DNA from: Thermanaeromonas sp. | GTDB taxonomy: Bacteria > Bacillota > DSM-521 > Neomoorellales > Neomoorellaceae | NCBI RefSeq assembly: GCF_021890735.1 | Contig: NZ_JAKKUR010000005.1 | Span: 1-64,000, forward strand | Reading direction: 5' to 3' | DNA length: 64,000 nt | In this document: positions 1 to 64,000 of the stretch, piece after piece | Numbering within the stretch: position 1 is the stretch's first letter | Layout: each line of letters opens with the position of its first letter | Notes under the pieces: generated by a model | What the model was told of the DNA's origin: nothing | Database searches by the model: none | What the model saw: only the letters and a program-made list of their open reading frames with translations | Translations under genes and position numbers: made by a program

Positions 1-164
1 ACTGCGGTGGCCCCTGGGGGTACCAGAGGATGCTGAAAATCCTTTCTGACCCGGAACACGAGGAGTATGAGGAGACAGTCGAGTGGCTGGGCGGGGAGTT
101 TGACCCTGAGGCTTTTGACTTGGAGGAGATAAATCGGAGGCTGTGGCGGATCCGTCTAAAGTAA
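1..164 (+). CDS. C-terminal end of a pRiA4b ORF-3-like protein (partial)
   Basis: The frame is open from base 3 to a TAA stop at 162-164 and gives about 53 residues; the rest lies outside the window. The tail contains CGGPWGY, then LSDPEHEE, then GGEFDPEAFDLEEINRRL, which is the usual ending of the plasmid pRiA4b ORF-3-like family (also found as passenger proteins of IS elements). The biochemical role of the family is not established. It sits just left of a tRNA-Thr 3' fragment, so it is probably cargo of an integrated element. The family call rests on the tail motif only. Confidence 0.7.
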   Translation, partial: CGGPWGYQRMLKILSDPEHEEYEETVEWLGGEFDPEAFDLEEINRRLWRIRLK

Positions 165-191
165 AAATTCACAAACCCGCGACCTACTGAT
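162..191. repeat. Degenerate direct repeat, copy A (tRNA-like 3' half on minus strand)
   Basis: This stretch resembles 867-892: both begin TAAAAATT, continue through AACCCG, and end CTGAT. Most differences are transitions, with a 3-4 base gap. Read on the minus strand both copies look like the variable and T-arm part of a tRNA (ATCAG, then CGGGTT). They may be old attachment cores or tRNA debris. The match is imperfect and could be chance. Confidence 0.3.
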
Positions 192-233
192 CTGAAGAAA
201 ATAGAATCAGCAGGTCATGGCTTGACAGCAATT

Positions 234-263
234 TTGACAGCAGTGGGAGTAGAAAACTATAGA
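234..263 (+). promoter_or_regulatory. Sigma-70/A-type promoter candidate
   Basis: TTGACA at 234-239 and TATAGA at 258-263 are 18 bp apart. A second TTGACA (222-227) forms a direct repeat TTGACAGCA with the first. The promoter points towards the tRNA-Thr fragment, with no convincing gene directly after it. Confidence 0.4.
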
Positions 264-346
264 CACAATAGACAAATATGGATGTGAAAGCCTTGAAAAA
301 TAAAGCCTGTAGACAACTACAGACTACCACGGACAAACGGGAACTA

Positions 347-392
347 TCTTGTAATCAGCAGGTCGCCGGTTCGAGTTCGGCCGCCGGCTCCA
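347..392 (+). other. 3' fragment of a tRNA-Thr(TGT) gene, probable attachment site of an integrated element
   Basis: Bases 348-392 match the 3' half of a tRNA. The anticodon loop CTTGTAA (anticodon TGT at 350-352) is followed by the 3' anticodon strand TCAGC, variable AGGTC, a T-arm with TTCGAGT loop (365-381), acceptor strand CGCCGGC (382-388), discriminator T and an encoded CCA. No matching 5' half (acceptor strand GCCGGCG, D-arm) lies upstream, so this cannot be a functional tRNA. A terminator hairpin follows directly, as after an intact tRNA gene. This is the footprint left when an integrase inserts into a tRNA gene and displaces the original 3' end. By that logic the element lies to the left and the reconstituted tRNA-Thr is outside the window. 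Confidence 0.75.
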
Positions 393-398
393 AGAAAA

Positions 399-433
399 TT
401 AAGGCCTCTGGGGATCCGGAGGCCTTAAAATTT
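399..433 (+). terminator. Intrinsic terminator after the tRNA-Thr fragment
   Basis: A perfect 10-bp stem, TTAAGGCCTC (399-408) with GAGGCCTTAA (419-428), is followed by AAATTT. The AAGGCCTC stem is also used by the terminator behind tRNA-Lys at 45789-45819, which supports this being the former tRNA-Thr terminator. Confidence 0.65.
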
Positions 434-506
434 ACGCTTTCCTCCGCTCTATTTTCTTCCTGGCTGCCGTCATACAATTCCTGCTCCTTGCTTTCTGGTG
501 GCGTTT

Positions 507-789
507 TTATGGACGTGGTCCTTGAGCAAACAGGGACCTCTCACCCTGGTAGTCGTCGGGCCTTTTGATGAAGCACTCGAGCGTTCCCGGCAGCTTTAAA
601 GCCACGACCCCGAAGTATTTCTGGTCCACGGCATCGTAAGCGATCCTGTACCGGAGAAGCAAAAAGACGCAAATTTTCCCTTCCTCTCCACCTAAGAAGA
701 ACTGGCCGCAACTCTGGATGGAATAAAGCCCTGTATTGTACACTTTCTTCTTCAAAGAATTCATAGAGCTTTTCTTCCCTGAAGCCCAC
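507..789 (-). pseudogene. Possible frameshifted remnant of a small hypothetical gene
   Basis: Two minus-strand frames overlap here, 541-789 (82 aa) and 507-764 (85 aa). The start of the first (EEKLYEFFEEES) and the end of the second (CVFLLLRYRIAYDAVDQKYF) look more protein-like than their other halves, as if one gene were broken by a frameshift. An RBS-like GGGAAG lies upstream of the 764 start. I recognise no family. It lies beside an attachment-like site and could be decayed cargo, or simply non-coding. Confidence 0.2.
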
Positions 790-866
790 GCCCTAATCGA
801 TTATTCCGAACAATCGTATGCTTTCAGGCTGGCACTAGAGGGCGTTGACACCGAGAAAGTAGCAAC

Positions 867-892
867 TAAAAATTTGTGAACCCGTGACTGAT
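867..892. repeat. Degenerate direct repeat, copy B
   Basis: Partner of the copy at 162-191; it shares TAAAAATT, AACCCG and CTGAT. The two copies bracket about 700 bp that contain the tRNA-Thr fragment and the broken ORF. The stretch 893-990 beyond it is AT-rich and I see no gene in it. Confidence 0.3.
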
Positions 893-990
893 AACGGTTT
901 AGTTAAATAAGAAGATTTAACTTGATAAATAAAATAATAGGGAAAATCCCCCCTATATGTCGAAAAAGAAAAAGGATGAAAGGGAGCAAA

Positions 991-1037
991 TATAATGAGG
1001 TACCAGGATGAAGCCTTCTAATGCTCACTGGTACCTC
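991..1037 (+). promoter_or_regulatory. Inverted repeat with possible 8-codon leader, upstream of the MFS gene
   Basis: A perfect 10-bp inverted repeat, GAGGTACCAG (997-1006) with CTGGTACCTC (1028-1037), starts directly after TATAAT (991-996). No T-run follows, so it is not a terminator; it may be an operator or 5'-leader hairpin. Within it ATG (995-997) opens an 8-codon frame ending at TAA (1019-1021), preceded by GGGAG at a plausible distance. No good -35 box is visible. Confidence 0.4.
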
Positions 1038-1140
1038 TCTGCTTGCTATGTTAAATTCCTTAGTGGTCTTGGGTAAAGATATTAGGCCCTACGTTTAGCA
1101 GGTGTTCAGGAGATATAGCAACATGAGAGGAGGTTTTGGG

Positions 1141-2319
1141 ATGAAGAGGAAAGCTTGGGCCGTTATGTGGGCGGCCTATCTGGGAGGCGTGGCCGTAGCT
1201 ATGAACCAGTTTAAAGTGCCACCAGTAATGGGAGTTCTTATGAAGAGTCTTCACGTAGATATGGCCACGGCCGGATGGCTAATGTCGGTGTTTTCACTCG
1301 CTGGCGTTATCTTAGCATTTCCAGCGGCGTTGCTTCTTGCACGTCTGGGCCCTAAGGTAAGCGGACTAATAGGTCTAGGTTGTTGCATCTTTGGCTCAAT
1401 TATGGGGGCATTGGCCCAAGGGCCAGAGGTTATGCTTGTGGGGAGAACTATTGAGGGTATAGGCCTGGCTTTGATTGCGGTGGTGGCTCCGGCAGTAATC
1501 AGTATGTGGTTCGAACCTCAGGAAAGAGGATTGCCCATGGGTATCTGGTCCACGTGGGTACCTGTAGGGACTTTCCTTATGTACAACCTGGCCAATCCCA
1601 TGGAGAAACTTTGGGGTTGGGCGAGTATATGGTGGTTCGGAGCCGCCTTTGCTCTAGTAGCTTTCATAGTATACAGTGCTATAGTAACAGTACCGGATAG
1701 GGTAGAGAGCGCAGGTGAGGTACAGGATAGTGCCAAGCCATCTTTAGGTTTAGGCTTAAGGAGTACTAATAGCTGGTTACTCGCTCTCTCCTTTGCAGGA
1801 TTCAATTTTAGTTTTATAGGCTATTCCACCTGGGCTCCCTTGTTTTTAAATCAGGTGCATAAGATAGACCCAACAGCAGCCAGCTTTTACGTCAGCTTAA
1901 CTACATTAGTATGTATACCTGGCGGTATAATAGCCGGTTGGGCATTAGACCGTACGAGAAATCGTAAGGGTGTATTGATAACCGCCTTCGTTATAGCTGT
2001 TATTCTGCTGGTTTGGGCCTTTAAATTAGGCGAGAGCGTTTCAACCATAGTCGCGTATTTTGTCGTTTTAGGTGTGGTGGTAAGTTTTGTTCCTACCACT
2101 ACTTTTACTTTAGCTCCTGAGACAGCCCCCGATCCTCGGTTAGCCGGGGTGGCCTTAGCTACAGTTATTTTTGGTCAAAATGCCGGTATGCTTCTGGGCC
2201 CTCCTATCATTGGTCGAACAGTTGCCGGTGGAGGCTGGATCGGCGGAACATATCCTTTATTAATAGGTACCATTATATCCCTAACAGCAACTCTATTGAT
2301 CCGGAGTAGAGCCAAATAA
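1141..2319 (+). CDS. Major facilitator superfamily transporter
   Basis: The product is 392 aa with about 12 hydrophobic segments, the size and pattern of an MFS permease. The loop after the second helix reads LARLGPKVSG, a variant of MFS motif A, and RTRNRKG between helices 8 and 9 is the equivalent repeat in the second half. The start is ATG 1141 behind GAGAGGAGG; an in-frame ATG at 1102 has no ribosome site. The closest look is to the CynX/NarK-type anion branch, but no substrate can be read. It is monocistronic: an inverted repeat lies upstream and a terminator follows. Being next to an integrated element, it may be accessory. Confidence 0.8.
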   Translation: MKRKAWAVMWAAYLGGVAVAMNQFKVPPVMGVLMKSLHVDMATAGWLMSVFSLAGVILAFPAALLLARLGPKVSGLIGLGCCIFGSIMGALAQGPEVMLVGRTIEGIGLALIAVVAPAVISMWFEPQERGLPMGIWSTWVPVGTFLMYNLANPMEKLWGWASIWWFGAAFALVAFIVYSAIVTVPDRVESAGEVQDSAKPSLGLGLRSTNSWLLALSFAGFNFSFIGYSTWAPLFLNQVHKIDPTAASFYVSLTTLVCIPGGIIAGWALDRTRNRKGVLITAFVIAVILLVWAFKLGESVSTIVAYFVVLGVVVSFVPTTTFTLAPETAPDPRLAGVALATVIFGQNAGMLLGPPIIGRTVAGGGWIGGTYPLLIGTIISLTATLLIRSRAK

Positions 2320-2365
2320 GATAACTTACTTGTTGCCGCGTTCCGCAACGCTATTACGACTGTAT

Positions 2366-2396
2366 AAGCCCGGTTTATTTTACCGGGCTAATTTAT
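2366..2396 (+). terminator. Intrinsic terminator after the MFS gene
   Basis: AGCCCGGT (2367-2374) pairs with ACCGGGCT (2382-2389) across a short AT loop and is followed by AATTTATTT. Confidence 0.7.
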
Positions 2397-2426
2397 TTGA
2401 AACTGGGAGCAAGCCCCAACTTTCTG

Positions 2427-2456
2427 TTGACAGGCTCGTATTACCAAAGGTATCAT
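2427..2456 (+). promoter_or_regulatory. Promoter candidate for the acs operon
   Basis: TTGACA (2427-2432) and TATCAT (2451-2456) are 18 bp apart, on the strand of the acs operon. Transcription from here would give an AT-rich leader of about 330 nt before cooC. The leader contains a small hairpin (GTGCT...AGCAC near 2500) and a second TATAAT (2603-2608) without a good -35 box. I see no gene between 2320 and 2794. Confidence 0.45.
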
Positions 2457-2714
2457 TTATGACAAGTATCCAATTATGCTATGTATCCAAGTAACAAGTG
2501 TGCTATTGAGCACGAAGAAAAAGGTAAAACTGATGGCTTTGCAACTCATTTCACCATTTAAACAATTAATGAAATTTATATCCGCTTTTTCCTGAAATGT
2601 AGTATAATTAGTGTGAAAGGCTGAAATACGGGGTTTAATGTTTTGCATCTTCAAGGGACAATTGGCAAATTCTTAAACAAAAATTTTAACCACACTAGCA
2701 GGAGAATCGGATGT

Positions 2715-2730
2715 TGTGACGAATTTCACT
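2715..2730 (+). promoter_or_regulatory. CRP/FNR/CooA-family operator candidate
   Basis: TGTGA-CGAATT-TCACT is a near-perfect TGTGA-N6-TCACA site, 65 bp upstream of the cooC start. CooA, the CO-sensing member of the CRP family, binds sites of this kind in CO-using bacteria. A weak -10 (TTTAGA at 2757-2762) lies at a distance that would suit a class II site. Which CRP-family protein binds is unknown; none is encoded in the window. Confidence 0.4.
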
Positions 2731-2794
2731 AAGTGTCGGCTTGTGGTATCCGGAAATTTAGATGGACCATACATTAAGCTGGAGGATATTTAAA

Positions 2795-3574
2795 GTGAAA
2801 TTGGCCGTGTCTGGTAAAGGTGGGGTAGGTAAAACGACTATTGCTGCCGGTTTAACCAAATTCTTTGCTTCTCAAGGCTTCCGGGTTTACGCCGTGGATG
2901 CAGACCCGGATGCAAGCTTAGGAATGGTCTTAGGCCTGCCTGAAGAAAAGGTGTGTTCCCTTAAGCCCGTAGCGGAAATGCGAGAGGTCATAGCCCGAAT
3001 AACGGGAGGAGAAGGCGCCTTTTTTTCCCTAAACCCCGACGTAGAGGTTCTTCTTTCCGATTATACCCTCGAATACGGTAATATTATGTTTTTTAAAATG
3101 GGAACCGTAAAGCAAGCCGGTACCACCTGTTACTGCCGGGAGAATGCTGTTTTAAACGCCCTCATAAATTCCCTTCTGCTCCGGCGCCAAGAAATGGTTG
3201 TCTTGGATATGAGCGCGGGTATCGAACATCTCACCCGCGGAACAGCCCGGGGAGTAGATGTTATGCTGGTCGTAAGCGAGCCTTCCCCCGTAAGCCTGCG
3301 GACGGCGCGCACAGTGGAAAGATTAGCGAGGGACCTGGGGATCCCCCGGATAAAGTTTATAGCTAATAAAGTACGGAATCCCCAGGAAGAAGAGCTCTTC
3401 CGCCACCAGTTCGGTGAAGACTTGTTAGGAGTAATTCCCTTTGAAGAACTGGTCTGGCGTGGTCAGAATGAAAAATCTTCTACCTTCAACCTTGCCTTAG
3501 AAGCCGTAGGTCACCGTTTATTGGCCATGGATTTCCCAAAGACCTTAGTGGAGGAGGTAAAAAAAGATGCCTAG
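2795..3574 (+). CDS. cooC: CO dehydrogenase maturation ATPase CooC
   Basis: The product is a 259-aa MinD/ParA-type P-loop ATPase. The deviant Walker A GKGGVGKTT is at residues 7-15 and DADPDASLG follows about 25 residues later, both typical of CooC. Members of the family bind nickel and ATP and help insert Ni into the C-cluster of CO dehydrogenase in the cytoplasm. The start is GTG 2795, 9 bp after GGAGG (2781-2785); an in-frame ATG at 2762 lies upstream of that RBS and is unlikely. The gene overlaps acsA by 8 bp, so maturase and target are translationally coupled. CXC near residue 111 (TTCYCREN) fits the metal-binding dimer interface. It is one of two CooC-type genes in the cluster. Confidence 0.9.
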   Translation: MKLAVSGKGGVGKTTIAAGLTKFFASQGFRVYAVDADPDASLGMVLGLPEEKVCSLKPVAEMREVIARITGGEGAFFSLNPDVEVLLSDYTLEYGNIMFFKMGTVKQAGTTCYCRENAVLNALINSLLLRRQEMVVLDMSAGIEHLTRGTARGVDVMLVVSEPSPVSLRTARTVERLARDLGIPRIKFIANKVRNPQEEELFRHQFGEDLLGVIPFEELVWRGQNEKSSTFNLALEAVGHRLLAMDFPKTLVEEVKKDA

Positions 3575-5591
3575 GTTTCGCGACGTTACCCATACCAGCC
3601 GGCCTTCAGGGGCCCCCCGGGTAACCGAGCCTAAAAAACGCGAAAGAACCGTTGACCCTGCGGCACTGGAGGTGCTGGAACACAGCAAGAAGACAAACGT
3701 TATAACCGCCTTTGATCGGTTTGTAGCCCAACAACCCCAGTGCAAGTTCGGATATGAAGGGATTTGCTGCCGGTTTTGTATAGCCGGGCCCTGCCGTATA
3801 AAAAGCGACTCCGGTCCTGGAAGCCGGGGTATATGTGGGGCTTCCCCCTGGACGGTGGTGGCCCGGAGCGTGGGGCTTCTGATTTTGACTGGCGCAGCTG
3901 CTCATTCTGAACATGGGAACCACCTAGCCCATACTTTACTGGAAATGGCAGAGGGCAAAGCGCCGGATTACACCATCAAAGACCAGGAAAAACTTTACCA
4001 GGTGTGCCGCAGGGTAGGAATAACGGTAGACGGGAAATCGGAAAACGAGTTAGCCTGGGAGCTCGCCCGGAAGGCCTTAGAGGATTTTAGCCGGCTTAAA
4101 GGTATGGGGGATTCCACCTGGGTCACCACTACTGTTACTCCTGGCCGGGTGGAAAAGTTCCGCACCCACAATGTAATGCCTCATGGCATCCATGCCACCA
4201 TTTCTGATCTTGCCAGCCAAGCCCATATAGGCAACGACGATGATCCTGTCAACCTGGTCTTCAGCGCCATCCGCGTGGGGCTGGCCGATTATGCGGGTAT
4301 GCATATCGCTACCGACATTTCCGATATTCTCTTCGGTACTCCGTCTCCTGTTGTTAGCCAGTCCAACATGGGTGTTTTGGACCCCGATAAGGTCAACTTC
4401 GTATTACACGGGCACAACCCCCTTTTAAGTGAGATGATAGTACAGGCTGCCCGAGAATTAGAAGGGGAAGCGCAAACCGCGGGAGCCAAAGGTATTAACC
4501 TGGTGGGGATATGTTGTACCGGTAACGAGGTACTTATGCGTCAAGGTATACCCCTGGTGACTTCTTACGCCTCCCAGGAGCTGGCTATCTGTACGGGCGC
4601 GGTAGATGCCATGTGCGTGGATGTGCAATGCATCATGCCCGGCCTTCAAGCGGTAGCCGAATGCTTCCATACCCGCCTCATCACCACCTCGGATATCGCA
4701 AAAATTCCCGGATCCTACCACTTAGAATTCGATACGCATAATGCTTTAGAAAAAGCCAAACAAGCTCTGCGGTTGGGAATTGAAGCCTTTAAGGAAAGAA
4801 AGGAAAGCGGCCGGGAAGTGTATATCCCGTCCGTCAAAAATACGGTGGTAGCCGGCTGGAGCTTAGAAGCCCTGCTTAAGCTTTTCGGCGCCGTAAACCC
4901 CGAAAATCCGGTGCGGGTGCTAAATGAAGCCATTCTTTCCGGAGAGTTGGCCGGTGTCTGCCTCATGGCAGGCTGCAATAACCTTAAGGTTTACCAGGAC
5001 GCCTCCCACCTGACCATCATGCGCGAACTTTTAAAGAACAACGTTTTTGTTATAGCCACGGGATGCTCGGCCCAATCGGCGGCCAAGCTGGGGCTTATGG
5101 ATCCAGCCAGGGTAGACGAGTTGTGCGGGGAGGGGCTAAAGCGCTTCCTCTACAGGCTTGCCGAGAAAGCTAATATAAACGTCGGGCTTCCGCCGGTGTT
5201 CCATTTGGGTTCCTGTGTAGACAATACGCGCGCTTCCGATCTCCTCATGGCCATGGCCAACGATCTGGGCGTAGATACTCCCAAGGTTCCCTTCGCTGCT
5301 TCAGCGCCGGAAGCTATGAGCGGTAAGGCTACCAGCATCGGGACGTGGTGCGTGGCTTTAGGCCTTCCCACTCATGTAGGATGTATGCCACCTGTGGAGG
5401 GGAGTGACCTTATCTATAGCCTACTTACCCAGATAGCTAGCGACGTCTACGGTGGCTACTTCATCTTCGAGATGGATCCGGAAGTAGCCGCGCGCAAGAT
5501 TTTAAACGCTCTAGAATACCGTACCTGGAAATTGGGAGTTCACCGGGCGGTGGCTGAACGTTACGGTACTAAGCTTTACCAAGGTTACTAA
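3567..5591 (+). CDS. acsA: CO dehydrogenase catalytic subunit (CODH beta of CODH/ACS)
   Basis: This is the Ni-Fe enzyme that interconverts CO2 and CO and passes CO through a tunnel to acetyl-CoA synthase. At 674 aa it is the same length as the M. thermoacetica subunit. The N-terminal cluster C59, C67, C68, C71, C76 (CKFGYEGICCRFCIAGPCR) holds the D and B clusters. The C-cluster ligands follow in GICCTGNEV, GCNNLKVYQD, ATGCSAQSA and HLGSCVDNTRASD. ATG 3567 follows a GGAGGT site that lies inside cooC. It ends 12 bp before acsB, so the two subunits should be made together. No frameshift or missing ligand was seen. Confidence 0.96.
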   Translation: MPRFRDVTHTSRPSGAPRVTEPKKRERTVDPAALEVLEHSKKTNVITAFDRFVAQQPQCKFGYEGICCRFCIAGPCRIKSDSGPGSRGICGASPWTVVARSVGLLILTGAAAHSEHGNHLAHTLLEMAEGKAPDYTIKDQEKLYQVCRRVGITVDGKSENELAWELARKALEDFSRLKGMGDSTWVTTTVTPGRVEKFRTHNVMPHGIHATISDLASQAHIGNDDDPVNLVFSAIRVGLADYAGMHIATDISDILFGTPSPVVSQSNMGVLDPDKVNFVLHGHNPLLSEMIVQAARELEGEAQTAGAKGINLVGICCTGNEVLMRQGIPLVTSYASQELAICTGAVDAMCVDVQCIMPGLQAVAECFHTRLITTSDIAKIPGSYHLEFDTHNALEKAKQALRLGIEAFKERKESGREVYIPSVKNTVVAGWSLEALLKLFGAVNPENPVRVLNEAILSGELAGVCLMAGCNNLKVYQDASHLTIMRELLKNNVFVIATGCSAQSAAKLGLMDPARVDELCGEGLKRFLYRLAEKANINVGLPPVFHLGSCVDNTRASDLLMAMANDLGVDTPKVPFAASAPEAMSGKATSIGTWCVALGLPTHVGCMPPVEGSDLIYSLLTQIASDVYGGYFIFEMDPEVAARKILNALEYRTWKLGVHRAVAERYGTKLYQGY

Positions 5592-5603
5592 GGGGGGACG
5601 AAA

Positions 5604-7796
5604 ATGACGGTAGAGTTCGATAAGATTTACGAAGGAGCCATCCCCGAGGGTAAAAACCCTGTTAAGCTTTTCCGGGAGGTTTACCACGGCGCCATAACCG
5701 CGGTAAGTTATGCGGAGATCCTCTTAAACCGTGCCATCAAGGAATATGGTCCGGACCATCCGGTAGGTTATCCGGATACAGCATACTACTTACCGGTGAT
5801 CCGCTGCTTTAGCGGTGAAGAGGTAACTAAGCTGGGCGATCTACCACCTATCCTTAACCGCAAACGGGCGCAAATTAAATCTGAGCTAACCTTTGAAAAT
5901 GCCCGCCTGGCCGGGGAAGCTACCTGGTATGCGGCAGAAATTATAGAAGCCCTCCGCTATCTTAAGTATAAGCCTGAAGAACCCCTGGCTCCTGAACCGT
6001 GGACAGGGTTCATCGGTGATCCCATAGTCCGGCGCTACGGCATTAAGATGGTGGACTGGACCATTCCTGGCGAGGCCATTATTCTGGGGCGCGCGAAGGA
6101 TTCTAAGGCCCTGGCCAAGATGGTTCAAGAACTTATGGGTATGGGGTTCATGCTTTTCATATGCGATGAAGCTGTAGAACAACTTTTGGAGGAAAACGTT
6201 AAGTTAGGGATAGACTACATGGCTTACCCGTTAGGTAACTTTACCCAGATAGTGCATGCCGCTAATTATGCCTTACGCGCAGGTATGATGTTCGGTAACG
6301 TGCCTCCTGGGGCAAGGGACGAACAGCGCGATTACCAGCGCCGCCGCATCCGTGCCTTTGTCCTGTACTTAGGGGAACGCGATATGGTCAAAACGGCGGC
6401 AGCTTTTGGTGCCATTTTTACCGGCTTCCCAGTTATAACAGACCAGCCGTTAGGTGAGGATGAAACGATACCCGACTGGTTCTTCAGTGTCCCGGACTAC
6501 GATAAGATGATCCAGATTGCCATGGAGGTCCGGGGTATAAAGCTTACTAAGATTAAACTTGATCTACCCATCAACTTTGGCCCGGCCTTCGAAGGCGAAA
6601 GCATTCGCAAGCATGACATGTATATAGAGATGGGCGGAACCCGCAGCCCCGCCTTTGAGCTGGTGCGAAGCGTACCGGAAGATCAGATTACAGACGGTAA
6701 GATCGAAGTCATCGGCCCCGATATTACCGATGTTCCGGAAGGAAGCGTCCTCCCGCTGGGAATAATAGTAGATATTTACGGACGTAAAATGCAGGAGGAC
6801 TTTGAAGGAGTGCTGGAGCGACGGATCCACGACTTCATCAACTACGGCGAAGGACTATGGCATACTGGGCAGCGCAACATAAACTGGCTCCGGGTGAGCA
6901 AGGAAGCAGTAGCCAAGGGCTTCCGGTTCAAGCACTTCGGGGACATCCTGATTGCTAAGATGAAGGAAGAATTCCCCGCCATAGTGGATAGGGTGCAGGT
7001 GACCATTATTACCGATGAAGAACTGGTAAAAAAGGAAATGTCCCAGGCTTTGGAGAAATATAAGCAGCGCGATGACCGTATGCGAGGCCTAACGGACGAA
7101 GCAGTAGATACTTTCTATTCTTGCGTCCTGTGCCAGTCCTTTGCTCCCAATCATGTATGCATAATTACTCCGGAAAGGCTGGGTCTGTGCGGTGCGGTAA
7201 CCTGGCTAGATGCTAAAGCTTCTTATGAGATCAACCCGGCCGGACCCAACCAGCCCATTCCCAAGGAAGGAGAAATTGACCCCATTAAGGGCATCTGGAA
7301 GAGCGTAAATGACTACCTCTATATCGCTTCCAACCGTACGCTGGAGCAGGTTTGCCTTTACACCCTTATGGAGAACCCTATGACTTCCTGCGGTTGCTTT
7401 GAGGCCATCATGGCCGTGGTGCCCGAATGTAACGGCATCATGATTACAACCCGCGATCACCCGGGTATGACGCCATCAGGGATGACATTCTCCACCTTGG
7501 CAGGTATGATAGGCGGTGGGGTGCAGACACCGGGATTTATGGGAATAGGCAGGAGGTATATAGTTAGTAGGAAATTTATAGCCGCTGATGGCGGCATCGC
7601 ACGTATTGTTTGGATGCCTAAGTCCTTGAAGGAATACCTCCGGGAAGATTTCATCCAACGGAGCGTTGAAGAGGGCTTGGGCGAAGACTTCATAGATAAA
7701 ATAGCCGATGAGACCGTAGGCACCACAGTGGAGGAAATCCTCCCCTTCCTAGAGGAGAAAGGACATCCTGCTTTAACTATGGACCCGCTGATGTAA
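5604..7796 (+). CDS. acsB: Acetyl-CoA synthase (ACS alpha subunit)
   Basis: This enzyme condenses CO, a methyl group from the corrinoid protein, and CoA into acetyl-CoA at the Ni-Ni-[4Fe4S] A-cluster. The product is 730 aa against 729 in M. thermoacetica. The A-cluster cysteines are all present with a +1 offset: C507, C510, C519, C529 (CVLCQSF...HVC...GLC) and C596/C598 (SCGCFEA) for the distal nickel. The long form with the N-terminal CODH-binding domain is kept, as in bacterial CODH/ACS. RBS GGGGGGA precedes ATG 5604. Two strong hairpins follow before acsC, so the message may be processed or attenuated there. Confidence 0.97.
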   Translation: MTVEFDKIYEGAIPEGKNPVKLFREVYHGAITAVSYAEILLNRAIKEYGPDHPVGYPDTAYYLPVIRCFSGEEVTKLGDLPPILNRKRAQIKSELTFENARLAGEATWYAAEIIEALRYLKYKPEEPLAPEPWTGFIGDPIVRRYGIKMVDWTIPGEAIILGRAKDSKALAKMVQELMGMGFMLFICDEAVEQLLEENVKLGIDYMAYPLGNFTQIVHAANYALRAGMMFGNVPPGARDEQRDYQRRRIRAFVLYLGERDMVKTAAAFGAIFTGFPVITDQPLGEDETIPDWFFSVPDYDKMIQIAMEVRGIKLTKIKLDLPINFGPAFEGESIRKHDMYIEMGGTRSPAFELVRSVPEDQITDGKIEVIGPDITDVPEGSVLPLGIIVDIYGRKMQEDFEGVLERRIHDFINYGEGLWHTGQRNINWLRVSKEAVAKGFRFKHFGDILIAKMKEEFPAIVDRVQVTIITDEELVKKEMSQALEKYKQRDDRMRGLTDEAVDTFYSCVLCQSFAPNHVCIITPERLGLCGAVTWLDAKASYEINPAGPNQPIPKEGEIDPIKGIWKSVNDYLYIASNRTLEQVCLYTLMENPMTSCGCFEAIMAVVPECNGIMITTRDHPGMTPSGMTFSTLAGMIGGGVQTPGFMGIGRRYIVSRKFIAADGGIARIVWMPKSLKEYLREDFIQRSVEEGLGEDFIDKIADETVGTTVEEILPFLEEKGHPALTMDPLM

Positions 7797-7805
7797 ACGC
7801 CGCTT

Positions 7806-7910
7806 CCTTTCCGGGGGAAGGTTCTCTCTTTCCCCGGAAAGGTGCTATCAAGTTAAACCCACAAGTAAGTAAACAAGGAGCCGCTGCCAGTACTGGTATA
7901 GCGGTCCTTC
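7806..7910 (+). promoter_or_regulatory. Two intercistronic hairpins between acsB and acsC
   Basis: The first is a perfect 11-bp stem, CCTTTCCGGGG (7806-7816) with CCCCGGAAAGG (7832-7842), without a T-run. The second (about 7876-7910) pairs AAGGA-g-CCGCT with AGCGGTCCTT around the palindrome CCAGTACTGG (7887-7896). Without U-tracts they are not classical terminators. They could protect the 3' end of an acsAB message or partly uncouple acsAB from acsCDE. Confidence 0.5.
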
Positions 7911-7945
7911 AAGCAAGGATTTTTAGGAGAAAGGGGTTATAGAGC

Positions 7946-9283
7946 ATGGCTTTGACGGGGCTAGAGATCTATAAACAGCTACCCAAGAAAAACTGCGGGG
8001 AATGCGGCACCCCTACCTGCCTGGCCTTTGCCATGAACTTGGCTGCAGGTAAAGCGAGCTTAGATGCTTGCCCCTATGTTTCTCCTGAGGCCCGGGAGGC
8101 GCTAGAATCTGCTGCTGCGCCCCCTATAGCTAAAGTCATCTTGGGCACCGGGGATAAGGCAGTAGAGATGGGGGATGAAACGGAACTCTTCCGTCATGAT
8201 AAGCGTTTCAATCACGAACCCGCCATAGCCTTGCGGGTTAGCGATGCCCTTTCCAAGGATGAAGTTCTTTCCAGAGTCCAGTCCATAAACGACCTCTCCT
8301 TTGACCGTGTGGGCCAGCACTACACCGTCCAGGCCATAGCCGTCACCCATGACGCTCAAGAACCGGAAGCCTTCGTACAAACAGTTGAGCTGGTAGCAGC
8401 TAATACCGACCTTAATCTAGTTTTGATGGCTGAGGACCCTGCTGTATTAACTCCAGTAGTACCGAAAGTTGCAGCTCGCAAACCCTTGCTTTATGCGGCT
8501 AACGTTAATAATTACGAGGCCATGGTGTCCTTAGCTAAAGAGCACGGCTGTCCCTTGGCTGTCAAGGCCTCTGGTCTGGAAGAACTTGCTGGACTGGTAG
8601 AAAAAATTACAGGCTTAGGGTATAAGCAATTGGTGCTGGACCCGGGAGCCCGGAGCCTTTCCCGCGCGGTTGCAGATTTCACCCAGATCCGGCGGCTGGC
8701 CATAAAAAAGCGGTTCCGTCCCTTCGGCTATCCCATTATGGCTTTGACCACTTCTACAGATCCCTTGGCAGAGGTTCTAGAAGCAGTAAACTATATTGCT
8801 AAATACGCTAGCTTGATAGTGCTTAATACCATTGCCAAAGCCCATCTTTTGCCCCTCCTTTCCTGGAGGCAAAACCTTTACACTGATCCTCAAGTACCCA
8901 TCCGGGTGGAGGAAAAGATTTACGAAGTGGGTGAGGTTAACGAAAACTCCCCTGTATACATTACTACCAATTTCTCCCTTACCTATTACTCCGTAGAAGG
9001 TGAAGTAGAAAGCAGCCGGATCCCGAGCTATATCATTCCGGTGGATACTAACGGGCTTTCTGTTCTAACAGCCTATGCCGATGGTAAATTTGATGCTGAA
9101 AAAATAGCCAGTGTTATAAAGAAGTTGGGTATAGAAAACAAAGTTAAACACCGGACGCTCGTTATCCCGGGATTGGTAGCAGTTCTTAAAGGAAAGCTAG
9201 AGGATCTCACAGGATGGAAAGTGCTGGTAGGCCCGCGGGAAGCCTCGGGGATCCCGTCCTTCGCCCGGAACAATTTCGCCTGA
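7946..9283 (+). CDS. acsC: Corrinoid iron-sulfur protein large (gamma) subunit
   Basis: AcsC carries the methyl group on cobalamin between methyl-THF and acetyl-CoA synthase. It is 445 aa. The N-terminal [4Fe-4S] module has C17, C20, C25 and C42 (NCGECGTPTC...DAC), the set needed to reactivate Co(II). A TIM-barrel region follows and a C-terminal B12-binding domain ends the protein (from about residue 330, with PSYIIPVDTNGLSVLTAYA). ATG 7946 follows AGGAGAAAGGGG. It pairs with AcsD, which here is separated from it by acsF. Confidence 0.95.
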   Translation: MALTGLEIYKQLPKKNCGECGTPTCLAFAMNLAAGKASLDACPYVSPEAREALESAAAPPIAKVILGTGDKAVEMGDETELFRHDKRFNHEPAIALRVSDALSKDEVLSRVQSINDLSFDRVGQHYTVQAIAVTHDAQEPEAFVQTVELVAANTDLNLVLMAEDPAVLTPVVPKVAARKPLLYAANVNNYEAMVSLAKEHGCPLAVKASGLEELAGLVEKITGLGYKQLVLDPGARSLSRAVADFTQIRRLAIKKRFRPFGYPIMALTTSTDPLAEVLEAVNYIAKYASLIVLNTIAKAHLLPLLSWRQNLYTDPQVPIRVEEKIYEVGEVNENSPVYITTNFSLTYYSVEGEVESSRIPSYIIPVDTNGLSVLTAYADGKFDAEKIASVIKKLGIENKVKHRTLVIPGLVAVLKGKLEDLTGWKVLVGPREASGIPSFARNNFA

Positions 9284-9314
9284 GCGGGAGCAGGTTACAG
9301 AAGGTGGCAGGGTA

Positions 9315-10064
9315 ATGGCAAAGCATATAGCTGTAGCGGGTAAGGGTGGTACAGGCAAGACTACCTTTGCCGCCCTCCTTATACGCTACCTGTTGGAGCA
9401 AGGTAAAGAAAGCGTTTTAGCTGTAGATGCGGACCCCAATGCTAACTTAAATGAAGCATTGGGGATCCCGGTAAGCAACTTTGTCGCCGATATCCTAGAG
9501 GAGGCTAAAGATAGCAAAAGTATACCGCCCGGAATGACTAAGGATATGTTTATAGAGTACAGGCTGGCTCAAGCCATAGTAGAGACAGAGAAAGTAGACC
9601 TGCTGGTTATGGGGCGGCCCCAAGGGCCGGGGTGCTATTGTTACCCCAACGACATCCTGCGTAAGCATCTAGAAACTTTATCCCGCAACTACCAGTACGT
9701 AGTTATAGATAGCGAAGCAGGGCTTGAACATATAAGCCGCCGTATAATTCAAGGTGTGGAATATCTCTTCGTTCTAAGCGACGCTACCGTTCGGGGGATA
9801 CGCTCGGCAGGCCGGATACGCCAGTTGGTAAAGGAACTAAAACTGCCTATTCCTAATCTATGGCTGGTGGTCACCCGCGTACAAGGATCTCTCAATGGCC
9901 TTAAGCCGGAGATAGAGCGCTCTGGGCTGCCCCTGGCGGGCACCATTTCCTTTGATCCCCTGGTGATAGAGTATGACGCCGCGGGAAAGCCTCTTTTCGA
10001 ACTGCCCTCAGATTCTTTGGCTGTACGGGAAACGAGGCGCATATTGAAAGAGCTACCTCTATAA
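9315..10064 (+). CDS. acsF: ACS maturation ATPase AcsF (CooC type)
   Basis: A second 249-aa P-loop ATPase of the CooC/MinD class. Walker A GKGGTGKTT is at residues 8-16 and DADPNANLNEALG follows. CYCYPN near residue 112 supplies the CXC pair of the metal-binding dimer interface. AcsF of M. thermoacetica is reported to insert nickel into the A-cluster of acetyl-CoA synthase with ATP, and the position among acsB, acsC and acsD fits that role better than a second CODH maturase. Assignment of AcsF versus CooC by sequence alone is uncertain. RBS GGTGGCAGGG precedes ATG 9315. Confidence 0.82.
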   Translation: MAKHIAVAGKGGTGKTTFAALLIRYLLEQGKESVLAVDADPNANLNEALGIPVSNFVADILEEAKDSKSIPPGMTKDMFIEYRLAQAIVETEKVDLLVMGRPQGPGCYCYPNDILRKHLETLSRNYQYVVIDSEAGLEHISRRIIQGVEYLFVLSDATVRGIRSAGRIRQLVKELKLPIPNLWLVVTRVQGSLNGLKPEIERSGLPLAGTISFDPLVIEYDAAGKPLFELPSDSLAVRETRRILKELPL

Positions 10065-10139
10065 CTCCTGGTATTCGCTTAGCCACATCTATCTGAGAGT
10101 TTTCGACCGGTCCAAAACATTAAAAGGGAGGTTCGAACT

Positions 10140-11922
<1,783 letters not shown>

Positions 11923-11969
11923 GAACGCGCTCCTCCACAGGGTATTTCTTACAAGAAGGGGGGAGGGGG

Positions 11970-12521
11970 TTGCAAGAAAATAAGGTGCTACCGCAACCCC
12001 ACCTTCTGAGCTGGGTACAAGAAACCTCGGGCCAGCCGGTTAGCCGGTGTTATCAGTGTTATAAATGTACGGGCGGTTGCCCGGTGGCATCTTTTATGGA
12101 TATATTGCCCCACCAGATAGTCCGCTGCCTCCATTTGGGGTTGGAGGATGAGCTTTTAAAAAGTAAATCCATATGGCTTTGTGCTAGTTGCCACACGTGT
12201 AAGGCCAGATGCCCTAACGGGATAGATATCGCCAGTATAAACGATGTTTTAAAGGCTAAAGTTATATCCCGTGGCCTCGTACCCGCTTCTTCTACCATAG
12301 CCACTTTCCACCGCGAGTTTCTGGCTTCTGTAGAGAAGTACGGGCGGGCCCATGAATTAGGTTTAGTTATGGCTTATAAGTGGAAAACCCGTGATTACTG
12401 GAAGGATCTATCCCTGGGGGTGAAGATGTTCCGGAAGGGAAAATTTAGACTTTGGCCCGATCGTATACAAAACAAAGAACAACTTCGCTCTATCTTTAAA
12501 AGGGCAAGGGGAGAAGCCTGA
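11970..12521 (+). CDS. hdrC: HdrC-like iron-sulfur subunit of the methylene-THF reductase complex
   Basis: A 183-aa protein with two [4Fe-4S] motifs: CYQCYKCTGGCPV (C27, C30, C33, C37) and CASCHTCKARCPNGI (about residues 71-85). In heterodisulfide reductases HdrC carries electrons between HdrA and HdrB. Here it belongs to the hdrCBA-mvhD-metV-metF set that M. thermoacetica uses as a six-subunit methylene-THF reductase complex (known from that organism). The start is TTG 11970 behind a strong purine RBS (AAGGGGGGAGGGGG). The stop overlaps the hdrB start by 1 bp (TGATG). Confidence 0.88.
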   Translation: MQENKVLPQPHLLSWVQETSGQPVSRCYQCYKCTGGCPVASFMDILPHQIVRCLHLGLEDELLKSKSIWLCASCHTCKARCPNGIDIASINDVLKAKVISRGLVPASSTIATFHREFLASVEKYGRAHELGLVMAYKWKTRDYWKDLSLGVKMFRKGKFRLWPDRIQNKEQLRSIFKRARGEA

Positions 12522-13375
12522 TGTTCTTCGGCTATTACCCGGGGTGTTCCCTTCATTCCACGGCAGCAGAATACGATGCCTCCACCCGCGCTCTATTTGA
12601 AGCCTTGAATATCCCCCTCAAAGAGATACCCGACTGGAACTGCTGCGGAGCCACCTCCGGGCATTCCCTTAACACGTATTTATGCCATTCTTTATCCTTA
12701 CGCAATATGGTACTCGCTGAAGGAGTAGCTTCACATTTGGTTGTACCTTGTGCTGCTTGTTACAATGCTCTGCGCTCCACTCAAGCTTTCTTAAAAAGCG
12801 GAACAAAGGAAGCGAAAAAACTCCAAGAAGATATAAAATTGTCTATAGGGCAAGAGTATAAAGGAATGCTCGAGGTGCACCACCTCCTTGAAGTGTTGGG
12901 GACACCCGATATACTATCCCTTATAAAGGAAAAACAAAAAGTCTCCCTGGCGGGGCTTAAGCCCGCCGCCTATTACGGCTGCCTTTTGACCCGTCCACCG
13001 AAAGTAGTAAATTTTGAAGCTGATGCCGAACAACCCCAGCTTATGGACCGTCTCCTTAAAGCTTTGGGGGCTGAGCCGGTATCTTGGAGCCACAAAACCG
13101 AATGTTGCGGAGCTAGCCTCTCCATCCCTGCTCCCGAAATTGTCGAGGAGCTGGTAAAGAAAATTGTGCAAGCTGCCGTACGTGCGGGAGCAAATCTACT
13201 GGTCACCGCCTGTCCTTTATGTCAAACTAACCTGGACAGCAGGCAGCCGGAAGATTATAAGCTACCGGTACTATATATAAGTGAAATTTTGGCTCTGGCC
13301 CTGGGTATTTCGGCGCCCTGGTTGAACAAGCACTTAATCGATCCTTCCCCGGTGCTAAAGAGTTGCAACTTTTAG
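12521..13375 (+). CDS. hdrB: HdrB-like subunit with two CCG domains
   Basis: A 284-aa protein with the two cysteine-rich CCG domains of HdrB. The first has PGCSLH at residue 6, WNCCGATSGH near 40-50 and PCAACYNAL near 76-84. The second has YGCLLTRPP near 152, TECCGASLS near 192-200 and ACPLCQTNL near 230-238. In methanogen HdrB these motifs bind non-cubane [4Fe-4S] clusters. In this operon heterodisulfide is not expected as substrate; the partner electron acceptor of the MetFV-Hdr complex is unknown. It starts on the ATG that overlaps the hdrC stop, so the two are translationally coupled. Confidence 0.9.
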   Translation: MFFGYYPGCSLHSTAAEYDASTRALFEALNIPLKEIPDWNCCGATSGHSLNTYLCHSLSLRNMVLAEGVASHLVVPCAACYNALRSTQAFLKSGTKEAKKLQEDIKLSIGQEYKGMLEVHHLLEVLGTPDILSLIKEKQKVSLAGLKPAAYYGCLLTRPPKVVNFEADAEQPQLMDRLLKALGAEPVSWSHKTECCGASLSIPAPEIVEELVKKIVQAAVRAGANLLVTACPLCQTNLDSRQPEDYKLPVLYISEILALALGISAPWLNKHLIDPSPVLKSCNF

Positions 13376-13430
13376 TCTTGCTACCCGATCCCCGTAAGGT
13401 AACCCCCTTCTTTCAGGGAAGGAAAGGCTG

Positions 13431-16400
13431 GTGAGGGTATTTATGCAGGAGCTGAAGGAGAAGCCGGAACTAACAGGCTCGGTTTTGGTGGTCGGCGGCG
13501 GTATCGCGGGTATGCAGGCTTCCTTAGACCTGGCCAACGCCGGGTATCTGGTGTATTTGGTGACGGAGTCACCTTCCATAGGCGGTAAAATGGCCCAACT
13601 GGATAAGACTTTCCCTACCAATGAATGTGCCATGTGCCTGCTGGGCCCGCGCATGACGGATACTCTAAACCACCCTAATATACGGTTATATACCTGTTCT
13701 TCCCTCGAAAAGGTAGAAGGAGAAAAGGGCAATTTCCGCGTGAGGATTCGCCAAAGGCCGCGCTATATAAACATAGACGAATGTACGGCCTGCAGTGATT
13801 GCGAGCAGGTCTGCCCGGTTAGGGTACCCAATACCTTTAACGAAGGCCGAGGGGAGCGCAAAGCAGTTTACAAACTCTTCCCTCAAGCCGTACCCAACAA
13901 ATACCTGATAGAAAAGCGCGGTATACCTCCTTGCCGCAGCACCTGCCCCGCAGGGACCAATGCCCAAGGGTACGTGGCCTTAATTTCCCAGGGCAAATTT
14001 GCCGAAGCCCTGGAGGTCGTACGTCGCCGTATGCCTTTTGCTGGTATATGCGGTCGTATCTGCCACCATCCCTGTGAAACGGAGTGCAACCGGGGGCAGT
14101 TTGATGAGCCGGTAGCCATAGCCTGGCTTAAACGGGCAGCTTATGATTACGGTTGGGAAGAAGCTCAAGAGAAAGAAAAGGAAAGTTACCGTCCGCGCCG
14201 AGTTCGCCCCCAAAGGGTAGCCATAGTAGGCGCAGGACCTGCGGGTTTAACCGCAGCCCAAGATCTGGCCCTGGAGGGTTTCCAGGTTACCGTATACGAC
14301 GCCTTGCCCTCGCCCGGAGGGATGCTGAGGGCAGGGATTCCTCGCTACCGCCTGCCTCTAGAAGTGGTGGAACGCGAAACCCAGCGTATTTTGAACCTAG
14401 GTATACACTTTGTCCCTAACACCCGGCTGGGCCAAGATATAACTTTAGACGAGCTACGCTCCCAGTACCAGGCCGTCGTTTTGGCCGTCGGTTTACAGAA
14501 AAGCCGCGTCCTCAACATCCCCGGTGCTGAACTTAAGGGCATCCTTCCCGGCCTCGATTTCCTCCGCCGGGTGGCCCAGGGCGAGAAAGTTAAAGTAGGC
14601 CGCCGCGTAGTAGTTATTGGCGGCGGAAACGTAGCCATGGATGTGGCCCGTAGCGCCCGGCGGCTCGGAGCAGAGGAAGTCCATGTAGCCTGTCTGGAAG
14701 CCCGTAAAGAGATGCCGGCCCACCCGTGGGAGGTAGAGGAAGCTTTAGAAGAGGGCATTATCTTGCATAACTCTTGGGGACCCAAAAGGTTCCTGGGAGG
14801 AAGCGAAGTCGAAGCAGTGGAACTGATGCAGTGCACCCGTGTCTTCGATGAAGAAGGCCGGTTTAATCCCCAATATAATCCTGAAGTAACCACTACCATA
14901 CCCGCCGACACTGTTATCGTAGCCATCGGTCAAGCTGCCGATCTGGATTTCTTAAGCGAGAAGAGCGGTATACGGACGGAAAAAGGACTTATTGCCGTCG
15001 ATCCACTGACCCTGGCTACAGACCTGCCCGGTGTCTTTGCCTGCGGGGATGTGGTGCGGGGACCGAGTTCGGTGGTAGAGGCGGTAGCTTCCGGCCATGA
15101 AGTGGCTGAAACTGTCAAGCGTTATCTTGAGGGCCGGGACTTAAAGGAAGGTCGTGAAACTCCACGTCAAGAGAAATTGGGACCACCAGAAAATATTGTA
15201 CCTTTCCCCGCCCGTCGCCTTAAACAACGTGTGGCGCCTCCCGAAGAAAGGGTACAGGACTTCCGAGAGGTTTACTTGGGTTATACTCCTGAGATGGCCC
15301 AGGAGGAGGCCCGGCGCTGCCTAAATTGCGGTATATGCTCCGAATGCCTCCAGTGCGAGACCGTCTGCCAAAAGAAAGCGGTAGAACACTGGCAGACGGA
15401 AAAATATGAAGACCTAACGGTGGGTAGTATAATACTTGCCCCTGGTTTTGAGCTCTTCGATGCAAAGCTTGCCGGAGAATACGGTTACGGGTATTACGAT
15501 AATGTCGTGACGAGTATGGAATTTGAACGCTTCTTAAGCTCTACCGGCCCCACCCAAGGACATGTAGAACGTCCTTCTGATGGTAAAGTTCCGGAGAGGA
15601 TAGCCTTCATCCAGTGTGTGGGCTCCCGGGACTGCGAGGGTGAAGGAAGCCCGTACTGTTCCGCCATCTGCTGCATGTATTCTACTAAAGAAGCCATTAT
15701 AGCCAGGGAGCACGACTCCCGTATAAAGCCCACCATCTTTTACCTTGATATGCGCTCCTACGGTAAAAATTTCGATAAATACGTAGAGGCTGCTAAGCAA
15801 GCCGGGGTCCGTTATGTACGGGCTATGATCTCCCGGGTAGAAGAAGATCCAGTCACCAAGAACTTATTTATCCAGTACTTCGACGGCGAAAGGATAGTCC
15901 GGGAAGAATTTGAGCTAGTGGTATTAGCCCTGGGCGTGCGCCCGCCCAAAGAAGCCGCCAAACTTGCCAAGGTATGTGGCATCGAACTTAATCCTTACGG
16001 TTTCGCTAAAGCCCCGGAATGGCAGCCGGTAGCCACCACCAGGGACGGTATCTACGTGGCCGGCGCCTTCCAGGGTCCCCGGGATATCCCGGAAACGGTG
16101 GTAAACGCCAGCGCGGCAGCAGCGTGTGCCGGAAGGGATTTGGCTCCTGCGAGGAACACTCTAGTACGGCCTAAAGAATACCCGCCGGAGAGGGATGTAA
16201 GCTCCGAGGAGCCCCGGGTAGGCGTTTTCATCTGCCATTGCGGAATAAATATTGCCGGAGTAGTGGACGTGCAGGCCGTTGTAGAGTTCGCCCGTAAGCT
16301 TCCCTATGTAGTATATGCGGAAAATAACCTTTACACTTGCTCGCAAGACACCTTAAAGAAGATAAAAGAAATAATCCAAGAGCACCGGTTAAACCGGGTA

Positions 16401-17906
16401 GTGGTAGCCTCTTGTACCATCCGTACGCACCAGCCCCTTTTCCGGGAGACTTTAAGGGAGGCTGGACTAAACCCCTTCTATTTTGAGATGGCCAACATCC
16501 GCGACCAGTGCTCCTGGGTCCACCGCCAGGAACCCGACAAGGCTACGGAAAAGGCTAAAGATCTCGTGCGCATGGCCGTAGCTAAAGTTATAAAACACGA
16601 AGCCCTGCACCTCCAACCGGTACCTGTAGTACGCGAGGCGTTGGTCATTGGCGGTGGAGTAGCAGGGTTGACCGCCGCTTTAACTATAGCGGATCAAGGC
16701 TATGACGTTTACGTGGTAGAGCGCGAGGAAGAACTGGGAGGATATGCCCGCAACTTGCGCTTTACCCTCGAAGGTAACGACATCCAAGCCTTCCTTAAAG
16801 ATCTCATAGAGCGGGCAAAGAGCCATCCCCGGATTAAGATCTTTACTTCTGCTCAAATAGAGGATTTCGGCGGCCATCAGGGCCACTTCGTGACCACTAT
16901 ATCCCAGGGGGCCCCAGGCCGGGAACATATAAGGCGAACCCATAAGCTAGAACACGGAGTTATAATTGTAGCTACGGGTATCAGAGAGGCCTTCACTTCC
17001 GAATACGGATTGGGCCAGGATCCCAGGGTAATTACCAACACCCAACTAGAGCAGGAGCTTGCCGACGGTGCATTTGACATTAAAGCACATAAAGAGATAG
17101 TATTCATCCAGTGCGTCGGGTCCCGGGAAGGTGAGCGCCTGTATTGTAGCCGGACGTGCTGCGCCCAATCCCTTAAAAATGCCTTGAAGATAAAAGAACT
17201 TAACCCGGAGGCCAAAATTTACATCCTGTATAGGGATATGCGGGCCTATGGTTTTATGGAGGATTATTACCGGAAAGCTAGGGAACTAGGGGTAACATTT
17301 ATCCAGTTTGATCTTGCTGCTAAACCCATAATACGGCAGAGGGAGATCGGGTTGCTAGAAATAGAGATACACGATCCATCCTCTGGAAAAATTTTGGTCC
17401 TGTGGCCGGACCGGGTAGTCCTGGCCCTGGGAGCTACAGCCCCGGAAGATGTTCACAAACTGGCCACCTTGTTTAAACTTCCCTTAAATGAAGACGGCTT
17501 CTTTGTAGAAACCCATGCCAAGCTGGCACCCATAGACTTCCCCTCGGCCGGTATATTCCTGTGCGGCGCCGCCCACTCGCCCAAATCCATATCTGAGGCC
17601 ATAGCCCAGGCTCAAGGCGCCGCGGCTCGGGCTTGCACTATTTTAGCCAAAGACCATCTGCTGGTGGGCGGGGTAGTGGCGGTAGTGGATGAAAATAAGT
17701 GCGCTGCGTGCCTCACCTGCGTACGGGTATGCCCCTACAGTGTCCCGCGCATCAATGAGCGGAATGTAGCCGAGATCAACCCCGTCCAGTGTCAGGGCTG
17801 CGGTACCTGTGCAGGTGAGTGCCCGGCCAAGGCTATCCAGTTGCAGCACTACAAGGATAGCCAGCTTTTGGCCAAAGTGGCTGGGTTATTTAAGGAGACC
17901 TGGTAA
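13431..17906 (+). CDS. hdrA: HdrA-like flavoprotein fused to a GltD/NfnB-type NAD(P)H module
   Basis: A 1491-aa mosaic. Residues 18-30 hold a first FAD motif (VVGGGIAGMQ), then TNECAMC and a ferredoxin motif CTACSDCEQVCP (118-129). A glutamate-synthase-small-subunit-like module follows at about 160-570: CRSTCPAGTNAQGY, CGRICHHPCETECNRG, FAD site VAIVGAGPAGL, NAD(P)H site VVVIGGGNVAMD, and the closing GDVVRGPSSVVEAVASG. Then come CLNCGICSECLQCETVC (630-647) and FIQCVGSRD. A complete canonical HdrA starts near 930 (VFICHCGINI) with FAD site ALVIGGGVAGL near 1069. Two C-terminal [4Fe-4S] motifs (CAACLTCVRVCP, CQGCGTCAGECP) end it. M. thermoacetica HdrA was reported to bind 2 FAD and show NAD-specific diaphorase activity, which this layout explains. 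Start GTG 13431 or ATG 13443; both have RBS-like purines. Confidence 0.9.
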   Translation: MRVFMQELKEKPELTGSVLVVGGGIAGMQASLDLANAGYLVYLVTESPSIGGKMAQLDKTFPTNECAMCLLGPRMTDTLNHPNIRLYTCSSLEKVEGEKGNFRVRIRQRPRYINIDECTACSDCEQVCPVRVPNTFNEGRGERKAVYKLFPQAVPNKYLIEKRGIPPCRSTCPAGTNAQGYVALISQGKFAEALEVVRRRMPFAGICGRICHHPCETECNRGQFDEPVAIAWLKRAAYDYGWEEAQEKEKESYRPRRVRPQRVAIVGAGPAGLTAAQDLALEGFQVTVYDALPSPGGMLRAGIPRYRLPLEVVERETQRILNLGIHFVPNTRLGQDITLDELRSQYQAVVLAVGLQKSRVLNIPGAELKGILPGLDFLRRVAQGEKVKVGRRVVVIGGGNVAMDVARSARRLGAEEVHVACLEARKEMPAHPWEVEEALEEGIILHNSWGPKRFLGGSEVEAVELMQCTRVFDEEGRFNPQYNPEVTTTIPADTVIVAIGQAADLDFLSEKSGIRTEKGLIAVDPLTLATDLPGVFACGDVVRGPSSVVEAVASGHEVAETVKRYLEGRDLKEGRETPRQEKLGPPENIVPFPARRLKQRVAPPEERVQDFREVYLGYTPEMAQEEARRCLNCGICSECLQCETVCQKKAVEHWQTEKYEDLTVGSIILAPGFELFDAKLAGEYGYGYYDNVVTSMEFERFLSSTGPTQGHVERPSDGKVPERIAFIQCVGSRDCEGEGSPYCSAICCMYSTKEAIIAREHDSRIKPTIFYLDMRSYGKNFDKYVEAAKQAGVRYVRAMISRVEEDPVTKNLFIQYFDGERIVREEFELVVLALGVRPPKEAAKLAKVCGIELNPYGFAKAPEWQPVATTRDGIYVAGAFQGPRDIPETVVNASAAAACAGRDLAPARNTLVRPKEYPPERDVSSEEPRVGVFICHCGINIAGVVDVQAVVEFARKLPYVVYAENNLYTCSQDTLKKIKEIIQEHRLNRVVVASCTIRTHQPLFRETLREAGLNPFYFEMANIRDQCSWVHRQEPDKATEKAKDLVRMAVAKVIKHEALHLQPVPVVREALVIGGGVAGLTAALTIADQGYDVYVVEREEELGGYARNLRFTLEGNDIQAFLKDLIERAKSHPRIKIFTSAQIEDFGGHQGHFVTTISQGAPGREHIRRTHKLEHGVIIVATGIREAFTSEYGLGQDPRVITNTQLEQELADGAFDIKAHKEIVFIQCVGSREGERLYCSRTCCAQSLKNALKIKELNPEAKIYILYRDMRAYGFMEDYYRKARELGVTFIQFDLAAKPIIRQREIGLLEIEIHDPSSGKILVLWPDRVVLALGATAPEDVHKLATLFKLPLNEDGFFVETHAKLAPIDFPSAGIFLCGAAHSPKSISEAIAQAQGAAARACTILAKDHLLVGGVVAVVDENKCAACLTCVRVCPYSVPRINERNVAEINPVQCQGCGTCAGECPAKAIQLQHYKDSQLLAKVAGLFKETW

Positions 17907-17980
17907 AACCGCGGGGCTGCGGGCCGGTGCAAGATACATCCCGGTGACGGCTCCATTTCAGGGAGGTGCAGAAAACATAA

Positions 17981-18454
17981 ATGAGTAACTCCCCTGCACC
18001 ATTCGAGCCTAAGATAGTCGCCTTTTGTTGTTACTACTGCGCATATGCAGCAGCAGATCTGGCCGGTTCCATGCGCCTTCAGTATCCGGCCAATGTGCGG
18101 CTTATCGAGATGCCCTGCACGGGTAAAACCGATGTTCGGGTGCTGCTGGAGGCCTTTGAAAATGGAGCAGATGGTGTGTATGTAGCTGGCTGCCTGGAAG
18201 GAGACTGCCATTTCCTTAAAGGAAACATCCGGGCTAAAAAGCGGGTGCAATATGCCAAGAAGCTCCTGGACGAAATAGGCATCGGTGGTGAACGCCTGGA
18301 AATGTTTAACCTTTCCGGTTCCATGGGCCCCCGCTTCGCTGAAATAGCCCAGGAGTTTACCGAAAAAATAAGAAAGCTAGGGCCTAATCCCCTTAAAAAA
18401 ACAGGTACTTTTCCCGGGGAGATGCCCGAAGAAAGAGTAGCCCATGATAAGTAA
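17981..18454 (+). CDS. mvhD: MvhD-type [2Fe-2S] electron-transfer subunit
   Basis: A 157-aa protein of the MvhD/FrhD delta family. The cysteine set is FCCYYCAYAAADLAG (residues 14-28), MPCTGK near 45 and AGCLEGDCHFLKGN near 66-79. In methanogens MvhD links a hydrogenase to HdrA. Here no hydrogenase genes are present and it probably links the NAD(P)H-linked HdrA to MetFV. The first motif has a doubled cysteine (CC). ATG 17981 follows GGGAGGTGC. Spacing to metV is 29 bp. Confidence 0.88.
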   Translation: MSNSPAPFEPKIVAFCCYYCAYAAADLAGSMRLQYPANVRLIEMPCTGKTDVRVLLEAFENGADGVYVAGCLEGDCHFLKGNIRAKKRVQYAKKLLDEIGIGGERLEMFNLSGSMGPRFAEIAQEFTEKIRKLGPNPLKKTGTFPGEMPEERVAHDK

Positions 18455-18483
18455 TTTAAAGCCGCCCAAGGCAGGTGAAGAAA

Positions 18484-19155
18484 ATGATCGTAGCCGAAGC
18501 TAAACCCCTTGAAGAGATAGCAGATCTTTTAGGCGAGGTACGCAAGATACTGGTGGTGGGATGTGGGGGATGTGTTACCGTTTGTTTGGCTGGAGGCGAA
18601 AAAGAGGTAGGGATAATAGCCGCAGCCCTGCGCATGATGTACAAAAAAAATGGTAAAGAACTGGAGACCCTAGAAGTTACCCTTACCCGGCAATGTGACC
18701 CCGAATATGTCGAGATGCTGGAAAAATATATCACCGATGACGTCGATTGTATACTTTCGCTGGCCTGCGGGGTAGGAGTACAATTTTTAGCCGAACGTTA
18801 TAACAAATGGGTCGTACCTGCCCTTAACACCAAATTCGCCGGGGGAACAATAGAGCACGGAGTATGGGAAGAGCGCTGCGGCCTGTGCGGGGAATGTATC
18901 TTGCACAAGACAGGGGGCATCTGCCCGATAATAAGGTGCTCTAAGAGTATTCTCAACGGCCCCTGCGGAGGCTCCCAGAACGGGCGTTGCGAAGTGAATA
19001 AAGATATACCTTGCGCCTGGCAGTTAATATATGACCGCCTTAAGGCTTTAAACAAGTTAGAGCTGCTCTTAGAAATCCAGCCGCCTAAAGACTGGTCCAA
19101 AGCCAGGGACGGTGGCCCGCGTAAAGTGGTACGGGAGGATGTGAGGATAGAATGA
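18484..19155 (+). CDS. metV: MetV, zinc/iron-sulfur partner of methylene-THF reductase
   Basis: A 223-aa cysteine-rich protein of the MetV (methylenetetrahydrofolate reductase C-terminal, MTHFR-C) family. Motifs are VGCGGCVTVC near residues 25-34 and a C-terminal cluster with ERCGLCGECI, GICPIIRCSKS, LNGPCGGSQNGRC and DIPCAW. Co-production with MetV strongly raises MetF activity in M. thermoacetica (established). Its Fe-S cluster probably feeds electrons to the MetF flavin. ATG 18484 sits 6 bp after AGGTG; an in-frame GTG at 18475 overlaps that RBS. The last 4 bp overlap metF. Confidence 0.9.
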   Translation: MIVAEAKPLEEIADLLGEVRKILVVGCGGCVTVCLAGGEKEVGIIAAALRMMYKKNGKELETLEVTLTRQCDPEYVEMLEKYITDDVDCILSLACGVGVQFLAERYNKWVVPALNTKFAGGTIEHGVWEERCGLCGECILHKTGGICPIIRCSKSILNGPCGGSQNGRCEVNKDIPCAWQLIYDRLKALNKLELLLEIQPPKDWSKARDGGPRKVVREDVRIE

Positions 19156-20081
19156 GCTGGAAGGCAGGCAGTAAATTAGAGAAACTTCTTTCCCAGGGGC
19201 ATTTCGTTGTAACGGGTGAGGTGGGTCCCCCTAAGCACGCCTCTCCGGACGGCATCCTCCGGCACGCAGAGCTCCTTAAAGATTACGTAGATGCCATAAA
19301 CCTAACCGACAACCAAACGGCTATAGTACGCATGTCCAGCATAGCGGCGGGTGTCCACGTACTAAGGGCTGGGTGCGAGCCCATAATCCAGATGACAGTG
19401 CGCGACCGCAACCGTATAGCCCTGCAAAGCGATCTCTTAGGAGCCTACAGTTTAGGGATACGGAACGTGCTCTGTCTTTCGGGAGATCATCAATCCTTCG
19501 GTAACCACCCGACGGCCAAAAATGTGCACGATGTGGATTCCATCCAGTTAATCCGGATAGTTAAAGATCTGCGGGACGAAAAAAGATTCGCCTGCGGTGA
19601 AGAAATTAAAGAACACGAGCCGCGCTTCTTTATAGGAGCAGCTGCCAATCCCTTCGCAGACCCCTTTGAATTTCGCGTTTTGAGGCTAGAAAAGAAGATA
19701 AATGCTGGTGCGGATTTCATCCAAACCCAGTGTATCTTTGATATGGAACGTTTCGAACGTTTCATGGCCATGGTGAGGGAACGGGGGCTCCACAAGAAGG
19801 CCTATATCCTTGCCGGCGTAACTCCCTTGAAATCTGCCCGCGCGGCCAGATACATGCAGCAATCTGTGGCAGGTATGATAGTCCCCGAAGAGATCATAAA
19901 CCGGATGGAAAAAGCTAAGGATCCTAAGGCCGAAGGGGTCGCCATATGCGTAGAACAGATCAAGCATTTACGCACTATAGAAGGCGTGGCCGGCGTGCAC
20001 ATCATGGCCATAATGTGGGAAGATATCATTCCTACCATTGTTAAAGAAGCCGGTCTCTATCCCCGGCCTCAGGCAGAATAA
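19152..20081 (+). CDS. metF: Methylenetetrahydrofolate reductase MetF
   Basis: A 309-aa TIM-barrel flavoprotein that reduces methylene-THF to methyl-THF, the methyl donor used by AcsE. Family stretches include FVVTGEVGPPKHASPDG at the start, DNQTAIVRMSS, CLSGDHQSFGNHP, ADFIQTQCIFDMERF, and ILAGVTPLKSARAARYM near 222-238. The M. thermoacetica enzyme binds FMN and needs MetV; it does not take electrons directly from NAD(P)H. The ATG overlaps the metV stop (ATGA). It is the last gene of the reductase block; no terminator follows directly. Confidence 0.95.
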   Translation: MSWKAGSKLEKLLSQGHFVVTGEVGPPKHASPDGILRHAELLKDYVDAINLTDNQTAIVRMSSIAAGVHVLRAGCEPIIQMTVRDRNRIALQSDLLGAYSLGIRNVLCLSGDHQSFGNHPTAKNVHDVDSIQLIRIVKDLRDEKRFACGEEIKEHEPRFFIGAAANPFADPFEFRVLRLEKKINAGADFIQTQCIFDMERFERFMAMVRERGLHKKAYILAGVTPLKSARAARYMQQSVAGMIVPEEIINRMEKAKDPKAEGVAICVEQIKHLRTIEGVAGVHIMAIMWEDIIPTIVKEAGLYPRPQAE

Positions 20082-20123
20082 AATTTAGTCACCTTAAATT
20101 TGATTTGCGGACAACGTTCTATG

Positions 20124-20182
20124 TCCCTACCCTTATGCATATACTGACCGGGAGGAGATCCTCCATCAGGGAGGGGTAGGGA
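20124..20182 (+). promoter_or_regulatory. Structured leader that could mask the ribosome site
   Basis: TCCCTACCC (20124-20132) is the exact complement of GGGTAGGGA (20174-20182), which ends directly before the TTG start at 20183. Inside, CTGA pairs with TCAG and GGAGG-agat-CCTCC forms a short hairpin. The outer stem covers part of the GGGAGGGG ribosome site. This could be translational control or an intercistronic processing structure. Confidence 0.5.
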
Positions 20183-20938
20183 TTGCGCAACTCAAGACTG
20201 GAAGCTCAAATTTTAAATTCCATTGATGAGGTAGTCCAGTGCGCCATTTCCGCCGGCCTTAAAGAGGGACCGGCGCGGGAAGAAGAAATAGCCCGGGGGG
20301 CCTCAATTATCGAAGAAATAGGTCATCTGCTACTGGAGGTTCTAGAAGGTAAGGAAGAACACCTTAAGTCTTTAGTGGAACAGCTCGCAGCCCAGCGGTT
20401 ACCGGATCGCCGCGTGCTCCAGAGCTTTGGTCACTTTTCACGCGACCTACAGGAGATCATTGAGCGGGGAGTAAATAATTTCCTTAACAACAAAGTTTCC
20501 CGTAAGGAGGGTGAAGAAGATATTTTAAGCCCCGAAGCCCCACCTGAAACGAGCGAAAGCCCCGATGACGAGTTCCCCGCTGATACGATACTGGAAGTTC
20601 AACCTACCGGGCAAACCTGCTTAGAGAAGGAAGAAGACAGGCCGCGGTCTTCGCCCGGTAAGGTACGGGGATTGCGCCTTGCTCTGGAGCAAGCCTTTCC
20701 TGGAGAAGAAATCGTAGAAAATTTTGTTTTCAGAGGAGGAACACTGGATTATTTCCTGCCACGCTTAAACTTAGGGTTTGAAGTCGCTTCCACAGCCCCT
20801 GACTGGCGGAAGGAGTTTTTCTTGCGCCGGGCAGGAATCAAAGTTATAAAGTTAAGTGAAGGTGAAATTAAAAATCCGCTTTCTTTAGCCCGCCGCCTGC
20901 GCCGGCCAGGAATCTTCGCAATCGAAGGCAGCCGATAA
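20183..20938 (+). CDS. Conserved-looking hypothetical protein with a DUF559-like C-terminal fold
   Basis: I do not recognise the family. The 251-aa product starts at TTG 20183 behind GGGAGGGG. Residues 1-110 look helical and charged. Residues about 110-155 are an acidic, Pro/Ser-rich linker. The C-terminal 90 residues (LDYFLPRLNLGFEV, then WRKEFFLRRAGIKVIKLSE) resemble the small PD-(D/E)XK-like DUF559/Vsr pattern: an acidic-hydrophobic strand, a Lys/Arg helix and a second strand. The catalytic set is incomplete by eye, so nuclease activity is not claimed. It follows metF by 101 bp and may be read through from it; the leader hairpin suggests control at translation. Confidence 0.6.
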   Translation: MRNSRLEAQILNSIDEVVQCAISAGLKEGPAREEEIARGASIIEEIGHLLLEVLEGKEEHLKSLVEQLAAQRLPDRRVLQSFGHFSRDLQEIIERGVNNFLNNKVSRKEGEEDILSPEAPPETSESPDDEFPADTILEVQPTGQTCLEKEEDRPRSSPGKVRGLRLALEQAFPGEEIVENFVFRGGTLDYFLPRLNLGFEVASTAPDWRKEFFLRRAGIKVIKLSEGEIKNPLSLARRLRRPGIFAIEGSR

Positions 20939-20951
20939 ACTCTTTTTAAGA

Positions 20952-20980
20952 TTGACAGTGCAACCGCCTAGTGCTAAAAT
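20952..20980 (+). promoter_or_regulatory. Promoter of the T-box operon
   Basis: TTGACA (20952-20957), 17-bp spacer, TAAAAT (20975-20980), with an extended -10 TGC directly before it. This is one of the cleanest sigma-A promoters in the window and lies just upstream of a T-box leader. Confidence 0.8.
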
Positions 20981-20986
20981 GGCGGT

Positions 20987-21268
20987 AACAAGCAAATAGT
21001 TGAAGGAAAAGGCTAAGAAGGGGAGAGTAGGTAGGTAGAGGGTTTACAGCGAGCCGGGGAAGGGTGGGAGCCCGGTAACCGTCTCCTGCTGAAGGCCACC
21101 CCGGAGCCTCCTGCCGAAAGGGGACACCCGAGTAGGCCAGGACGGAAGCCCCGTTATCGGCCGCGCCTCATTTCGGCGCTCAACGAGGTGGGCCACTTTT
21201 GTGGCCAATAAGGGTGGTACCGCGGGAAGGCCTCCCGTCCCTTAGGGACAGGAGGCTAAATTATTTTT
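20987..21268 (+). promoter_or_regulatory. T-box riboswitch leader
   Basis: The conserved T-box AGGGTGGTACCGCGG is at 21211-21225. It is followed by a terminator stem GCCTCC-CGTCCC paired with GGGACA-GGAGGC (about 21230-21255) and the run TAAATTATTTTT. Upstream, GGCCAC-ttt-GTGGCC (21190-21206) forms an accessory stem. Stem I can be closed by GGCT near 21012 with AGCC near 21105. The 5' side holds the AGTA typical of the specifier loop. On the 3' side GAAG-GCC-A-CCCC suggests GCC (21095-21097, Ala) as specifier, since the codon is followed by a purine. That reading is tentative. Uncharged tRNA would favour readthrough into the Lrp and aminotransferase genes. Confidence 0.85.
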
Positions 21269-21282
21269 GGGGGAGGGACAGG

Positions 21283-21765
21283 ATGCGGAAAAATATACTC
21301 AAGCTTTTAGAAAACAACAGCAAATTGTCTCCTAAAGAAATAGCTTTGATGTTAGGTCTCCCACCGGACGAAGTAGCTCGGGAAATAGCAGAAATGGAAA
21401 AAGAGAAAATAATTCTGCGCTATACCACCCTTATTAACTGGGAAAAAGTGGGGGAAGAAGAAGTCTCGGCCTTGATCGACGTCAAGGTAACTCCGCAGCG
21501 GGATGTAGGATTTGATGAGGTGGCTGCCCGCATATACCAGTATCCGGAAGTAAAGTCAGTATTTCTCATGTCCGGAAGCTATGACCTTTCAGTTTTGGTG
21601 CAAGGCAAAAGTTTAAAGGAAGTTGCCTCTTTTGTGGCTCAAAAACTGGCCACCATAGAACACGTGCAGAGCACCGTCACCCATTTTATACTAAAGAAAT
21701 ATAAACAAGATGGGGTCATCTTTGAAGACCAGATAACTGAACGCCGGCAGGTGGTGCAACCATGA
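21283..21765 (+). CDS. Lrp/AsnC-family transcriptional regulator
   Basis: A 160-aa protein with an N-terminal winged helix-turn-helix (LSPKEIALMLGLPPDEVAREIAEM, residues 15-38) and a C-terminal RAM/AsnC ligand-binding domain (DVKVTPQRDVGFDEVAARIY). Family members sense amino acids and often control their own operon. The start is ATG 21283 behind GGGGGAGGG. An open frame reaches back to 21199 but runs through the T-box terminator and cannot be translated as part of the gene. It overlaps the aminotransferase by 4 bp. T-box control plus an Lrp-type regulator points to feedback by an amino acid made by the partner enzyme. Confidence 0.88.
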   Translation: MRKNILKLLENNSKLSPKEIALMLGLPPDEVAREIAEMEKEKIILRYTTLINWEKVGEEEVSALIDVKVTPQRDVGFDEVAARIYQYPEVKSVFLMSGSYDLSVLVQGKSLKEVASFVAQKLATIEHVQSTVTHFILKKYKQDGVIFEDQITERRQVVQP

Positions 21766-22973
21766 GTCAAAACCGTAACTTCGAACCCCAAAGGTTCATT
21801 TCTCCGGTAGTTAAAAATTTGCGTCCCTCAGGCATCCGCCGGTTTTTCGATCTTGTGGCCAATACTAAAGGCGTTATTTCCTTAGGGGTGGGAGAGCCGG
21901 ATTTTGTTACTCCTTGGCATATCCGGGAAGCCTGCGTCCAAGCTTTAGAACGGGGATATACCATGTATACCTCTAATTTAGGGATGCCCGAACTAAGAAG
22001 GGCTGTTGCCAGATATTTGGAGGAACGTTTCGGCCTTTCCTACCACCCTGACAAGCAAATACTTGTTACTATAGGAGCAAGTGAAGCGGTAGACTTAGCT
22101 TTGCGTACCGTTCTTAATCCTGGTGACGAAGTACTTATCCCCGAACCCTGTTATGTCTCTTATAAACCCATAACCTTGTTATGCGGGGGGGTGCCCGTAG
22201 AGGTACCTACAACGCAAGCACGCAATTTCCAGCCCAATCCTCAAGAAATAGAAAAGCGTATCAGCCCTAAGACCAAATTACTCATCCTTTGCTATCCCAA
22301 CAATCCCACCGGAGCAGTTTTGGACGAAGATACCATGATGGCTATAGCCCGGGTGGTGGAAAAGTACAACCTCCTTGTGCTGGCAGATGAGATATACGCC
22401 GAGCTCCGTTACGATGGGCCCCCTGTATCCTTCGCGTCTTTGCCGGGTATGCAGGAGCGCACCATACTTGCGAGCGGCTTTTCTAAAGCCTTCGCCATGA
22501 CGGGATGGCGCATAGGATATGTAGCCGCGCATCCTGAACTTCTAGCAGCCATGGTCAAAATCCACCAGTATACCATCCTTTGCGCACCGATTATGAGCCA
22601 GATGGCAGCACTGGAGGCCTTACAACACGGGTTGAAAGATATAAGTTATATGGTGGAACAATACGACCAACGGCGCAGACTCGTGGTAAGCCGCTTGCGG
22701 GATATGGGACTAGATTGCTTTGAACCGAAGGGAGCCTTTTACGTATTTCCCTCCATTTCCGTTACAGGCCTGAGCTCGGAAGAATTTGCCGAACGGTTAC
22801 TTAAAGAAGAGAAAGTAGCTGTTGTACCGGGCAATGCCTTTGGCCCGAGTGGCGAAGGTTTTATCCGCTGCTCTTACGCAACCTCCCTTCAGGAGCTCAT
22901 GGAAGCCCTTAACAGGATAGAACGTTTTGTAGCCCGCTATACCAGGCTGGCCAAGGCCGTAGCCCACGGATGA
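21762..22973 (+). CDS. PLP-dependent class I/II aminotransferase
   Basis: A 403-aa fold-type I aminotransferase. The PLP lysine lies in ASGFSKAFAMTGWRIGY (about residues 237-253). Other landmarks are GVGEPDF near residue 45, YTSNLGMPELR, NPNNPTGAV with the cofactor-binding Asn, and LADEIYAELRYD with the pyridine-binding Asp. Substrate cannot be fixed by sequence; aspartate, alanine or aromatic substrates are all possible. The T-box reading (Ala codon) would favour an alanine-linked role but is weak evidence. The start overlaps the lrp stop by 4 bp. The stop is 3 bp from that of the convergent gene, with no room for a terminator. Confidence 0.9.
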   Translation: MSQNRNFEPQRFISPVVKNLRPSGIRRFFDLVANTKGVISLGVGEPDFVTPWHIREACVQALERGYTMYTSNLGMPELRRAVARYLEERFGLSYHPDKQILVTIGASEAVDLALRTVLNPGDEVLIPEPCYVSYKPITLLCGGVPVEVPTTQARNFQPNPQEIEKRISPKTKLLILCYPNNPTGAVLDEDTMMAIARVVEKYNLLVLADEIYAELRYDGPPVSFASLPGMQERTILASGFSKAFAMTGWRIGYVAAHPELLAAMVKIHQYTILCAPIMSQMAALEALQHGLKDISYMVEQYDQRRRLVVSRLRDMGLDCFEPKGAFYVFPSISVTGLSSEEFAERLLKEEKVAVVPGNAFGPSGEGFIRCSYATSLQELMEALNRIERFVARYTRLAKAVAHG

Positions 22974-22976
22974 GTA

Positions 22977-23801
22977 TTACAAAAGAACGTGTTTTACTGT
23001 TATGTTAACGGCCTTTACCGTCAACCCGGTCATGTTTTCTAAACCTTCTTTGACTCTAAGCTGTATAGCCTCAAGATAGGGCCTCCAGGGAACACCGTAA
23101 CGGGCCGCGACCTCTATATTAAGGGTTAAGTTTCCAGAAGTATTGTCCGTCCCCACTTCTACCTTGGGATGGCTTATCACGCCATCCCCTACTAAGTAAG
23201 CAGCCAATTGCTCTATAACCTTATCAGAAATATAAAAATGGCCTAATAGATTAAAGGTAGGGCGGACCAAGGTCTGCTCTACCCAAAGTGTTTTTGGCCT
23301 GCCAGGAAGGGCAGAGCGGCGGCGCAAAAAAGTTTTTAAAGGTTCGATGAAGTTACCTTTAAAGCGCGATTTTACCTCTACCGTAGGTACAGGAATGACG
23401 TGTTTCCCTAGCTGCCTCCGGATTTGCTGGGCGCGGGCGATCTCATGAGGGGTAGCCACTTCCGTAATATCAACAAATAAACTGGGCGGGGGAAGCTCCA
23501 GCTGTTCGGCAATTTTGCAGGCCATTTCCGGAGATGTGCTGATGATTAGTAAACGTGAGGGAGCTAAAGCCCTAATTTGGGCCTTAACCTCTTCTGCATG
23601 GCGGGGATCAGAAAAAAGAGCCGTTTTGATGGCACCCACCCGTGTCGGTTGTTCTTTGGCCGAAACACCTGCAAGTATACGGCTGCCTTTGATTAAAAGG
23701 CCATCGTCAATTATGAGGTCTGCCTGGTAATCGTAAGCGACAGCGTGGGCACGGTGGCTTTTACCGCTCCCGCTCGGTCCTACAAAGGCTATTACCTCCA
23801 T
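22977..23801 (-). CDS. P-loop ATPase fused to an Asp23/YloU-type domain
   Basis: A 274-aa protein. The N-terminus carries Walker A GPSGSGKSHRA (residues 8-18) and a Walker-B-like DLIIDDG near 28-34. The last 100 residues (VISHPKVEVGTDNTSGNLTL, VAARYGVP, LQLRVKEGLENMTGL type pattern) match the Asp23/Gls24 (YloU) domain, usually a cell-envelope stress protein. The combination of an ATP-binding head with an Asp23 tail is seen in clostridial relatives, to my knowledge without a known function. The gene is convergent with the aminotransferase and has its own upstream region. Role unknown. Confidence 0.7.
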   Translation of the reverse strand: MEVIAFVGPSGSGKSHRAHAVAYDYQADLIIDDGLLIKGSRILAGVSAKEQPTRVGAIKTALFSDPRHAEEVKAQIRALAPSRLLIISTSPEMACKIAEQLELPPPSLFVDITEVATPHEIARAQQIRRQLGKHVIPVPTVEVKSRFKGNFIEPLKTFLRRRSALPGRPKTLWVEQTLVRPTFNLLGHFYISDKVIEQLAAYLVGDGVISHPKVEVGTDNTSGNLTLNIEVAARYGVPWRPYLEAIQLRVKEGLENMTGLTVKAVNITVKHVLL

Positions 23802-24050
23802 AACCTACTCCTTCCCTGACTAGTCTCCGCCCCAGCCCCCGGCTTCTCTACTTAGCCTAATAGAACTTAGCTCGCCCAAACAATTTTATAGATAAATTTG
23901 GATTACCAGCGCCATGCCCTGGATTCCTTTGGAGGGCTGGCGCGTCTCCAGCTTTGGTGGGGAGGCCAAGTTTAGCGTGCGAGGGCTCCCGGAGCAAGTG
24001 TAAAGTCAAGCAGGCCTGGGAGCACAACTAGGGATAACCGAGTTTGGAGG

Positions 24051-24083
24051 GCCCTGGTACAGCCCTGGTACAAATGCTATAAT
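24051..24083 (+). promoter_or_regulatory. Extended -10 promoter with an 11-bp tandem repeat
   Basis: GCCCTGGTACA occurs twice in tandem (24051-24072) directly upstream of TGC-TATAAT (24075-24083), an extended -10. No -35 is visible; the repeat occupies that position and could bind a regulator. The rest of 23802-24050 between two divergent genes is GC-rich and I see no gene in it. Confidence 0.5.
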
Positions 24084-24108
24084 TTTAAGTATCGGGGAGG
24101 GACCTATT

Positions 24109-24855
24109 ATGCCAATAAATGACAGTTGGCCCTCGTCTATTGTAAGCTCCTTATTGGAAGATAGCACGGTAGTGGTGCCTGAGCCTTTACTTAAATATTA
24201 TAACCGTCTGGGTCTTACAGAAACAGAGGTAATGATAATTATCCACCTGCTGCGGTGGCGCCAGATAGAACACGATCGTTTCCCATCTCCTGAGAAGCTC
24301 AGCCAGTATTTGTCTATGGATAGTGAAGAAGTTAAAAACATATTGGCAGGCCTTATTGAAAAAAAACTCTTAAGCGTGGAACCTTACTACAGCCCCGTAA
24401 CCGGACGGTGGCTTAATGCCTTTTCTTTGCACAATTTATGGGAAAGGCTAGCCCAGATCTTAACCCGGGAGTCCCTACTCCAGACGGCTACGAGTGAACA
24501 AGCAGCAACAGTAGACCCTGGCTTAGGAGAGCTGTACCGCATATTTGAGAAGGAGTTTGGCCGCCCCTTATCTCCTATAGAAAGCAGCCAGCTTGCCGAT
24601 TGGTATCATAATGCGAATTTGAGCCCCGAGCTCATCATTGAAGCCTTAAAAAGGGCCGTGCTGCGCGGAGCTTTAAATTTCCGCTACATAGATTCTATCC
24701 TCCGGGATTGGATCCGGCATAATATCCGTACGGTACAAGAGGCTATTAATTATGACGACCGCCTCCTTAGTAAAAAAGCAGGAAAGAAGAAGGCTAGTGA
24801 GGCTTCCGGTGAGGACAAGTATCGCGACCTCTACCGTTTAGACCTGCAATCGTAA
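24109..24855 (+). CDS. DnaD-like replication initiation protein
   Basis: A 248-aa protein. The N-terminal 110 residues are a winged helix (LGLTETEVMIIIHLLRWRQ, LSQYLSMDSEEVKNIL). The C-terminal part from about residue 145 is a DnaD/DnaB2 domain with IFEKEFGRPLSPIE, then the signature ALRGALNFRYIDSILRDW in variant form. In B. subtilis DnaD helps remodel DNA and load the helicase at oriC and PriA sites. The next gene is the ATPase helicase loader, 12 bp away, so the pair is one loading unit. ATG 24109 follows GGGGAGGG. Confidence 0.88.
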   Translation: MPINDSWPSSIVSSLLEDSTVVVPEPLLKYYNRLGLTETEVMIIIHLLRWRQIEHDRFPSPEKLSQYLSMDSEEVKNILAGLIEKKLLSVEPYYSPVTGRWLNAFSLHNLWERLAQILTRESLLQTATSEQAATVDPGLGELYRIFEKEFGRPLSPIESSQLADWYHNANLSPELIIEALKRAVLRGALNFRYIDSILRDWIRHNIRTVQEAINYDDRLLSKKAGKKKASEASGEDKYRDLYRLDLQS

Positions 24856-24867
24856 GGGGGAAGCTTT

Positions 24868-25671
24868 ATGGAACGGATCCATATCCCTCCCATTTCCCCA
24901 AAGCAACCCGCTTCGCCCGAACCCCAGAGCCCTTCTCCCGCTTGTCCTCATTGCCAGGATAGGGGAATTGTGTTAAAAGAAGGCAGGGCTTACCGCTGCA
25001 AGTGTATGGAGGTTCGAGCATGGCAGAACCGCCTCCGTTCGGCCCACCTGGCCCCCCAGCTCAGACGGCATACTTTTGCCAATTTCGATTTGAGATTCTA
25101 TTCGCGGCAGGCTTACGATGAACTGACAGGTGCGAGTTTTTACGAGAGCGCCCGCCGGTGCCTAGAAGCGTGCAAGAATTTTGTGGCCCAGTGTGCCCAG
25201 CAACAGCCCACCAAAGGTTTGTTTATCTTTGGACCTGTAGGAAGCGGAAAAACCTTTCTTGCCGCAGCTATCGCTAATGCCCTGGCTTCTTTAAACATAA
25301 ATGTGCTTTTTGTAGTGGTACCCGATCTTTTGGACCAGATCCGTGCCACCTATGACCGGCGGCCGGAGGAAGAAAGCCCCACCGAGCTGGAATTATTGAA
25401 TACGGCCAGGGATGCTAAAGTTTTGATCTTAGACGATTTAGGGGCCCACAACTACACGGAATGGACCCGCAACAAAATCTACTCCCTCATCAATTACCGG
25501 TTAATCTATGAGCTACCCACTGTGATCACCAGCAACCTCGACCTCAAGCAATTAGAAGAATACCTGGGCGAACGTACAACTTCCCGCCTTTTGCAGCTCT
25601 GCCGGTCTTATCATCTTCCTGTAGAACAAGACATCCGTTTAATCTTGAGCCGGGAAGAACGCCGATATTGA
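24868..25671 (+). CDS. DnaC/DnaI-like helicase-loader ATPase
   Basis: A 267-aa AAA+ ATPase. An N-terminal zinc-binding pattern CPHCQDRGIV...YRCKC (residues 27-51) is followed by Walker A FGPVGSGKTF (about 122-131) and Walker B VLILDDLGAH (about 187-196). Sensor 1 is in TVITSNLDL. These are the marks of the DnaC/DnaI/IstB group that loads the replicative helicase. There is no transposase beside it, so IstB is unlikely. The stop codon is embedded in the -35 region of the feo promoter, so the feo operon starts inside the end of this gene. Confidence 0.85.
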   Translation: MERIHIPPISPKQPASPEPQSPSPACPHCQDRGIVLKEGRAYRCKCMEVRAWQNRLRSAHLAPQLRRHTFANFDLRFYSRQAYDELTGASFYESARRCLEACKNFVAQCAQQQPTKGLFIFGPVGSGKTFLAAAIANALASLNINVLFVVVPDLLDQIRATYDRRPEEESPTELELLNTARDAKVLILDDLGAHNYTEWTRNKIYSLINYRLIYELPTVITSNLDLKQLEEYLGERTTSRLLQLCRSYHLPVEQDIRLILSREERRY

Positions 25672-25724
25672 CAATCATTTTCAATTACTTTATAATGGTA
25701 AGCAGGTAATGATAATATTTCTCA
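25668..25724 (+). promoter_or_regulatory. feo promoter with two Fur-box-like operators
   Basis: TTGACA (25668-25673), 17 bp, TATAAT (25691-25696) is a full consensus promoter. TGACAAT-C-ATTTTCA (25669-25683) matches the Fur 7-1-7 core TGATAAT-N-ATTATCA at 12 of 14 positions and lies between -35 and -10. A second site, TGATAAT-A-TTTCTCA (25710-25724), lies just downstream of the start point. Binding there would block transcription when iron is plentiful. A fur-family gene is at 54657. Confidence 0.75.
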
Positions 25725-25753
25725 ATGCATTGTACCGGCAGGGAGGCAAACTT

Positions 25754-26014
25754 ATGACTCTCGAAGAAGTAAAAGAAGGAGAGGTCTATCGTATACTTAG
25801 ACTGCCGAAAAAAGAAATCCGCAGCCAGGCCATCCGCTTGGGATTATGGGAAGGAGTAGTTGTAAGGTGTAACGGAGTTATTCCTAAGGGTCCTGTAATT
25901 ATAGAAAGAAACCATCAAGAGCTCGCCATCGGACGGGGGCTGGCACGGAAAATAGAGATAGAACCCGTATCAAATCTTAAAGTGCGGGAAAGGAAGGGAG
26001 AGATAAAATTATGA
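25754..26014 (+). CDS. feoA: FeoA-like iron transport regulator subunit
   Basis: An 86-aa SH3-like FeoA protein (MTLEEVKEGEVYRI at the start, RGLARKIEIEPV at the end). FeoA is a cytoplasmic partner that supports FeoB-mediated Fe(II) uptake. The start ATG 25754 follows GGGAGG; an in-frame ATG at 25709 lies within the second Fur-like box and has no RBS. The stop overlaps the feoB start by 4 bp. The gene is the first of a Fur-type operon feoA-feoB-small zinc-knuckle protein. Confidence 0.85.
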   Translation: MTLEEVKEGEVYRILRLPKKEIRSQAIRLGLWEGVVVRCNGVIPKGPVIIERNHQELAIGRGLARKIEIEPVSNLKVRERKGEIKL

Positions 26015-27852
26015 TCTGTCATCAGCGCAATACAAATCTTCCCTTTCCGTCCCACTTGCGCAAAATAGTCTTAGCCGGCAACCCCAATGTGGGCAAATCC
26101 GTCGTCTTCAACACTTTAACCGGGCTTTATGTAGATGTATCTAACTTCCCCGGTACCACCTTAGAAATAAATTACGGCCAGGTAGGGACCGACTGCATCA
26201 TCGATACCCCCGGAATCTACGGGGTTTCCTCCTTTAACGACGAAGAAAGGGTGGCGAGAGATATCATCCTTTCTGCCGATATAGTGATAAACGTGGTAGA
26301 TGCGGTCCACCTGGACCGTGACTTATTTTTAACCCAGCAACTTATAGATATGGGTTTACCTGTAGTGGTGGCCCTCAACATGGTGGACGAGGCAGCGCGT
26401 GAAGGAATTAAAGTAGATCATGAAAGACTCGCCCAACTCCTCGGGGTACCTGTAGTTCCTACGGTAGCTATAAAAGGACAAGGGATAGAGGAATTAAAAA
26501 AAGCCGTTGCTTCCGCGCGGCCGGGACGTCCTCTGCCGGAGTTGGAAGAGATGCTGGCACCGCTCCTGCCTAAGGTGCACAACCGGGCAGAAGCTTTGCT
26601 TATTTTAGAAGGAGATCCCTGGATTGCCGCCTGTCACCGCCTAAGGCCTATGGATAAGCGGGAAGAAATTTATCTTTTACGCCGCCGCTGGGTGGATGAG
26701 ATAGTCGCGGCTGTAGTACAGGAGGATATGAGCCAGGCTTCTCTTAGAAGCATGTTAAGCAAATGGATGCTTCGCCCCTTAACTGGGATTCCTATACTAC
26801 TAGGCGTGCTTTATATCCTCTACCAGTTTATCGGGGTTTTTATAGCCCAGACGGTGGTGGAGATCACGGAAGAAAGGATAATGCAGGGTTACTACCAACC
26901 CTTTATCGAAAAACTACTCAGCCCTTTGCTCGGCCAAGGCCCTTTAAGTACTCTCCTTATAGGTGAATTTGGGCTTTTAACCATGACCGTAACTTATATC
27001 TTAGGTCTTTTATTACCCTTAGTAGTAGGTTTTTACTTGAGCCTTTCCGTCCTAGAGGACTCAGGTTACCTACCCCGTATAGCTGTGCTGGTAGACCGGG
27101 TACTTATGAAGCTCGGAATGAACGGCAAGGGAGTTATACCTATTATTTTAGGTACCGGATGTGTCACTGCGGCCACTATAACTACCCGCATGTTGAACAC
27201 CCCCCGGGAAAGAACCATAGCTACTTTCTTGCTGGCCATGACCGTTCCTTGTTCGGCCCAGCTAGGTGTAATAGCCAGTATGCTCGCGCCCTTGGGAGTA
27301 CGGTATGTAATAGCTTATGTAGGATTAATTCTTATCATATTTGTAGCAGCCGGTACTGTAGTAAACCGGATGTTGCCCGGGGAACCTAGCGATCTTTTTC
27401 TTGAGCTACCCCCGTTACGCTGGCCGCAAGCCCAAAACGTTCTCAAGAAAACCTATACTAAAGTCGCCTTATTTCTCCGTGAAGCCACGCCCCTTTTTGC
27501 TGCAGGAGCCTTGCTTTTAGGGCTTCTTCAGGTGACGGGGCTACTCGAAGTAATCCAAGCTCTACTTGCCCCGCTTACGGTTAGCTGGCTTAAACTTCCG
27601 AAGGAAGCGGCTACAGCCTTCATCATGGGTTTCATCCGGCGGGATTTCGGGGCCGCAGGTCTTTATTCTCTTCCCCTTACCCCCAAGCAAACCCTGGTAG
27701 CCTTGGTCACCATAACCATTTTCGTTCCCTGTATTGCTTCTGCCTTGGTAATTTTGAAAGAACGGGGTGTACGGGAGGCCCTTGTAATATGGTTTAGTGT
27801 CCTAGTTTCTGCTTTTCTGATCGGAGGCATACTTGCTCATATAATGATTTAG
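26011..27852 (+). CDS. feoB: Ferrous iron transporter FeoB
   Basis: A 613-aa membrane protein. The N-terminal G domain has G1 GNPNVGKS (residues 24-31), G3 DTPGIYG near 69-75 and G4 NMVDEAA near 122. A helical spacer follows, then about eight or more membrane segments in two Gate repeats from residue 255 on, with GTGCVTAATITTRM and VPCSAQLGV, the conserved cysteines of the pore region. It is shorter than the roughly 770 residues of E. coli FeoB but normal for Firmicute forms. Imports Fe(II) across the cytoplasmic membrane. Confidence 0.93.
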   Translation: MICHQRNTNLPFPSHLRKIVLAGNPNVGKSVVFNTLTGLYVDVSNFPGTTLEINYGQVGTDCIIDTPGIYGVSSFNDEERVARDIILSADIVINVVDAVHLDRDLFLTQQLIDMGLPVVVALNMVDEAAREGIKVDHERLAQLLGVPVVPTVAIKGQGIEELKKAVASARPGRPLPELEEMLAPLLPKVHNRAEALLILEGDPWIAACHRLRPMDKREEIYLLRRRWVDEIVAAVVQEDMSQASLRSMLSKWMLRPLTGIPILLGVLYILYQFIGVFIAQTVVEITEERIMQGYYQPFIEKLLSPLLGQGPLSTLLIGEFGLLTMTVTYILGLLLPLVVGFYLSLSVLEDSGYLPRIAVLVDRVLMKLGMNGKGVIPIILGTGCVTAATITTRMLNTPRERTIATFLLAMTVPCSAQLGVIASMLAPLGVRYVIAYVGLILIIFVAAGTVVNRMLPGEPSDLFLELPPLRWPQAQNVLKKTYTKVALFLREATPLFAAGALLLGLLQVTGLLEVIQALLAPLTVSWLKLPKEAATAFIMGFIRRDFGAAGLYSLPLTPKQTLVALVTITIFVPCIASALVILKERGVREALVIWFSVLVSAFLIGGILAHIMI

Positions 27853-27863
27853 GAGGCTAGGTT

Positions 27864-28040
27864 ATGGCACAGAGTCCTCTCATCTGTCCTAGGTGCGGTT
27901 ATCCCTTTTCTTCTCCCTACCTTCTCCGGTGCCCGCGCTGTAATGTACTAATGTGTGCATTTTGTACTGGTAGTTGCCAAGGATGTAGTAAAAAGATAAA
28001 CGTGAAAGCTGGTAAATACCGGAGGGAAGAAGGGAGTTAA
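27864..28040 (+). CDS. Small zinc-knuckle protein of the feo operon
   Basis: A 58-aa protein that starts 11 bp after feoB with AGGAGG before ATG 27864. It has four CxxC pairs: C8/C11, C23/C26, C31/C34, C38/C41, enough for two zinc or iron sites. The last 15 residues are basic. The position after feoB matches the slot of FeoC, but FeoC is a winged helix and this protein shows no such fold. It may be a metal-sensing partner of FeoB; function unknown. Confidence 0.7.
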   Translation: MAQSPLICPRCGYPFSSPYLLRCPRCNVLMCAFCTGSCQGCSKKINVKAGKYRREEGS

Positions 28041-28043
28041 GGG

Positions 28044-28078
28044 AAGCTCTCCTGATTAAAGAGGGGGGGCTTTTTAGT
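28044..28078 (+). terminator. Terminator of the feo operon
   Basis: AAGCTCTCC pairs with GGGGGGGCTT, including G-U pairs, and is followed by TTTTTAGTT (28071-28079). It lies directly after the small zinc-knuckle gene. Confidence 0.6.
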
Positions 28079-28178
28079 TATCTCAACTTAAAGTAAGGAG
28101 GGAACGGCCCGTAATAGGGAGAAGATAATAAAAAAGAATAAATTGAACAAGCGCTAATTAGGTAAGGAGAGGGTGAAA

Positions 28179-28376
28179 ATGAAAATACCGGTCTGCGACC
28201 GGTGCAAGGCCCGAAAGGTGGAAGGTGTGATATGCCGTCACTGCGATACTGCCTACTGCTATGATTGCCTGGACGTGAATCCGCCCGACATGCGCGTCTG
28301 TCCGGTGTGTGGAGAATTCCTTTGCGATGAGTGCTACGAGGGACTTATCGAGTGTGATCTAAAAAAGAAAAATTAA
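28179..28376 (+). CDS. Small cysteine-rich zinc-binding protein
   Basis: A 65-aa protein with eight or more cysteines in treble-clef-like pairs: CDRCKARK, CRHCDTAYCYDC, CPVCGEFLCDEC. Such spacing resembles RING or B-box-like zinc ribbons. The start may be ATG 28179 or GTG 28173; both follow AAGGAGAGG. It lies alone between the feo terminator and the promoter of the glutamate-synthase-like gene. It resembles the preceding small protein in style but not in alignable sequence. Function unknown. Confidence 0.65.
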   Translation: MKIPVCDRCKARKVEGVICRHCDTAYCYDCLDVNPPDMRVCPVCGEFLCDECYEGLIECDLKKKN

Positions 28377-28432
28377 ATACTTGAGCTTTATTTTTTTAAC
28401 CTATACTTTTCACAATGCGCAATTGAATTTCA

Positions 28433-28462
28433 TTGACATACTAGCAAAGGGCTATCTAAAAT
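28433..28462 (+). promoter_or_regulatory. Promoter of the glutamate-synthase-like gene
   Basis: TTGACA (28433-28438), 18 bp, TAAAAT (28457-28462). It lies 77 bp upstream of ATG 28539, with no other gene between. Confidence 0.65.
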
Positions 28463-28538
28463 AAAGCTGGGGTGGCGGTACGCCTCTACGGCTCTGCCAA
28501 CAAGTTTAACAAAAAAATCAAGTTGAGGAGGACTGGAG

Positions 28539-30122
28539 ATGAGTTTTAGTAAAGGCATCAATGCCAGTGCTGCGACCCTTACCAGAAACCGTACACCCGG
28601 CAGTGTCTGTCCTTCAAGCGGTATGTGCGCTACCTGCATAGAAGGATGTACGGGTTTATGTGAAGTAGGGCGTTCTGCTTACAGGGGACGTGAAGTAATT
28701 TATCCCCAGCCCTTTGGACCTATCACGGCAGCCTCTGAAAAGGACTATCCCATCGATCTGTCACATTTCAGCATCATGGGAACCACTGTTGGAGCCCACG
28801 GTATTGAGCCTGACAGCGACAAGGCCATATTCCCTAATGTTAACATTGAAAGTGCAGTAGGAGCCAACGAGCAGATCAAATTAAGGCTCCCTGTGGTTAT
28901 CCCAGGATTAGGTTCTACCAATATAGCTAAGCAAAACTGGGAAGGGTTAGCCATCGGTGCCGCCATCAGCGGTGTTATCCTTACCATAGGCGAAAACGTC
29001 TGCGGCATGGATCCAGACGCGGAGTTTTCCTCCGGCCGGGTAGTCCGTTCCCCGGATATGGAGCGTCGAGTAAAACTATTTCAAAAATGGTATAACGGTT
29101 ATGGCACTATCGTAGTACAAAGTAATATTGAAGATACTAAGCTAGGAGTTTTGGAGTACGTCATCGATAAGCTCGGGGTGGAAGCTGTTGAGCTTAAATG
29201 GGGGCAAGGGGCTAAAGACATCGGTGGAGAAGTAAAATTAAACTCGCTAGAACGGGCGTTGCAACTTAAAAACCGCGGATATATAGTTCACCCTGATCCT
29301 GAAGATCCAGGGGTTCAAGAAGCTTTCCGGAAGGGTGCCTTTAAAGAGTTTGAGCGCCATTCGCGGATAGGAATGGTAGAATACGATTCCTTCTTAGCGA
29401 GGGTAGAACAGCTTCGCCGCCACGGAGCCAAGTACGTTTTTCTTAAGACAGGTGCCTACCGGCCTGCCGACCTAGCCCGGGCTGTAAAATACGCTTCCGA
29501 CGCAAGGATTGATCTTCTGACAGTGGATGGGGCCGGTGGGGGTACAGGAATGAGCCCCTGGCGTATGATGAACGAATGGGGTATTCCTACAGTTTATCTA
29601 GAGTGCTTGCTCTATAAGTATTTAAATAAGCTTGCTGAGCGCGGGAAGTTCATCCCGAGCGTAGCCATCGCAGGAGGTTTCGCTTTAGAAGATCAAGTCT
29701 TTAAAGGACTAGCCCTGGGTGCACCTTATATCAAAGCAGTAGGAATGGCTAGAGCACCGTTGACTGCCGCTATGGTGGGTAAGACTTTGGGTGAAGCCAT
29801 TAAGAACGGAAAAGTCCCAGCAGAAATTGCTAACAAGTACGGCACAACATTAGAACAAATCTTCGTGGCTGCTTCTGAACTCAAGGCCAGGTATGGCGAA
29901 GCTTTCGCCGAGATACCTCCTGGAGCCATCGGAGTCTATACATTTTTCGAACGTCTCGGTGTGGGGCTCAAGCAACTCATGTGCGGCGCACGCAAATTTG
30001 CTCTCCGGTATATAACTAGGGATGATATAGTAGCCTTAACTCCAGAGGCCGCTAAAGTGAGCGGTATTCCTTATGTAATGGATTTAGATGCCGAAGAAGC
30101 AGAACGTATTCTTGAGTCGTAG
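28539..30122 (+). CDS. FMN-binding glutamate-synthase-like protein (GltB central domain family)
   Basis: A 527-aa protein of the stand-alone FMN/TIM-barrel glutamate synthase group. The N-terminus has a cysteine cluster CPSSGMCATCIEGCTGLC (residues 24-41), absent from classical GltB, that could bind an Fe-S cluster. The barrel carries VELKWGQGAKDIGGEVK and LLTVDGAGGGTGMSPW, the substrate and FMN phosphate sites. There is no glutaminase domain and no GltD partner nearby, so it may not make glutamate. RBS GAGGAGGAC precedes ATG 28539. It has its own promoter and terminator, so it is monocistronic. Confidence 0.8.
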   Translation: MSFSKGINASAATLTRNRTPGSVCPSSGMCATCIEGCTGLCEVGRSAYRGREVIYPQPFGPITAASEKDYPIDLSHFSIMGTTVGAHGIEPDSDKAIFPNVNIESAVGANEQIKLRLPVVIPGLGSTNIAKQNWEGLAIGAAISGVILTIGENVCGMDPDAEFSSGRVVRSPDMERRVKLFQKWYNGYGTIVVQSNIEDTKLGVLEYVIDKLGVEAVELKWGQGAKDIGGEVKLNSLERALQLKNRGYIVHPDPEDPGVQEAFRKGAFKEFERHSRIGMVEYDSFLARVEQLRRHGAKYVFLKTGAYRPADLARAVKYASDARIDLLTVDGAGGGTGMSPWRMMNEWGIPTVYLECLLYKYLNKLAERGKFIPSVAIAGGFALEDQVFKGLALGAPYIKAVGMARAPLTAAMVGKTLGEAIKNGKVPAEIANKYGTTLEQIFVAASELKARYGEAFAEIPPGAIGVYTFFERLGVGLKQLMCGARKFALRYITRDDIVALTPEAAKVSGIPYVMDLDAEEAERILES

Positions 30123-30173
30123 GAAAGGATCAAATTAACTCTAGAAACCTCTATAGAATGGTTTTATTATATA

Positions 30174-30232
30174 GTTAAGGAGGGCCTAAAAAGAGAGCTT
30201 CTTTCTCCGAAAAGCCCTCCTTAATTCCTTTT
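30174..30232 (+). terminator. Terminator after the glutamate-synthase-like gene
   Basis: TTAAGGAGGGC (30175-30185) pairs with GCCCTCCTTAA (30214-30224) across a purine-rich loop and is followed by TTCCTTTT. The symmetric A/T flanks would let it act in both directions. Confidence 0.75.
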
Positions 30233-30271
30233 AATTATCCAGGGGACAAAAGTAAGAAATGAGGCTGAAAA

Positions 30272-31099
30272 ATGGTACAAGGAAAAAAGAAGACGCCGGA
30301 AGATTCTTCGACTACAAAGAAAATAAAAGGTGTTCAAGCAGTCGAACGTGCGCTTATTATTCTTGAGGCTCTAGCTAAGGCTGAAGGTCCGGTATCGCTT
30401 TCTAGTTTAAGCGCAGAAGTGGGCTTACACGTCAGCACCGTCCACCGCTTACTAAGTACGCTGGCCCGGCGGGGCTTTGTAGAACAGGAACCCAACCAGG
30501 GAAGATACCGTCTGGGGCTAAAAATATTCGAAATCGGACACCGGGCCCTGTATTCCCTGGACATAAGGGCAGTAGCCAGACCCTTCTTGCGGCAGCTAGT
30601 AGAAGAGTTTAATGAAACTGCCAATTTAGCCGTACTGGACGGTACCGAGGTAGTCTATATAGATCAAGTAGAATCTAAAAACATGATAAAGATGATGGCC
30701 AGGCCCGGTACAAGAGTGCCGGCCTATTGCACCGGGGCCGGCAAGGTACTCCTAGCTGGCTTGCCTGCTTTTCAGCTAGAAAGGGTATTGAGCACCCTAA
30801 ATCTGCGCCCTTATACCGCAGCAAGCATCACAAGTGTAGAGCAGTTAAAAAAAGAGTTAGAACAGGTTCGCCGGCAGGGGTATGCCATAGATAGGGGAGA
30901 ACTGGAAGAAGGAGTCCGGTGTGTGGCAGCTCCCATAATAAATCACGAGCAACGGGTGGTAGCTGCCCTGAGCGTTTCCGGGCCTAGCAACCGTATAACC
31001 GAGGAACTACTCCAGGGCAGGCTCGTGGAAGCCGTATGCCGGGCAGCCCGGGCTGTCTCCGAAGCTTTAGGTTCATATGCCAACAAGCCCCGTATGTAG
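30272..31099 (+). CDS. IclR-family transcriptional regulator
   Basis: A 275-aa regulator. An N-terminal winged helix (VERALIILEALAK, LSSLSAEVGLHVSTVHRLLSTL, residues 24-68) is followed by the IclR effector domain with RPGTRVPAYCTGAGKVLLA (about residues 147-165) and RQGYAIDRGELEEGVRCVAAPI. Such regulators usually bind small organic acids or aromatic metabolites and control catabolic genes. It sits between the glutamate-synthase-like gene and a sigma-54 activator; which it controls is not visible. ATG 30272 has a weak GAGGCTG site. Confidence 0.88.
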   Translation: MVQGKKKTPEDSSTTKKIKGVQAVERALIILEALAKAEGPVSLSSLSAEVGLHVSTVHRLLSTLARRGFVEQEPNQGRYRLGLKIFEIGHRALYSLDIRAVARPFLRQLVEEFNETANLAVLDGTEVVYIDQVESKNMIKMMARPGTRVPAYCTGAGKVLLAGLPAFQLERVLSTLNLRPYTAASITSVEQLKKELEQVRRQGYAIDRGELEEGVRCVAAPIINHEQRVVAALSVSGPSNRITEELLQGRLVEAVCRAARAVSEALGSYANKPRM

Positions 31100-31144
31100 C
31101 ATCGTTGCATTGCTTGAGGATTAAGGATGGTGAAGGTTTAAAAA

Positions 31145-32824
31145 GTGCCCGAGCTCCGTAACCTAGCAACTCACATTTTAACCCTCCTTAACCACGGTCT
31201 AATATGGGTAAACAAAGCAGGTATAATAATGGAATTTAACCCGCAAGCTCTAGCCCTCCTCGGCTTGCCCGGCAAAGACCTACGCGGGCGAAAGCTGACC
31301 GAGGTTTTTCCGGCCTCGCGCCTTTCTGAAGCCCTGACTACAGGAAAACCTTTGATAGGTACCAGGGTCCAGGGGATAAGGGGGCCTATACTGGTAAGTT
31401 ACCTTCCTCTACTAGATGAAGAAGGTAACGCATTGGTTGTTTTCGAGCAGTGCGATTCCAGCTACGAGCTTGCTGAAATTTACGAAGCGCTCCTGGCCGA
31501 GCTACCCTTGGGTTTAGCGGTGGTAGATAAAGAAGGGATTTTAATATTTATCAATAAATATTATGCTTCACTGGTGGGGTGGGAAGAGAAGAGGGCTACA
31601 GGAAGGCCAGCAGAGCACGTTTTACCTTTCTCAAAGTTATCTCAAGTCGTTTCTACGGGCCGCCCCTACTTGAATCCCGAAATAGATTTTGAGGGCCACA
31701 AGCTTTGCCTGGCCGAGATACCCTTAAAGAATAAGGGCGGGGAAATATTAGGCGGAGTAAGCCGGGTGCTCCCCCAGGAGGCTATTGTAGAGGGCAACTT
31801 TAAAGAGTTTTACCATCAATTTAAAATAATGGAAAATAAGCTCCTCCTATACAAAGATGAACTGGAATTCTTCCAAGAAAACATATCCCCCTGGGCAGCC
31901 ATACGGGGAGTGAGCCCGCAAATAAAGGAGCTTAAGAAATTAGCTGCCCGGGTAGCTCAGGGAGATGCCAACATTCTTCTGTTGGGCGAAAGCGGTACCG
32001 GAAAAGATCTTTTGGCGCGCGCCATCCATCAGGCTAGCAGGCGAAGGAAAGAACCTTTTATTAAGATTAATTGTGCAGCCATACCGGAGAATCTCCTGGA
32101 AGCAGAACTTTTCGGGTACGAAGAAGGAGCTTTTACAGGAGCAGCTCGGGGTGGTAAGCCAGGCAAATTTGAACTTGCCGATGGAGGTACTGTATTCTTA
32201 GACGAAATAGGCGACCTGCCCTTAAGTATGCAACCCAAACTATTACGGGTCCTTCAAGAGCGCTCCTTTGAACGGGTGGGAGGCAGAAAAACTTTAAATG
32301 TAGACGTAAGGATCATTGCAGCTACAAATAAAGATTTGGTCTCCCTTGTAAATGAAGGTAAATTTCGTTTAGATCTTTATTACCGCCTGGCCGTTATTAC
32401 CATTCATATCCCTCCCCTCCGGGAACGACCTGTAGATATCGAACCCATTTGCCGTAGCCTTATCCATAAATTTAATATCAAGTATGGACTAGAAGTTCAG
32501 GGTCTAAGCCCTGAAGTTAAGGAACTTTTTGAGCAATATTCCTGGCCGGGCAATATCCGTGAACTGGAAAACGTGCTGGAATATGCCTTTAATTTCCTGG
32601 ACCCGGAAGATAAGCTCATATTACCCAGGCACCTACCGCCAACTTTCCCTCCATCCAGTTCTTCCGGAGGGTTAGAGCTAAAAAAGGTAGTTGCCTTGGC
32701 TGAACAAGAAGCTATCAAGAAAGCCCTCGCAGCCGCTAAAGGTAACAAACAGGAGGCCGCGCGCCTTCTGGGAATACACCCTTCCGGCCTATATCAGAAG
32801 CTTAAGAAATACAATATAGAGTGA
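31145..32824 (+). CDS. PAS-domain sigma-54-dependent activator (bEBP)
   Basis: A 559-aa enhancer-binding protein. Two PAS-like sensor domains fill about residues 1-110 and 112-215. The AAA+ domain has Walker A GESGTGKD (281-288), the sigma-54 contact loop GAFTGA (328-333) and Walker [13 protein letters not shown] near 347. A Fis-type helix-turn-helix ends it ([19 protein letters not shown]). PAS input suggests a redox, gas or small-molecule signal. The start is GTG 31145. It is followed 6 bp later by a molybdopterin oxidoreductase gene, and a sigma-54 promoter with paired upstream palindromes lies at 35033-35194, so the next operon is its probable target. Confidence 0.92.
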
Positions 32825-32829
32825 GCTGA

Positions 32830-35025
32830 GTGGTTATGTATAATTTAGAATTCCGGTCTTTTCTAGAAGAGTTGCTTCACGATGAACGAACCGTAGACAG
32901 ATGGGTATACACAACTTGCGGTTTCTGCGGAACCGGGTGCGGACTATATCTGGGCGTTAAAAAGGACCGGGTGGTATCCGTAAAACCCAACCCCTTCTCT
33001 TCCGTAAATCAAGGACAGCTCTGTCTTAAGGGTATGTACGCCTGGAAGGCTTTAGAGCACCCCGAACGGGCTACCCGCCCGCTCTTAAGGCTGGGGGACA
33101 AAATGGTCCCTGTAACATGGCAAAGAGCGTATGAAATCCTGGCGTATAAAATACGGGAAGCCTTGGCCCAGGGCGGCCCGGAGGCTGTAGGTATCTACCA
33201 TGGAGGGCAGCTCACCCTAGAGGAATATTATGCCTTGCATAAACTGGCCAAAGGCGTCCTGGGCACCCCCAATATAGATGCTAATACCCGACTTTGTATG
33301 GCTTCCACGTCCATGGGATATATTCGTTCCTTCGGCATCGATGCTCCACCGGGATGTTACGAAGATCTGGACGCTGCGGAGGTTATCTTCATCTTGGGGG
33401 CCAACCCGGCAGAAATGCATCCTCAAATCTGGCAGCGCATCCTGCGCAACCGCCAGCGCAAAGGCGTTAAACTTATAGTGGCCGACCCCCGCCTTACTTT
33501 GCCGGCCAGTGTGGCTGATTTGCATTTAAAGCTGCGCTGCGGCACTAATATACCACTACTTTATTCCATTATTTACGTGCTTATCCAAGAAAACCTGCTG
33601 GACTGGGGTTTCATCACCAGGGCTACGGTTGGGTTTGAGGAGCTAAAGGCAGCAGCTCAGGATTTTCCACCTGAAGTAGCCCAGGAATTAACCGGTGTCC
33701 CGGCTAAAGATATCATCAAGGCAGCCCGTGAGTTTGGAAAAGCGGCGTCAGCCGTCACGCTATTTTGTCAAGGAGTAAACCAGAGCCTTCAAGCCGTGGA
33801 TACGGTTACCCTCATCAACTCCCTACATCTCATAACCGGGAAGATAGGCCGGGCGGGTTGTGCACCCCTTTCCTTGACCGGCCAGGCTTCATCTTTGAGC
33901 ATGCGGGAGATAGGAGGAGTGGGAAGCCTGCCGGGGTTGCGGAACCCCGAGAACCCTAAACACCGCTATGAGGTATCATCCTTCTGGGGGGTAGAGGAGG
34001 AGATATTGCCCCGGTATACTAACGATATCCGTACCATGCTGGAACTTATCGAGGATGGACGCCTGCGCGTACTTTGGGTAATAGGCACCAACCCTGTCGT
34101 ATCTTTACCAGACCAACAGTATGTACGTAAGCAGTTGGAGCGGGTATTCTTAGTGGTACAAGACATATTTTATCCCTTGGAAACTGCATACTACGCTGAC
34201 CTGTTCCTTCCTGCTGCCCAGTGGGGAGAAAAGACAGGGACCATAACCAATTCTGAGCGCAGGGTTAACCTTGTGCAGAAAGCGGTCCAGCCGCCAGGAG
34301 AGGCCAAAGACGATCTAACCGTCATATGTCAAGTAGCCCGGCATTTGGGAGCAGGAAGGCTTTTTCCCTGGGCAGAACCGGAAGAAGCATTCAACGAACT
34401 TAAGGAGTTGACGCGCCACCGCCCCAACGACCTCACAGGTATAACCTATAACCGCCTTAAAGCGGAAGGAGGTATCCAGTGGCCCTGTCCGGAGGGAGCT
34501 GAGACCGGTACTGCCCGATTGTATACTGACGGCTTTTTCCCCACGGACCCCGCCGTATCTCAGGCTTACGGCGAGTTTAACGCTAACCCCGGCCGGGCTA
34601 AGCTCTGGGCCGTTCCTTACCGCCCGCCATCCTCCCCTAGAGACCAAGACTACCCCTTCTGGTTAAACACGGGCCGCGTTATCGAGCATTACCATACTCG
34701 TACCAAGACCAAGCGCATCCCCGAGTTAAATATTTTGATCCCCCAACCCTTTGTAGAGATCAACCCCCTGGATGCAGCGGCCCTTGGAATCAAAGAAGGA
34801 GAGTGGGTCAAGGTGATCTCCCGGCAGGGCTGGGTAAAGGTGCGGTCCCGCATTACCCCGGTAGTGTCTAGAGGAGAAGTGTTTCTACCCTTCCATTTCG
34901 GAGATTTAGATCCTCGGGAAAAACAGGAACCCCAGGCAGCCAACCATCTAACATCGTGGTTGGTAGATCCCATCTCCCGCCAGCCGTTAACAAAAGTAGG
35001 CGCCTGCCGTATAGAAAAATTATAG
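32830..35025 (+). CDS. Cytoplasmic molybdopterin oxidoreductase (FdhA/NasA-like)
   Basis: A 731-aa DMSO-reductase-superfamily enzyme without a Tat signal. An N-terminal [4Fe-4S] motif CGFCGTGCGLYLG...GQLCLKG (about residues 35-75) is followed by NTRLCMAS, where C156 is the probable molybdenum ligand; no in-frame TGA codon suggests selenocysteine. PPGCYEDLDAAEVIFILGANPAEMHP matches the assimilatory nitrate reductase and formate dehydrogenase branch. The C-terminal MGD domain has RVIEHYHTRTKT near 617. Formate dehydrogenase or nitrate reductase activity cannot be told apart. It is co-transcribed with the bEBP (GTG 32830 or ATG 32836). There are no obvious FdhB or Nas partners. Confidence 0.82.
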   Translation: MVMYNLEFRSFLEELLHDERTVDRWVYTTCGFCGTGCGLYLGVKKDRVVSVKPNPFSSVNQGQLCLKGMYAWKALEHPERATRPLLRLGDKMVPVTWQRAYEILAYKIREALAQGGPEAVGIYHGGQLTLEEYYALHKLAKGVLGTPNIDANTRLCMASTSMGYIRSFGIDAPPGCYEDLDAAEVIFILGANPAEMHPQIWQRILRNRQRKGVKLIVADPRLTLPASVADLHLKLRCGTNIPLLYSIIYVLIQENLLDWGFITRATVGFEELKAAAQDFPPEVAQELTGVPAKDIIKAAREFGKAASAVTLFCQGVNQSLQAVDTVTLINSLHLITGKIGRAGCAPLSLTGQASSLSMREIGGVGSLPGLRNPENPKHRYEVSSFWGVEEEILPRYTNDIRTMLELIEDGRLRVLWVIGTNPVVSLPDQQYVRKQLERVFLVVQDIFYPLETAYYADLFLPAAQWGEKTGTITNSERRVNLVQKAVQPPGEAKDDLTVICQVARHLGAGRLFPWAEPEEAFNELKELTRHRPNDLTGITYNRLKAEGGIQWPCPEGAETGTARLYTDGFFPTDPAVSQAYGEFNANPGRAKLWAVPYRPPSSPRDQDYPFWLNTGRVIEHYHTRTKTKRIPELNILIPQPFVEINPLDAAALGIKEGEWVKVISRQGWVKVRSRITPVVSRGEVFLPFHFGDLDPREKQEPQAANHLTSWLVDPISRQPLTKVGACRIEKL

Positions 35026-35032
35026 ACCCCGA

Positions 35033-35069
35033 TTCTAAAAACTTAGAAACTCATTCTATGATTTTAGAG
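35033..35069 (+). promoter_or_regulatory. Paired enhancer-like palindromes (UAS)
   Basis: TTCTAAAAACTTAGAA (35033-35048) and TTCTATGATTTTAGAG (35054-35069) are two related 16-bp palindromes. Their centres are 21 bp apart, two helical turns. They lie about 130 and 150 bp upstream of the -12 element of a sigma-54 promoter, the usual place for a bEBP enhancer. Confidence 0.65.
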
Positions 35070-35150
35070 AGGGGACTACCGGAATATTTTTCACAATCTC
35101 TAAAACGTCAGCCTAAAGTCCTTGATAATGCTTACAATCTCAAGCTCCAG

Positions 35151-35179
35151 AAGCCTGTTTCCGGGGCTTTTATTTTTTT
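35151..35179 (+). terminator. Terminator after the cytoplasmic molybdoenzyme gene
   Basis: AAGCCT (35151-35156) pairs with GGGGCTT (35163-35169) and is followed by TTATTTTTTT. It ends where the sigma-54 -24 element begins, so readthrough from upstream is limited. Confidence 0.6.
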
Positions 35180-35194
35180 GGCACGAAACTTGCT
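35179..35194 (+). promoter_or_regulatory. Sigma-54 promoter of the Tat-molybdoenzyme operon
   Basis: TGGCAC-GAAAC-TTGCT is an exact -24/-12 consensus (TGGCAC-N5-TTGCW). GG at 35180-35181 and GC at 35192-35193 have the required spacing. Initiation near 35205 gives a leader of about 80 nt that begins with the small hairpin ATGCT-ccggaa-AGCAT (35202-35217). Confidence 0.88.
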
Positions 35195-35273
35195 AAAGAG
35201 TATGCTCCGGAAAGCATGAGTACATCTTCACATGTAAAACCCTGTTATATTCCTCTTCCAAGAAAGGAGTGGG

Positions 35274-35285
35274 GTGACCGGTCAC
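35274..35285 (+). promoter_or_regulatory. 12-bp perfect palindrome between RBS and start codon
   Basis: GTGACCGGTCAC lies between AAAGGAGTGG and ATG 35287. It could be an operator, an RNA fold that affects initiation, or chance. Confidence 0.35.
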
Positions 35286-35286
35286 A

Positions 35287-37851
35287 ATGAAAAAACAAGG
35301 TTTTAAGCTTACACGGCGCCAATTTTTAAAAGCTTCGGCAGTAGCCACGGCTCTCGCTGGTGCAGCAGCCTCGCCCGCCTACTTTATGCCTGCATCTGGT
35401 GCTCAGGAAGAAAAGAGCCCTCAGGTTAAATTTGTGCGCTCCGTTTGTTCGCCCAACTGTACAGGAGCATGCGGGATTAAAGCCATGGTAGTTAACGGCC
35501 AGATCAAAGCCCTGTTCCCTACCGACGACTATCCCGAACCTCTATACGGACCGCGAGGTTGCTTAAGGGGACTAAGCTACACCAACCTCATTTACGGACC
35601 CGACCGCCTAAAGCGTCCTTTGATCAGGACAGGCCCCCGGGGAAGTGGCCAATTTAGGGAGGCATCCTGGGAAGAAGCGTTGGACTATGTTGCATCTCAC
35701 CTTAAAGAGATTGCTGCCAAGTACGGTCCGGAAAGCATAGGCTTTAGTTTCCAGGTAGGCGGAACGGGGCACGTCCAAAAAGGGGCCTGGATCGCCCTTT
35801 CTACCCTGGCCGGCTGGACCCTCTTTCATCCCTATGATAAAAACGGGGACCTCCCTATGTTCTGGCCCCAGACCTTTGGGGTTCAGACAGAAGAACTGGA
35901 GCCCTTGGAATGGCTGAACTCAAAGTATATAGCGGTATTTGGCTCCAACATCCTTGTTACCAGGCTTGTCGACTCCGAATTCCTCATTCAAGCTCGAAAC
36001 CGCGGCGCGAAGTTTGTCGTTTTCGATCCCAACTACTGCGTTACTGCAGCCAAAGCAGATGAGTGGGTACAGTTAAAACCTGGCAGCGATGCTGCCCTGG
36101 CCTTAGGTATAGCCCGGATTATTATTGAGGAAAAGTTGTACGATGAAGAATTTATCAAAACCTATACAGATCTGCCTTTACTCGTGCGGCTAGATACCAA
36201 ACGCCGCCTGCGGGCAGGCGAAGTGAAGGGCTTAGAACCTCCCCAGGACCTCCCACCCTACAGGGAAGCGTTTGTAGCCTATAACGGAAATTTTCTGGTC
36301 GTGCATCCAGAAAATTTGGGTCTTCCGCGTGACGTCATGCTGGAAGGCGAAAGGGAGGTAGAATTAAAAGACGGGCAAAAGGTCAAGGTTAAACCGATCT
36401 TCCAGTTATTAAAAGAACACCTGAAGACTTACACGCTGGAATACGTAGAGAAGGAAACCGGGGTAGCCAAGGAAGTTGTAGAAAGGCTTGCCCGGGAAAT
36501 GGCTACCACCAAGCCCTTGCATGTAATTTATGGGGCCAGCAACTATCAATGGTATCACGGAGATCTAAAAGGTAGGGCCTTGGCCTTGTTACCCGTTCTT
36601 ACGGGGAACCTGGGCCGTCCCGGTGCTGGCATCTCCACTTATGCCGGACAATACAGGATACGTTTCCATGTGAAGGAGTGGTGGTTCCCCAAGCCTCCCC
36701 GCTGGACACCCTGGCTTTATTTCCTACATGGTCCTACTAAAACCATGACCGCTCCTTACCCTCAAAACGGTTTTAAAGCCCTTATCTTCGGTTGGGGGAA
36801 TCCCTTCGACCAGCATAATATGGCTAACCGGCTAAGGGAAAAGGCTGAAAATGGAGATCTGGAGCTGATTGTGGCTCTAGATTACCAGATGACCACAAGC
36901 TGCCGCTACAGCGACGTGGTGCTTCCGGTGGCCACCTGGTACGAAAAGGTGGAGCTGGTTACCACCCCCTTGCACCCCTATATGCAACTCCAGCAACCAG
37001 CCATTGAACCGTTATTTGAGTCCCGGTCCGAACTTTGGATTGCCCGGGAAATTGCTAAAAGGCTGGACCCCCAGTTTGAAGCGCACTTTTTCCCGGGGTT
37101 AGAAGAAAGGGAAGCAGCAGAGAAAGTTATTGAGCTGCTGCTTAAGACGGGCGGCCCTCCTGTGGAAGGCATCACTCTAGAACGGCTTAAAAAGGGGCCT
37201 GTCCGTTTGAAATCGGAGGTTCCAGGTAACCGGCAAATACCTTTCTATGAGCAGGTCAATTTCCGTAAGCCCTTTCCTCCCGTAAGTCTCCCGGCATCTT
37301 TAGAAGCTACCGCCAGATTTGTAAAAAGCGGCCGTATCGAATTTTACCGGGAGGAAGAAGGGTTTTTATCCCAGGGCGAAGCTCTGCCTGTCCATAAACC
37401 TCCCTTTGAGGAAAGTGAATACGTTTTAAACCCCGAAGCTAAGGAAAAATATCAGTTCGTATTCCTTACCCGCAATTCTCTGTACCGCGTTCATTCCACC
37501 CACTCTAACAATATATGGATGAACGAACTGCAGGATAATAGACCTAAGATATTCCTAAATCCCGAGGATGCTGCCCAAAAAGGAATTAAAAATGGAGACT
37601 TAATAGAAGCCTATAACGACCGGGGACGGGTAAGAGGATGGGCTGTATTAGACCCCGGCTTAAGCAGAAAAGTGGTGGTCTTTGAACAGGGCTGGTGGAG
37701 CCAGTATCTTAAAGGCGACTCCTACAACTCTCTCACTTATCCCTTTATTAAGCCTACCCACGAAATTTACTTTGTCCCCGGCATATGGGCACCCAATACG
37801 GCCTGGAACGAAACCCTGTGCGATGTACGAAAGGTGGCGGAAGAGAAATGA
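35287..37851 (+). CDS. Tat-exported molybdopterin oxidoreductase, type II DMSO-reductase-like
   Basis: An 854-aa enzyme. The twin-arginine signal TRRQFLKASAVATALAG (about residues 9-25) predicts export. A [4Fe-4S] motif CSPNCTGACG (about 54-63) with a fourth cysteine in GPRGCLRG follows. NGDLPMFWPQTFG has an Asp (D188) at the place of the molybdenum ligand in the NarG/EbdA/SerA/ClrA type II group, and WLNSKYIAVFGSNILVTR fits that group. The substrate is unknown: sulfur oxyanion, chlorate or selenate, and organic substrates are all possible. It is the first gene of a sigma-54 operon with an Fe-S and an NrfD-type subunit. The stop overlaps the next start by 4 bp (ATGA). Confidence 0.85.
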   Translation: MKKQGFKLTRRQFLKASAVATALAGAAASPAYFMPASGAQEEKSPQVKFVRSVCSPNCTGACGIKAMVVNGQIKALFPTDDYPEPLYGPRGCLRGLSYTNLIYGPDRLKRPLIRTGPRGSGQFREASWEEALDYVASHLKEIAAKYGPESIGFSFQVGGTGHVQKGAWIALSTLAGWTLFHPYDKNGDLPMFWPQTFGVQTEELEPLEWLNSKYIAVFGSNILVTRLVDSEFLIQARNRGAKFVVFDPNYCVTAAKADEWVQLKPGSDAALALGIARIIIEEKLYDEEFIKTYTDLPLLVRLDTKRRLRAGEVKGLEPPQDLPPYREAFVAYNGNFLVVHPENLGLPRDVMLEGEREVELKDGQKVKVKPIFQLLKEHLKTYTLEYVEKETGVAKEVVERLAREMATTKPLHVIYGASNYQWYHGDLKGRALALLPVLTGNLGRPGAGISTYAGQYRIRFHVKEWWFPKPPRWTPWLYFLHGPTKTMTAPYPQNGFKALIFGWGNPFDQHNMANRLREKAENGDLELIVALDYQMTTSCRYSDVVLPVATWYEKVELVTTPLHPYMQLQQPAIEPLFESRSELWIAREIAKRLDPQFEAHFFPGLEEREAAEKVIELLLKTGGPPVEGITLERLKKGPVRLKSEVPGNRQIPFYEQVNFRKPFPPVSLPASLEATARFVKSGRIEFYREEEGFLSQGEALPVHKPPFEESEYVLNPEAKEKYQFVFLTRNSLYRVHSTHSNNIWMNELQDNRPKIFLNPEDAAQKGIKNGDLIEAYNDRGRVRGWAVLDPGLSRKVVVFEQGWWSQYLKGDSYNSLTYPFIKPTHEIYFVPGIWAPNTAWNETLCDVRKVAEEK

Positions 37852-38534
37852 AACTGGGTATGGTTATCGACCTGGACCGTTGTATAGGATGCCGTACGTG
37901 TATGGTCGTTTGTAAATCCCACAATGCGCAGCCCCCGGGTACCTGGTGGAACCGGGTGTTTACCCCTGGAAGCCCGGAACATCAAGTACCCGCCCTCCAA
38001 AAGGGGGAACCTCAGATGTATTTTTTACCTGTAGCTTGCCAGATGTGCGAAAACCCTCCCTGCCAGAAGGTCTGCCCCGTGGGAGCAACCTACACCGATG
38101 ACCAAGGCAGGGTGGAGGTGGACTTAGAGCGCTGTATAGGTTGCCGTTATTGCCTGGCCGCCTGCCCCTACCAAGTACGCCAGTTTAATTGGGAAGATCC
38201 TAAAAAGGCCAAAGGCAAAGCAGGGTATGTAGAAGGATACGAATACGGCTATCCCTTTCCTCACAGGGATAAAAACGGGCGCTTAGTTTATATACCCAAC
38301 CGGCCTAAGGGAGTAGTGGAAAAATGTACTTTCTGCGTACAATACACAGACAACGGCGAAAAACCCATCTGCGTTCAAGCCTGCCCTGCCAGGGCCCGCT
38401 TTTTTGGGGATTTAGATGACCCCCATTCGGAAATAAATGAAATACTCCGCCAGCGCCAGGCTTTCCGCCTGAAGGAGGAACTGGGTACACGGCCTAAAGT
38501 GTTTTATTTACCCCCTACAAGCCCTCGCAAGTGA
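37848..38534 (+). CDS. Four-cluster ferredoxin-like electron-transfer subunit (DmsB/PsrB-like)
   Basis: A 228-aa protein with four [4Fe-4S] binding sets: CIGCRTCMVVC (12-22), CQMCENPPCQKVC (64-76), CIGCRYCLAAC (97-107) and CTFCVQ...CVQAC (about 162-183). This matches DmsB/PsrB-type subunits. It has no signal and would ride out with the Tat catalytic subunit. The start ATG 37848 overlaps the upstream stop. A longer open frame to 37785 is inside the upstream gene and has no RBS. Type II catalytic subunits usually pair with a longer NarH-like subunit, so this pairing is unusual. Confidence 0.88.
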   Translation: MKLGMVIDLDRCIGCRTCMVVCKSHNAQPPGTWWNRVFTPGSPEHQVPALQKGEPQMYFLPVACQMCENPPCQKVCPVGATYTDDQGRVEVDLERCIGCRYCLAACPYQVRQFNWEDPKKAKGKAGYVEGYEYGYPFPHRDKNGRLVYIPNRPKGVVEKCTFCVQYTDNGEKPICVQACPARARFFGDLDDPHSEINEILRQRQAFRLKEELGTRPKVFYLPPTSPRK

Positions 38535-38628
38535 GAAAGTACTTTAGCCTTAATCCTCAATCCAAAGTTAGCTAACTTGAACAAGCTAAGAATAAAACTT
38601 CTCGAGTAAAGTAGAGGTGAATTCAAAC

Positions 38629-39927
38629 GTGCATAGGAAAAATCTTGCTTTAATTTTAGGCTTCTTCCTTTTCTTGGTCAGCCTGTCAGCCTGGGCCTAT
38701 CAATTAAAAGCAGGCCTTATTATAACCCATATGCGTAATCCCTTTAGCTGGGGTTTATACATTGCTACCTTCGCCTTTTTCGTTGGCATCGCTGCGGGCG
38801 GGTTGATAGTATCCTCCGCTGTGTATTTATTTAATATTGCGGCTCTAAAACCCTTTACGCGTGTAGCTTCTTTATCCGCCTTTGCCAGTATCCTGGCAGC
38901 TGCAATCATCATACTCCCTGATTTGGGAAGGGTAGATAAAATTTACCTTTTGCTGTTGCACCCTAACTTCCGTTCACCTCTGATATGGGATGTCCTCGTA
39001 GTATCTTCTTACATTGTTCTCACCTTTTTAAGCGTATATTTCCAGCTCCTTCCCGATTGGAAAAGGGAAGGCCGGAGTTTTCTTAATCGCTGGACCCAGA
39101 GGCTCTCCCCTGAGGAAGTAGAAAAAATATCCATTACCTGGAGCAGGCGTATAGCCTTTGTTGGATTGCCCATAGCCATACTTATTCATACCATCACTGC
39201 CCTCATCTTCGCCACCCAGGTCTCCCGCGGGTGGTGGTATACGACAATCCTGCCTGCCGACTTCATCTCCGTAGCCGTGGCCTCCGGGGCAGCTTTATGC
39301 CTTTTGATAGCCCTCTCAAGCATGGGGGAGGAAGGGTTCTCCCGGTACGGTCCCGCCTTTGCTATTTTAGCCCGTATTGCCGGTTGTGCCCTTGTGGTGC
39401 ACTTATTCTTGGTAGCCACGGATCTGGTGATCCATTGGTGGTGGGCTAACCCGGATGAACTAGAGCTTTTATCCCTTCTTTTCCGCCGCTACGGGGTCCT
39501 CTACGCTTTAGAGATGGTGTTGACCGTCTTCAGCATGGTATATTTCCTGTCTTCCCGGGGTACAACTTCGCTCCGCACACTCCTTGTGGGAAGCCTTATT
39601 TTGCTGGTAGCCGTTTTCATCCACCGCCTTAATCTCCTTTTCCCGGCGTTTAACCACTTCCCCTTAAGCCTTGCCGTACCGGGGGCGGCAAATGAGCTCT
39701 GGAGCTATCCTGTGGCTTTAGGTGAATTTAGGCCAGGAGAACCTACCTTCGTAAGTTCGTGGCCTTACGTGCCTAGCCTGGGGGAAATTTTTGTTGACCT
39801 ACTACCCTTTGCATTAGCCATTATAATCTGCTCCTGGATGATAAGCTCTTACAGCATACTGCCTTCTATTCGCAAGGGAAAGGATAGAACCCTGTCTTCC
39901 TCCTCCACCCATAGCCTTGACTTTTAA
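38629..39927 (+). CDS. NrfD/PsrC-type quinone-interacting membrane subunit
   Basis: A 432-aa integral membrane protein with about ten hydrophobic segments, starting with NLALILGFFLFLVSLSAWAY. The pattern matches the NrfD/PsrC/DmsC-like anchor family, which exchanges electrons with menaquinol on the outer side. GTG 38629 follows AGAGGTGA; an in-frame GTG at 38617 overlaps that site. It completes a catalytic-FeS-anchor trio with the two preceding genes. Direction of electron flow cannot be read. No clear terminator follows. Confidence 0.85.
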   Translation: MHRKNLALILGFFLFLVSLSAWAYQLKAGLIITHMRNPFSWGLYIATFAFFVGIAAGGLIVSSAVYLFNIAALKPFTRVASLSAFASILAAAIIILPDLGRVDKIYLLLLHPNFRSPLIWDVLVVSSYIVLTFLSVYFQLLPDWKREGRSFLNRWTQRLSPEEVEKISITWSRRIAFVGLPIAILIHTITALIFATQVSRGWWYTTILPADFISVAVASGAALCLLIALSSMGEEGFSRYGPAFAILARIAGCALVVHLFLVATDLVIHWWWANPDELELLSLLFRRYGVLYALEMVLTVFSMVYFLSSRGTTSLRTLLVGSLILLVAVFIHRLNLLFPAFNHFPLSLAVPGAANELWSYPVALGEFRPGEPTFVSSWPYVPSLGEIFVDLLPFALAIIICSWMISSYSILPSIRKGKDRTLSSSSTHSLDF

Positions 39928-40056
39928 GACTTTAAGGATACTTGAAACCCCCCTGTTACTTTAATCTCGCTTTAATCTCTCTCCTGTATACTGGCTGTTT
40001 TAGAAGTGCAAACTATGGGCGAGAAAATATATCCGGTTTAAAAGGGGGTACCTTAA

Positions 40057-40236
40057 GTGGCTCTTGACCAAGATATCCAACGGTGCATCGACCAGTGCAC
40101 CAGCCTCGCCCAAAGGATACGCAACATCTCCAACGGACTGGTGGACCACCGGGCCAGATATGCCTTGGCCGAAGCTTCACGACATATGGAAATGTGCATA
40201 CACGGATGTCTGGATGCTAAAGAGTTTGTGAAATGA
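40057..40236 (+). CDS. Small helical protein with HxEMCIxxC motif, copy 1
   Basis: A 59-aa protein starting at GTG 40057 behind AAAAGGGGGT. It reads as two helices with cysteines at C10, C14, C47 and C51. The C-terminal HMEMCIHGC recurs in the next gene (HLEMCIKEC), and the two align along most of their length, so they are paralogues. A helical hairpin with cysteines at both ends would form a compact metal or disulfide site. The fold loosely recalls short DUF1657-type proteins of spore formers. No function assigned. Confidence 0.7.
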   Translation: MALDQDIQRCIDQCTSLAQRIRNISNGLVDHRARYALAEASRHMEMCIHGCLDAKEFVK

Positions 40237-40250
40237 GGGAGGTGGGCTAA

Positions 40251-40424
40251 ATGCTTGCGCAGGAACTGCATACGTTTATTCAGGACTGCCAAAGGGTAGC
40301 TAGCGAGCTGCGCTCACTGGCCGGACAGGCGTCTGGAGTGGCGAGATCCACTTTAAATGAATCGGTACATCACTTAGAGATGTGCATAAAAGAATGCGAA
40401 TTCGCTGCCCAGCAGATCCGTTAA
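40251..40424 (+). CDS. Small helical protein with HxEMCIxxC motif, copy 2
   Basis: A 57-aa paralogue of the preceding protein, 14 bp downstream, with GGGAGGTGGG before ATG 40251. Cysteines are C13, C45 and C49; it lacks the first of the two N-terminal cysteines of copy 1. The shared HHLEMCIKEC motif lies in helix 2. The pair ends at a terminator, so it forms a two-gene unit. Tandem paralogues often form heterodimers, but that is inference. Confidence 0.7.
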   Translation: MLAQELHTFIQDCQRVASELRSLAGQASGVARSTLNESVHHLEMCIKECEFAAQQIR

Positions 40425-40448
40425 CAGGCTTTCTTAAATATTGTAACC

Positions 40449-40478
40449 CAAAAGGGGGTAGTAAAGCCCCCCTTTTTG
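40449..40478 (+). terminator. Terminator after the small paralogue pair
   Basis: AAAGGGGG (40451-40458) pairs with CCCCCCTTT, followed by a T5 run (40473-40477). Confidence 0.8.
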
Positions 40479-40667
40479 TTATTGGGGAAGGGCATGTTCT
40501 TTTTATCATCCAATCCATAGTCACACTAACATCCTTTTGCTATTTTTAATTGTAAGAAGGAAATGCCTTAAATTCGTCTAACAAGCGCTTTTATGGAACT
40601 ACAACTAGCTGTTTATCGCCCCGACAAGAGTGGGGTTATAACTACTATCATACAAGGAGGGTCCAGG

Positions 40668-41909
40668 GTGAAAAGAGGCATTCTTTGTTACCTGGCCCAA
40701 GATGAAAAGGAGGAGGAAATCTCCTACAACCTAGAAGAGCTTAAGGAACTTGCCCGGAACATCGACATAGAGGTTAAAGATTACCTCCTTCAGCGCCGGC
40801 GTCCTGACCCTAATTATCTTTTAGGGGAAGGAAAGGTTCAGGAACTGAAAGAAAAAGTGGAAAGGGAAAGCATAGAAGCCGTTATTTTCAATCTGGAACT
40901 TTCTCCCCGCCAGATTTTAAGGCTCGAAGAAAGATTAGGTCAAGTAGAGATATGGGATCGCACGCAGGTCATCCTAGAGATTTTCCGCCACCGCGCCCGT
41001 TCCCGAGAGGGAAAGATTCAAGTGGAGCTTGCGCGCCTAACTTATCTTTACCCTCGTATGCTGGGCCTGGGAGAAGTTCTTTCCCGCCTGGGAGGGGGCA
41101 TTGGAACACGGGGTCCAGGGGAAACTAAATTGGAGGTGCTCCGCCGTTCTGTGCGCAGGCGTATTTACCACCTGCGCCAGGAACTGGAAGATATACGCCG
41201 GAATCGCGAAGTCCTGCGGCAGCAACGGATCAAAAACGCCATTCCTGTAGTAGCTCTGGTAGGCTACACTAATGCAGGTAAGTCCACGCTCCTCAATGCC
41301 CTTTCTTTAAGTGAAAATAAAGTCTTAGCAGAGGACCGGCTTTTTGCCACCCTCGACCCCGTAAGCAGGCGCATCCGGCTTCCTTCCGGTCGCCAGGTGC
41401 TTCTCATCGATACCGTTGGTTTTATTCAACATATGCCGGCCAAGCTAAAGGAAGCTTTTAAAGCCACCTTAGAAGAGCTATCCTCTGCGGATCTTCTGCT
41501 CCATGTTATTGATCTTACCAGCCCTTATATGGACCGTCAGGTAGCCGCAGTAGAAAACATCCTAAGGGAACTGGGCCTTATTCACCGCCCTCTCCTTAAA
41601 GTTTACAATAAGGTAGACAGGTTTACCGGGATCATCCCCGTGGACGGCTTGGCTATTTCAGCCCTCCACGGTACTAATCTCCCCCTCCTTTTAAACCGCT
41701 TAGAGGAAAAACTTTTCCCTGTAGAAGAGAGGACCTTGTGGATACCCTTTACCCACCTCGGGGAATTATTCAGGGCAAGAAATAGGGTAGAAGTTGTGGA
41801 GGAAATATATACGCCCCAAGGAGTAAGGGTGCTCTTACGAGGCCGTCCCCAAGATCTCAGAGTTTTGGAAGCCCGGATAAGGAAGAAGGAGGAAAATGTA
41901 AATAAATAG
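40668..41909 (+). CDS. hflX: GTPase HflX
   Basis: A 413-aa ribosome-associated GTPase. The N-terminal HflX domain has LEELKELARNIDIE, RRRPDPNYLLGEGKV and ELSPRQILRLEERL. The linker GGGIGTRGPGETKLE is the family signature. The G domain has G1 GYTNAGKST (about residues 202-210), DRLFATLDPVSR, G3 DTVGFIQHMP and G4 NKVD. HflX rescues or splits stalled ribosomes after heat stress in other bacteria. GTG 40668 follows AAGGAGGG; an in-frame ATG at 40593 has no RBS and is not part of the HflX fold. Confidence 0.92.
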   Translation: MKRGILCYLAQDEKEEEISYNLEELKELARNIDIEVKDYLLQRRRPDPNYLLGEGKVQELKEKVERESIEAVIFNLELSPRQILRLEERLGQVEIWDRTQVILEIFRHRARSREGKIQVELARLTYLYPRMLGLGEVLSRLGGGIGTRGPGETKLEVLRRSVRRRIYHLRQELEDIRRNREVLRQQRIKNAIPVVALVGYTNAGKSTLLNALSLSENKVLAEDRLFATLDPVSRRIRLPSGRQVLLIDTVGFIQHMPAKLKEAFKATLEELSSADLLLHVIDLTSPYMDRQVAAVENILRELGLIHRPLLKVYNKVDRFTGIIPVDGLAISALHGTNLPLLLNRLEEKLFPVEERTLWIPFTHLGELFRARNRVEVVEEIYTPQGVRVLLRGRPQDLRVLEARIRKKEENVNK

Positions 41910-41977
41910 CGGCAATAAATTAGCTTGACCAGGTCAACAAACCGCTAAAAAGAAAATATCAACATCGAGCGGGGAAG

Positions 41978-42184
41978 GTGCGACGGGAGCTGGTCTTAGC
42001 GTGTATGGATAGCCCGCTACTCCTCGTGGCCACGGTAATGGTCGCACCGCACCCATTTGCCGACCGAATCAAAGCCAGGCCGGATGTGGAGGTAATCGAG
42101 ATCGGGCCGCATAACCGCAACCGTTTGCCCGCGGATCTGGCAAACAAACTAATGAAACTTAAGTCTTCCCAAGGGGAAGAGTAG
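41978..42184 (+). pseudogene. C-terminal remnant of a THEP1-like nucleoside triphosphatase
   Basis: A 68-codon frame. VMVAPHPFADRIKARPDVEVIEIG followed by NRNRLPADLANKL looks like the last third of THEP1-type NTPases, which end with a peptide of the form PFVDEIKRRPDVELIEVT and NRDELPEEIL. The P-loop part is missing and no frame upstream supplies it. The start GTG 41978 has a GGGGAAG site, so a short product could still be made. The rest of 41910-42290 shows no gene. Confidence 0.45.
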
Positions 42185-42275
42185 GCGCGGTATTAAAAAA
42201 TAGCAGGCGGCACCCCGGTAGCTTTGAATTTCAGGGCCTTTAGGGCCTGTTTCGTCTCTGCGAGCTTTTTACGCG

Positions 42276-42298
42276 AAAAAATAATTCCCATTAGGGAA
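42276..42298 (-). terminator. Terminator of the reverse gyrase gene
   Basis: On the minus strand TTCCC-taat-GGGAA overlaps the stop codon and is followed by TTATTTTTT (plus-strand 42276-42284). Confidence 0.55.
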
Positions 42299-45200
42299 GG
42301 ATTTCTCTAACCTTATAAAGTTTCCTCAGCACCTCCTGGTAATCCTCTTTTCCTTCCGCAATAAGATCCATGGTCCTTTCTATTTCTCGGGTTAAAGCAG
42401 TGTCAGTATACTCGGGGAAGTTCTTCCTCAGATACCGGTATACCTTAAACCCCAAACGGGTAGGGTAAAGGCTCCCCCGCCGGACCGCCAGGTAACGCCG
42501 GTTAAGAAGGGTGGCTATGATTTCCGCATAGGTAGAGGGTCGACCTATGCCCTGCCGCTTCATCTCCTGGATTAGAGTACCTTCAGTATAAAGTTCTACT
42601 ACTGGTATTTCCTGGTATGCCTTGTGGGTTAGCCGTGCTTTAGCATCAAGGCGGCTTACAGAAAAGCTCGGCCACATAAGGGCAAACCCGGGTGCGAGTT
42701 CATCGCACACCAGCTCGGTTTCCCAAGTATAGCTAGGCACCCGAAAGCGTACCCTGGCCTTGCGCACCCGCGCTGGCGCCATCTGCGACGCTATAAACCG
42801 GCGGAAGATAAGCCCGTAAAGGTCAATAGCCTTTTCCTGGCTCAGGTTCACCAGCCCTGCCCCCACCATCCACCTAAGCTCATCTTCCGTTAGAGGACGT
42901 GTCGGCCTTATGGCCTCGTGCGCCCCTTCCTTCCCCCAACTGCGCGGATGAAAAAGTTTTTCCCCAAACTGCTGGACAATGAAGGGCTTAGCTACAAGGA
43001 AGCGGCCTGTTTCCGAGACCCGGGTGGAATCGGTTCGGTGGTAGGTGATATATCCCGACTCAAAAAGTTCCTGGAGAAGCTTCATTGTAACCGGTGCGGA
43101 CAGTCTAAGCCGGTGGAATGCTTCGGTAAGAATGGTATCCGTAGTAAAGGGTGGGAGGGGTGGCCGTTCCTCTTCGCTTGTCTCTAATATCTCCCATGTA
43201 ACCTGATCGAGTTCAGCAAAAATTTTTTGGCCTAGTTTTAGGTCCGGTACTTCCAGAATCAAGTTGGCACATCCCAAAGAAAAGGTTATGCGCGCCTTCT
43301 TCTCTCGCCTCTTTTCCATGCAAGCTATCACCCACCCGAGTACCGGAGTTTGAACCCTTCCGGCAGAAAGGTGAGGGTTGCCAAATTCCTGCCAAAGGCG
43401 CCGGGATAGGCAGAAACCCACCCAGCGATCGAGTACCCGACGGGTGAGTTGGGCCTGGACACGGTGCAGGTTGATCTGCCCCGGGGTTTCTAGGGCTTTA
43501 CAGAAGGCGGCGGGTGTTATTTCATGGAATTCCAGGCGAAAGATCCGGGGATTAAACGGGCGTAAGGAAAGATAAAGATCGTAAGCTATTTTTTCTCCTT
43601 CCGCGTCAGGGTCGCTGGCCACAAAAACTTCGTCTGCTTCAAAGGCTAAGTGCTGCAACCCTTGTAATACTTCTTGTTTATCCCATACTGTCCCTTCTGG
43701 ATAACGGTTCGCTTCCTCAGGATCCACAAACTCCTCTCCTGTCTCCCGAGAGATCTTTATAGTATCAAAGACCGGCAAAAAGCGTTGTCCATCGGTGAGG
43801 ACGCCAAAAAAACCTTGTTGCCTGCTTAAGTTAAAGACATGCCCCAGGCAAGACGTGATTATGAGGTACCGGTCACCTGCCGGTATTTCGTAGGCCACTG
43901 CTCCTTTCACCCTCCGGATCCCGGGTTTTCCCCAAAAAGACGCGATGGTACGGGCCTTGTGAGGGGACTCCACCACTACCAGTGCGGTATGAGGACCTCC
44001 TTTTACCGCAAGTTCCTTATCCCTGACCCGCCGCCTATCCTCTTCTATGCCATGCATAATTTCTTCCAGCTCGACCTTCTGTAAAGGTATAAATTCTATT
44101 TCCCCCGGACTAAAGGCGCGCAACCGCTTTTTTAAGCTGCCCAGCATCCGGCGTTCAGTACATAAAGTAATGGCTAACCCCCGCGTAAGTCCTGACGCGG
44201 TAAGGCGTGAGACCCTTCCCGAGGCTTGTAAGTACGTGGCGGCATCTCCTAAAGCCAGATAAAGCCTCCCCTCTTCCTGGTATACACTTATATCCTCTGC
44301 CGCTTTCACCTTCTCCCAAAAAGAGGGCTCTTTAAATTTTGCCTCCAGTAAAGGAAGGAGGGCTTGTATCCTTTTGTCTAGCGCAGGGTAGCGAGAGACC
44401 TCTTCAGCAGGAAGGCTTAAGTATGGCCTTAAATACCGAAGCTCCCGTAAAATTGTACGCTGCTCATCCGTTGTGAAAAAGGGAAAAAGGGCCAGCAAGA
44501 GGCCGTGCAGGGCCCCGGGAGAAGGGGATAGTTCCAGAGGAAGAAGATGGGCGGGTACCCCTACGAAGATTACATACTTAAGTACTTGGGGAAGATCTAG
44601 TCCCCGAACCAGAGGGTTCGTGGGATGGGCTAACCCTACTGCAACCTTAATTGACCCTTCCAGCAGTCTTGCTACCAGGTCTTGCGGGGCAAGTTCAAGG
44701 TAACTTTCAGCTCTAATTCCCCTGGCCTTCAAGTACATAGTGGCTTCCCTTACCCCTTCTCTACCTTCCTTTGCACTGACCAACACCAATCCCCCGGCAC
44801 CCAACTTTTCGATCAACTCGGCACATCGAGCCAGCGCAGAAGCAAAATCATTTACTTCTTCGTAGCAATCCAGCACCCGACGCTGGGTACTTACCGCCCG
44901 CTGAATAGAAAAACCCATAAGTCTCTGAAAGAGGCGCACCCGCTTGTTCCGCGGCTTTAAGGTGGCGGAGGACAGGATGAGGAGCCTTTCCGGCTTCTTT
45001 CTCATCTGTTTGAGATTCTCTTCTGGTGAACGCAAGGCCTTGTCTACCTCTTCCGCGGAGTAGCCCAAGAAATGAAAAAGGCTATCTATCTGGCGGGAAT
45101 TTTTAAGGAGGGCGTCAACGTCATCTATAAAAACAAAAGTGATGGGATGAACTGCAAGCTCACGCCAATGGCGATAAAAAAATTGAGTAGTTACCACCAG

Positions 45201-45728
45201 GACGTCATAGTTACCCTCCATAAGCTCTTTCTTTTCCTTAGCCTTACCAGTGAAACCTAAGATTTTCCTGGGATAACCGGCTCGGCCACTTAATCGGGCA
45301 AGCCTATCTACTATCTGCCAAACTAAAAGACGGGTAGGGGAGAGGATAAGGGATTTTTTCTCGTTATAAAGGCAAAGTACCAACCCCAAGGTAGTTTTAC
45401 CTACACCAGGAGGAGCGATAATGGCGAAGGACTCGTCAAGAAAGAAACGCTTAGCCCACAAACGCTGCAAGGGAGAAAGGGAAAGCCCGGTTGCCCGTTG
45501 AAAAAACTCGGCAAAATTTTCAAGGCGTTCTTCGGCCCGGCAGAAAGGAGAAAGTCCCTGTAACTTATCTTTTCTTCGGAGATCACCACAAAGAGTAGCC
45601 TGCGAAAGACCTTTTCCTTCCTGTGGCAGGCAATTAGCGCAAGGGAGCCCTGCCGCCAAACGCTCATCCGTCACGCTCCCGCCGCAGTTAGGACAACCAC
45701 GTGCCAGAAGGAAAAGCTCCAAGCTCAT
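42291..45728 (-). CDS. rgy: Reverse gyrase
   Basis: An 1145-aa fusion of a helicase-like half and a type IA topoisomerase. An N-terminal zinc finger has C12, C15, C30 and C33. The helicase half has Walker A APPGVGKTT (105-113), DEAD-box-like IDDVDALL and motif III LILSSATLKPR. The topoisomerase half starts near residue 582 (VVVESPHKA), has acidic VASDPDAEGEKIA, and the catalytic Tyr896 in YITYHRTDSTR. Reverse gyrase puts positive supercoils in DNA and is found essentially only in thermophiles and hyperthermophiles. All key motifs are present, so it looks functional. It is a single gene on the opposite strand to its neighbours. Confidence 0.96.
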   Translation of the reverse strand: MSLELFLLARGCPNCGGSVTDERLAAGLPCANCLPQEGKGLSQATLCGDLRRKDKLQGLSPFCRAEERLENFAEFFQRATGLSLSPLQRLWAKRFFLDESFAIIAPPGVGKTTLGLVLCLYNEKKSLILSPTRLLVWQIVDRLARLSGRAGYPRKILGFTGKAKEKKELMEGNYDVLVVTTQFFYRHWRELAVHPITFVFIDDVDALLKNSRQIDSLFHFLGYSAEEVDKALRSPEENLKQMRKKPERLLILSSATLKPRNKRVRLFQRLMGFSIQRAVSTQRRVLDCYEEVNDFASALARCAELIEKLGAGGLVLVSAKEGREGVREATMYLKARGIRAESYLELAPQDLVARLLEGSIKVAVGLAHPTNPLVRGLDLPQVLKYVIFVGVPAHLLPLELSPSPGALHGLLLALFPFFTTDEQRTILRELRYLRPYLSLPAEEVSRYPALDKRIQALLPLLEAKFKEPSFWEKVKAAEDISVYQEEGRLYLALGDAATYLQASGRVSRLTASGLTRGLAITLCTERRMLGSLKKRLRAFSPGEIEFIPLQKVELEEIMHGIEEDRRRVRDKELAVKGGPHTALVVVESPHKARTIASFWGKPGIRRVKGAVAYEIPAGDRYLIITSCLGHVFNLSRQQGFFGVLTDGQRFLPVFDTIKISRETGEEFVDPEEANRYPEGTVWDKQEVLQGLQHLAFEADEVFVASDPDAEGEKIAYDLYLSLRPFNPRIFRLEFHEITPAAFCKALETPGQINLHRVQAQLTRRVLDRWVGFCLSRRLWQEFGNPHLSAGRVQTPVLGWVIACMEKRREKKARITFSLGCANLILEVPDLKLGQKIFAELDQVTWEILETSEEERPPLPPFTTDTILTEAFHRLRLSAPVTMKLLQELFESGYITYHRTDSTRVSETGRFLVAKPFIVQQFGEKLFHPRSWGKEGAHEAIRPTRPLTEDELRWMVGAGLVNLSQEKAIDLYGLIFRRFIASQMAPARVRKARVRFRVPSYTWETELVCDELAPGFALMWPSFSVSRLDAKARLTHKAYQEIPVVELYTEGTLIQEMKRQGIGRPSTYAEIIATLLNRRYLAVRRGSLYPTRLGFKVYRYLRKNFPEYTDTALTREIERTMDLIAEGKEDYQEVLRKLYKVREILP

Positions 45729-45782
45729 CTTTCACCTCGCTTTGGGGGTGTCTTAAGCAAGGGTAGGATGTTTAAAAAGGAG

Positions 45783-45819
45783 AAAATTTAAGGCCTCCCG
45801 TTATTATCGAGAGGCCTTA
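45783..45819 (-). terminator. Terminator of the tRNA-Arg/tRNA-Lys unit
   Basis: TAAGGCCTC (45789-45797) pairs with GAGGCCTTA (45811-45819). On the minus strand the hairpin is followed by AAATTTTC. The stem is close to that behind the tRNA-Thr fragment (399-428). Confidence 0.65.
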
Positions 45820-45827
45820 TAACTACT

Positions 45828-45903
<76 letters not shown>

Positions 45904-45913
45904 ACATAAAACA

Positions 45914-45990
45914 TGGCGCGCCCGGCAGGACTCGAACCTGCGACCTCCGGACTCGGATTCCGTTACTCTATCCACCTGAGCTACGGGCGC
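45914..45990 (-). tRNA. tRNA-Arg(CCG)
   Basis: A 77-nt cloverleaf on the minus strand with encoded CCA. Acceptor GCGCCCG pairs with CGGGCGC, discriminator G. The anticodon loop ATCCGAG gives CCG (reads CGG, Arg). The T-arm is GCAGG-TTCGAGT-CCTGC. The first anticodon-stem pair is an A-G mismatch. It is upstream of tRNA-Lys behind a full consensus promoter. Confidence 0.92.
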
Positions 45991-46007
45991 TCACCAGCGC
46001 AGTAAAA

Positions 46008-46036
46008 ATTATATCTAAAGAATTTTTGAGAGTCAA
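46008..46036 (-). promoter_or_regulatory. Promoter of the tRNA-Arg/tRNA-Lys unit
   Basis: On the minus strand TTGACT (46036-46031), 17 bp, TATAAT (46013-46008). This lies 18 bp upstream of tRNA-Arg. Confidence 0.8.
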
Positions 46037-46038
46037 GC

Positions 46039-46068
46039 TTGAAATCCTGACTTTGCCTGTGCTATTCT
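46039..46068 (+). promoter_or_regulatory. Promoter of the 41-codon gene
   Basis: TTGAAA (46039-46044), 18 bp, TATTCT (46063-46068), with extended -10 TGC directly before. It is divergent from the tRNA promoter and only 2 bp from it. Confidence 0.5.
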
Positions 46069-46109
46069 ATATTTAGAATGATGTATACAAAATTCAGGGG
46101 GCGAACCCG

Positions 46110-46235
46110 ATGGAATACCTGTTGACCTGGATAGAGGGTGAAGAGGTCGGGTACCGCATACTTGAAGAAGAAGAGTTGCCAGTATTTTTAGAAGAAGAAA
46201 CAGAAAAACATTGTATAACCGTTCCCCTAGCGTAA
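46110..46235 (+). CDS. Small acidic protein, 41 aa
   Basis: ATG 46110 opens a 41-codon frame that ends directly at a strong terminator and has a promoter upstream. The sequence is very acidic with EGEEVGYRILEEEELPVFLEE in its middle and one cysteine near the end. A GGGGG site is about 6 bp upstream of ATG. I recognise no family. Promoter, frame and terminator all fit together, which supports a real gene. Confidence 0.5.
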   Translation: MEYLLTWIEGEEVGYRILEEEELPVFLEEETEKHCITVPLA

Positions 46236-46267
46236 AAAAGGCCAGCTTAAAAGCTGGCCTTTTTCGT
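46236..46267 (+). terminator. Terminator after the 41-codon gene
   Basis: AAAAAAGGCCAGCTT pairs with AAGCTGGCCTTTTT; a perfect GC-rich stem with a T5 run. Confidence 0.85.
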
Positions 46268-46322
46268 AAGTAAGAGTTTATAATTTAACTACGGATGATT
46301 TTACATCCCGGAAGGGGATAAT

Positions 46323-46937
46323 ATGGAAAAACTACCCTTTAATCTAGATGTTCCTTTAAAACTGGCCAGGGAAAAGCTTAGATCTATTGCTCCTTCTACC
46401 ATAGCTCAAAACAAAAAGGTAACCTGGGATGAAGCAACGAAGGAGTTTTCTTGCCCGTTCCTCAACCTGGTCTACCGGATAACTTATCCCGACGGAAAAG
46501 TTTATGGCGAAGAAGAAATAGACCCGCGTGTTACAGTCCTATTCCTGCACTATTTAACAAGTCCCGGTTCTTCCCTTACCGGGCAGTGGATCACTTTCAA
46601 AGAATTACCCGGCGGAGCCCTTTACTCAACACCCTTTTACTACCGTGCCGTTTTCCCCCTGATCCGCGCGTTTACGCCCCATCTGGACAGTCTAGTTTCT
46701 GCAGGGGCCTCCTTAGGCGGGACAAAAGGTCACATAGGTCACGCAAGCGTCATCCTCTATCCTTTTCCCTTGGTACCCGTATATTTAAGTTTATGGGCCG
46801 GAGATGAGGAGGTCCCTCCGGGAGGCACTATTCTTTTTGATGCCTCCGTCCCTGAACACTTATCCACGGAAGACTGCGCAGTACTCGCAGAATACCTGGT
46901 TCGCCGGTTAAAGCTGGCTTATGGACAAAAGCTTTAA
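46323..46937 (+). CDS. DUF3786-family protein
   Basis: A 204-aa protein. WDEATKEFSCPFLNLVYRITYPDGKV and TVLFLHYLTSPGSSLTGQWITFKELPGG match the DUF3786 family as I know it from anaerobes with corrinoid or Wood-Ljungdahl metabolism. VPVYLSLWAGDEEVPPGGTILFD follows. Biochemical role unknown. ATG 46323 has GGAAGGGG upstream and TATAAT at 46279-46284. The next gene starts 19 bp downstream, so the two form a unit. Confidence 0.75.
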   Translation: MEKLPFNLDVPLKLAREKLRSIAPSTIAQNKKVTWDEATKEFSCPFLNLVYRITYPDGKVYGEEEIDPRVTVLFLHYLTSPGSSLTGQWITFKELPGGALYSTPFYYRAVFPLIRAFTPHLDSLVSAGASLGGTKGHIGHASVILYPFPLVPVYLSLWAGDEEVPPGGTILFDASVPEHLSTEDCAVLAEYLVRRLKLAYGQKL

Positions 46938-46956
46938 GTAAGAAGGAAATCCCGCA

Positions 46957-47856
46957 ATGTTGCGAGTCGTTAGCGTAAGCCTGGGGACAACCCGGCGGGA
47001 CTTCAGGGAAGAGTTAGACCTGCCCCAAGCTAAAGTGGTCATGGAGCGTATAGGTTGCCAGGGCGATTTATCCTTAGCCGCTCAGATTTTAAGCTCCCTT
47101 GACGGTCAAGTAGCCGCCCTGGGGCTGGGAGGAGCCAACTTCTACTATCATCTGGGGAACCGCCGCATCCCCTGCCCGGCTGGAAGGCACCTGGTGTGCC
47201 GGGTTTCAAAAACACCGCTGGTGGACGGCTCCGGTTGGAAACAGTTCATTGAGCCTTTAGCCGTTGAGGTTCTCCAAGGCTACGGTATATCTCTAGCTGG
47301 AAAAACCGCCCTGGTGGTATCTGTTCTGGACCGTTATTGGTTAGCCGAGTCGCTCTCCCTAGCAGGATGTAAGGTCCTGGCTGGTGACGCCCTTTTCGGT
47401 CTCAGACTACCTTGTGTGTTACCGCTATCGCTCTTCACCAAAATAGCCCACCTGACCTTACCTTTTTTAGCCCGCCTCCCCCTCCACTTCCTTTATCCCT
47501 TAGGCCCGGCACAGGAAAAGCCTGGCCGCATCTATAGCCCCTCCATTCCACAGGTTGATATTATCGCGGGGAACTGGCATTTTATCTGCCGCTACCTTCT
47601 GCCTTATCTATCTAAAAGTGAAATCCTCATAACCTGCGGGACTAACAAAGAAGATCTCCGCCTCCTGAAACAAGTAGGCGTTAAATATCTGTTGAGCACG
47701 ACACCCCTCTGGAAAGCGGGCTCCCCCTCGGCCAATGCGGTAGAAGCCGTCCTTATGGCTTTGGGAGCAAAAAAGGAGGAACCCACCACCTATATAAAGC
47801 TTGCCCGGGAACTAAGATGGCTCCCTAAGCTAATTGAGTTGACTACCATCGAGTAA
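46957..47856 (+). CDS. Hypothetical protein of the type often labelled quinate 5-dehydrogenase
   Basis: A 299-aa protein. It opens MLRVVSVSLGTTRRDF and has MERIGCQGDLSLAAQIL, then a GLGGANFYYHLG stretch near residues 54-66 and KTALVVSVLDRYWLAESL near 112-129, a Rossmann-like strand-loop-helix. Related proteins in Moorella-like genomes carry the name quinate 5-dehydrogenase; no catalytic residues of that enzyme can be confirmed here, so I do not adopt the name. It follows the DUF3786 gene by 19 bp. Confidence 0.5.
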   Translation: MLRVVSVSLGTTRRDFREELDLPQAKVVMERIGCQGDLSLAAQILSSLDGQVAALGLGGANFYYHLGNRRIPCPAGRHLVCRVSKTPLVDGSGWKQFIEPLAVEVLQGYGISLAGKTALVVSVLDRYWLAESLSLAGCKVLAGDALFGLRLPCVLPLSLFTKIAHLTLPFLARLPLHFLYPLGPAQEKPGRIYSPSIPQVDIIAGNWHFICRYLLPYLSKSEILITCGTNKEDLRLLKQVGVKYLLSTTPLWKAGSPSANAVEAVLMALGAKKEEPTTYIKLARELRWLPKLIELTTIE

Positions 47857-47905
47857 TTTTATTCCTCCCCCGTCCATAAAATAACTAAGGGTAGGGGGGA
47901 AGGTC

Positions 47906-48181
47906 ATGAAGGTTAAAATAGGCGAGGTATCCTTCGAACAAAGTTTCTTAGAAAATGAAGCCAATTTTCTAAATTACTTGCAGCGGGTTAGATATAACCC
48001 TGGCGATTTGGAAGCTCAGCTTGCTTTAGGCGTGCTTCATGAATATAGAGGACGGCCGGCTCAGGCTATAGGCTATTACTGGTCAGCCTACCAACTGGAC
48101 CCCCACGATGAATATATACAAAACCGCCTTAAAGAATTACTTAACCTCCTTTCCCGATCCCTTGCTGAAAAGAAGCTCTAA
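47906..48181 (+). CDS. Small TPR-like protein
   Basis: A 91-aa protein with one tetratricopeptide-like repeat: LEAQLALGVLHEYRGRPAQAIGYYWSAYQLDPHDEYI (about residues 36-73, helix pair). ATG 47906 has AGGGGGGAAGG just upstream. It ends directly at a terminator. It probably acts as a protein-interaction module; partner unknown. It resembles single-TPR proteins downstream of similar gene pairs in related genomes only by general style. Confidence 0.6.
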   Translation: MKVKIGEVSFEQSFLENEANFLNYLQRVRYNPGDLEAQLALGVLHEYRGRPAQAIGYYWSAYQLDPHDEYIQNRLKELLNLLSRSLAEKKL

Positions 48182-48214
48182 GGCTGGAAGGAAAATCTTG
48201 CTCCAGCCTTTTTC
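48181..48214 (+). terminator. Terminator after the TPR gene
   Basis: AGGCTGGA (48181-48188) pairs with TCCAGCCT (48202-48209), then TTTTTC. The stem begins on the last base of the stop codon. Confidence 0.8.
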
Positions 48215-48270
48215 TTATGGCAATATTAGAAAAAGATGAGGTGATAACTTAAAGGAAGGGGTTTCTGTCC

Positions 48271-49278
48271 TTGTACATAAAGGAGTTAGGCGAATTTGGC
48301 CTCATCGAGCGCATTCAGGAAGGCTGTCTGGTAGATCCCAAGAGAGTTGTCAAGGGCATAGGAGACGATGCGGCAGTACTCCCTTACCATCCTGGATACT
48401 TCCTCCTCGTCTCCACTGATATGCTTATCGAAGGCGTCCACTTTACCTGTGATACTGCAACCCCTTGGGAAATAGGTTATAAAGCAGCGGCGGTAAACGT
48501 AAGCGATATAGCAGCCATGGGCGGAGTACCCGAAGAGATTGTGGTCTCTATAGGGCTTCCTGCCCAGCTGGAAGTAAAATTTGTGGATGAGCTTTATCGG
48601 GGAATAAAAGAATGCTGCCGTACTTTCGGTATTAATATTGTCGGAGGGGATACGGTAGCTTCACCTAGGGCTATAGTGATCAATATCACTATCCTGGGCA
48701 AAGTAGAAACAGAAAAAATTCTTTATCGCTGTACCGCCCGTCCCGGAGATCTCATCCTGGTCACCGGTGACCTCGGAGGATCTGCTGCCGGCCTTGATTT
48801 GCTCTTAAACCCGCGGCCCTTGGACGCCGGACTTACTACCGAACTAAAGAAAAGACACCTTAGACCGCAGCCTCGCGTTAGAGAAGTGCGGGTAGCTTTA
48901 CAAGATCCGGGGTTAACGGCTGCCGATGATATAAGCGATGGCCTTGCTACCGAAATAAGGGAGGTAGCCAAGGCCTCCAACGTGGGCGCCGTCATATACG
49001 CTGAGAAAATACCCCTTTCGCCCGGGCTTGAAGAGGCGGCCAAGGTTTATGGAAAATCACCTTTAGAGTATGCCCTTTTTGGCGGAGAAGATTTCGAGCT
49101 TCTCTGGACCTGCCGTCCTGAAGCTGCCGAAAGAATAAGCCGAGAAGTTGAAAAAATATGCAACACCCCTGTTACCATCATAGGAGAAATACTCCCTCGT
49201 GAGGAGGGCTTAAACCTGGTATATGAAGGGCGAAAAATTCCTCTACCGGAAGGGGGTTATAATCATTTTAAACTTTAA
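48271..49278 (+). CDS. thiL: Thiamine-monophosphate kinase
   Basis: A 335-aa ATP-dependent kinase that makes thiamine diphosphate from thiamine phosphate. Signatures are GIGDDAAVLPYHPG near residues 30-43, SDIAAMGGVPEEIVVSIGLP (about 88-107), GGDTVASP near 128-135, VTGDLGGSAAGL and the C-terminal ALFGGEDFELLWT. The start is TTG 48271 behind AAAGGAAGGGG. No TPP riboswitch was seen upstream. It lies 38 bp before dinG. Confidence 0.94.
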   Translation: MYIKELGEFGLIERIQEGCLVDPKRVVKGIGDDAAVLPYHPGYFLLVSTDMLIEGVHFTCDTATPWEIGYKAAAVNVSDIAAMGGVPEEIVVSIGLPAQLEVKFVDELYRGIKECCRTFGINIVGGDTVASPRAIVINITILGKVETEKILYRCTARPGDLILVTGDLGGSAAGLDLLLNPRPLDAGLTTELKKRHLRPQPRVREVRVALQDPGLTAADDISDGLATEIREVAKASNVGAVIYAEKIPLSPGLEEAAKVYGKSPLEYALFGGEDFELLWTCRPEAAERISREVEKICNTPVTIIGEILPREEGLNLVYEGRKIPLPEGGYNHFKL

Positions 49279-49316
49279 GTATGCCCACCAAAAATAAAAT
49301 ATCCCGGTGATGGCCC

Positions 49317-52094
49317 ATGTTAGATAAACCATATGTGGTGGTGGACCTAGAAACCACCGGTCTCGATCCATCGCAAGACACCATATTGGAAATGGCGGCC
49401 CTGCGTTTTGAAGGAGGCCACCTGGTACACCGATTTAGTACCTTGGTAAATCCCAGACGACCTATCCCGCCTTATATCCAGCGCCTAACAGGCATTGGCG
49501 AGGATATGGTAAAAGAGGCACCCTTCCTAGAAGAAGTTTTACCCAATTTTATATCTCTTCTCCAGGGCGCCACAGTAATCGCACATAATGCGGCCTTCGA
49601 CATGGCCTTTTTAGTTAAAGCTTTGGGCTCTCCTTGGAGCGGGCCTGTCTTAGACACTCTCGAATTAAGCCGTATCTTATTCCCTTGGTTTACCTCCCAC
49701 AAGCTTCACATTTTGGCTCGCCAGTTTAATTTAGATGTAACAGAAAAGCATCGAGCCCTGGCGGACGCTAGAGTTACGGCTCAGCTTTTAGAAATTCTCT
49801 GGAGGGAAACTTTAAAGTTAAGCCCCTTCCTCCTTAAACGCTTCCAGGAAATCGTACCCTCAAGGTTAAGCTCGTGGTTTGCTGCAGCGCTTTCTGAAGC
49901 CTCCTCAGTCCCCTGTAGCGAAATAGCCGCTGAAATAGCCGCTTCCGCGGAACCCCCTCCTTTAGAAAATAAGCAAGGTCTCCAGGACGAAGCAACGTTC
50001 TCCCTGGAAAATATAGTTGAAATTTTAAGGCCCGGAGGGATGCTAGCCCAAGCTCTGCCAGAATACGAATACCGTCCCCAACAGGAAGAAGTCTTAAAAG
50101 TGGTATTTCAAGCTTTAGAAGAAGGTAAACATGCCCTAGTGGAGGCGGGAACGGGTACGGGAAAGTCCTTGGCCTATCTGCTCCCTGTTATCTTTTGGGC
50201 GCGTAAAAAAAGGTGCCGGGTAGCCATTGCTACCCATACCATAAGCTTGCAGGAACAACTCTGGCATAAAGACATACCTTTATTACAAAAGCTTTTGCCC
50301 TTTCCCTTCCGGGCCGCCATCCTTAAAGGGCGATCCAATTATATCTGCCGACGCAGGCTGTTGGAATGGGAAGAAAACTTGCCTTCCCTTGAAACACCGG
50401 AAAGGGTTTTCACTTTACGGCTCTGGCGTTGGCTGGATTTTACTTCGACTGGCGACTGGAGCGAATTTAAAACTTTACCCGAAGAGGAAGACTGGAAAAA
50501 CTTGCTTTCCTCCGATAACGAAACTTGCCTCGGCGCCCATTGCCCTTTTCACGACTTAAGCTGTTTCGTAACCGCCGCGCGGCGCCGGGCCGAAGAGGCC
50601 GATGTATTTATCGTAAATCATTCCCTCTTATTGAGCGACCTGCGCCGGGGAAATCAAGTGCTTCCTCATTATTCTTACCTTATTGTCGACGAAGCCCACC
50701 ACCTAGAAGATACCGCCACCGAACATCTGGCGGTGTCTTTAAGCCAAGCCACCCTCCTCTATTTTTTTAACCGGCTACAAGCGCGGACCCGGCCCCCGGG
50801 GTATTTTGCCAAGCTTCCCTTCCTGGCGGAAAAACTTTCTTCTTCTAAGAAAGCACCTTTACTCGCCCGGATAGAAAAAAGTCTTTTAGCTTTAGCTGAA
50901 GCAAAAAGAGCTACGGAGGAGTTCTTTGCTGCCCTCAGGTTCGTGTGGGAGACGGGCGAAAAAGATGGTCACCAGGATTTCACCTTACGTTTGACCGGTA
51001 AAGTGAAGGAGTTACCCGCCTGGGAATTTGTACTGGAGGCCGCCGGTGTTTTAGAGGAGACGTGGGAAAGACTCAATTATGAGCTGGAAGAACTCGCCCC
51101 TCTTCTCGACGATATAGGAGCCACCTTGCAGGCTCGAGAAGCCGAGAAGCTTTCCTCCGCCCTTAAGTCTTATTTAGATAGCCTATTCCATATCCTGGAT
51201 GGCAACGAAGACGAAGAAGTCGCCTGGTTGGAAAGAAGTTCTAATGGGTGGTTTACCTTGTATAGCGCACCACTAGAAGTGGGCTCCCGGCTTATGGATA
51301 TGCTTTTTCAGACTAAGGAAGCCATAGTCTTCACTTCGGCAACCTTACAGGTCGAAAAAAGTTTTTCTTTCTTCTGCCGCCGGACTGGTCTGGAGCTATT
51401 ACCTCAGGAACGCCTAATAACCTGTTCGGTGGGAACACCCTTCGATTATTTAAATCAAGCCCAAGTTTTTATCGTCACAGACCTGCCTAGCCCGGGCCAT
51501 TTAAGCGATGAGGACTACGCCAGCGCTACAGCAGAACCTATATTAGAGATTTCCCATGCCTCCCAAGGGCGCACGCTGATACTCTGTAATTCCCACCGCT
51601 TCCTCCGTGCCGTATACGAAAATCTGAAATCCCTTTCACCGGGGGAAATACTTTTGGGCCAGGGTATAGACGGACACCGCTTTCAACTGGTAGAGGAATT
51701 CTGCCGACACCCTCAGGCCATCCTGCTGGGTGCAAGCACCTTTTGGGAAGGAATAGATCTGCCGGGGGACCTGTTGCGTTGCCTTATAATACCCCGGTTA
51801 CCCTTTCCTTCCCCCAATGTCCCGGTTCTGGCAGCCCGTTTAGAAAATTTGGCTCATCAAGGAAAGGATCCTTTTATGGACTTGAGTTTACCCCTGGCGG
51901 TTATACGCTTCCGGCAAGGCTTCGGCCGCCTCATCCGCCGCTCCACCGACAGGGGGGTAGCCGTAATCTTAGACCGCCGGATAATTTCCAAGCGTTACGG
52001 TTCTTCTTTTTTGAGTTCCTTGCCGGAAGTAAAATTAGAGTCTGGCTCCGTAAAGGATGTCGTCTCCCGACTTAAACTTTGGTTTTCCCTTTAA
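49317..52094 (+). CDS. dinG: DinG-family helicase with N-terminal 3'-5' exonuclease domain
   Basis: A 925-aa protein. The N-terminal DEDD exonuclease domain has VVDLETTGLD (residues 8-17), IAHNAAFDMAFL near 90-101 and HRALADARVT near 144-153. The helicase has Walker A EAGTGTGKS (about 275-283), IVDEAHHLED (about 460-469) and the last motif RFRQGFGRLIRR near 863. An XPD-type Fe-S set is present: YICRRR (C near 343) and CLGAHCPFHDLSC (near 404-416). B. subtilis DinG-type proteins keep the exonuclease but usually lack Fe-S cysteines, so both being present is notable. Role: DNA repair and R-loop or G4 unwinding. Confidence 0.92.
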   Translation: MLDKPYVVVDLETTGLDPSQDTILEMAALRFEGGHLVHRFSTLVNPRRPIPPYIQRLTGIGEDMVKEAPFLEEVLPNFISLLQGATVIAHNAAFDMAFLVKALGSPWSGPVLDTLELSRILFPWFTSHKLHILARQFNLDVTEKHRALADARVTAQLLEILWRETLKLSPFLLKRFQEIVPSRLSSWFAAALSEASSVPCSEIAAEIAASAEPPPLENKQGLQDEATFSLENIVEILRPGGMLAQALPEYEYRPQQEEVLKVVFQALEEGKHALVEAGTGTGKSLAYLLPVIFWARKKRCRVAIATHTISLQEQLWHKDIPLLQKLLPFPFRAAILKGRSNYICRRRLLEWEENLPSLETPERVFTLRLWRWLDFTSTGDWSEFKTLPEEEDWKNLLSSDNETCLGAHCPFHDLSCFVTAARRRAEEADVFIVNHSLLLSDLRRGNQVLPHYSYLIVDEAHHLEDTATEHLAVSLSQATLLYFFNRLQARTRPPGYFAKLPFLAEKLSSSKKAPLLARIEKSLLALAEAKRATEEFFAALRFVWETGEKDGHQDFTLRLTGKVKELPAWEFVLEAAGVLEETWERLNYELEELAPLLDDIGATLQAREAEKLSSALKSYLDSLFHILDGNEDEEVAWLERSSNGWFTLYSAPLEVGSRLMDMLFQTKEAIVFTSATLQVEKSFSFFCRRTGLELLPQERLITCSVGTPFDYLNQAQVFIVTDLPSPGHLSDEDYASATAEPILEISHASQGRTLILCNSHRFLRAVYENLKSLSPGEILLGQGIDGHRFQLVEEFCRHPQAILLGASTFWEGIDLPGDLLRCLIIPRLPFPSPNVPVLAARLENLAHQGKDPFMDLSLPLAVIRFRQGFGRLIRRSTDRGVAVILDRRIISKRYGSSFLSSLPEVKLESGSVKDVVSRLKLWFSL

Positions 52095-52169
52095 TCACTT
52101 CCCTCGGGAGGCATTAATAGTATATATAACAAGGGAATTGGGGGTACCCCGGGGAGCGAGGTGGAAAAC

Positions 52170-52238
52170 ATGCGGGTATACTTTATACCTCTACCCTCAT
52201 TTTTAAAGCGGTTGTTGAAAAAAATACTCCACCAGTAA
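52170..52238 (+). CDS. spoVM: Stage V sporulation protein SpoVM
   Basis: A 22-codon gene with GAGGTGG before ATG 52170. The product MRVYFIPLPSFLKRLLKKIL plus two residues lines up with SpoVM of B. subtilis, which begins MKFYTIKLPKFLGGIV: M, basic, x, Y, x, I, x, LP, x, FL, then an amphipathic basic helix. SpoVM is a peptide that recognises the convex forespore membrane and anchors SpoIVA during coat assembly. It is 4 residues shorter than the 26-aa type. It shows that the organism is a spore former. Such genes are often missed by annotation software. Confidence 0.78.
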   Translation: MRVYFIPLPSFLKRLLKKILHQ

Positions 52239-52293
52239 TAGCATAATCCCTGGCACCGCTCCTTAAGAATTAAATAGAAAGGAGCGGTGCTCA

Positions 52294-53112
52294 ATGCGGC
52301 CGGCCGTGCATATTTTCATCGGTATTTTTATAGGTTGGCTTTTATCTCTTTTGTGGGGCCACATAAAGGGTAACCCCGGAGATACTTTGGCTTCCCCGGC
52401 CTTACCCGTTTTATCTCCCATTACTTCAACTTCACCATCTCCATTTGACACTATATACTACTTTTATAAAGCCGTAGAGGAAGGTAACGAAGAAAAAGTA
52501 AAAGAGCTGGTAACTCCTGAGCTGTGGTCTGAACTTAAGAAAGAAGGTTTTTTACAGCAATGGCAAGCCAGAAAAAATATGGAACCGGGCTTGCGTTTTG
52601 TAATTTTTTTGGTTTCAGAGCAAAACGTGGATGAAGAAGCGGGGCAAGCCTGGGCCCGGGGACGTGCCGAATGGGATTCTCCGCGAAAGGGTATAATCTC
52701 CTCAGAAGAGACCATAAGACTTGTACGAGTGGAAGATACCTGGAAAATAGCCTCTATAGAAAGCGAGTCTCCAGTACATGTAGCCGATGAATTCTACAGA
52801 GCCATCCAGCAAGGAGACTGGAACCGGATGCGCTCCCTGCTGGATCCGGAATATTGGAGGCTCCTTAACTCTGCTGGTATTATATCCGCGTTAAAGAAAG
52901 ACTATAAAGCAAGTTCGTCAGGCGTTTACTTAGTTTTTTACATCCATGATTATGGTTTTATAAATAAAGATACGGCTTGGGTCAAGGGAGATGTAATCTG
53001 GCATCCCTTGACCCCGGAAAGCTTCGAAACCCCCGCCACTTTGAGCCTTAAGAAGACTGACAAAGGATGGGTTATCACTCGCATCACGGGTCACTGGGAG
53101 ATTAAGAAATAG
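52294..53112 (+). CDS. Membrane-anchored protein with two NTF2-like repeats
   Basis: A 272-aa protein. Residues 5-22 (VHIFIGIFIGWLLSLLWG) are an N-terminal anchor, followed by a Pro/Ser/Thr linker (33-50). Two related domains follow: DTIYYFYKAVEEGNEEKVKELVTPELW (about 52-78) and ADEFYRAIQQGDWNRMRSLLDPEYW (about 164-188), each followed by a beta-rich region, as in DUF4878/SnoaL-like NTF2 folds. Outside the membrane such domains usually act as small-molecule or protein-binding modules. AAGGAGCGG precedes ATG 52294. Function unknown. Confidence 0.6.
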   Translation: MRPAVHIFIGIFIGWLLSLLWGHIKGNPGDTLASPALPVLSPITSTSPSPFDTIYYFYKAVEEGNEEKVKELVTPELWSELKKEGFLQQWQARKNMEPGLRFVIFLVSEQNVDEEAGQAWARGRAEWDSPRKGIISSEETIRLVRVEDTWKIASIESESPVHVADEFYRAIQQGDWNRMRSLLDPEYWRLLNSAGIISALKKDYKASSSGVYLVFYIHDYGFINKDTAWVKGDVIWHPLTPESFETPATLSLKKTDKGWVITRITGHWEIKK

Positions 53113-53178
53113 ACTTAAAATCTGAGCGGCGGTAGCCGTAAACCCGAGATACCATCACCTTGGGATTAAGATATAGAC

Positions 53179-53529
53179 TTAGCGCGTAGCTACCCCGGCT
53201 ATACCGCCCATGGCCCCGGCCAGGAGAGAGAGCCCTAATTTCTGAGCCAACGTTTTAAAAGTTAAGGCTCCGGAAGTCCAGCTTAAGGCTGAAAGTACTA
53301 AAATGAATAATAAAGCCACTCCTAACCCCTGCCAAAGCCCCCGGGAACCAGCCATCCTGGCAGCCTGCAAAGCACCTATAAAGACTGCCAGAGCTAGGAT
53401 GACCATGGCCAGAAGGGGAAGCCAACCCTCAGACAAAGGTGTAACGTAAAAAAGAAAGCCCAGTAAGACCGCCTGGAGCAGAGCGGCCACTAACGCATAA
53501 AGAAGCCCCAGTAAGAGGGTACGGGCCAT
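53179..53529 (-). CDS. TIGR04086-family membrane protein
   Basis: A 116-aa protein with four hydrophobic segments, the pattern of the TIGR04086 family of spore-forming Firmicutes. The last segment has GLSLLAGAMGGIAGVATR. The start is ATG at 53529-53527, 7 bp after AAGGAGGG; an in-frame start 10 codons upstream overlaps that RBS. It is divergent from the next gene. Function unknown. Confidence 0.75.
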   Translation of the reverse strand: MARTLLLGLLYALVAALLQAVLLGFLFYVTPLSEGWLPLLAMVILALAVFIGALQAARMAGSRGLWQGLGVALLFILVLSALSWTSGALTFKTLAQKLGLSLLAGAMGGIAGVATR

Positions 53530-53696
53530 ACCTATTCCCTCCTTGAGAAATTTATCCACAGTTTTTCAATTTAACCTTATGCGGCTGGTAAAGATAAAAG
53601 AACTCTGGAGAGTCGGGAGGTTTTTTATTAGTTATGTCGAATTTAAAGCCGGTGGGAATAAGATTAAGATAGGTTTTTAAAAGGGGTGACATCCGG

Positions 53697-54650
53697 TTGC
53701 GGGAAAGTACCTTTTCCTTCTGGCAGGATGCCGAATTTAATGCCCTGGCCGATATACCTTTAACGGTTGAAGACGATGCCTATCATCCTCCCAAGGAAAG
53801 CGAGACCTTGCAGGAAAGCTGGATTTTTGAAGTTTTAACTCCGGATAACCTTTATCTTCGCATTGCCTTTACGTTAAGTAATATGCCCTTAAGTCCTAGA
53901 GCATACTATCATGTTGCCTGGTGGGGAGGACAAGAAAAGGACGAGGAAAATGCGGAAGCAGGAGCCCAAGATGTAGCCGCTTCAACTGAGCGGTGCCAAT
54001 TAAAGCTCGGGCGAAGCTGGGCCGAATACAATGGAGAAAAATATTGCCTTCACCTGGAAACAAACAAGGTCACCGGAGATATTGAATTCTCCCCACTTAT
54101 CGGCGGTTGGCAGCCGGGTATAGGCCGGATAGCTTACGGTGACCAGGGGTTGCGTTGTATTTACTGGCAGGTCCCTGTTCCCCGGGCTGCTGTGCAAGGT
54201 GAAGTGAGCCTGAGGGGAAAAAAGTATAACATAGAAGGTACCGGCTATCACGATCACCGCCGCTGGAACTTTCCCCTTCCGGAGGCCCTAGAAGGAGCAC
54301 GCTTTGTCCGTTTATATGGAGAAGAATACACCTTCTTGGCTGCTGATTTTTGGGGCAACCTATTGTATAGCCGGCGCCATGTCCCGGCCCTTTACCTGGC
54401 CCAACGTACGGAAGTTAAGGTGAGCACCGCCAAGGTGGAAAGCAACCTTGAGGAGACTCAGGATTACACTTCCCTTGAGCTCCGGTCAGGGATAGAACCT
54501 ATGATCAATTTAAAATTTACGGCTACACCTCTTATACAAGGGAAAGGCGGCTTCCGCATAGAGCGTGGCACAGGAGTGCTTCGCCTGGCCACGACCCCGG
54601 AAAAAGAAACCCAGGTATGGGGCGTGTTAGAAACCTTTTTTACAGGGTGA
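53697..54650 (+). CDS. CrtC/AttH lipocalin-like hydratase-fold protein
   Basis: A 317-aa beta-rich protein. GTGYHDHRRWNFPL (about residues 182-195) matches the GxGYHDHxWG type signature of the carotenoid 1,2-hydratase/AttH-like lipocalin fold, and VAWWGGQEKDEENAE earlier fits a long loop. No carotenoid genes are nearby, so its substrate is unknown. The start is TTG 53697 behind AAAAGGGG. It lies directly ahead of fur, 6 bp away. Confidence 0.6.
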   Translation: MRESTFSFWQDAEFNALADIPLTVEDDAYHPPKESETLQESWIFEVLTPDNLYLRIAFTLSNMPLSPRAYYHVAWWGGQEKDEENAEAGAQDVAASTERCQLKLGRSWAEYNGEKYCLHLETNKVTGDIEFSPLIGGWQPGIGRIAYGDQGLRCIYWQVPVPRAAVQGEVSLRGKKYNIEGTGYHDHRRWNFPLPEALEGARFVRLYGEEYTFLAADFWGNLLYSRRHVPALYLAQRTEVKVSTAKVESNLEETQDYTSLELRSGIEPMINLKFTATPLIQGKGGFRIERGTGVLRLATTPEKETQVWGVLETFFTG

Positions 54651-54656
54651 GAAAAC

Positions 54657-55109
54657 ATGGAAAATCAGTTAGAGGAAATTTATAAAAAGCTCCACGAACA
54701 AGACTATAAGATAACCCCCCAGCGCCAAGTTATACTTAAGGCTTTTATAAACAACGCCAATGAACACCTTAGCGCAGAAGAAGTCTACAACATTGTTAAA
54801 GACCAGTATCCCGACATAGGCTTAGCTACGGTATACCGCACCTTAGATCTTTTGGTAGATTTGGACATACTCCAGCGGATAAATTTTGGCGATGGTAGGG
54901 CAAGGTACGAATTCAGCTCACGTACTGAACACCATCACCATCACCTCATATGCCTGGCTTGCGGGAAAGTGCTGGAGTTTGACCATGATCTTTTAGAGTC
55001 CCTTGAGAACCTCATTACAAAAAAGACGGACTTTCAGATCACCGATCACCAACTAAAATTTTACGGGTATTGTCGAGAATGCAAGGAAAAGGCACCAAAG
55101 AAACCTTAA
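54657..55109 (+). CDS. fur: Fur-family metalloregulator
   Basis: A 150-aa regulator. The N-terminal winged helix (ITPQRQVILKAFINN, LSAEEVYNIVKDQYPDIGLATVYRTLDLL, residues 19-66) is followed by the metal site EHHHHHLICLACGKVLEF (about 93-110) and a C-terminal CRECKEKA zinc site. Fur represses iron uptake; PerR and Zur look alike. The Fur boxes at feoA fit an iron role but do not prove this copy acts there. It follows the lipocalin-like gene in an operon of two. Confidence 0.88.
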   Translation: MENQLEEIYKKLHEQDYKITPQRQVILKAFINNANEHLSAEEVYNIVKDQYPDIGLATVYRTLDLLVDLDILQRINFGDGRARYEFSSRTEHHHHHLICLACGKVLEFDHDLLESLENLITKKTDFQITDHQLKFYGYCRECKEKAPKKP

Positions 55110-55201
55110 CAAGTTGTTTTTTGGCGGAAATTTTTGGTGTTTAGTTGGTAGGAATTAACATATAAAAAGGAGAACCATTAGAGGCAGGAATAGGAAACCG
55201 G

Positions 55202-56107
55202 ATGAAGGGGAGATGGGCCGTGCCTGTTCCTGCCTCACGCTATTTTCTAGAAAAAATTTACTCGCCTAGCCAAAATAAAACTCTCCTAGAAAGGGCCGAA
55301 GAATACCTTAAGAAAGGACTATATTTAGAAGCAGCTGCCTGTTATCAAGAATATTTAAAGCTTAAACCTAAAGATGCCAGTTCCTGGAACAACCTGGGTT
55401 ATTGTTACCTCAGCCTCGGATACAATAAAGAAGCCCTGCATGCTTACCGGCAGGCCCTACGGTTTTGTCCCCGGGACCCGGCAGTAGCCTTCAACGCGGG
55501 TATAGCGGCTCAGAGGCTTAATTTATGGTCAGAAGCCTATAACCATTTTGCCCGCGCTCTCCGTTACGGCGAGAAGGATGCCTGTCTCTGGAATAATCTG
55601 GGAGTCTGCCTGTTCCACTTAGGAAGGCTTAAGGAGGCCATACAGTGCTACCGCCGGGCTTTAACCTTGGAACCTAAAGATACTCAGCTCTGGCTAAACT
55701 TAGGACAAACCTTAGCCGCTAATAAACGCTGGTTAGAAGCCGTGCACTGTTACGAACAGGCTTTGCGCCTCCGTCCCCAAGACCCCTTCTGTTTGCAGGT
55801 AACAGCTCAGTTCCTTATGAGCCTAGGTAAAGAAGCCCTGGCCTTAACCTATCTGGAAAAGGCTATAGATCTTGCACCCCACGACGAAGAATGCCACCTA
55901 GCCTACGCCGGTTCCCTTGTGCGCCTAGGACGTCACGAAGAGGCCCTCCTATTTCTGGAAAAACTTCTCGAGCGCTTCCCCCAAAGTAGCCGAGCCTGGG
56001 AGATAAAAGGAGATATTTATGCTAAATTAAACCTGGAGGAGGAAGCAGTTTATTGTTATAATAAAGCCTTAGGATTACCTCAAGCCTTAAACATAAAATC
56101 GTTATGA
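55202..56107 (+). CDS. TPR-repeat protein
   Basis: A 301-aa protein made almost wholly of TPR repeats, about six or seven, e.g. DASSWNNLGYCYLSLGYNKEALHAYRQALRFCP (about residues 58-90) and DACLWNNLGVCLFHLGRLKEAIQCYRRALTLEP. No signal peptide or membrane segment is visible, so it is cytoplasmic. Partners unknown. ATG 55202 has a weak RBS; the next gene surE starts 14 bp after the stop, so the two probably form a unit. Confidence 0.8.
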   Translation: MKGRWAVPVPASRYFLEKIYSPSQNKTLLERAEEYLKKGLYLEAAACYQEYLKLKPKDASSWNNLGYCYLSLGYNKEALHAYRQALRFCPRDPAVAFNAGIAAQRLNLWSEAYNHFARALRYGEKDACLWNNLGVCLFHLGRLKEAIQCYRRALTLEPKDTQLWLNLGQTLAANKRWLEAVHCYEQALRLRPQDPFCLQVTAQFLMSLGKEALALTYLEKAIDLAPHDEECHLAYAGSLVRLGRHEEALLFLEKLLERFPQSSRAWEIKGDIYAKLNLEEEAVYCYNKALGLPQALNIKSL

Positions 56108-56120
56108 GGTGTAGCTTACT

Positions 56121-56975
56121 TTGCTATTCCTGTTAACTAATGACGATGGTATTACTGCCGAGGGATTGCGCGCCCTCGGCTGTAAGCTAGCTGGCCAGGG
56201 ACAAGTTGTTATTGTAGCTCCGGAGAAGGAAAGAAGCGCTATAGGCCACGGCATCACCATGCATAAACCCTTGCGAGCAACCGAAGTAAAACTTGCTCCA
56301 GGCCTTAAAGGGTTCGCAGTAAACGGGACTCCCGCCGATTGTGTCAAACTCGCCCTGGAAGCGCTGGTACCCCAGCCGCCTGATGTGGTGGTCTCTGGGA
56401 TTAACCGGGGAGAAAATTTAGGAACGGATGTACTTTACTCGGGGACTGTTTCCGGAGCCATAGAAGGTTGCATTAACGGGATCCCTTCGTTAGCCGTATC
56501 TTTAGCAGGGGAGAGAGAACCTGACTACAGTTTTGCAGCAGCTTTTACAGCCTCCCTGTGCCAGTATATAGCCCGGCGGGGTCTACCTCCATGGACCTTT
56601 TTAAATGTAAACATCCCTAACCTGCCCCCGCAAGATATTGCCGGTGTGGCCCTGACCCGGTTAGGTCAGAGGCGCTACATCAATACCATCGAAAGGCGTG
56701 TAGATCCCCGGGGGAGGGCCTATTTCTGGCTGGCTGGAGAGGTAAAAGATCTCGATGCAAACCCAGATACAGATATAGGCGCCGTGCTTCGAAAATTTAT
56801 CTCCATAACCCCTTTACATTTGGACCTAACGGACCACCGTTTCCTCGAACAGTTGCAGCGCGAATTACCTTTACTACAGGGTTTAAATCCTTTTCCAAAG
56901 GGCCAGGGAGCGGAGGGATATGGTGCGGGTCAGAAGAAGGGCAACGATATAAGTTATACTTGCGATAAGGAGTAG
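56121..56975 (+). CDS. surE: 5'/3'-nucleotidase SurE
   Basis: A 284-aa phosphatase that removes phosphate from nucleoside monophosphates. The N-terminus LLTNDDGITAEGLRAL holds the metal-binding ND-D pair (residues 7-9). APEKERSAIGHGIT, VNGTPADCVKLAL and SGINRGENLGTDVLYSGTVSGA are family signatures. The start is TTG 56121. Its 3' end overlaps the convergent flippase gene by 93 bp; the last ~30 residues beyond the family core are low in complexity and may be an extension. Confidence 0.93.
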   Translation: MLFLLTNDDGITAEGLRALGCKLAGQGQVVIVAPEKERSAIGHGITMHKPLRATEVKLAPGLKGFAVNGTPADCVKLALEALVPQPPDVVVSGINRGENLGTDVLYSGTVSGAIEGCINGIPSLAVSLAGEREPDYSFAAAFTASLCQYIARRGLPPWTFLNVNIPNLPPQDIAGVALTRLGQRRYINTIERRVDPRGRAYFWLAGEVKDLDANPDTDIGAVLRKFISITPLHLDLTDHRFLEQLQRELPLLQGLNPFPKGQGAEGYGAGQKKGNDISYTCDKE

Positions 56976-58400
56976 CCCAACCAGTTCCCTCCATCCTATG
57001 CTCCAAGCCGACCTCTGTAACAATTTAATGCTTACACCCATGACCAATGCGGCCAGACAAGGCCGTCCGAAGAGATCTAAAAAGTTAAAACGCAGGTGGA
57101 TGAGGCGGCATATTGCCAGCAGGTTAAGGGAAGTGCTCAAAAAAGCGCCCAAATTTATTCCCCAGGCTGCTCCCTTTATACCCCAGAGCGGGGTTAAAAA
57201 GTAAATTACCACAAGGTCCGCAGCTCCATCAACCAAGGTGGTGTAGAGGTTAATTTTCATAGCCCCTAAACCCTGTAGGATACCGCTGGTGGTCTGCTGT
57301 AAATATAAAAAGAGACATCCCCAAGCTAAAATCTTAAGAGGTGCGCCGGCTTCCGGCGCCTTAAATATTATGTCGGAGATTTCCGTAGCCAGAAAAAGAA
57401 AGAACATGGCAAAGGGTAGCCCGCTTAAGACTGTAACCTTAAGGGCTTGAAAGGACCGTCTCTGAAGCAGGCTGTAGTTCTCTAAAGCCTGAGCCTCTGC
57501 CATACCCGGCACCATGGCCATGGCTATCGCTACCGTAATGGTCATAGGGAGGTAAACCAGGGTTAAGGCTATGCCAGAATACTGGCCGTATAAAGCCGTG
57601 GCTTCCCGCAGGCTGGCTCCCCAAAGCTGAAGCCTGTGGGGTATTAAAATGGCTTCCAAGGTAAGGGTTAGACCGGTGGCAGCCCTCGCCAGGGTGGCCG
57701 GAACGGCCAAGCGGGCAAGAGTCAAAAAATCCTTCAAGACAATAGGCTGCCCTTCCCCCGCTAGATAGTACGGGCTCGCTTGCCGGAAAATCAGCAGGCT
57801 TATTATTAACCCCACGGCCTCACCTAAAACCATACCCCAAGCTAGACCTGCTGCACCCCATTCTATCCCCCTAGGCAACAAATGTAGGGCCAACCCCAAA
57901 CCGGAGCTAACCCTGGTCACCTGCTCTATTACTTGGGCCAGCGCCAAAGGCCCCATAAGCTTCAATCCCTGAAAATACCCGCGGAAAGCGGAGCAGGTGC
58001 ACACCAAGGGTAAAGCTAGCATCATTACCATAAAGACAGGATATACGCGTTCATCGGCGAAGAGACGTCCTAATAAAGGGGCTCCAAAATAAAGGATAGC
58101 GGTAAAGACTAAACCGCTAAACACAAGAAAGAACAAAGACAGATGAAAGACATTCCGGACCAACCCCCATTCTCCCCGGGCCGCGCGTTCGGCGACAATT
58201 TTGGCTAAAGCCAGCGGAAGCCCGGCAGTGGCCACAACCAAGACAAAAGTATAAAAAGGGAAAACCATCTCATAAAGCCCCATGCTTTCCGGGCCGATAA
58301 GCCGTATAACCAAAATACGGTAGACAAAACTTAAAACCTTATTTAAAAAATTAGCCAGGGTAAGAATGGCCGCGCCCTGCCAGAGGCCCGTCCCTAGCAT
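56883..58400 (-). CDS. SpoVB/MurJ-like polysaccharide flippase
   Basis: A 505-aa integral membrane protein of the MOP superfamily with about 12-14 hydrophobic segments. LANFLNKVLSFVYRILVIRLIGPESMGLYEMVFPFYTF is the N-terminal signature of the SpoVB group (stage V sporulation protein B, involved in cortex peptidoglycan). MPMTITVAIAMAMVPGMAEAQ near residue 290 is typical of the second half. The start is ATG 58400-58398 behind AGAGGTGA; the longer frame to 58502 has no RBS. Its last 93 bases overlap surE on the other strand. Confidence 0.82.
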   Translation of the reverse strand: MLGTGLWQGAAILTLANFLNKVLSFVYRILVIRLIGPESMGLYEMVFPFYTFVLVVATAGLPLALAKIVAERAARGEWGLVRNVFHLSLFFLVFSGLVFTAILYFGAPLLGRLFADERVYPVFMVMMLALPLVCTCSAFRGYFQGLKLMGPLALAQVIEQVTRVSSGLGLALHLLPRGIEWGAAGLAWGMVLGEAVGLIISLLIFRQASPYYLAGEGQPIVLKDFLTLARLAVPATLARAATGLTLTLEAILIPHRLQLWGASLREATALYGQYSGIALTLVYLPMTITVAIAMAMVPGMAEAQALENYSLLQRRSFQALKVTVLSGLPFAMFFLFLATEISDIIFKAPEAGAPLKILAWGCLFLYLQQTTSGILQGLGAMKINLYTTLVDGAADLVVIYFLTPLWGIKGAAWGINLGAFLSTSLNLLAICRLIHLRFNFLDLFGRPCLAALVMGVSIKLLQRSAWSIGWRELVGLLLIASITYIVALLLTRTISLRSLALWKRI

Positions 58401-58554
58401 TAATCCTTCACCTCTATTTTCCATCCTTATGCTTACCCCTTCGGGTTTATCCCAGCAAAAAATCTGGTTTGCAAAAAAGGATTTTTTTAAAATGAAAGCC
58501 AATTATATTCTTTAGAAGGTATTCTTAAAGGAACTGCGGGGAGGTCTTAAATTA

Positions 58555-60597
58555 ATGAAAGTTTATCCTACAGAAAGCATTCGCAACGTAGCCCTAGTAG
58601 CCCACGGAGGGGCCGGTAAAACCACCCTCACGGAAGCCATTCTTTTTCAGGCCGGGGCCACTAAACGCCTAGGACGGGTAGAGGAAGGTAACACGGTGAC
58701 CGATTTTCATCCGGAAGAAATTAAGAGAAAAGTGAGTATCAACACTTCTTTGGCCTTTTGCGAGTGGGCGGGTCACAAGATAAACCTGTTAGATACGCCC
58801 GGCTACGCCGACTTTTTCGGGGATGTAGTAGCTGCTCTGCGCGTTGCCGACGGTCTGGTTATGGTCATAAGCGCTGTGGCAGGAGTAGAAGTGCAAACCG
58901 AGATAATATGGGAACAAGCCGATAAATTTAACTTGCCTCGCCTGGCCTTTATTAATAAAATGGACCGTGAAAACGCTAACTTTCAGCAAGCTCTAGAGTC
59001 CATGAAAAAGCTCTTAACGGGCAACATAGTACCTCTAGAGCTACCCTTAGGAGCTGCCGAAAACTTTGGCGGAATAATAGACTTGCTGGAATTTAAAGCC
59101 TACCTCTATGAAAATGGCCAGCGTAAGGAATTGCCCGTACCGGAAGAATACAAGGAGGAGGCCGAAAGCTTCCGGGAGCAGCTCGTGGAGGCAGCCGCTG
59201 AAGGCGACGACGAACTGCTTATGAAATACCTGGAAGGGGAGCAGCTAACGCTCGAAGAGATACGCCAAGGCCTAAAACAGGCGGTAGTATCCGGTAAAGT
59301 TATTCCCGTACTCTGCGGCTCAGCTTTGAAAAGTATAGGGGTAGAACAACTTCTGCGTTATATTGTAGACTTCCTGCCTTCGCCGGCAGACAGGGCGGGT
59401 AAGTCCGGTGTAGAATTAGAAAAGGAACCGCTGGCCACGCTCATCTTTAAAACTCTAGCGGATCCCTACGTGGGCAAGATTAGCCTTTTTAAGGTGTATT
59501 CCGGCATTTTAACACCTGATACTACCGTTTATAATGCTAACAAAGAAACGGAAGAAAAAATAAACGGGCTGTTTACCCTTCTAGGTAAAACCCAGATACC
59601 GGTGAGTGAAATCAAACCTGGCGATATAGGAGCGGTAACCAAGCTTACCGTGTCCGGGACCGGCGATACCCTAACCACTAAGAATAACCCCAAACAGCTA
59701 CAGGCTATAGATTTCCCTGAGCCTACTTTACCTGTAGCTATAAGGCCGAAGAGTAAGGGAGACGAAGACAAACTAAGTAACGCCCTGGCCCGTCTCTTGG
59801 AAGAAGATCCCACCCTTCGCCTCAGTAAAAACAACGAAACCCGGGAAACCATTTTAACCGGTATGGGAGAACTGCACCTTGATATTACCCTAGAACGCCT
59901 CTATTCTAAGTTCGGTGTAGAGGTAGAGATGTCCACCCCAAAGGTGCCCTACCGGGAAACTATACGGGCTTCGGTGACAAGGATTGAGGGTAAGTACAAA
60001 AAGCAGACCGGTGGCCGCGGCCAGTACGGGCATGTGTTTATAGACATGTCTCCGCTTCCGGATAAAGAATTTGAGTTTACGGAGACCATCTTCGGCGGTG
60101 CGGTGCCGAGGCAATATATCCCCGCAGTGGAAAAAGGCATCCGTGAAGCCATGCAAGAAGGCATCTTAGCAGGATACCCGGTAACCAACATCAAAGTGAA
60201 CCTGGCTGACGGATCCTACCATTCAGTCGATTCTTCCGAACTGGCTTTTAAGATCGCCGCAGGTATGGCCTTCAAAAAAGCTATGGAACAGGCCAAGCCA
60301 GTTCTACTTGAGCCCATCATGAATGTGGAGATCACCGTACCCGAACAGTTTATGGGCGATATCATCGGTGATCTTAACGGCAGGAGAGGCCGCATCCTGG
60401 GCATGGAAGCCGAGGGCAAAAACCAGAGGATCCGCGCCCAAGTGCCTTTAGCAGAAATGTACCGCTACGCCATCGATCTTAAATCCCTAACCCAAGGCCG
60501 TGGTCACTTCCGCATGGAATTTGCTCAATACGAGGAAGTTCCCGCCAATCTGGCCGAAAAAATAATCCAGGAGGCACGGCAAGCTAAACAAGAATGA
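58555..60597 (+). CDS. Elongation factor G paralogue (EF-G2-like)
   Basis: A 680-aa translation GTPase with five EF-G domains. G1 is AHGGAGKTTL (residues 16-25), unlike AHIDAGKTTT of main EF-G. G3 is DTPGYADFF (about 79-87) and G4 NKMDREN (about 140). GGRGQYGHVFI marks domain IV and GRRGRILGMEAEGKNQRI domain V. The variant P-loop is typical of the EF-G2/EF-G-like type. The tuf, rps and rpl genes that usually adjoin fusA are missing here, which also points to a paralogue. ATG 58555 follows GGGGAGG. It overlaps addB by 4 bp (ATGA). Confidence 0.85.
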   Translation: MKVYPTESIRNVALVAHGGAGKTTLTEAILFQAGATKRLGRVEEGNTVTDFHPEEIKRKVSINTSLAFCEWAGHKINLLDTPGYADFFGDVVAALRVADGLVMVISAVAGVEVQTEIIWEQADKFNLPRLAFINKMDRENANFQQALESMKKLLTGNIVPLELPLGAAENFGGIIDLLEFKAYLYENGQRKELPVPEEYKEEAESFREQLVEAAAEGDDELLMKYLEGEQLTLEEIRQGLKQAVVSGKVIPVLCGSALKSIGVEQLLRYIVDFLPSPADRAGKSGVELEKEPLATLIFKTLADPYVGKISLFKVYSGILTPDTTVYNANKETEEKINGLFTLLGKTQIPVSEIKPGDIGAVTKLTVSGTGDTLTTKNNPKQLQAIDFPEPTLPVAIRPKSKGDEDKLSNALARLLEEDPTLRLSKNNETRETILTGMGELHLDITLERLYSKFGVEVEMSTPKVPYRETIRASVTRIEGKYKKQTGGRGQYGHVFIDMSPLPDKEFEFTETIFGGAVPRQYIPAVEKGIREAMQEGILAGYPVTNIKVNLADGSYHSVDSSELAFKIAAGMAFKKAMEQAKPVLLEPIMNVEITVPEQFMGDIIGDLNGRRGRILGMEAEGKNQRIRAQVPLAEMYRYAIDLKSLTQGRGHFRMEFAQYEEVPANLAEKIIQEARQAKQE

Positions 60598-63500
60598 GCT
60601 TACATTTTATTGTTGGCCGGGCTGGTAGCGGAAAGACACATTACTGCCTGCAAGAGATACGTAAGGAATTGCTGGCCGCTCCCCAAGGGCCAGCCATAAT
60701 CTTACTCGTTCCCGAACAGGCCACTTTTCAAATGGAAAAGGCCCTGGTGAACTTACCCGACTTGCAGGGCTCTATACGCTGCCAAGTTTTAAGTTTTCAG
60801 CGCCTAGCCTGGCGGGTAAGCCAAGAAGTAGGGGGAGCGGCCCGGCCCGCTTTAAGCGACCTGGCTAAGACTATGCTTTTACGCCGCCTACTTAAACGCC
60901 GGGCAAAGGACCTAAAAATCTTGCGCCTGGGAGCCTGGCACCAGCCTGGCTTTATACGCGAACTTGCTTCCACCCTAAAAGAGTTTAAATATTACTGCCT
61001 TAGCCCCTCTAAGCTCCGGGAGGCGGCTACCTCCCTTAACTTAAATAGTACCCATGAGCTCCTGGCGGCTAAGCTACATGATCTTGCTCTTCTTTGGGAA
61101 GATATGGAGAAAACTTTAGAAGGGAATACCCGTTTTGCGGAAGATTACTTGGAAATATTGGCCTTTAATCTCCTTAAAGCCCCCAGCCTTAAGGAAGCTG
61201 AAATTTGGCTAGACGGTTTTAGCAGTTTTACTCCCCAGGAATATAAAGTATTAGAAGGATTACTTAAAGCCGCCCGGAGGGTACATATAACCCTTTGCGT
61301 AGACCCTCAAGACCTGGAAACTCCCTTAGCGGAAGGAGATCCCTTCTATACCCCCAAGGAAACCTTTAAGAAGCTTCAAAACCTAGCGGGCCATTTAAAT
61401 GTGCCTTTGGAACCGATGACTGTTTTAGAGCAAGAAATACCCCCGCGGTTTGCGGAAGCTCCTATTCTTGCGTGGGTAGAAAAGAATTTTTTCGCTCCTT
61501 TTGCTTCCCCTTGGCCCCAAGAAGTGGTCAATTTAAAAATCTTTAGTTCTTCGGACCGCCGGACAGAAGTAGAAACGGTGGCTCGGGAGATCCTTTATCT
61601 TGCCCGGACCAAAGGCTACCGCTGGCGGGATATAACCATAATGGTTCGCAACTTAAACCTATACCAGAGCCTCTTGGTTAACGTATTAAGGGATTTTGAA
61701 ATTCCTTTTTTCCTAGATGTTAAACGCCCTATAACCCATCATCCCCTTGTAGAACTGATATGTGCCGCCTTGGACACTGTAAGCCAAAACTGGGCCTATG
61801 AACCCCTCTTTCGGCTACTGAAGACCGATCTTCTACCCCTTTCCCGGGAAGAGGTAGATCTCCTCGAAAATTATGTGCTTGCTTGCGGTATACAGGGTTT
61901 CCGTTGGTTAGACGGCCAACCTTGGACCTATCAGCCATGCTGGGTCCTGGACAATGAAAGGGAAACCTTATCTCAAATAAATGAGTTAAAAAACAAAGTC
62001 GTAGACCTATTAGGGGATTTCCATAAGGCTTTACGCCAAGCCAAATCCGTGCAGGAGATTACTTTGGCCCTCTACGAACTTCTGCTTAAGCTTAAGGTAC
62101 CGGAAAAGCTTGAGGAATGGCGTCTTGAAGCTATGGAAAATGGCCAGTGGGAAGAAGCTCAAGAACACGCCCAGATCTGGGAAACCATAATAGAAATCCT
62201 TGAACAATTGGTAGACATTTTGGGAGACGAAAGGGTAGACATCCAAGAATACCGGCAAATTATAATGGCTGGTCTGGAAGGGGAGCTCCTGGGCCTTATA
62301 CCCCAAGGGCTAGACCAAGTATTGGTAATATCCCTCGATCGCTCGCGGCTGCCTGAAGTGCGGGCGGCCTTCCTTTTGGGAGTGAACGAAGGTATTTTCC
62401 CTGCCAGGCCTTTAGCCTTAGGCTTTCTAAAAGATGAGGAAAGGGAATACCTCTTAGAGAAAGGGTGGGAAGTGGGGCCTAGTAGCCACAGGCGTCTATT
62501 AGAGGAGCAACACTTAGTTTATCTTGCCCTTACCCGTTCACGCGAGTTTTTAGGCATAAGTTACGCCTTGGCTGATGAAGAGGACAACGCTTTAAGACCT
62601 TCACCTATAATTGCCCGCTTAAAGGCTTTGCTACCACAGTTAAAAGAGAGCTCCCCTATTCCAGAGCCTATTACCCATCCAAGGCCGTCATTATCTTTGC
62701 TGGCTATAAACTTAAGTAAACTCAAATCGGGTGCTGACCTAGAACCCATATGGCTAGAGGTATACAACTGGGCAAGATCGCATCCGCTATATAGGGAAAT
62801 CCTGGCCAAGATCATCGGGGGGCTCTTTTATTCTAACCAGGAACCCCCTTTACCAAAGGATATAGCCTATGCCTTATATGGGAACCCCCTTAAGACCAGC
62901 GTGTCCCGTTTGGAGGAGTTTAAAAAATGTCCTTTCTCCCATTTCTTGAAGTATGGCTTAAAGCTTAAAGAACGCCAGCGCTACCAATTTCTGCCTCCAG
63001 ATCTAGGAGAATTTTTCCACATCGCCCTTAAAGAGTTAGCCGCTGCTCTAAGGGAGCAACACAAAGACTGGAAAGATTTAGATCTTCCCTCCTGCCAGAA
63101 GCTCTGCCAGGATGTAGTAGAAGGGCTGATACCTAAGTTTCAAAACGAAATATTGCTCAGCACAGCGCGCTATCGGTATTTAACCCATAAACTTATAGGG
63201 ATAATCCAAAGGGCCGCAGCGGTCTTGATGGAACAGGCCAAGTGGACTTCCTTCCGCACAGTGGGTAATGAGGTAACCTTCGGTTCTGGAGAAACCTTAC
63301 CTTGTCTCCGCCTGGCCTTACCCCAGGGAGAGCTCTTAGAAATCTATGGGCGCATAGACCGTCTAGATGCAGTCCGGGATGGAGATAATTTCTGGATACG
63401 GATTATAGATTATAAGTCCAGACCTGTTAATTTCAAGCTAGTTGATTTTTACTGGGGGCTAGAACTTCAGCTTCTGACTTATCTAGAGGTAATATTAACC

Positions 63501-64000
63501 CACGGCCCTCTCTTGCTGGGCGGTCCTTGCCTACCAGCAGCGGTTCTATATTTCCCGGTAATTAATCCCCTCATTAAACTCGATGAACCACCAACAACAT
63601 GGGAAGGGAACGAGGTGGCGGTGGCAGAATTAGAAGAGGAGCTTATAAAAAAGTTTAAAATGAAAGGGTTATTAGTGGCAGACTTACGGGCCCTAAAGCT
63701 TATGGACCATCATCTACCCAATCCTTCTCCTTTTTTACCCGTAGCTTTTAAAAAAGATGGCTCTTTCGCTGCTCGTTCCCCGGTTCTTTCTTTAGAACAA
63801 TTTTCCTTGCTGCGCCAATACTTACGGAAACTTTTAAAGGAGACCGCCCAAGGGATTTTAGAAGGTAATATAGAACTCTCCCCTTACCGAAAGGGAAGCT
63901 ATATACCCTGTAAGTCCTGCCCTTATCAGCCCGTTTGCGGCTTTGATCCTTTGTTACCAGGGAATAAATATCGCCTCTTACCCGAGCTAAAGATTCCAGA
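60594..64000 (+). CDS. addB: ATP-dependent helicase/nuclease subunit AddB (3' end outside window)
   Basis: The frame is open from ATG 60594 to the window end, 1135 codons and more. The N-terminus holds Walker A GRAGSGKT (residues 8-15). The C-terminal RecB-type nuclease has GRIDRLD (about 919-925) and IIDYKSR (about 937-943). The Fe-S staple is present: C near residue 778 (FKKCPFSHFL) and C-x2-C-x5-C (CKSCPYQPVCGF near 1107-1118). AddAB processes double-strand breaks and generates Chi-type 3' overhangs. addA is expected directly downstream outside the window. The start overlaps the EF-G stop. Confidence 0.93.
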   Translation, partial: MSLHFIVGRAGSGKTHYCLQEIRKELLAAPQGPAIILLVPEQATFQMEKALVNLPDLQGSIRCQVLSFQRLAWRVSQEVGGAARPALSDLAKTMLLRRLLKRRAKDLKILRLGAWHQPGFIRELASTLKEFKYYCLSPSKLREAATSLNLNSTHELLAAKLHDLALLWEDMEKTLEGNTRFAEDYLEILAFNLLKAPSLKEAEIWLDGFSSFTPQEYKVLEGLLKAARRVHITLCVDPQDLETPLAEGDPFYTPKETFKKLQNLAGHLNVPLEPMTVLEQEIPPRFAEAPILAWVEKNFFAPFASPWPQEVVNLKIFSSSDRRTEVETVAREILYLARTKGYRWRDITIMVRNLNLYQSLLVNVLRDFEIPFFLDVKRPITHHPLVELICAALDTVSQNWAYEPLFRLLKTDLLPLSREEVDLLENYVLACGIQGFRWLDGQPWTYQPCWVLDNERETLSQINELKNKVVDLLGDFHKALRQAKSVQEITLALYELLLKLKVPEKLEEWRLEAMENGQWEEAQEHAQIWETIIEILEQLVDILGDERVDIQEYRQIIMAGLEGELLGLIPQGLDQVLVISLDRSRLPEVRAAFLLGVNEGIFPARPLALGFLKDEEREYLLEKGWEVGPSSHRRLLEEQHLVYLALTRSREFLGISYALADEEDNALRPSPIIARLKALLPQLKESSPIPEPITHPRPSLSLLAINLSKLKSGADLEPIWLEVYNWARSHPLYREILAKIIGGLFYSNQEPPLPKDIAYALYGNPLKTSVSRLEEFKKCPFSHFLKYGLKLKERQRYQFLPPDLGEFFHIALKELAAALREQHKDWKDLDLPSCQKLCQDVVEGLIPKFQNEILLSTARYRYLTHKLIGIIQRAAAVLMEQAKWTSFRTVGNEVTFGSGETLPCLRLALPQGELLEIYGRIDRLDAVRDGDNFWIRIIDYKSRPVNFKLVDFYWGLELQLLTYLEVILTHGPLLLGGPCLPAAVLYFPVINPLIKLDEPPTTWEGNEVAVAELEEELIKKFKMKGLLVADLRALKLMDHHLPNPSPFLPVAFKKDGSFAARSPVLSLEQFSLLRQYLRKLLKETAQGILEGNIELSPYRKGSYIPCKSCPYQPVCGFDPLLPGNKYRLLPELKIP

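Follow-up and report, generated by a model that had tools for sequence, protein, structure and literature searches.

How a reverse gyrase came to reside in a Thermanaeromonas genome, and what its presence means for the growth temperature of the host, are the questions raised by this locus. Reverse gyrase is a DNA-overwinding enzyme and the marker gene of hyperthermophily, and its spread among bacteria bears on the argument over ancestral growth temperature. The stretch of 64,000 nucleotides analysed here (the window) carries a reverse gyrase gene (rgy) at positions 42291-45728 of the minus strand. The genome that contains it (G000) is a draft of 2.13 Mb in 142 contigs, 99.6% complete and with a contamination estimate of 0.02%. 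It encodes Spo0A, and acetyl-CoA synthase (CdhC/AcsB) is encoded inside the window, so that its earlier description as a spore-forming, acetogen-type genome was a fair one. A congener, G001, is available as a single contig of 3.33 Mb, and its median identity to G000 is 85.6% over 78 orthologues (those above 60% identity). A 16S rRNA search came back empty for G000 and for most of the genomes searched, and a literature search found no paper that names reverse gyrase together with Thermanaeromonas.

The reverse gyrase and its closest relatives

The ORF starts with ATG, has no internal stops and encodes 1145 residues. The protein matched the TIGR01054 (rgy) profile with 1154 bits (cut-off, 471.7 bits) from position 6 to 1168 of the 1172 profile positions, and the complete reverse gyrase of the original prediction corresponds exactly to this ORF. 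A helicase-like N-terminal half and a type IA topoisomerase C-terminal half are joined in a single polypeptide, the combination that defines the family, and the Pfam domains follow each other in the expected order (zf_Rg, residues 7-40; DEAD, 87-260; Toprim, 583-737; Topoisom_bac, 752-1134). When the window protein was aligned with sequences from Ammonifex, Aquificales, Caldicellulosiruptor-like Bacillota and Thermus, the cysteines of the N-terminal zinc finger (C12, C15, C30 and C33), the ATPase motifs (Walker A K111/T112, DDVD 202-205, SAT 254-256 and QxxGR Q501/S503/G504/R505), the Toprim acidic residues (E587 and D706/D708/E710), and the catalytic Y896 within GYITYHRTDST together with R898 were all invariant. 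All motifs had been predicted to be intact, and this holds for the catalytic ones, including Tyr896, but not for the second zinc finger, in the topoisomerase half (residues about 660-685), whose cysteines are gone. They are likewise missing from the Ammonifex and the Aquificales sequences; this finger varies among bacterial reverse gyrases, and hence is not a defining feature. Comparison with Ammonifex revealed purifying selection on rgy (dN 0.14; dS about 2.5, i.e., saturated). Judged from its sequence, the reverse gyrase of G000 is an intact and probably functional enzyme, and ATP-dependent positive supercoiling would be expected of it. An AlphaFold model built from a six-row alignment was of low quality (pLDDT 57, pTM 0.32).

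The closest known enzymes are the reverse gyrases of Ammonifex thiophilus SR (L008) and of a second genome of the same genus (G404, probably A. degensii), with 77% identity to the window protein over the full length. They share with it the APPGVGKTT and VESPHKA variants, the loss of the second zinc finger and a similar stretch joining the two halves. Their genes differ from the window gene in third-position composition (GC3 about 0.71-0.72, vs 0.52) and in their surroundings, since their neighbours are ffh and an aminotransferase gene and include no tRNA, whereas the window gene lies beside tRNA-Lys. Among solved structures, the reverse gyrases of Thermotoga maritima and Archaeoglobus fulgidus are the nearest, and the former (PDB 4ddt, 7fsf) is the best match (E 4e-191). 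The T. maritima enzyme has the same two-lobe architecture and the same catalytic residues, but it is more distant than the Ammonifex enzymes, retains the second zinc finger, and has a latch of 67 residues (PMC10233626), where the alignment points to a stretch of about 95 residues in the window enzyme. The reverse gyrase of Thermus plasmids (pTT27 type) is also complete and is carried by a mobile replicon of thermophilic bacteria; unlike the window enzyme it is plasmid-borne, and with about 39% identity it falls on a separate deep branch of the tree.

The tRNA-Lys locus in the window and in related genomes

As had been noted before, rgy is opposite in strand to its neighbours, hflX on the left (40593-41909, plus strand; syntenic in G006) and a gene for a DUF3786 protein on the right (46323-46937, plus strand; syntenic in most relatives examined). 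The adjoining gene remnant and tRNA genes were also recovered. The remnant, on the plus strand at about 41976-42184, corresponds to the C-terminal part only of an NTPase_1 (THEP1-type) gene (PF03266, E 2e-5), and the tRNA genes, both conserved and on the minus strand, are those for tRNA-Lys (CTT; 45828-45903), with its 3′ end toward rgy, and its partner tRNA-Arg (CCG; 45914-45990). This pair has a sigma-70-like promoter motif (TTGACT-17-TATAAT; 46008-46036, minus strand) and an intrinsic terminator with a 12-bp stem and a T-rich tail (45789-45819, minus strand), which is located between tRNA-Lys and rgy, so that rgy lies about 100 bp past the tRNA-Lys 3′ end and beyond the terminator of the tRNA unit. 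A putative ribosome binding site, GAGGTGAA, was recognized by eye just ahead of the rgy start codon (approximately 45732-45739, minus strand).

In G006, which belongs to another genus of the same family, the locus is collinear and has no rgy; its order is molybdopterin oxidoreductase operon, hflX, NTPase remnant, tRNA-Lys, tRNA-Arg, DUF3786, thiL and dinG. Between hflX and tRNA-Lys, G006 has what looks by eye like a more decayed version of the window's NTPase remnant (L045 13765-13870) and, within L045 13765-14770, a HicBA pair as well as a short C-terminal fragment, integrase-like by eye and with no Pfam hit. The tRNA-Lys 3′ end borders on a two-ORF tyrosine integrase (L047 15293-16618) in G003. 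In G001 it is followed by phage genes for lysis, baseplate and tail (L043 10209-20000), and hflX no longer adjoins the slot. The integrase, phage and HicBA content of these relatives indicates that the 3′ side of tRNA-Lys(CTT) is an integration slot in the family, and the tRNA neighbourhood pointed out in the original prediction was therefore a relevant hint. In the window, the tRNA-Lys 3′ end has no att-like direct repeat beside rgy at up to 3 mismatches, local alignment for such a repeat did no better than shuffles, and no integrase remnant was found beside the gene; for this reason, entry of rgy by integration would be plausible at most.

Two further features of these loci were observed. 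In G001 a transposase-like ORF (L043 8697-9986; ISL3-type, by eye) separates the DUF3786 gene from the tRNA pair. In the window, positions 31145-39927 encode a sigma-54 activator and then a pair of molybdopterin oxidoreductases, one iron-sulfur subunit and one membrane subunit, and G006 keeps the same order of the sigma-54 activator, both molybdopterin oxidoreductases and the membrane protein.

Origin of the reverse gyrase gene

A survey of Moorella relatives restricted rgy to G000, which was the only carrier among 22 genomes of the host class (the sample includes one congener and 16 other family members). The gene was present in 2 of 113 genomes of the Ammonifex class, both of the genus Ammonifex, and in nine of 398 genomes drawn evenly from the phylum, namely G000, A. 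thiophilus (G332) and seven members of one genus (g137), which we take to be Caldicellulosiruptor. When 84,980 species genomes were scanned for exact peptide patterns, a method that misses distant relatives, the matches were A. thiophilus (77% identity) and Aquificales (37-40%). Among the plasmids searched, reverse gyrase was found on those of Thermus only, and the viral contigs and phages had none, giving only topoisomerase-I-like matches over the C-terminal half. In the phylogenetic tree, the reverse gyrases of G000 and of the two Ammonifex genomes, which belong to another class, formed one clade with 100/100 support, far from the remaining sequences.

The G000 and G404 reverse gyrases are 77.5% identical, whereas the 97 reciprocal best hits in the sampled parts of both genomes have a median identity of 53.8%; rgy ranks third of the 97 and leads the 33 proteins longer than 400 aa. 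The two Ammonifex copies of rgy are 93.3% identical, near the median of 94.4% (n = 9) within that genus, so that it is not a slow-evolving gene; from these identity figures, we estimate that about 50% identity between G000 and Ammonifex would be expected under vertical descent. The excess identity to Ammonifex, taken together with the normal rate and the distribution, argues for horizontal transfer, and a horizontal acquisition of rgy by the G000 lineage is strongly supported. Transfers of reverse gyrase among bacteria are well documented (PMC6878951), and the window case is another instance, with a well-resolved insertion site. The transfer proposed in the original prediction thus finds support in the phylogenetic distribution, the identity excess and the rgy-free collinear locus, but base composition, which had been put forward as a check, was of no help: the GC3 of rgy is 0.516, and the host mean is 0.526, the codon usage is host-like, and no compositional signature of transfer was found in either measure. 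Third codon positions of the window rgy and its Ammonifex counterparts are 46% identical, with dS near saturation, and this divergence, together with the host-like composition, indicates that the acquisition was not recent. The Kimura distance from rgy to Ammonifex (0.27) is greater than the G000-G001 median (0.16), so that, if rates were similar, the common ancestor of the copies predates the split between G000 and G001; in that case rgy came from a donor related to Ammonifex, or it entered earlier and was then lost from G001.

We consider it likely, with a probability of about 85%, that rgy was acquired long ago by horizontal transfer from the Ammonifex stem lineage, or from an unsampled relative of Ammonifex, and was inserted downstream of tRNA-Lys. 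The gene would have entered just 3′ of tRNA-Lys, in the slot used by integrative elements in the family, and would afterwards have taken on the base composition of the host. The direction of the transfer, an integrase-mediated entry and a benefit at high temperature are components of this account that we infer. A transfer in the reverse direction, with rgy first in the Moorella-type lineage and then passed to Ammonifex, is quite improbable: the three-member clade is unrooted, three sequences do not decide the direction, and each copy has ameliorated to its own genome, but both Ammonifex genomes carry rgy at one shared locus (the ffh side), and the host class has it in one genome only. Very unlikely is vertical descent from an ancestor shared by the Moorella-type and Ammonifex classes, followed by loss in all the other sampled lineages. 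Losses would be cheap in moderate thermophiles, the composition of rgy fits the host, and a loss is conceivable in G001, where the slot is filled by phage genes and hflX no longer adjoins it; however, this descent would require losses across all other lineages of two classes, the G006 site is collinear and free of rgy, and the identity to Ammonifex is far above the orthologue median although the rate of rgy within Ammonifex is normal. That an Ammonifex-like contig fragment was joined into the 142-contig draft by chimeric assembly or contamination is hardly credible, because rgy has the GC3 and codon usage of the host and not the 0.71 GC3 of Ammonifex, is 77% and not over 95% identical to the Ammonifex genes, and has both flanks syntenic with family members, in a genome with almost no estimated contamination.

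Growth temperature of the host

In a large survey, the growth optimum, where known, was above 65 °C in 89% of the reverse-gyrase species, and a few moderate thermophiles with the enzyme exist as exceptions (PMC6878951). A Thermanaeromonas MAG with dsrAB comes from sediment heated to 80 °C, and G000 also has dsrA, as do its relatives, so that there is no discriminating match to this MAG (PMC9826295). With unmatched ORFs, the IVYWREL estimate was about 83 °C for G000 and 74 °C for G001, but the 78 paired orthologues showed no difference in IVYWREL (p 0.57) and only a weak one in charged-polar bias (p 0.03). Proteome composition, therefore, does not convincingly separate G000 from the rgy-free G001. 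The high-temperature growth suggested originally is reasonable by the general association of the enzyme, and on such general grounds only would it be likely for G000, but the comparison of the two proteomes does not add to it. That an integrative element delivered rgy through the tRNA-Lys slot to a lineage that grows at or above 80 °C, with a congener that does not, seems unlikely. As the two congeners differ in rgy, and an rgy-free form of the locus is preserved in a related genus, G000 and G001 form a clean pair for asking whether the gain of rgy raises the upper growth limit. Two neighbouring dsrA/dsrB-like pairs, the second with a score under the dsrA cut-off, are located in G000 at C87:22318-29612, and such pairs are also present in G001, G003 and G006.
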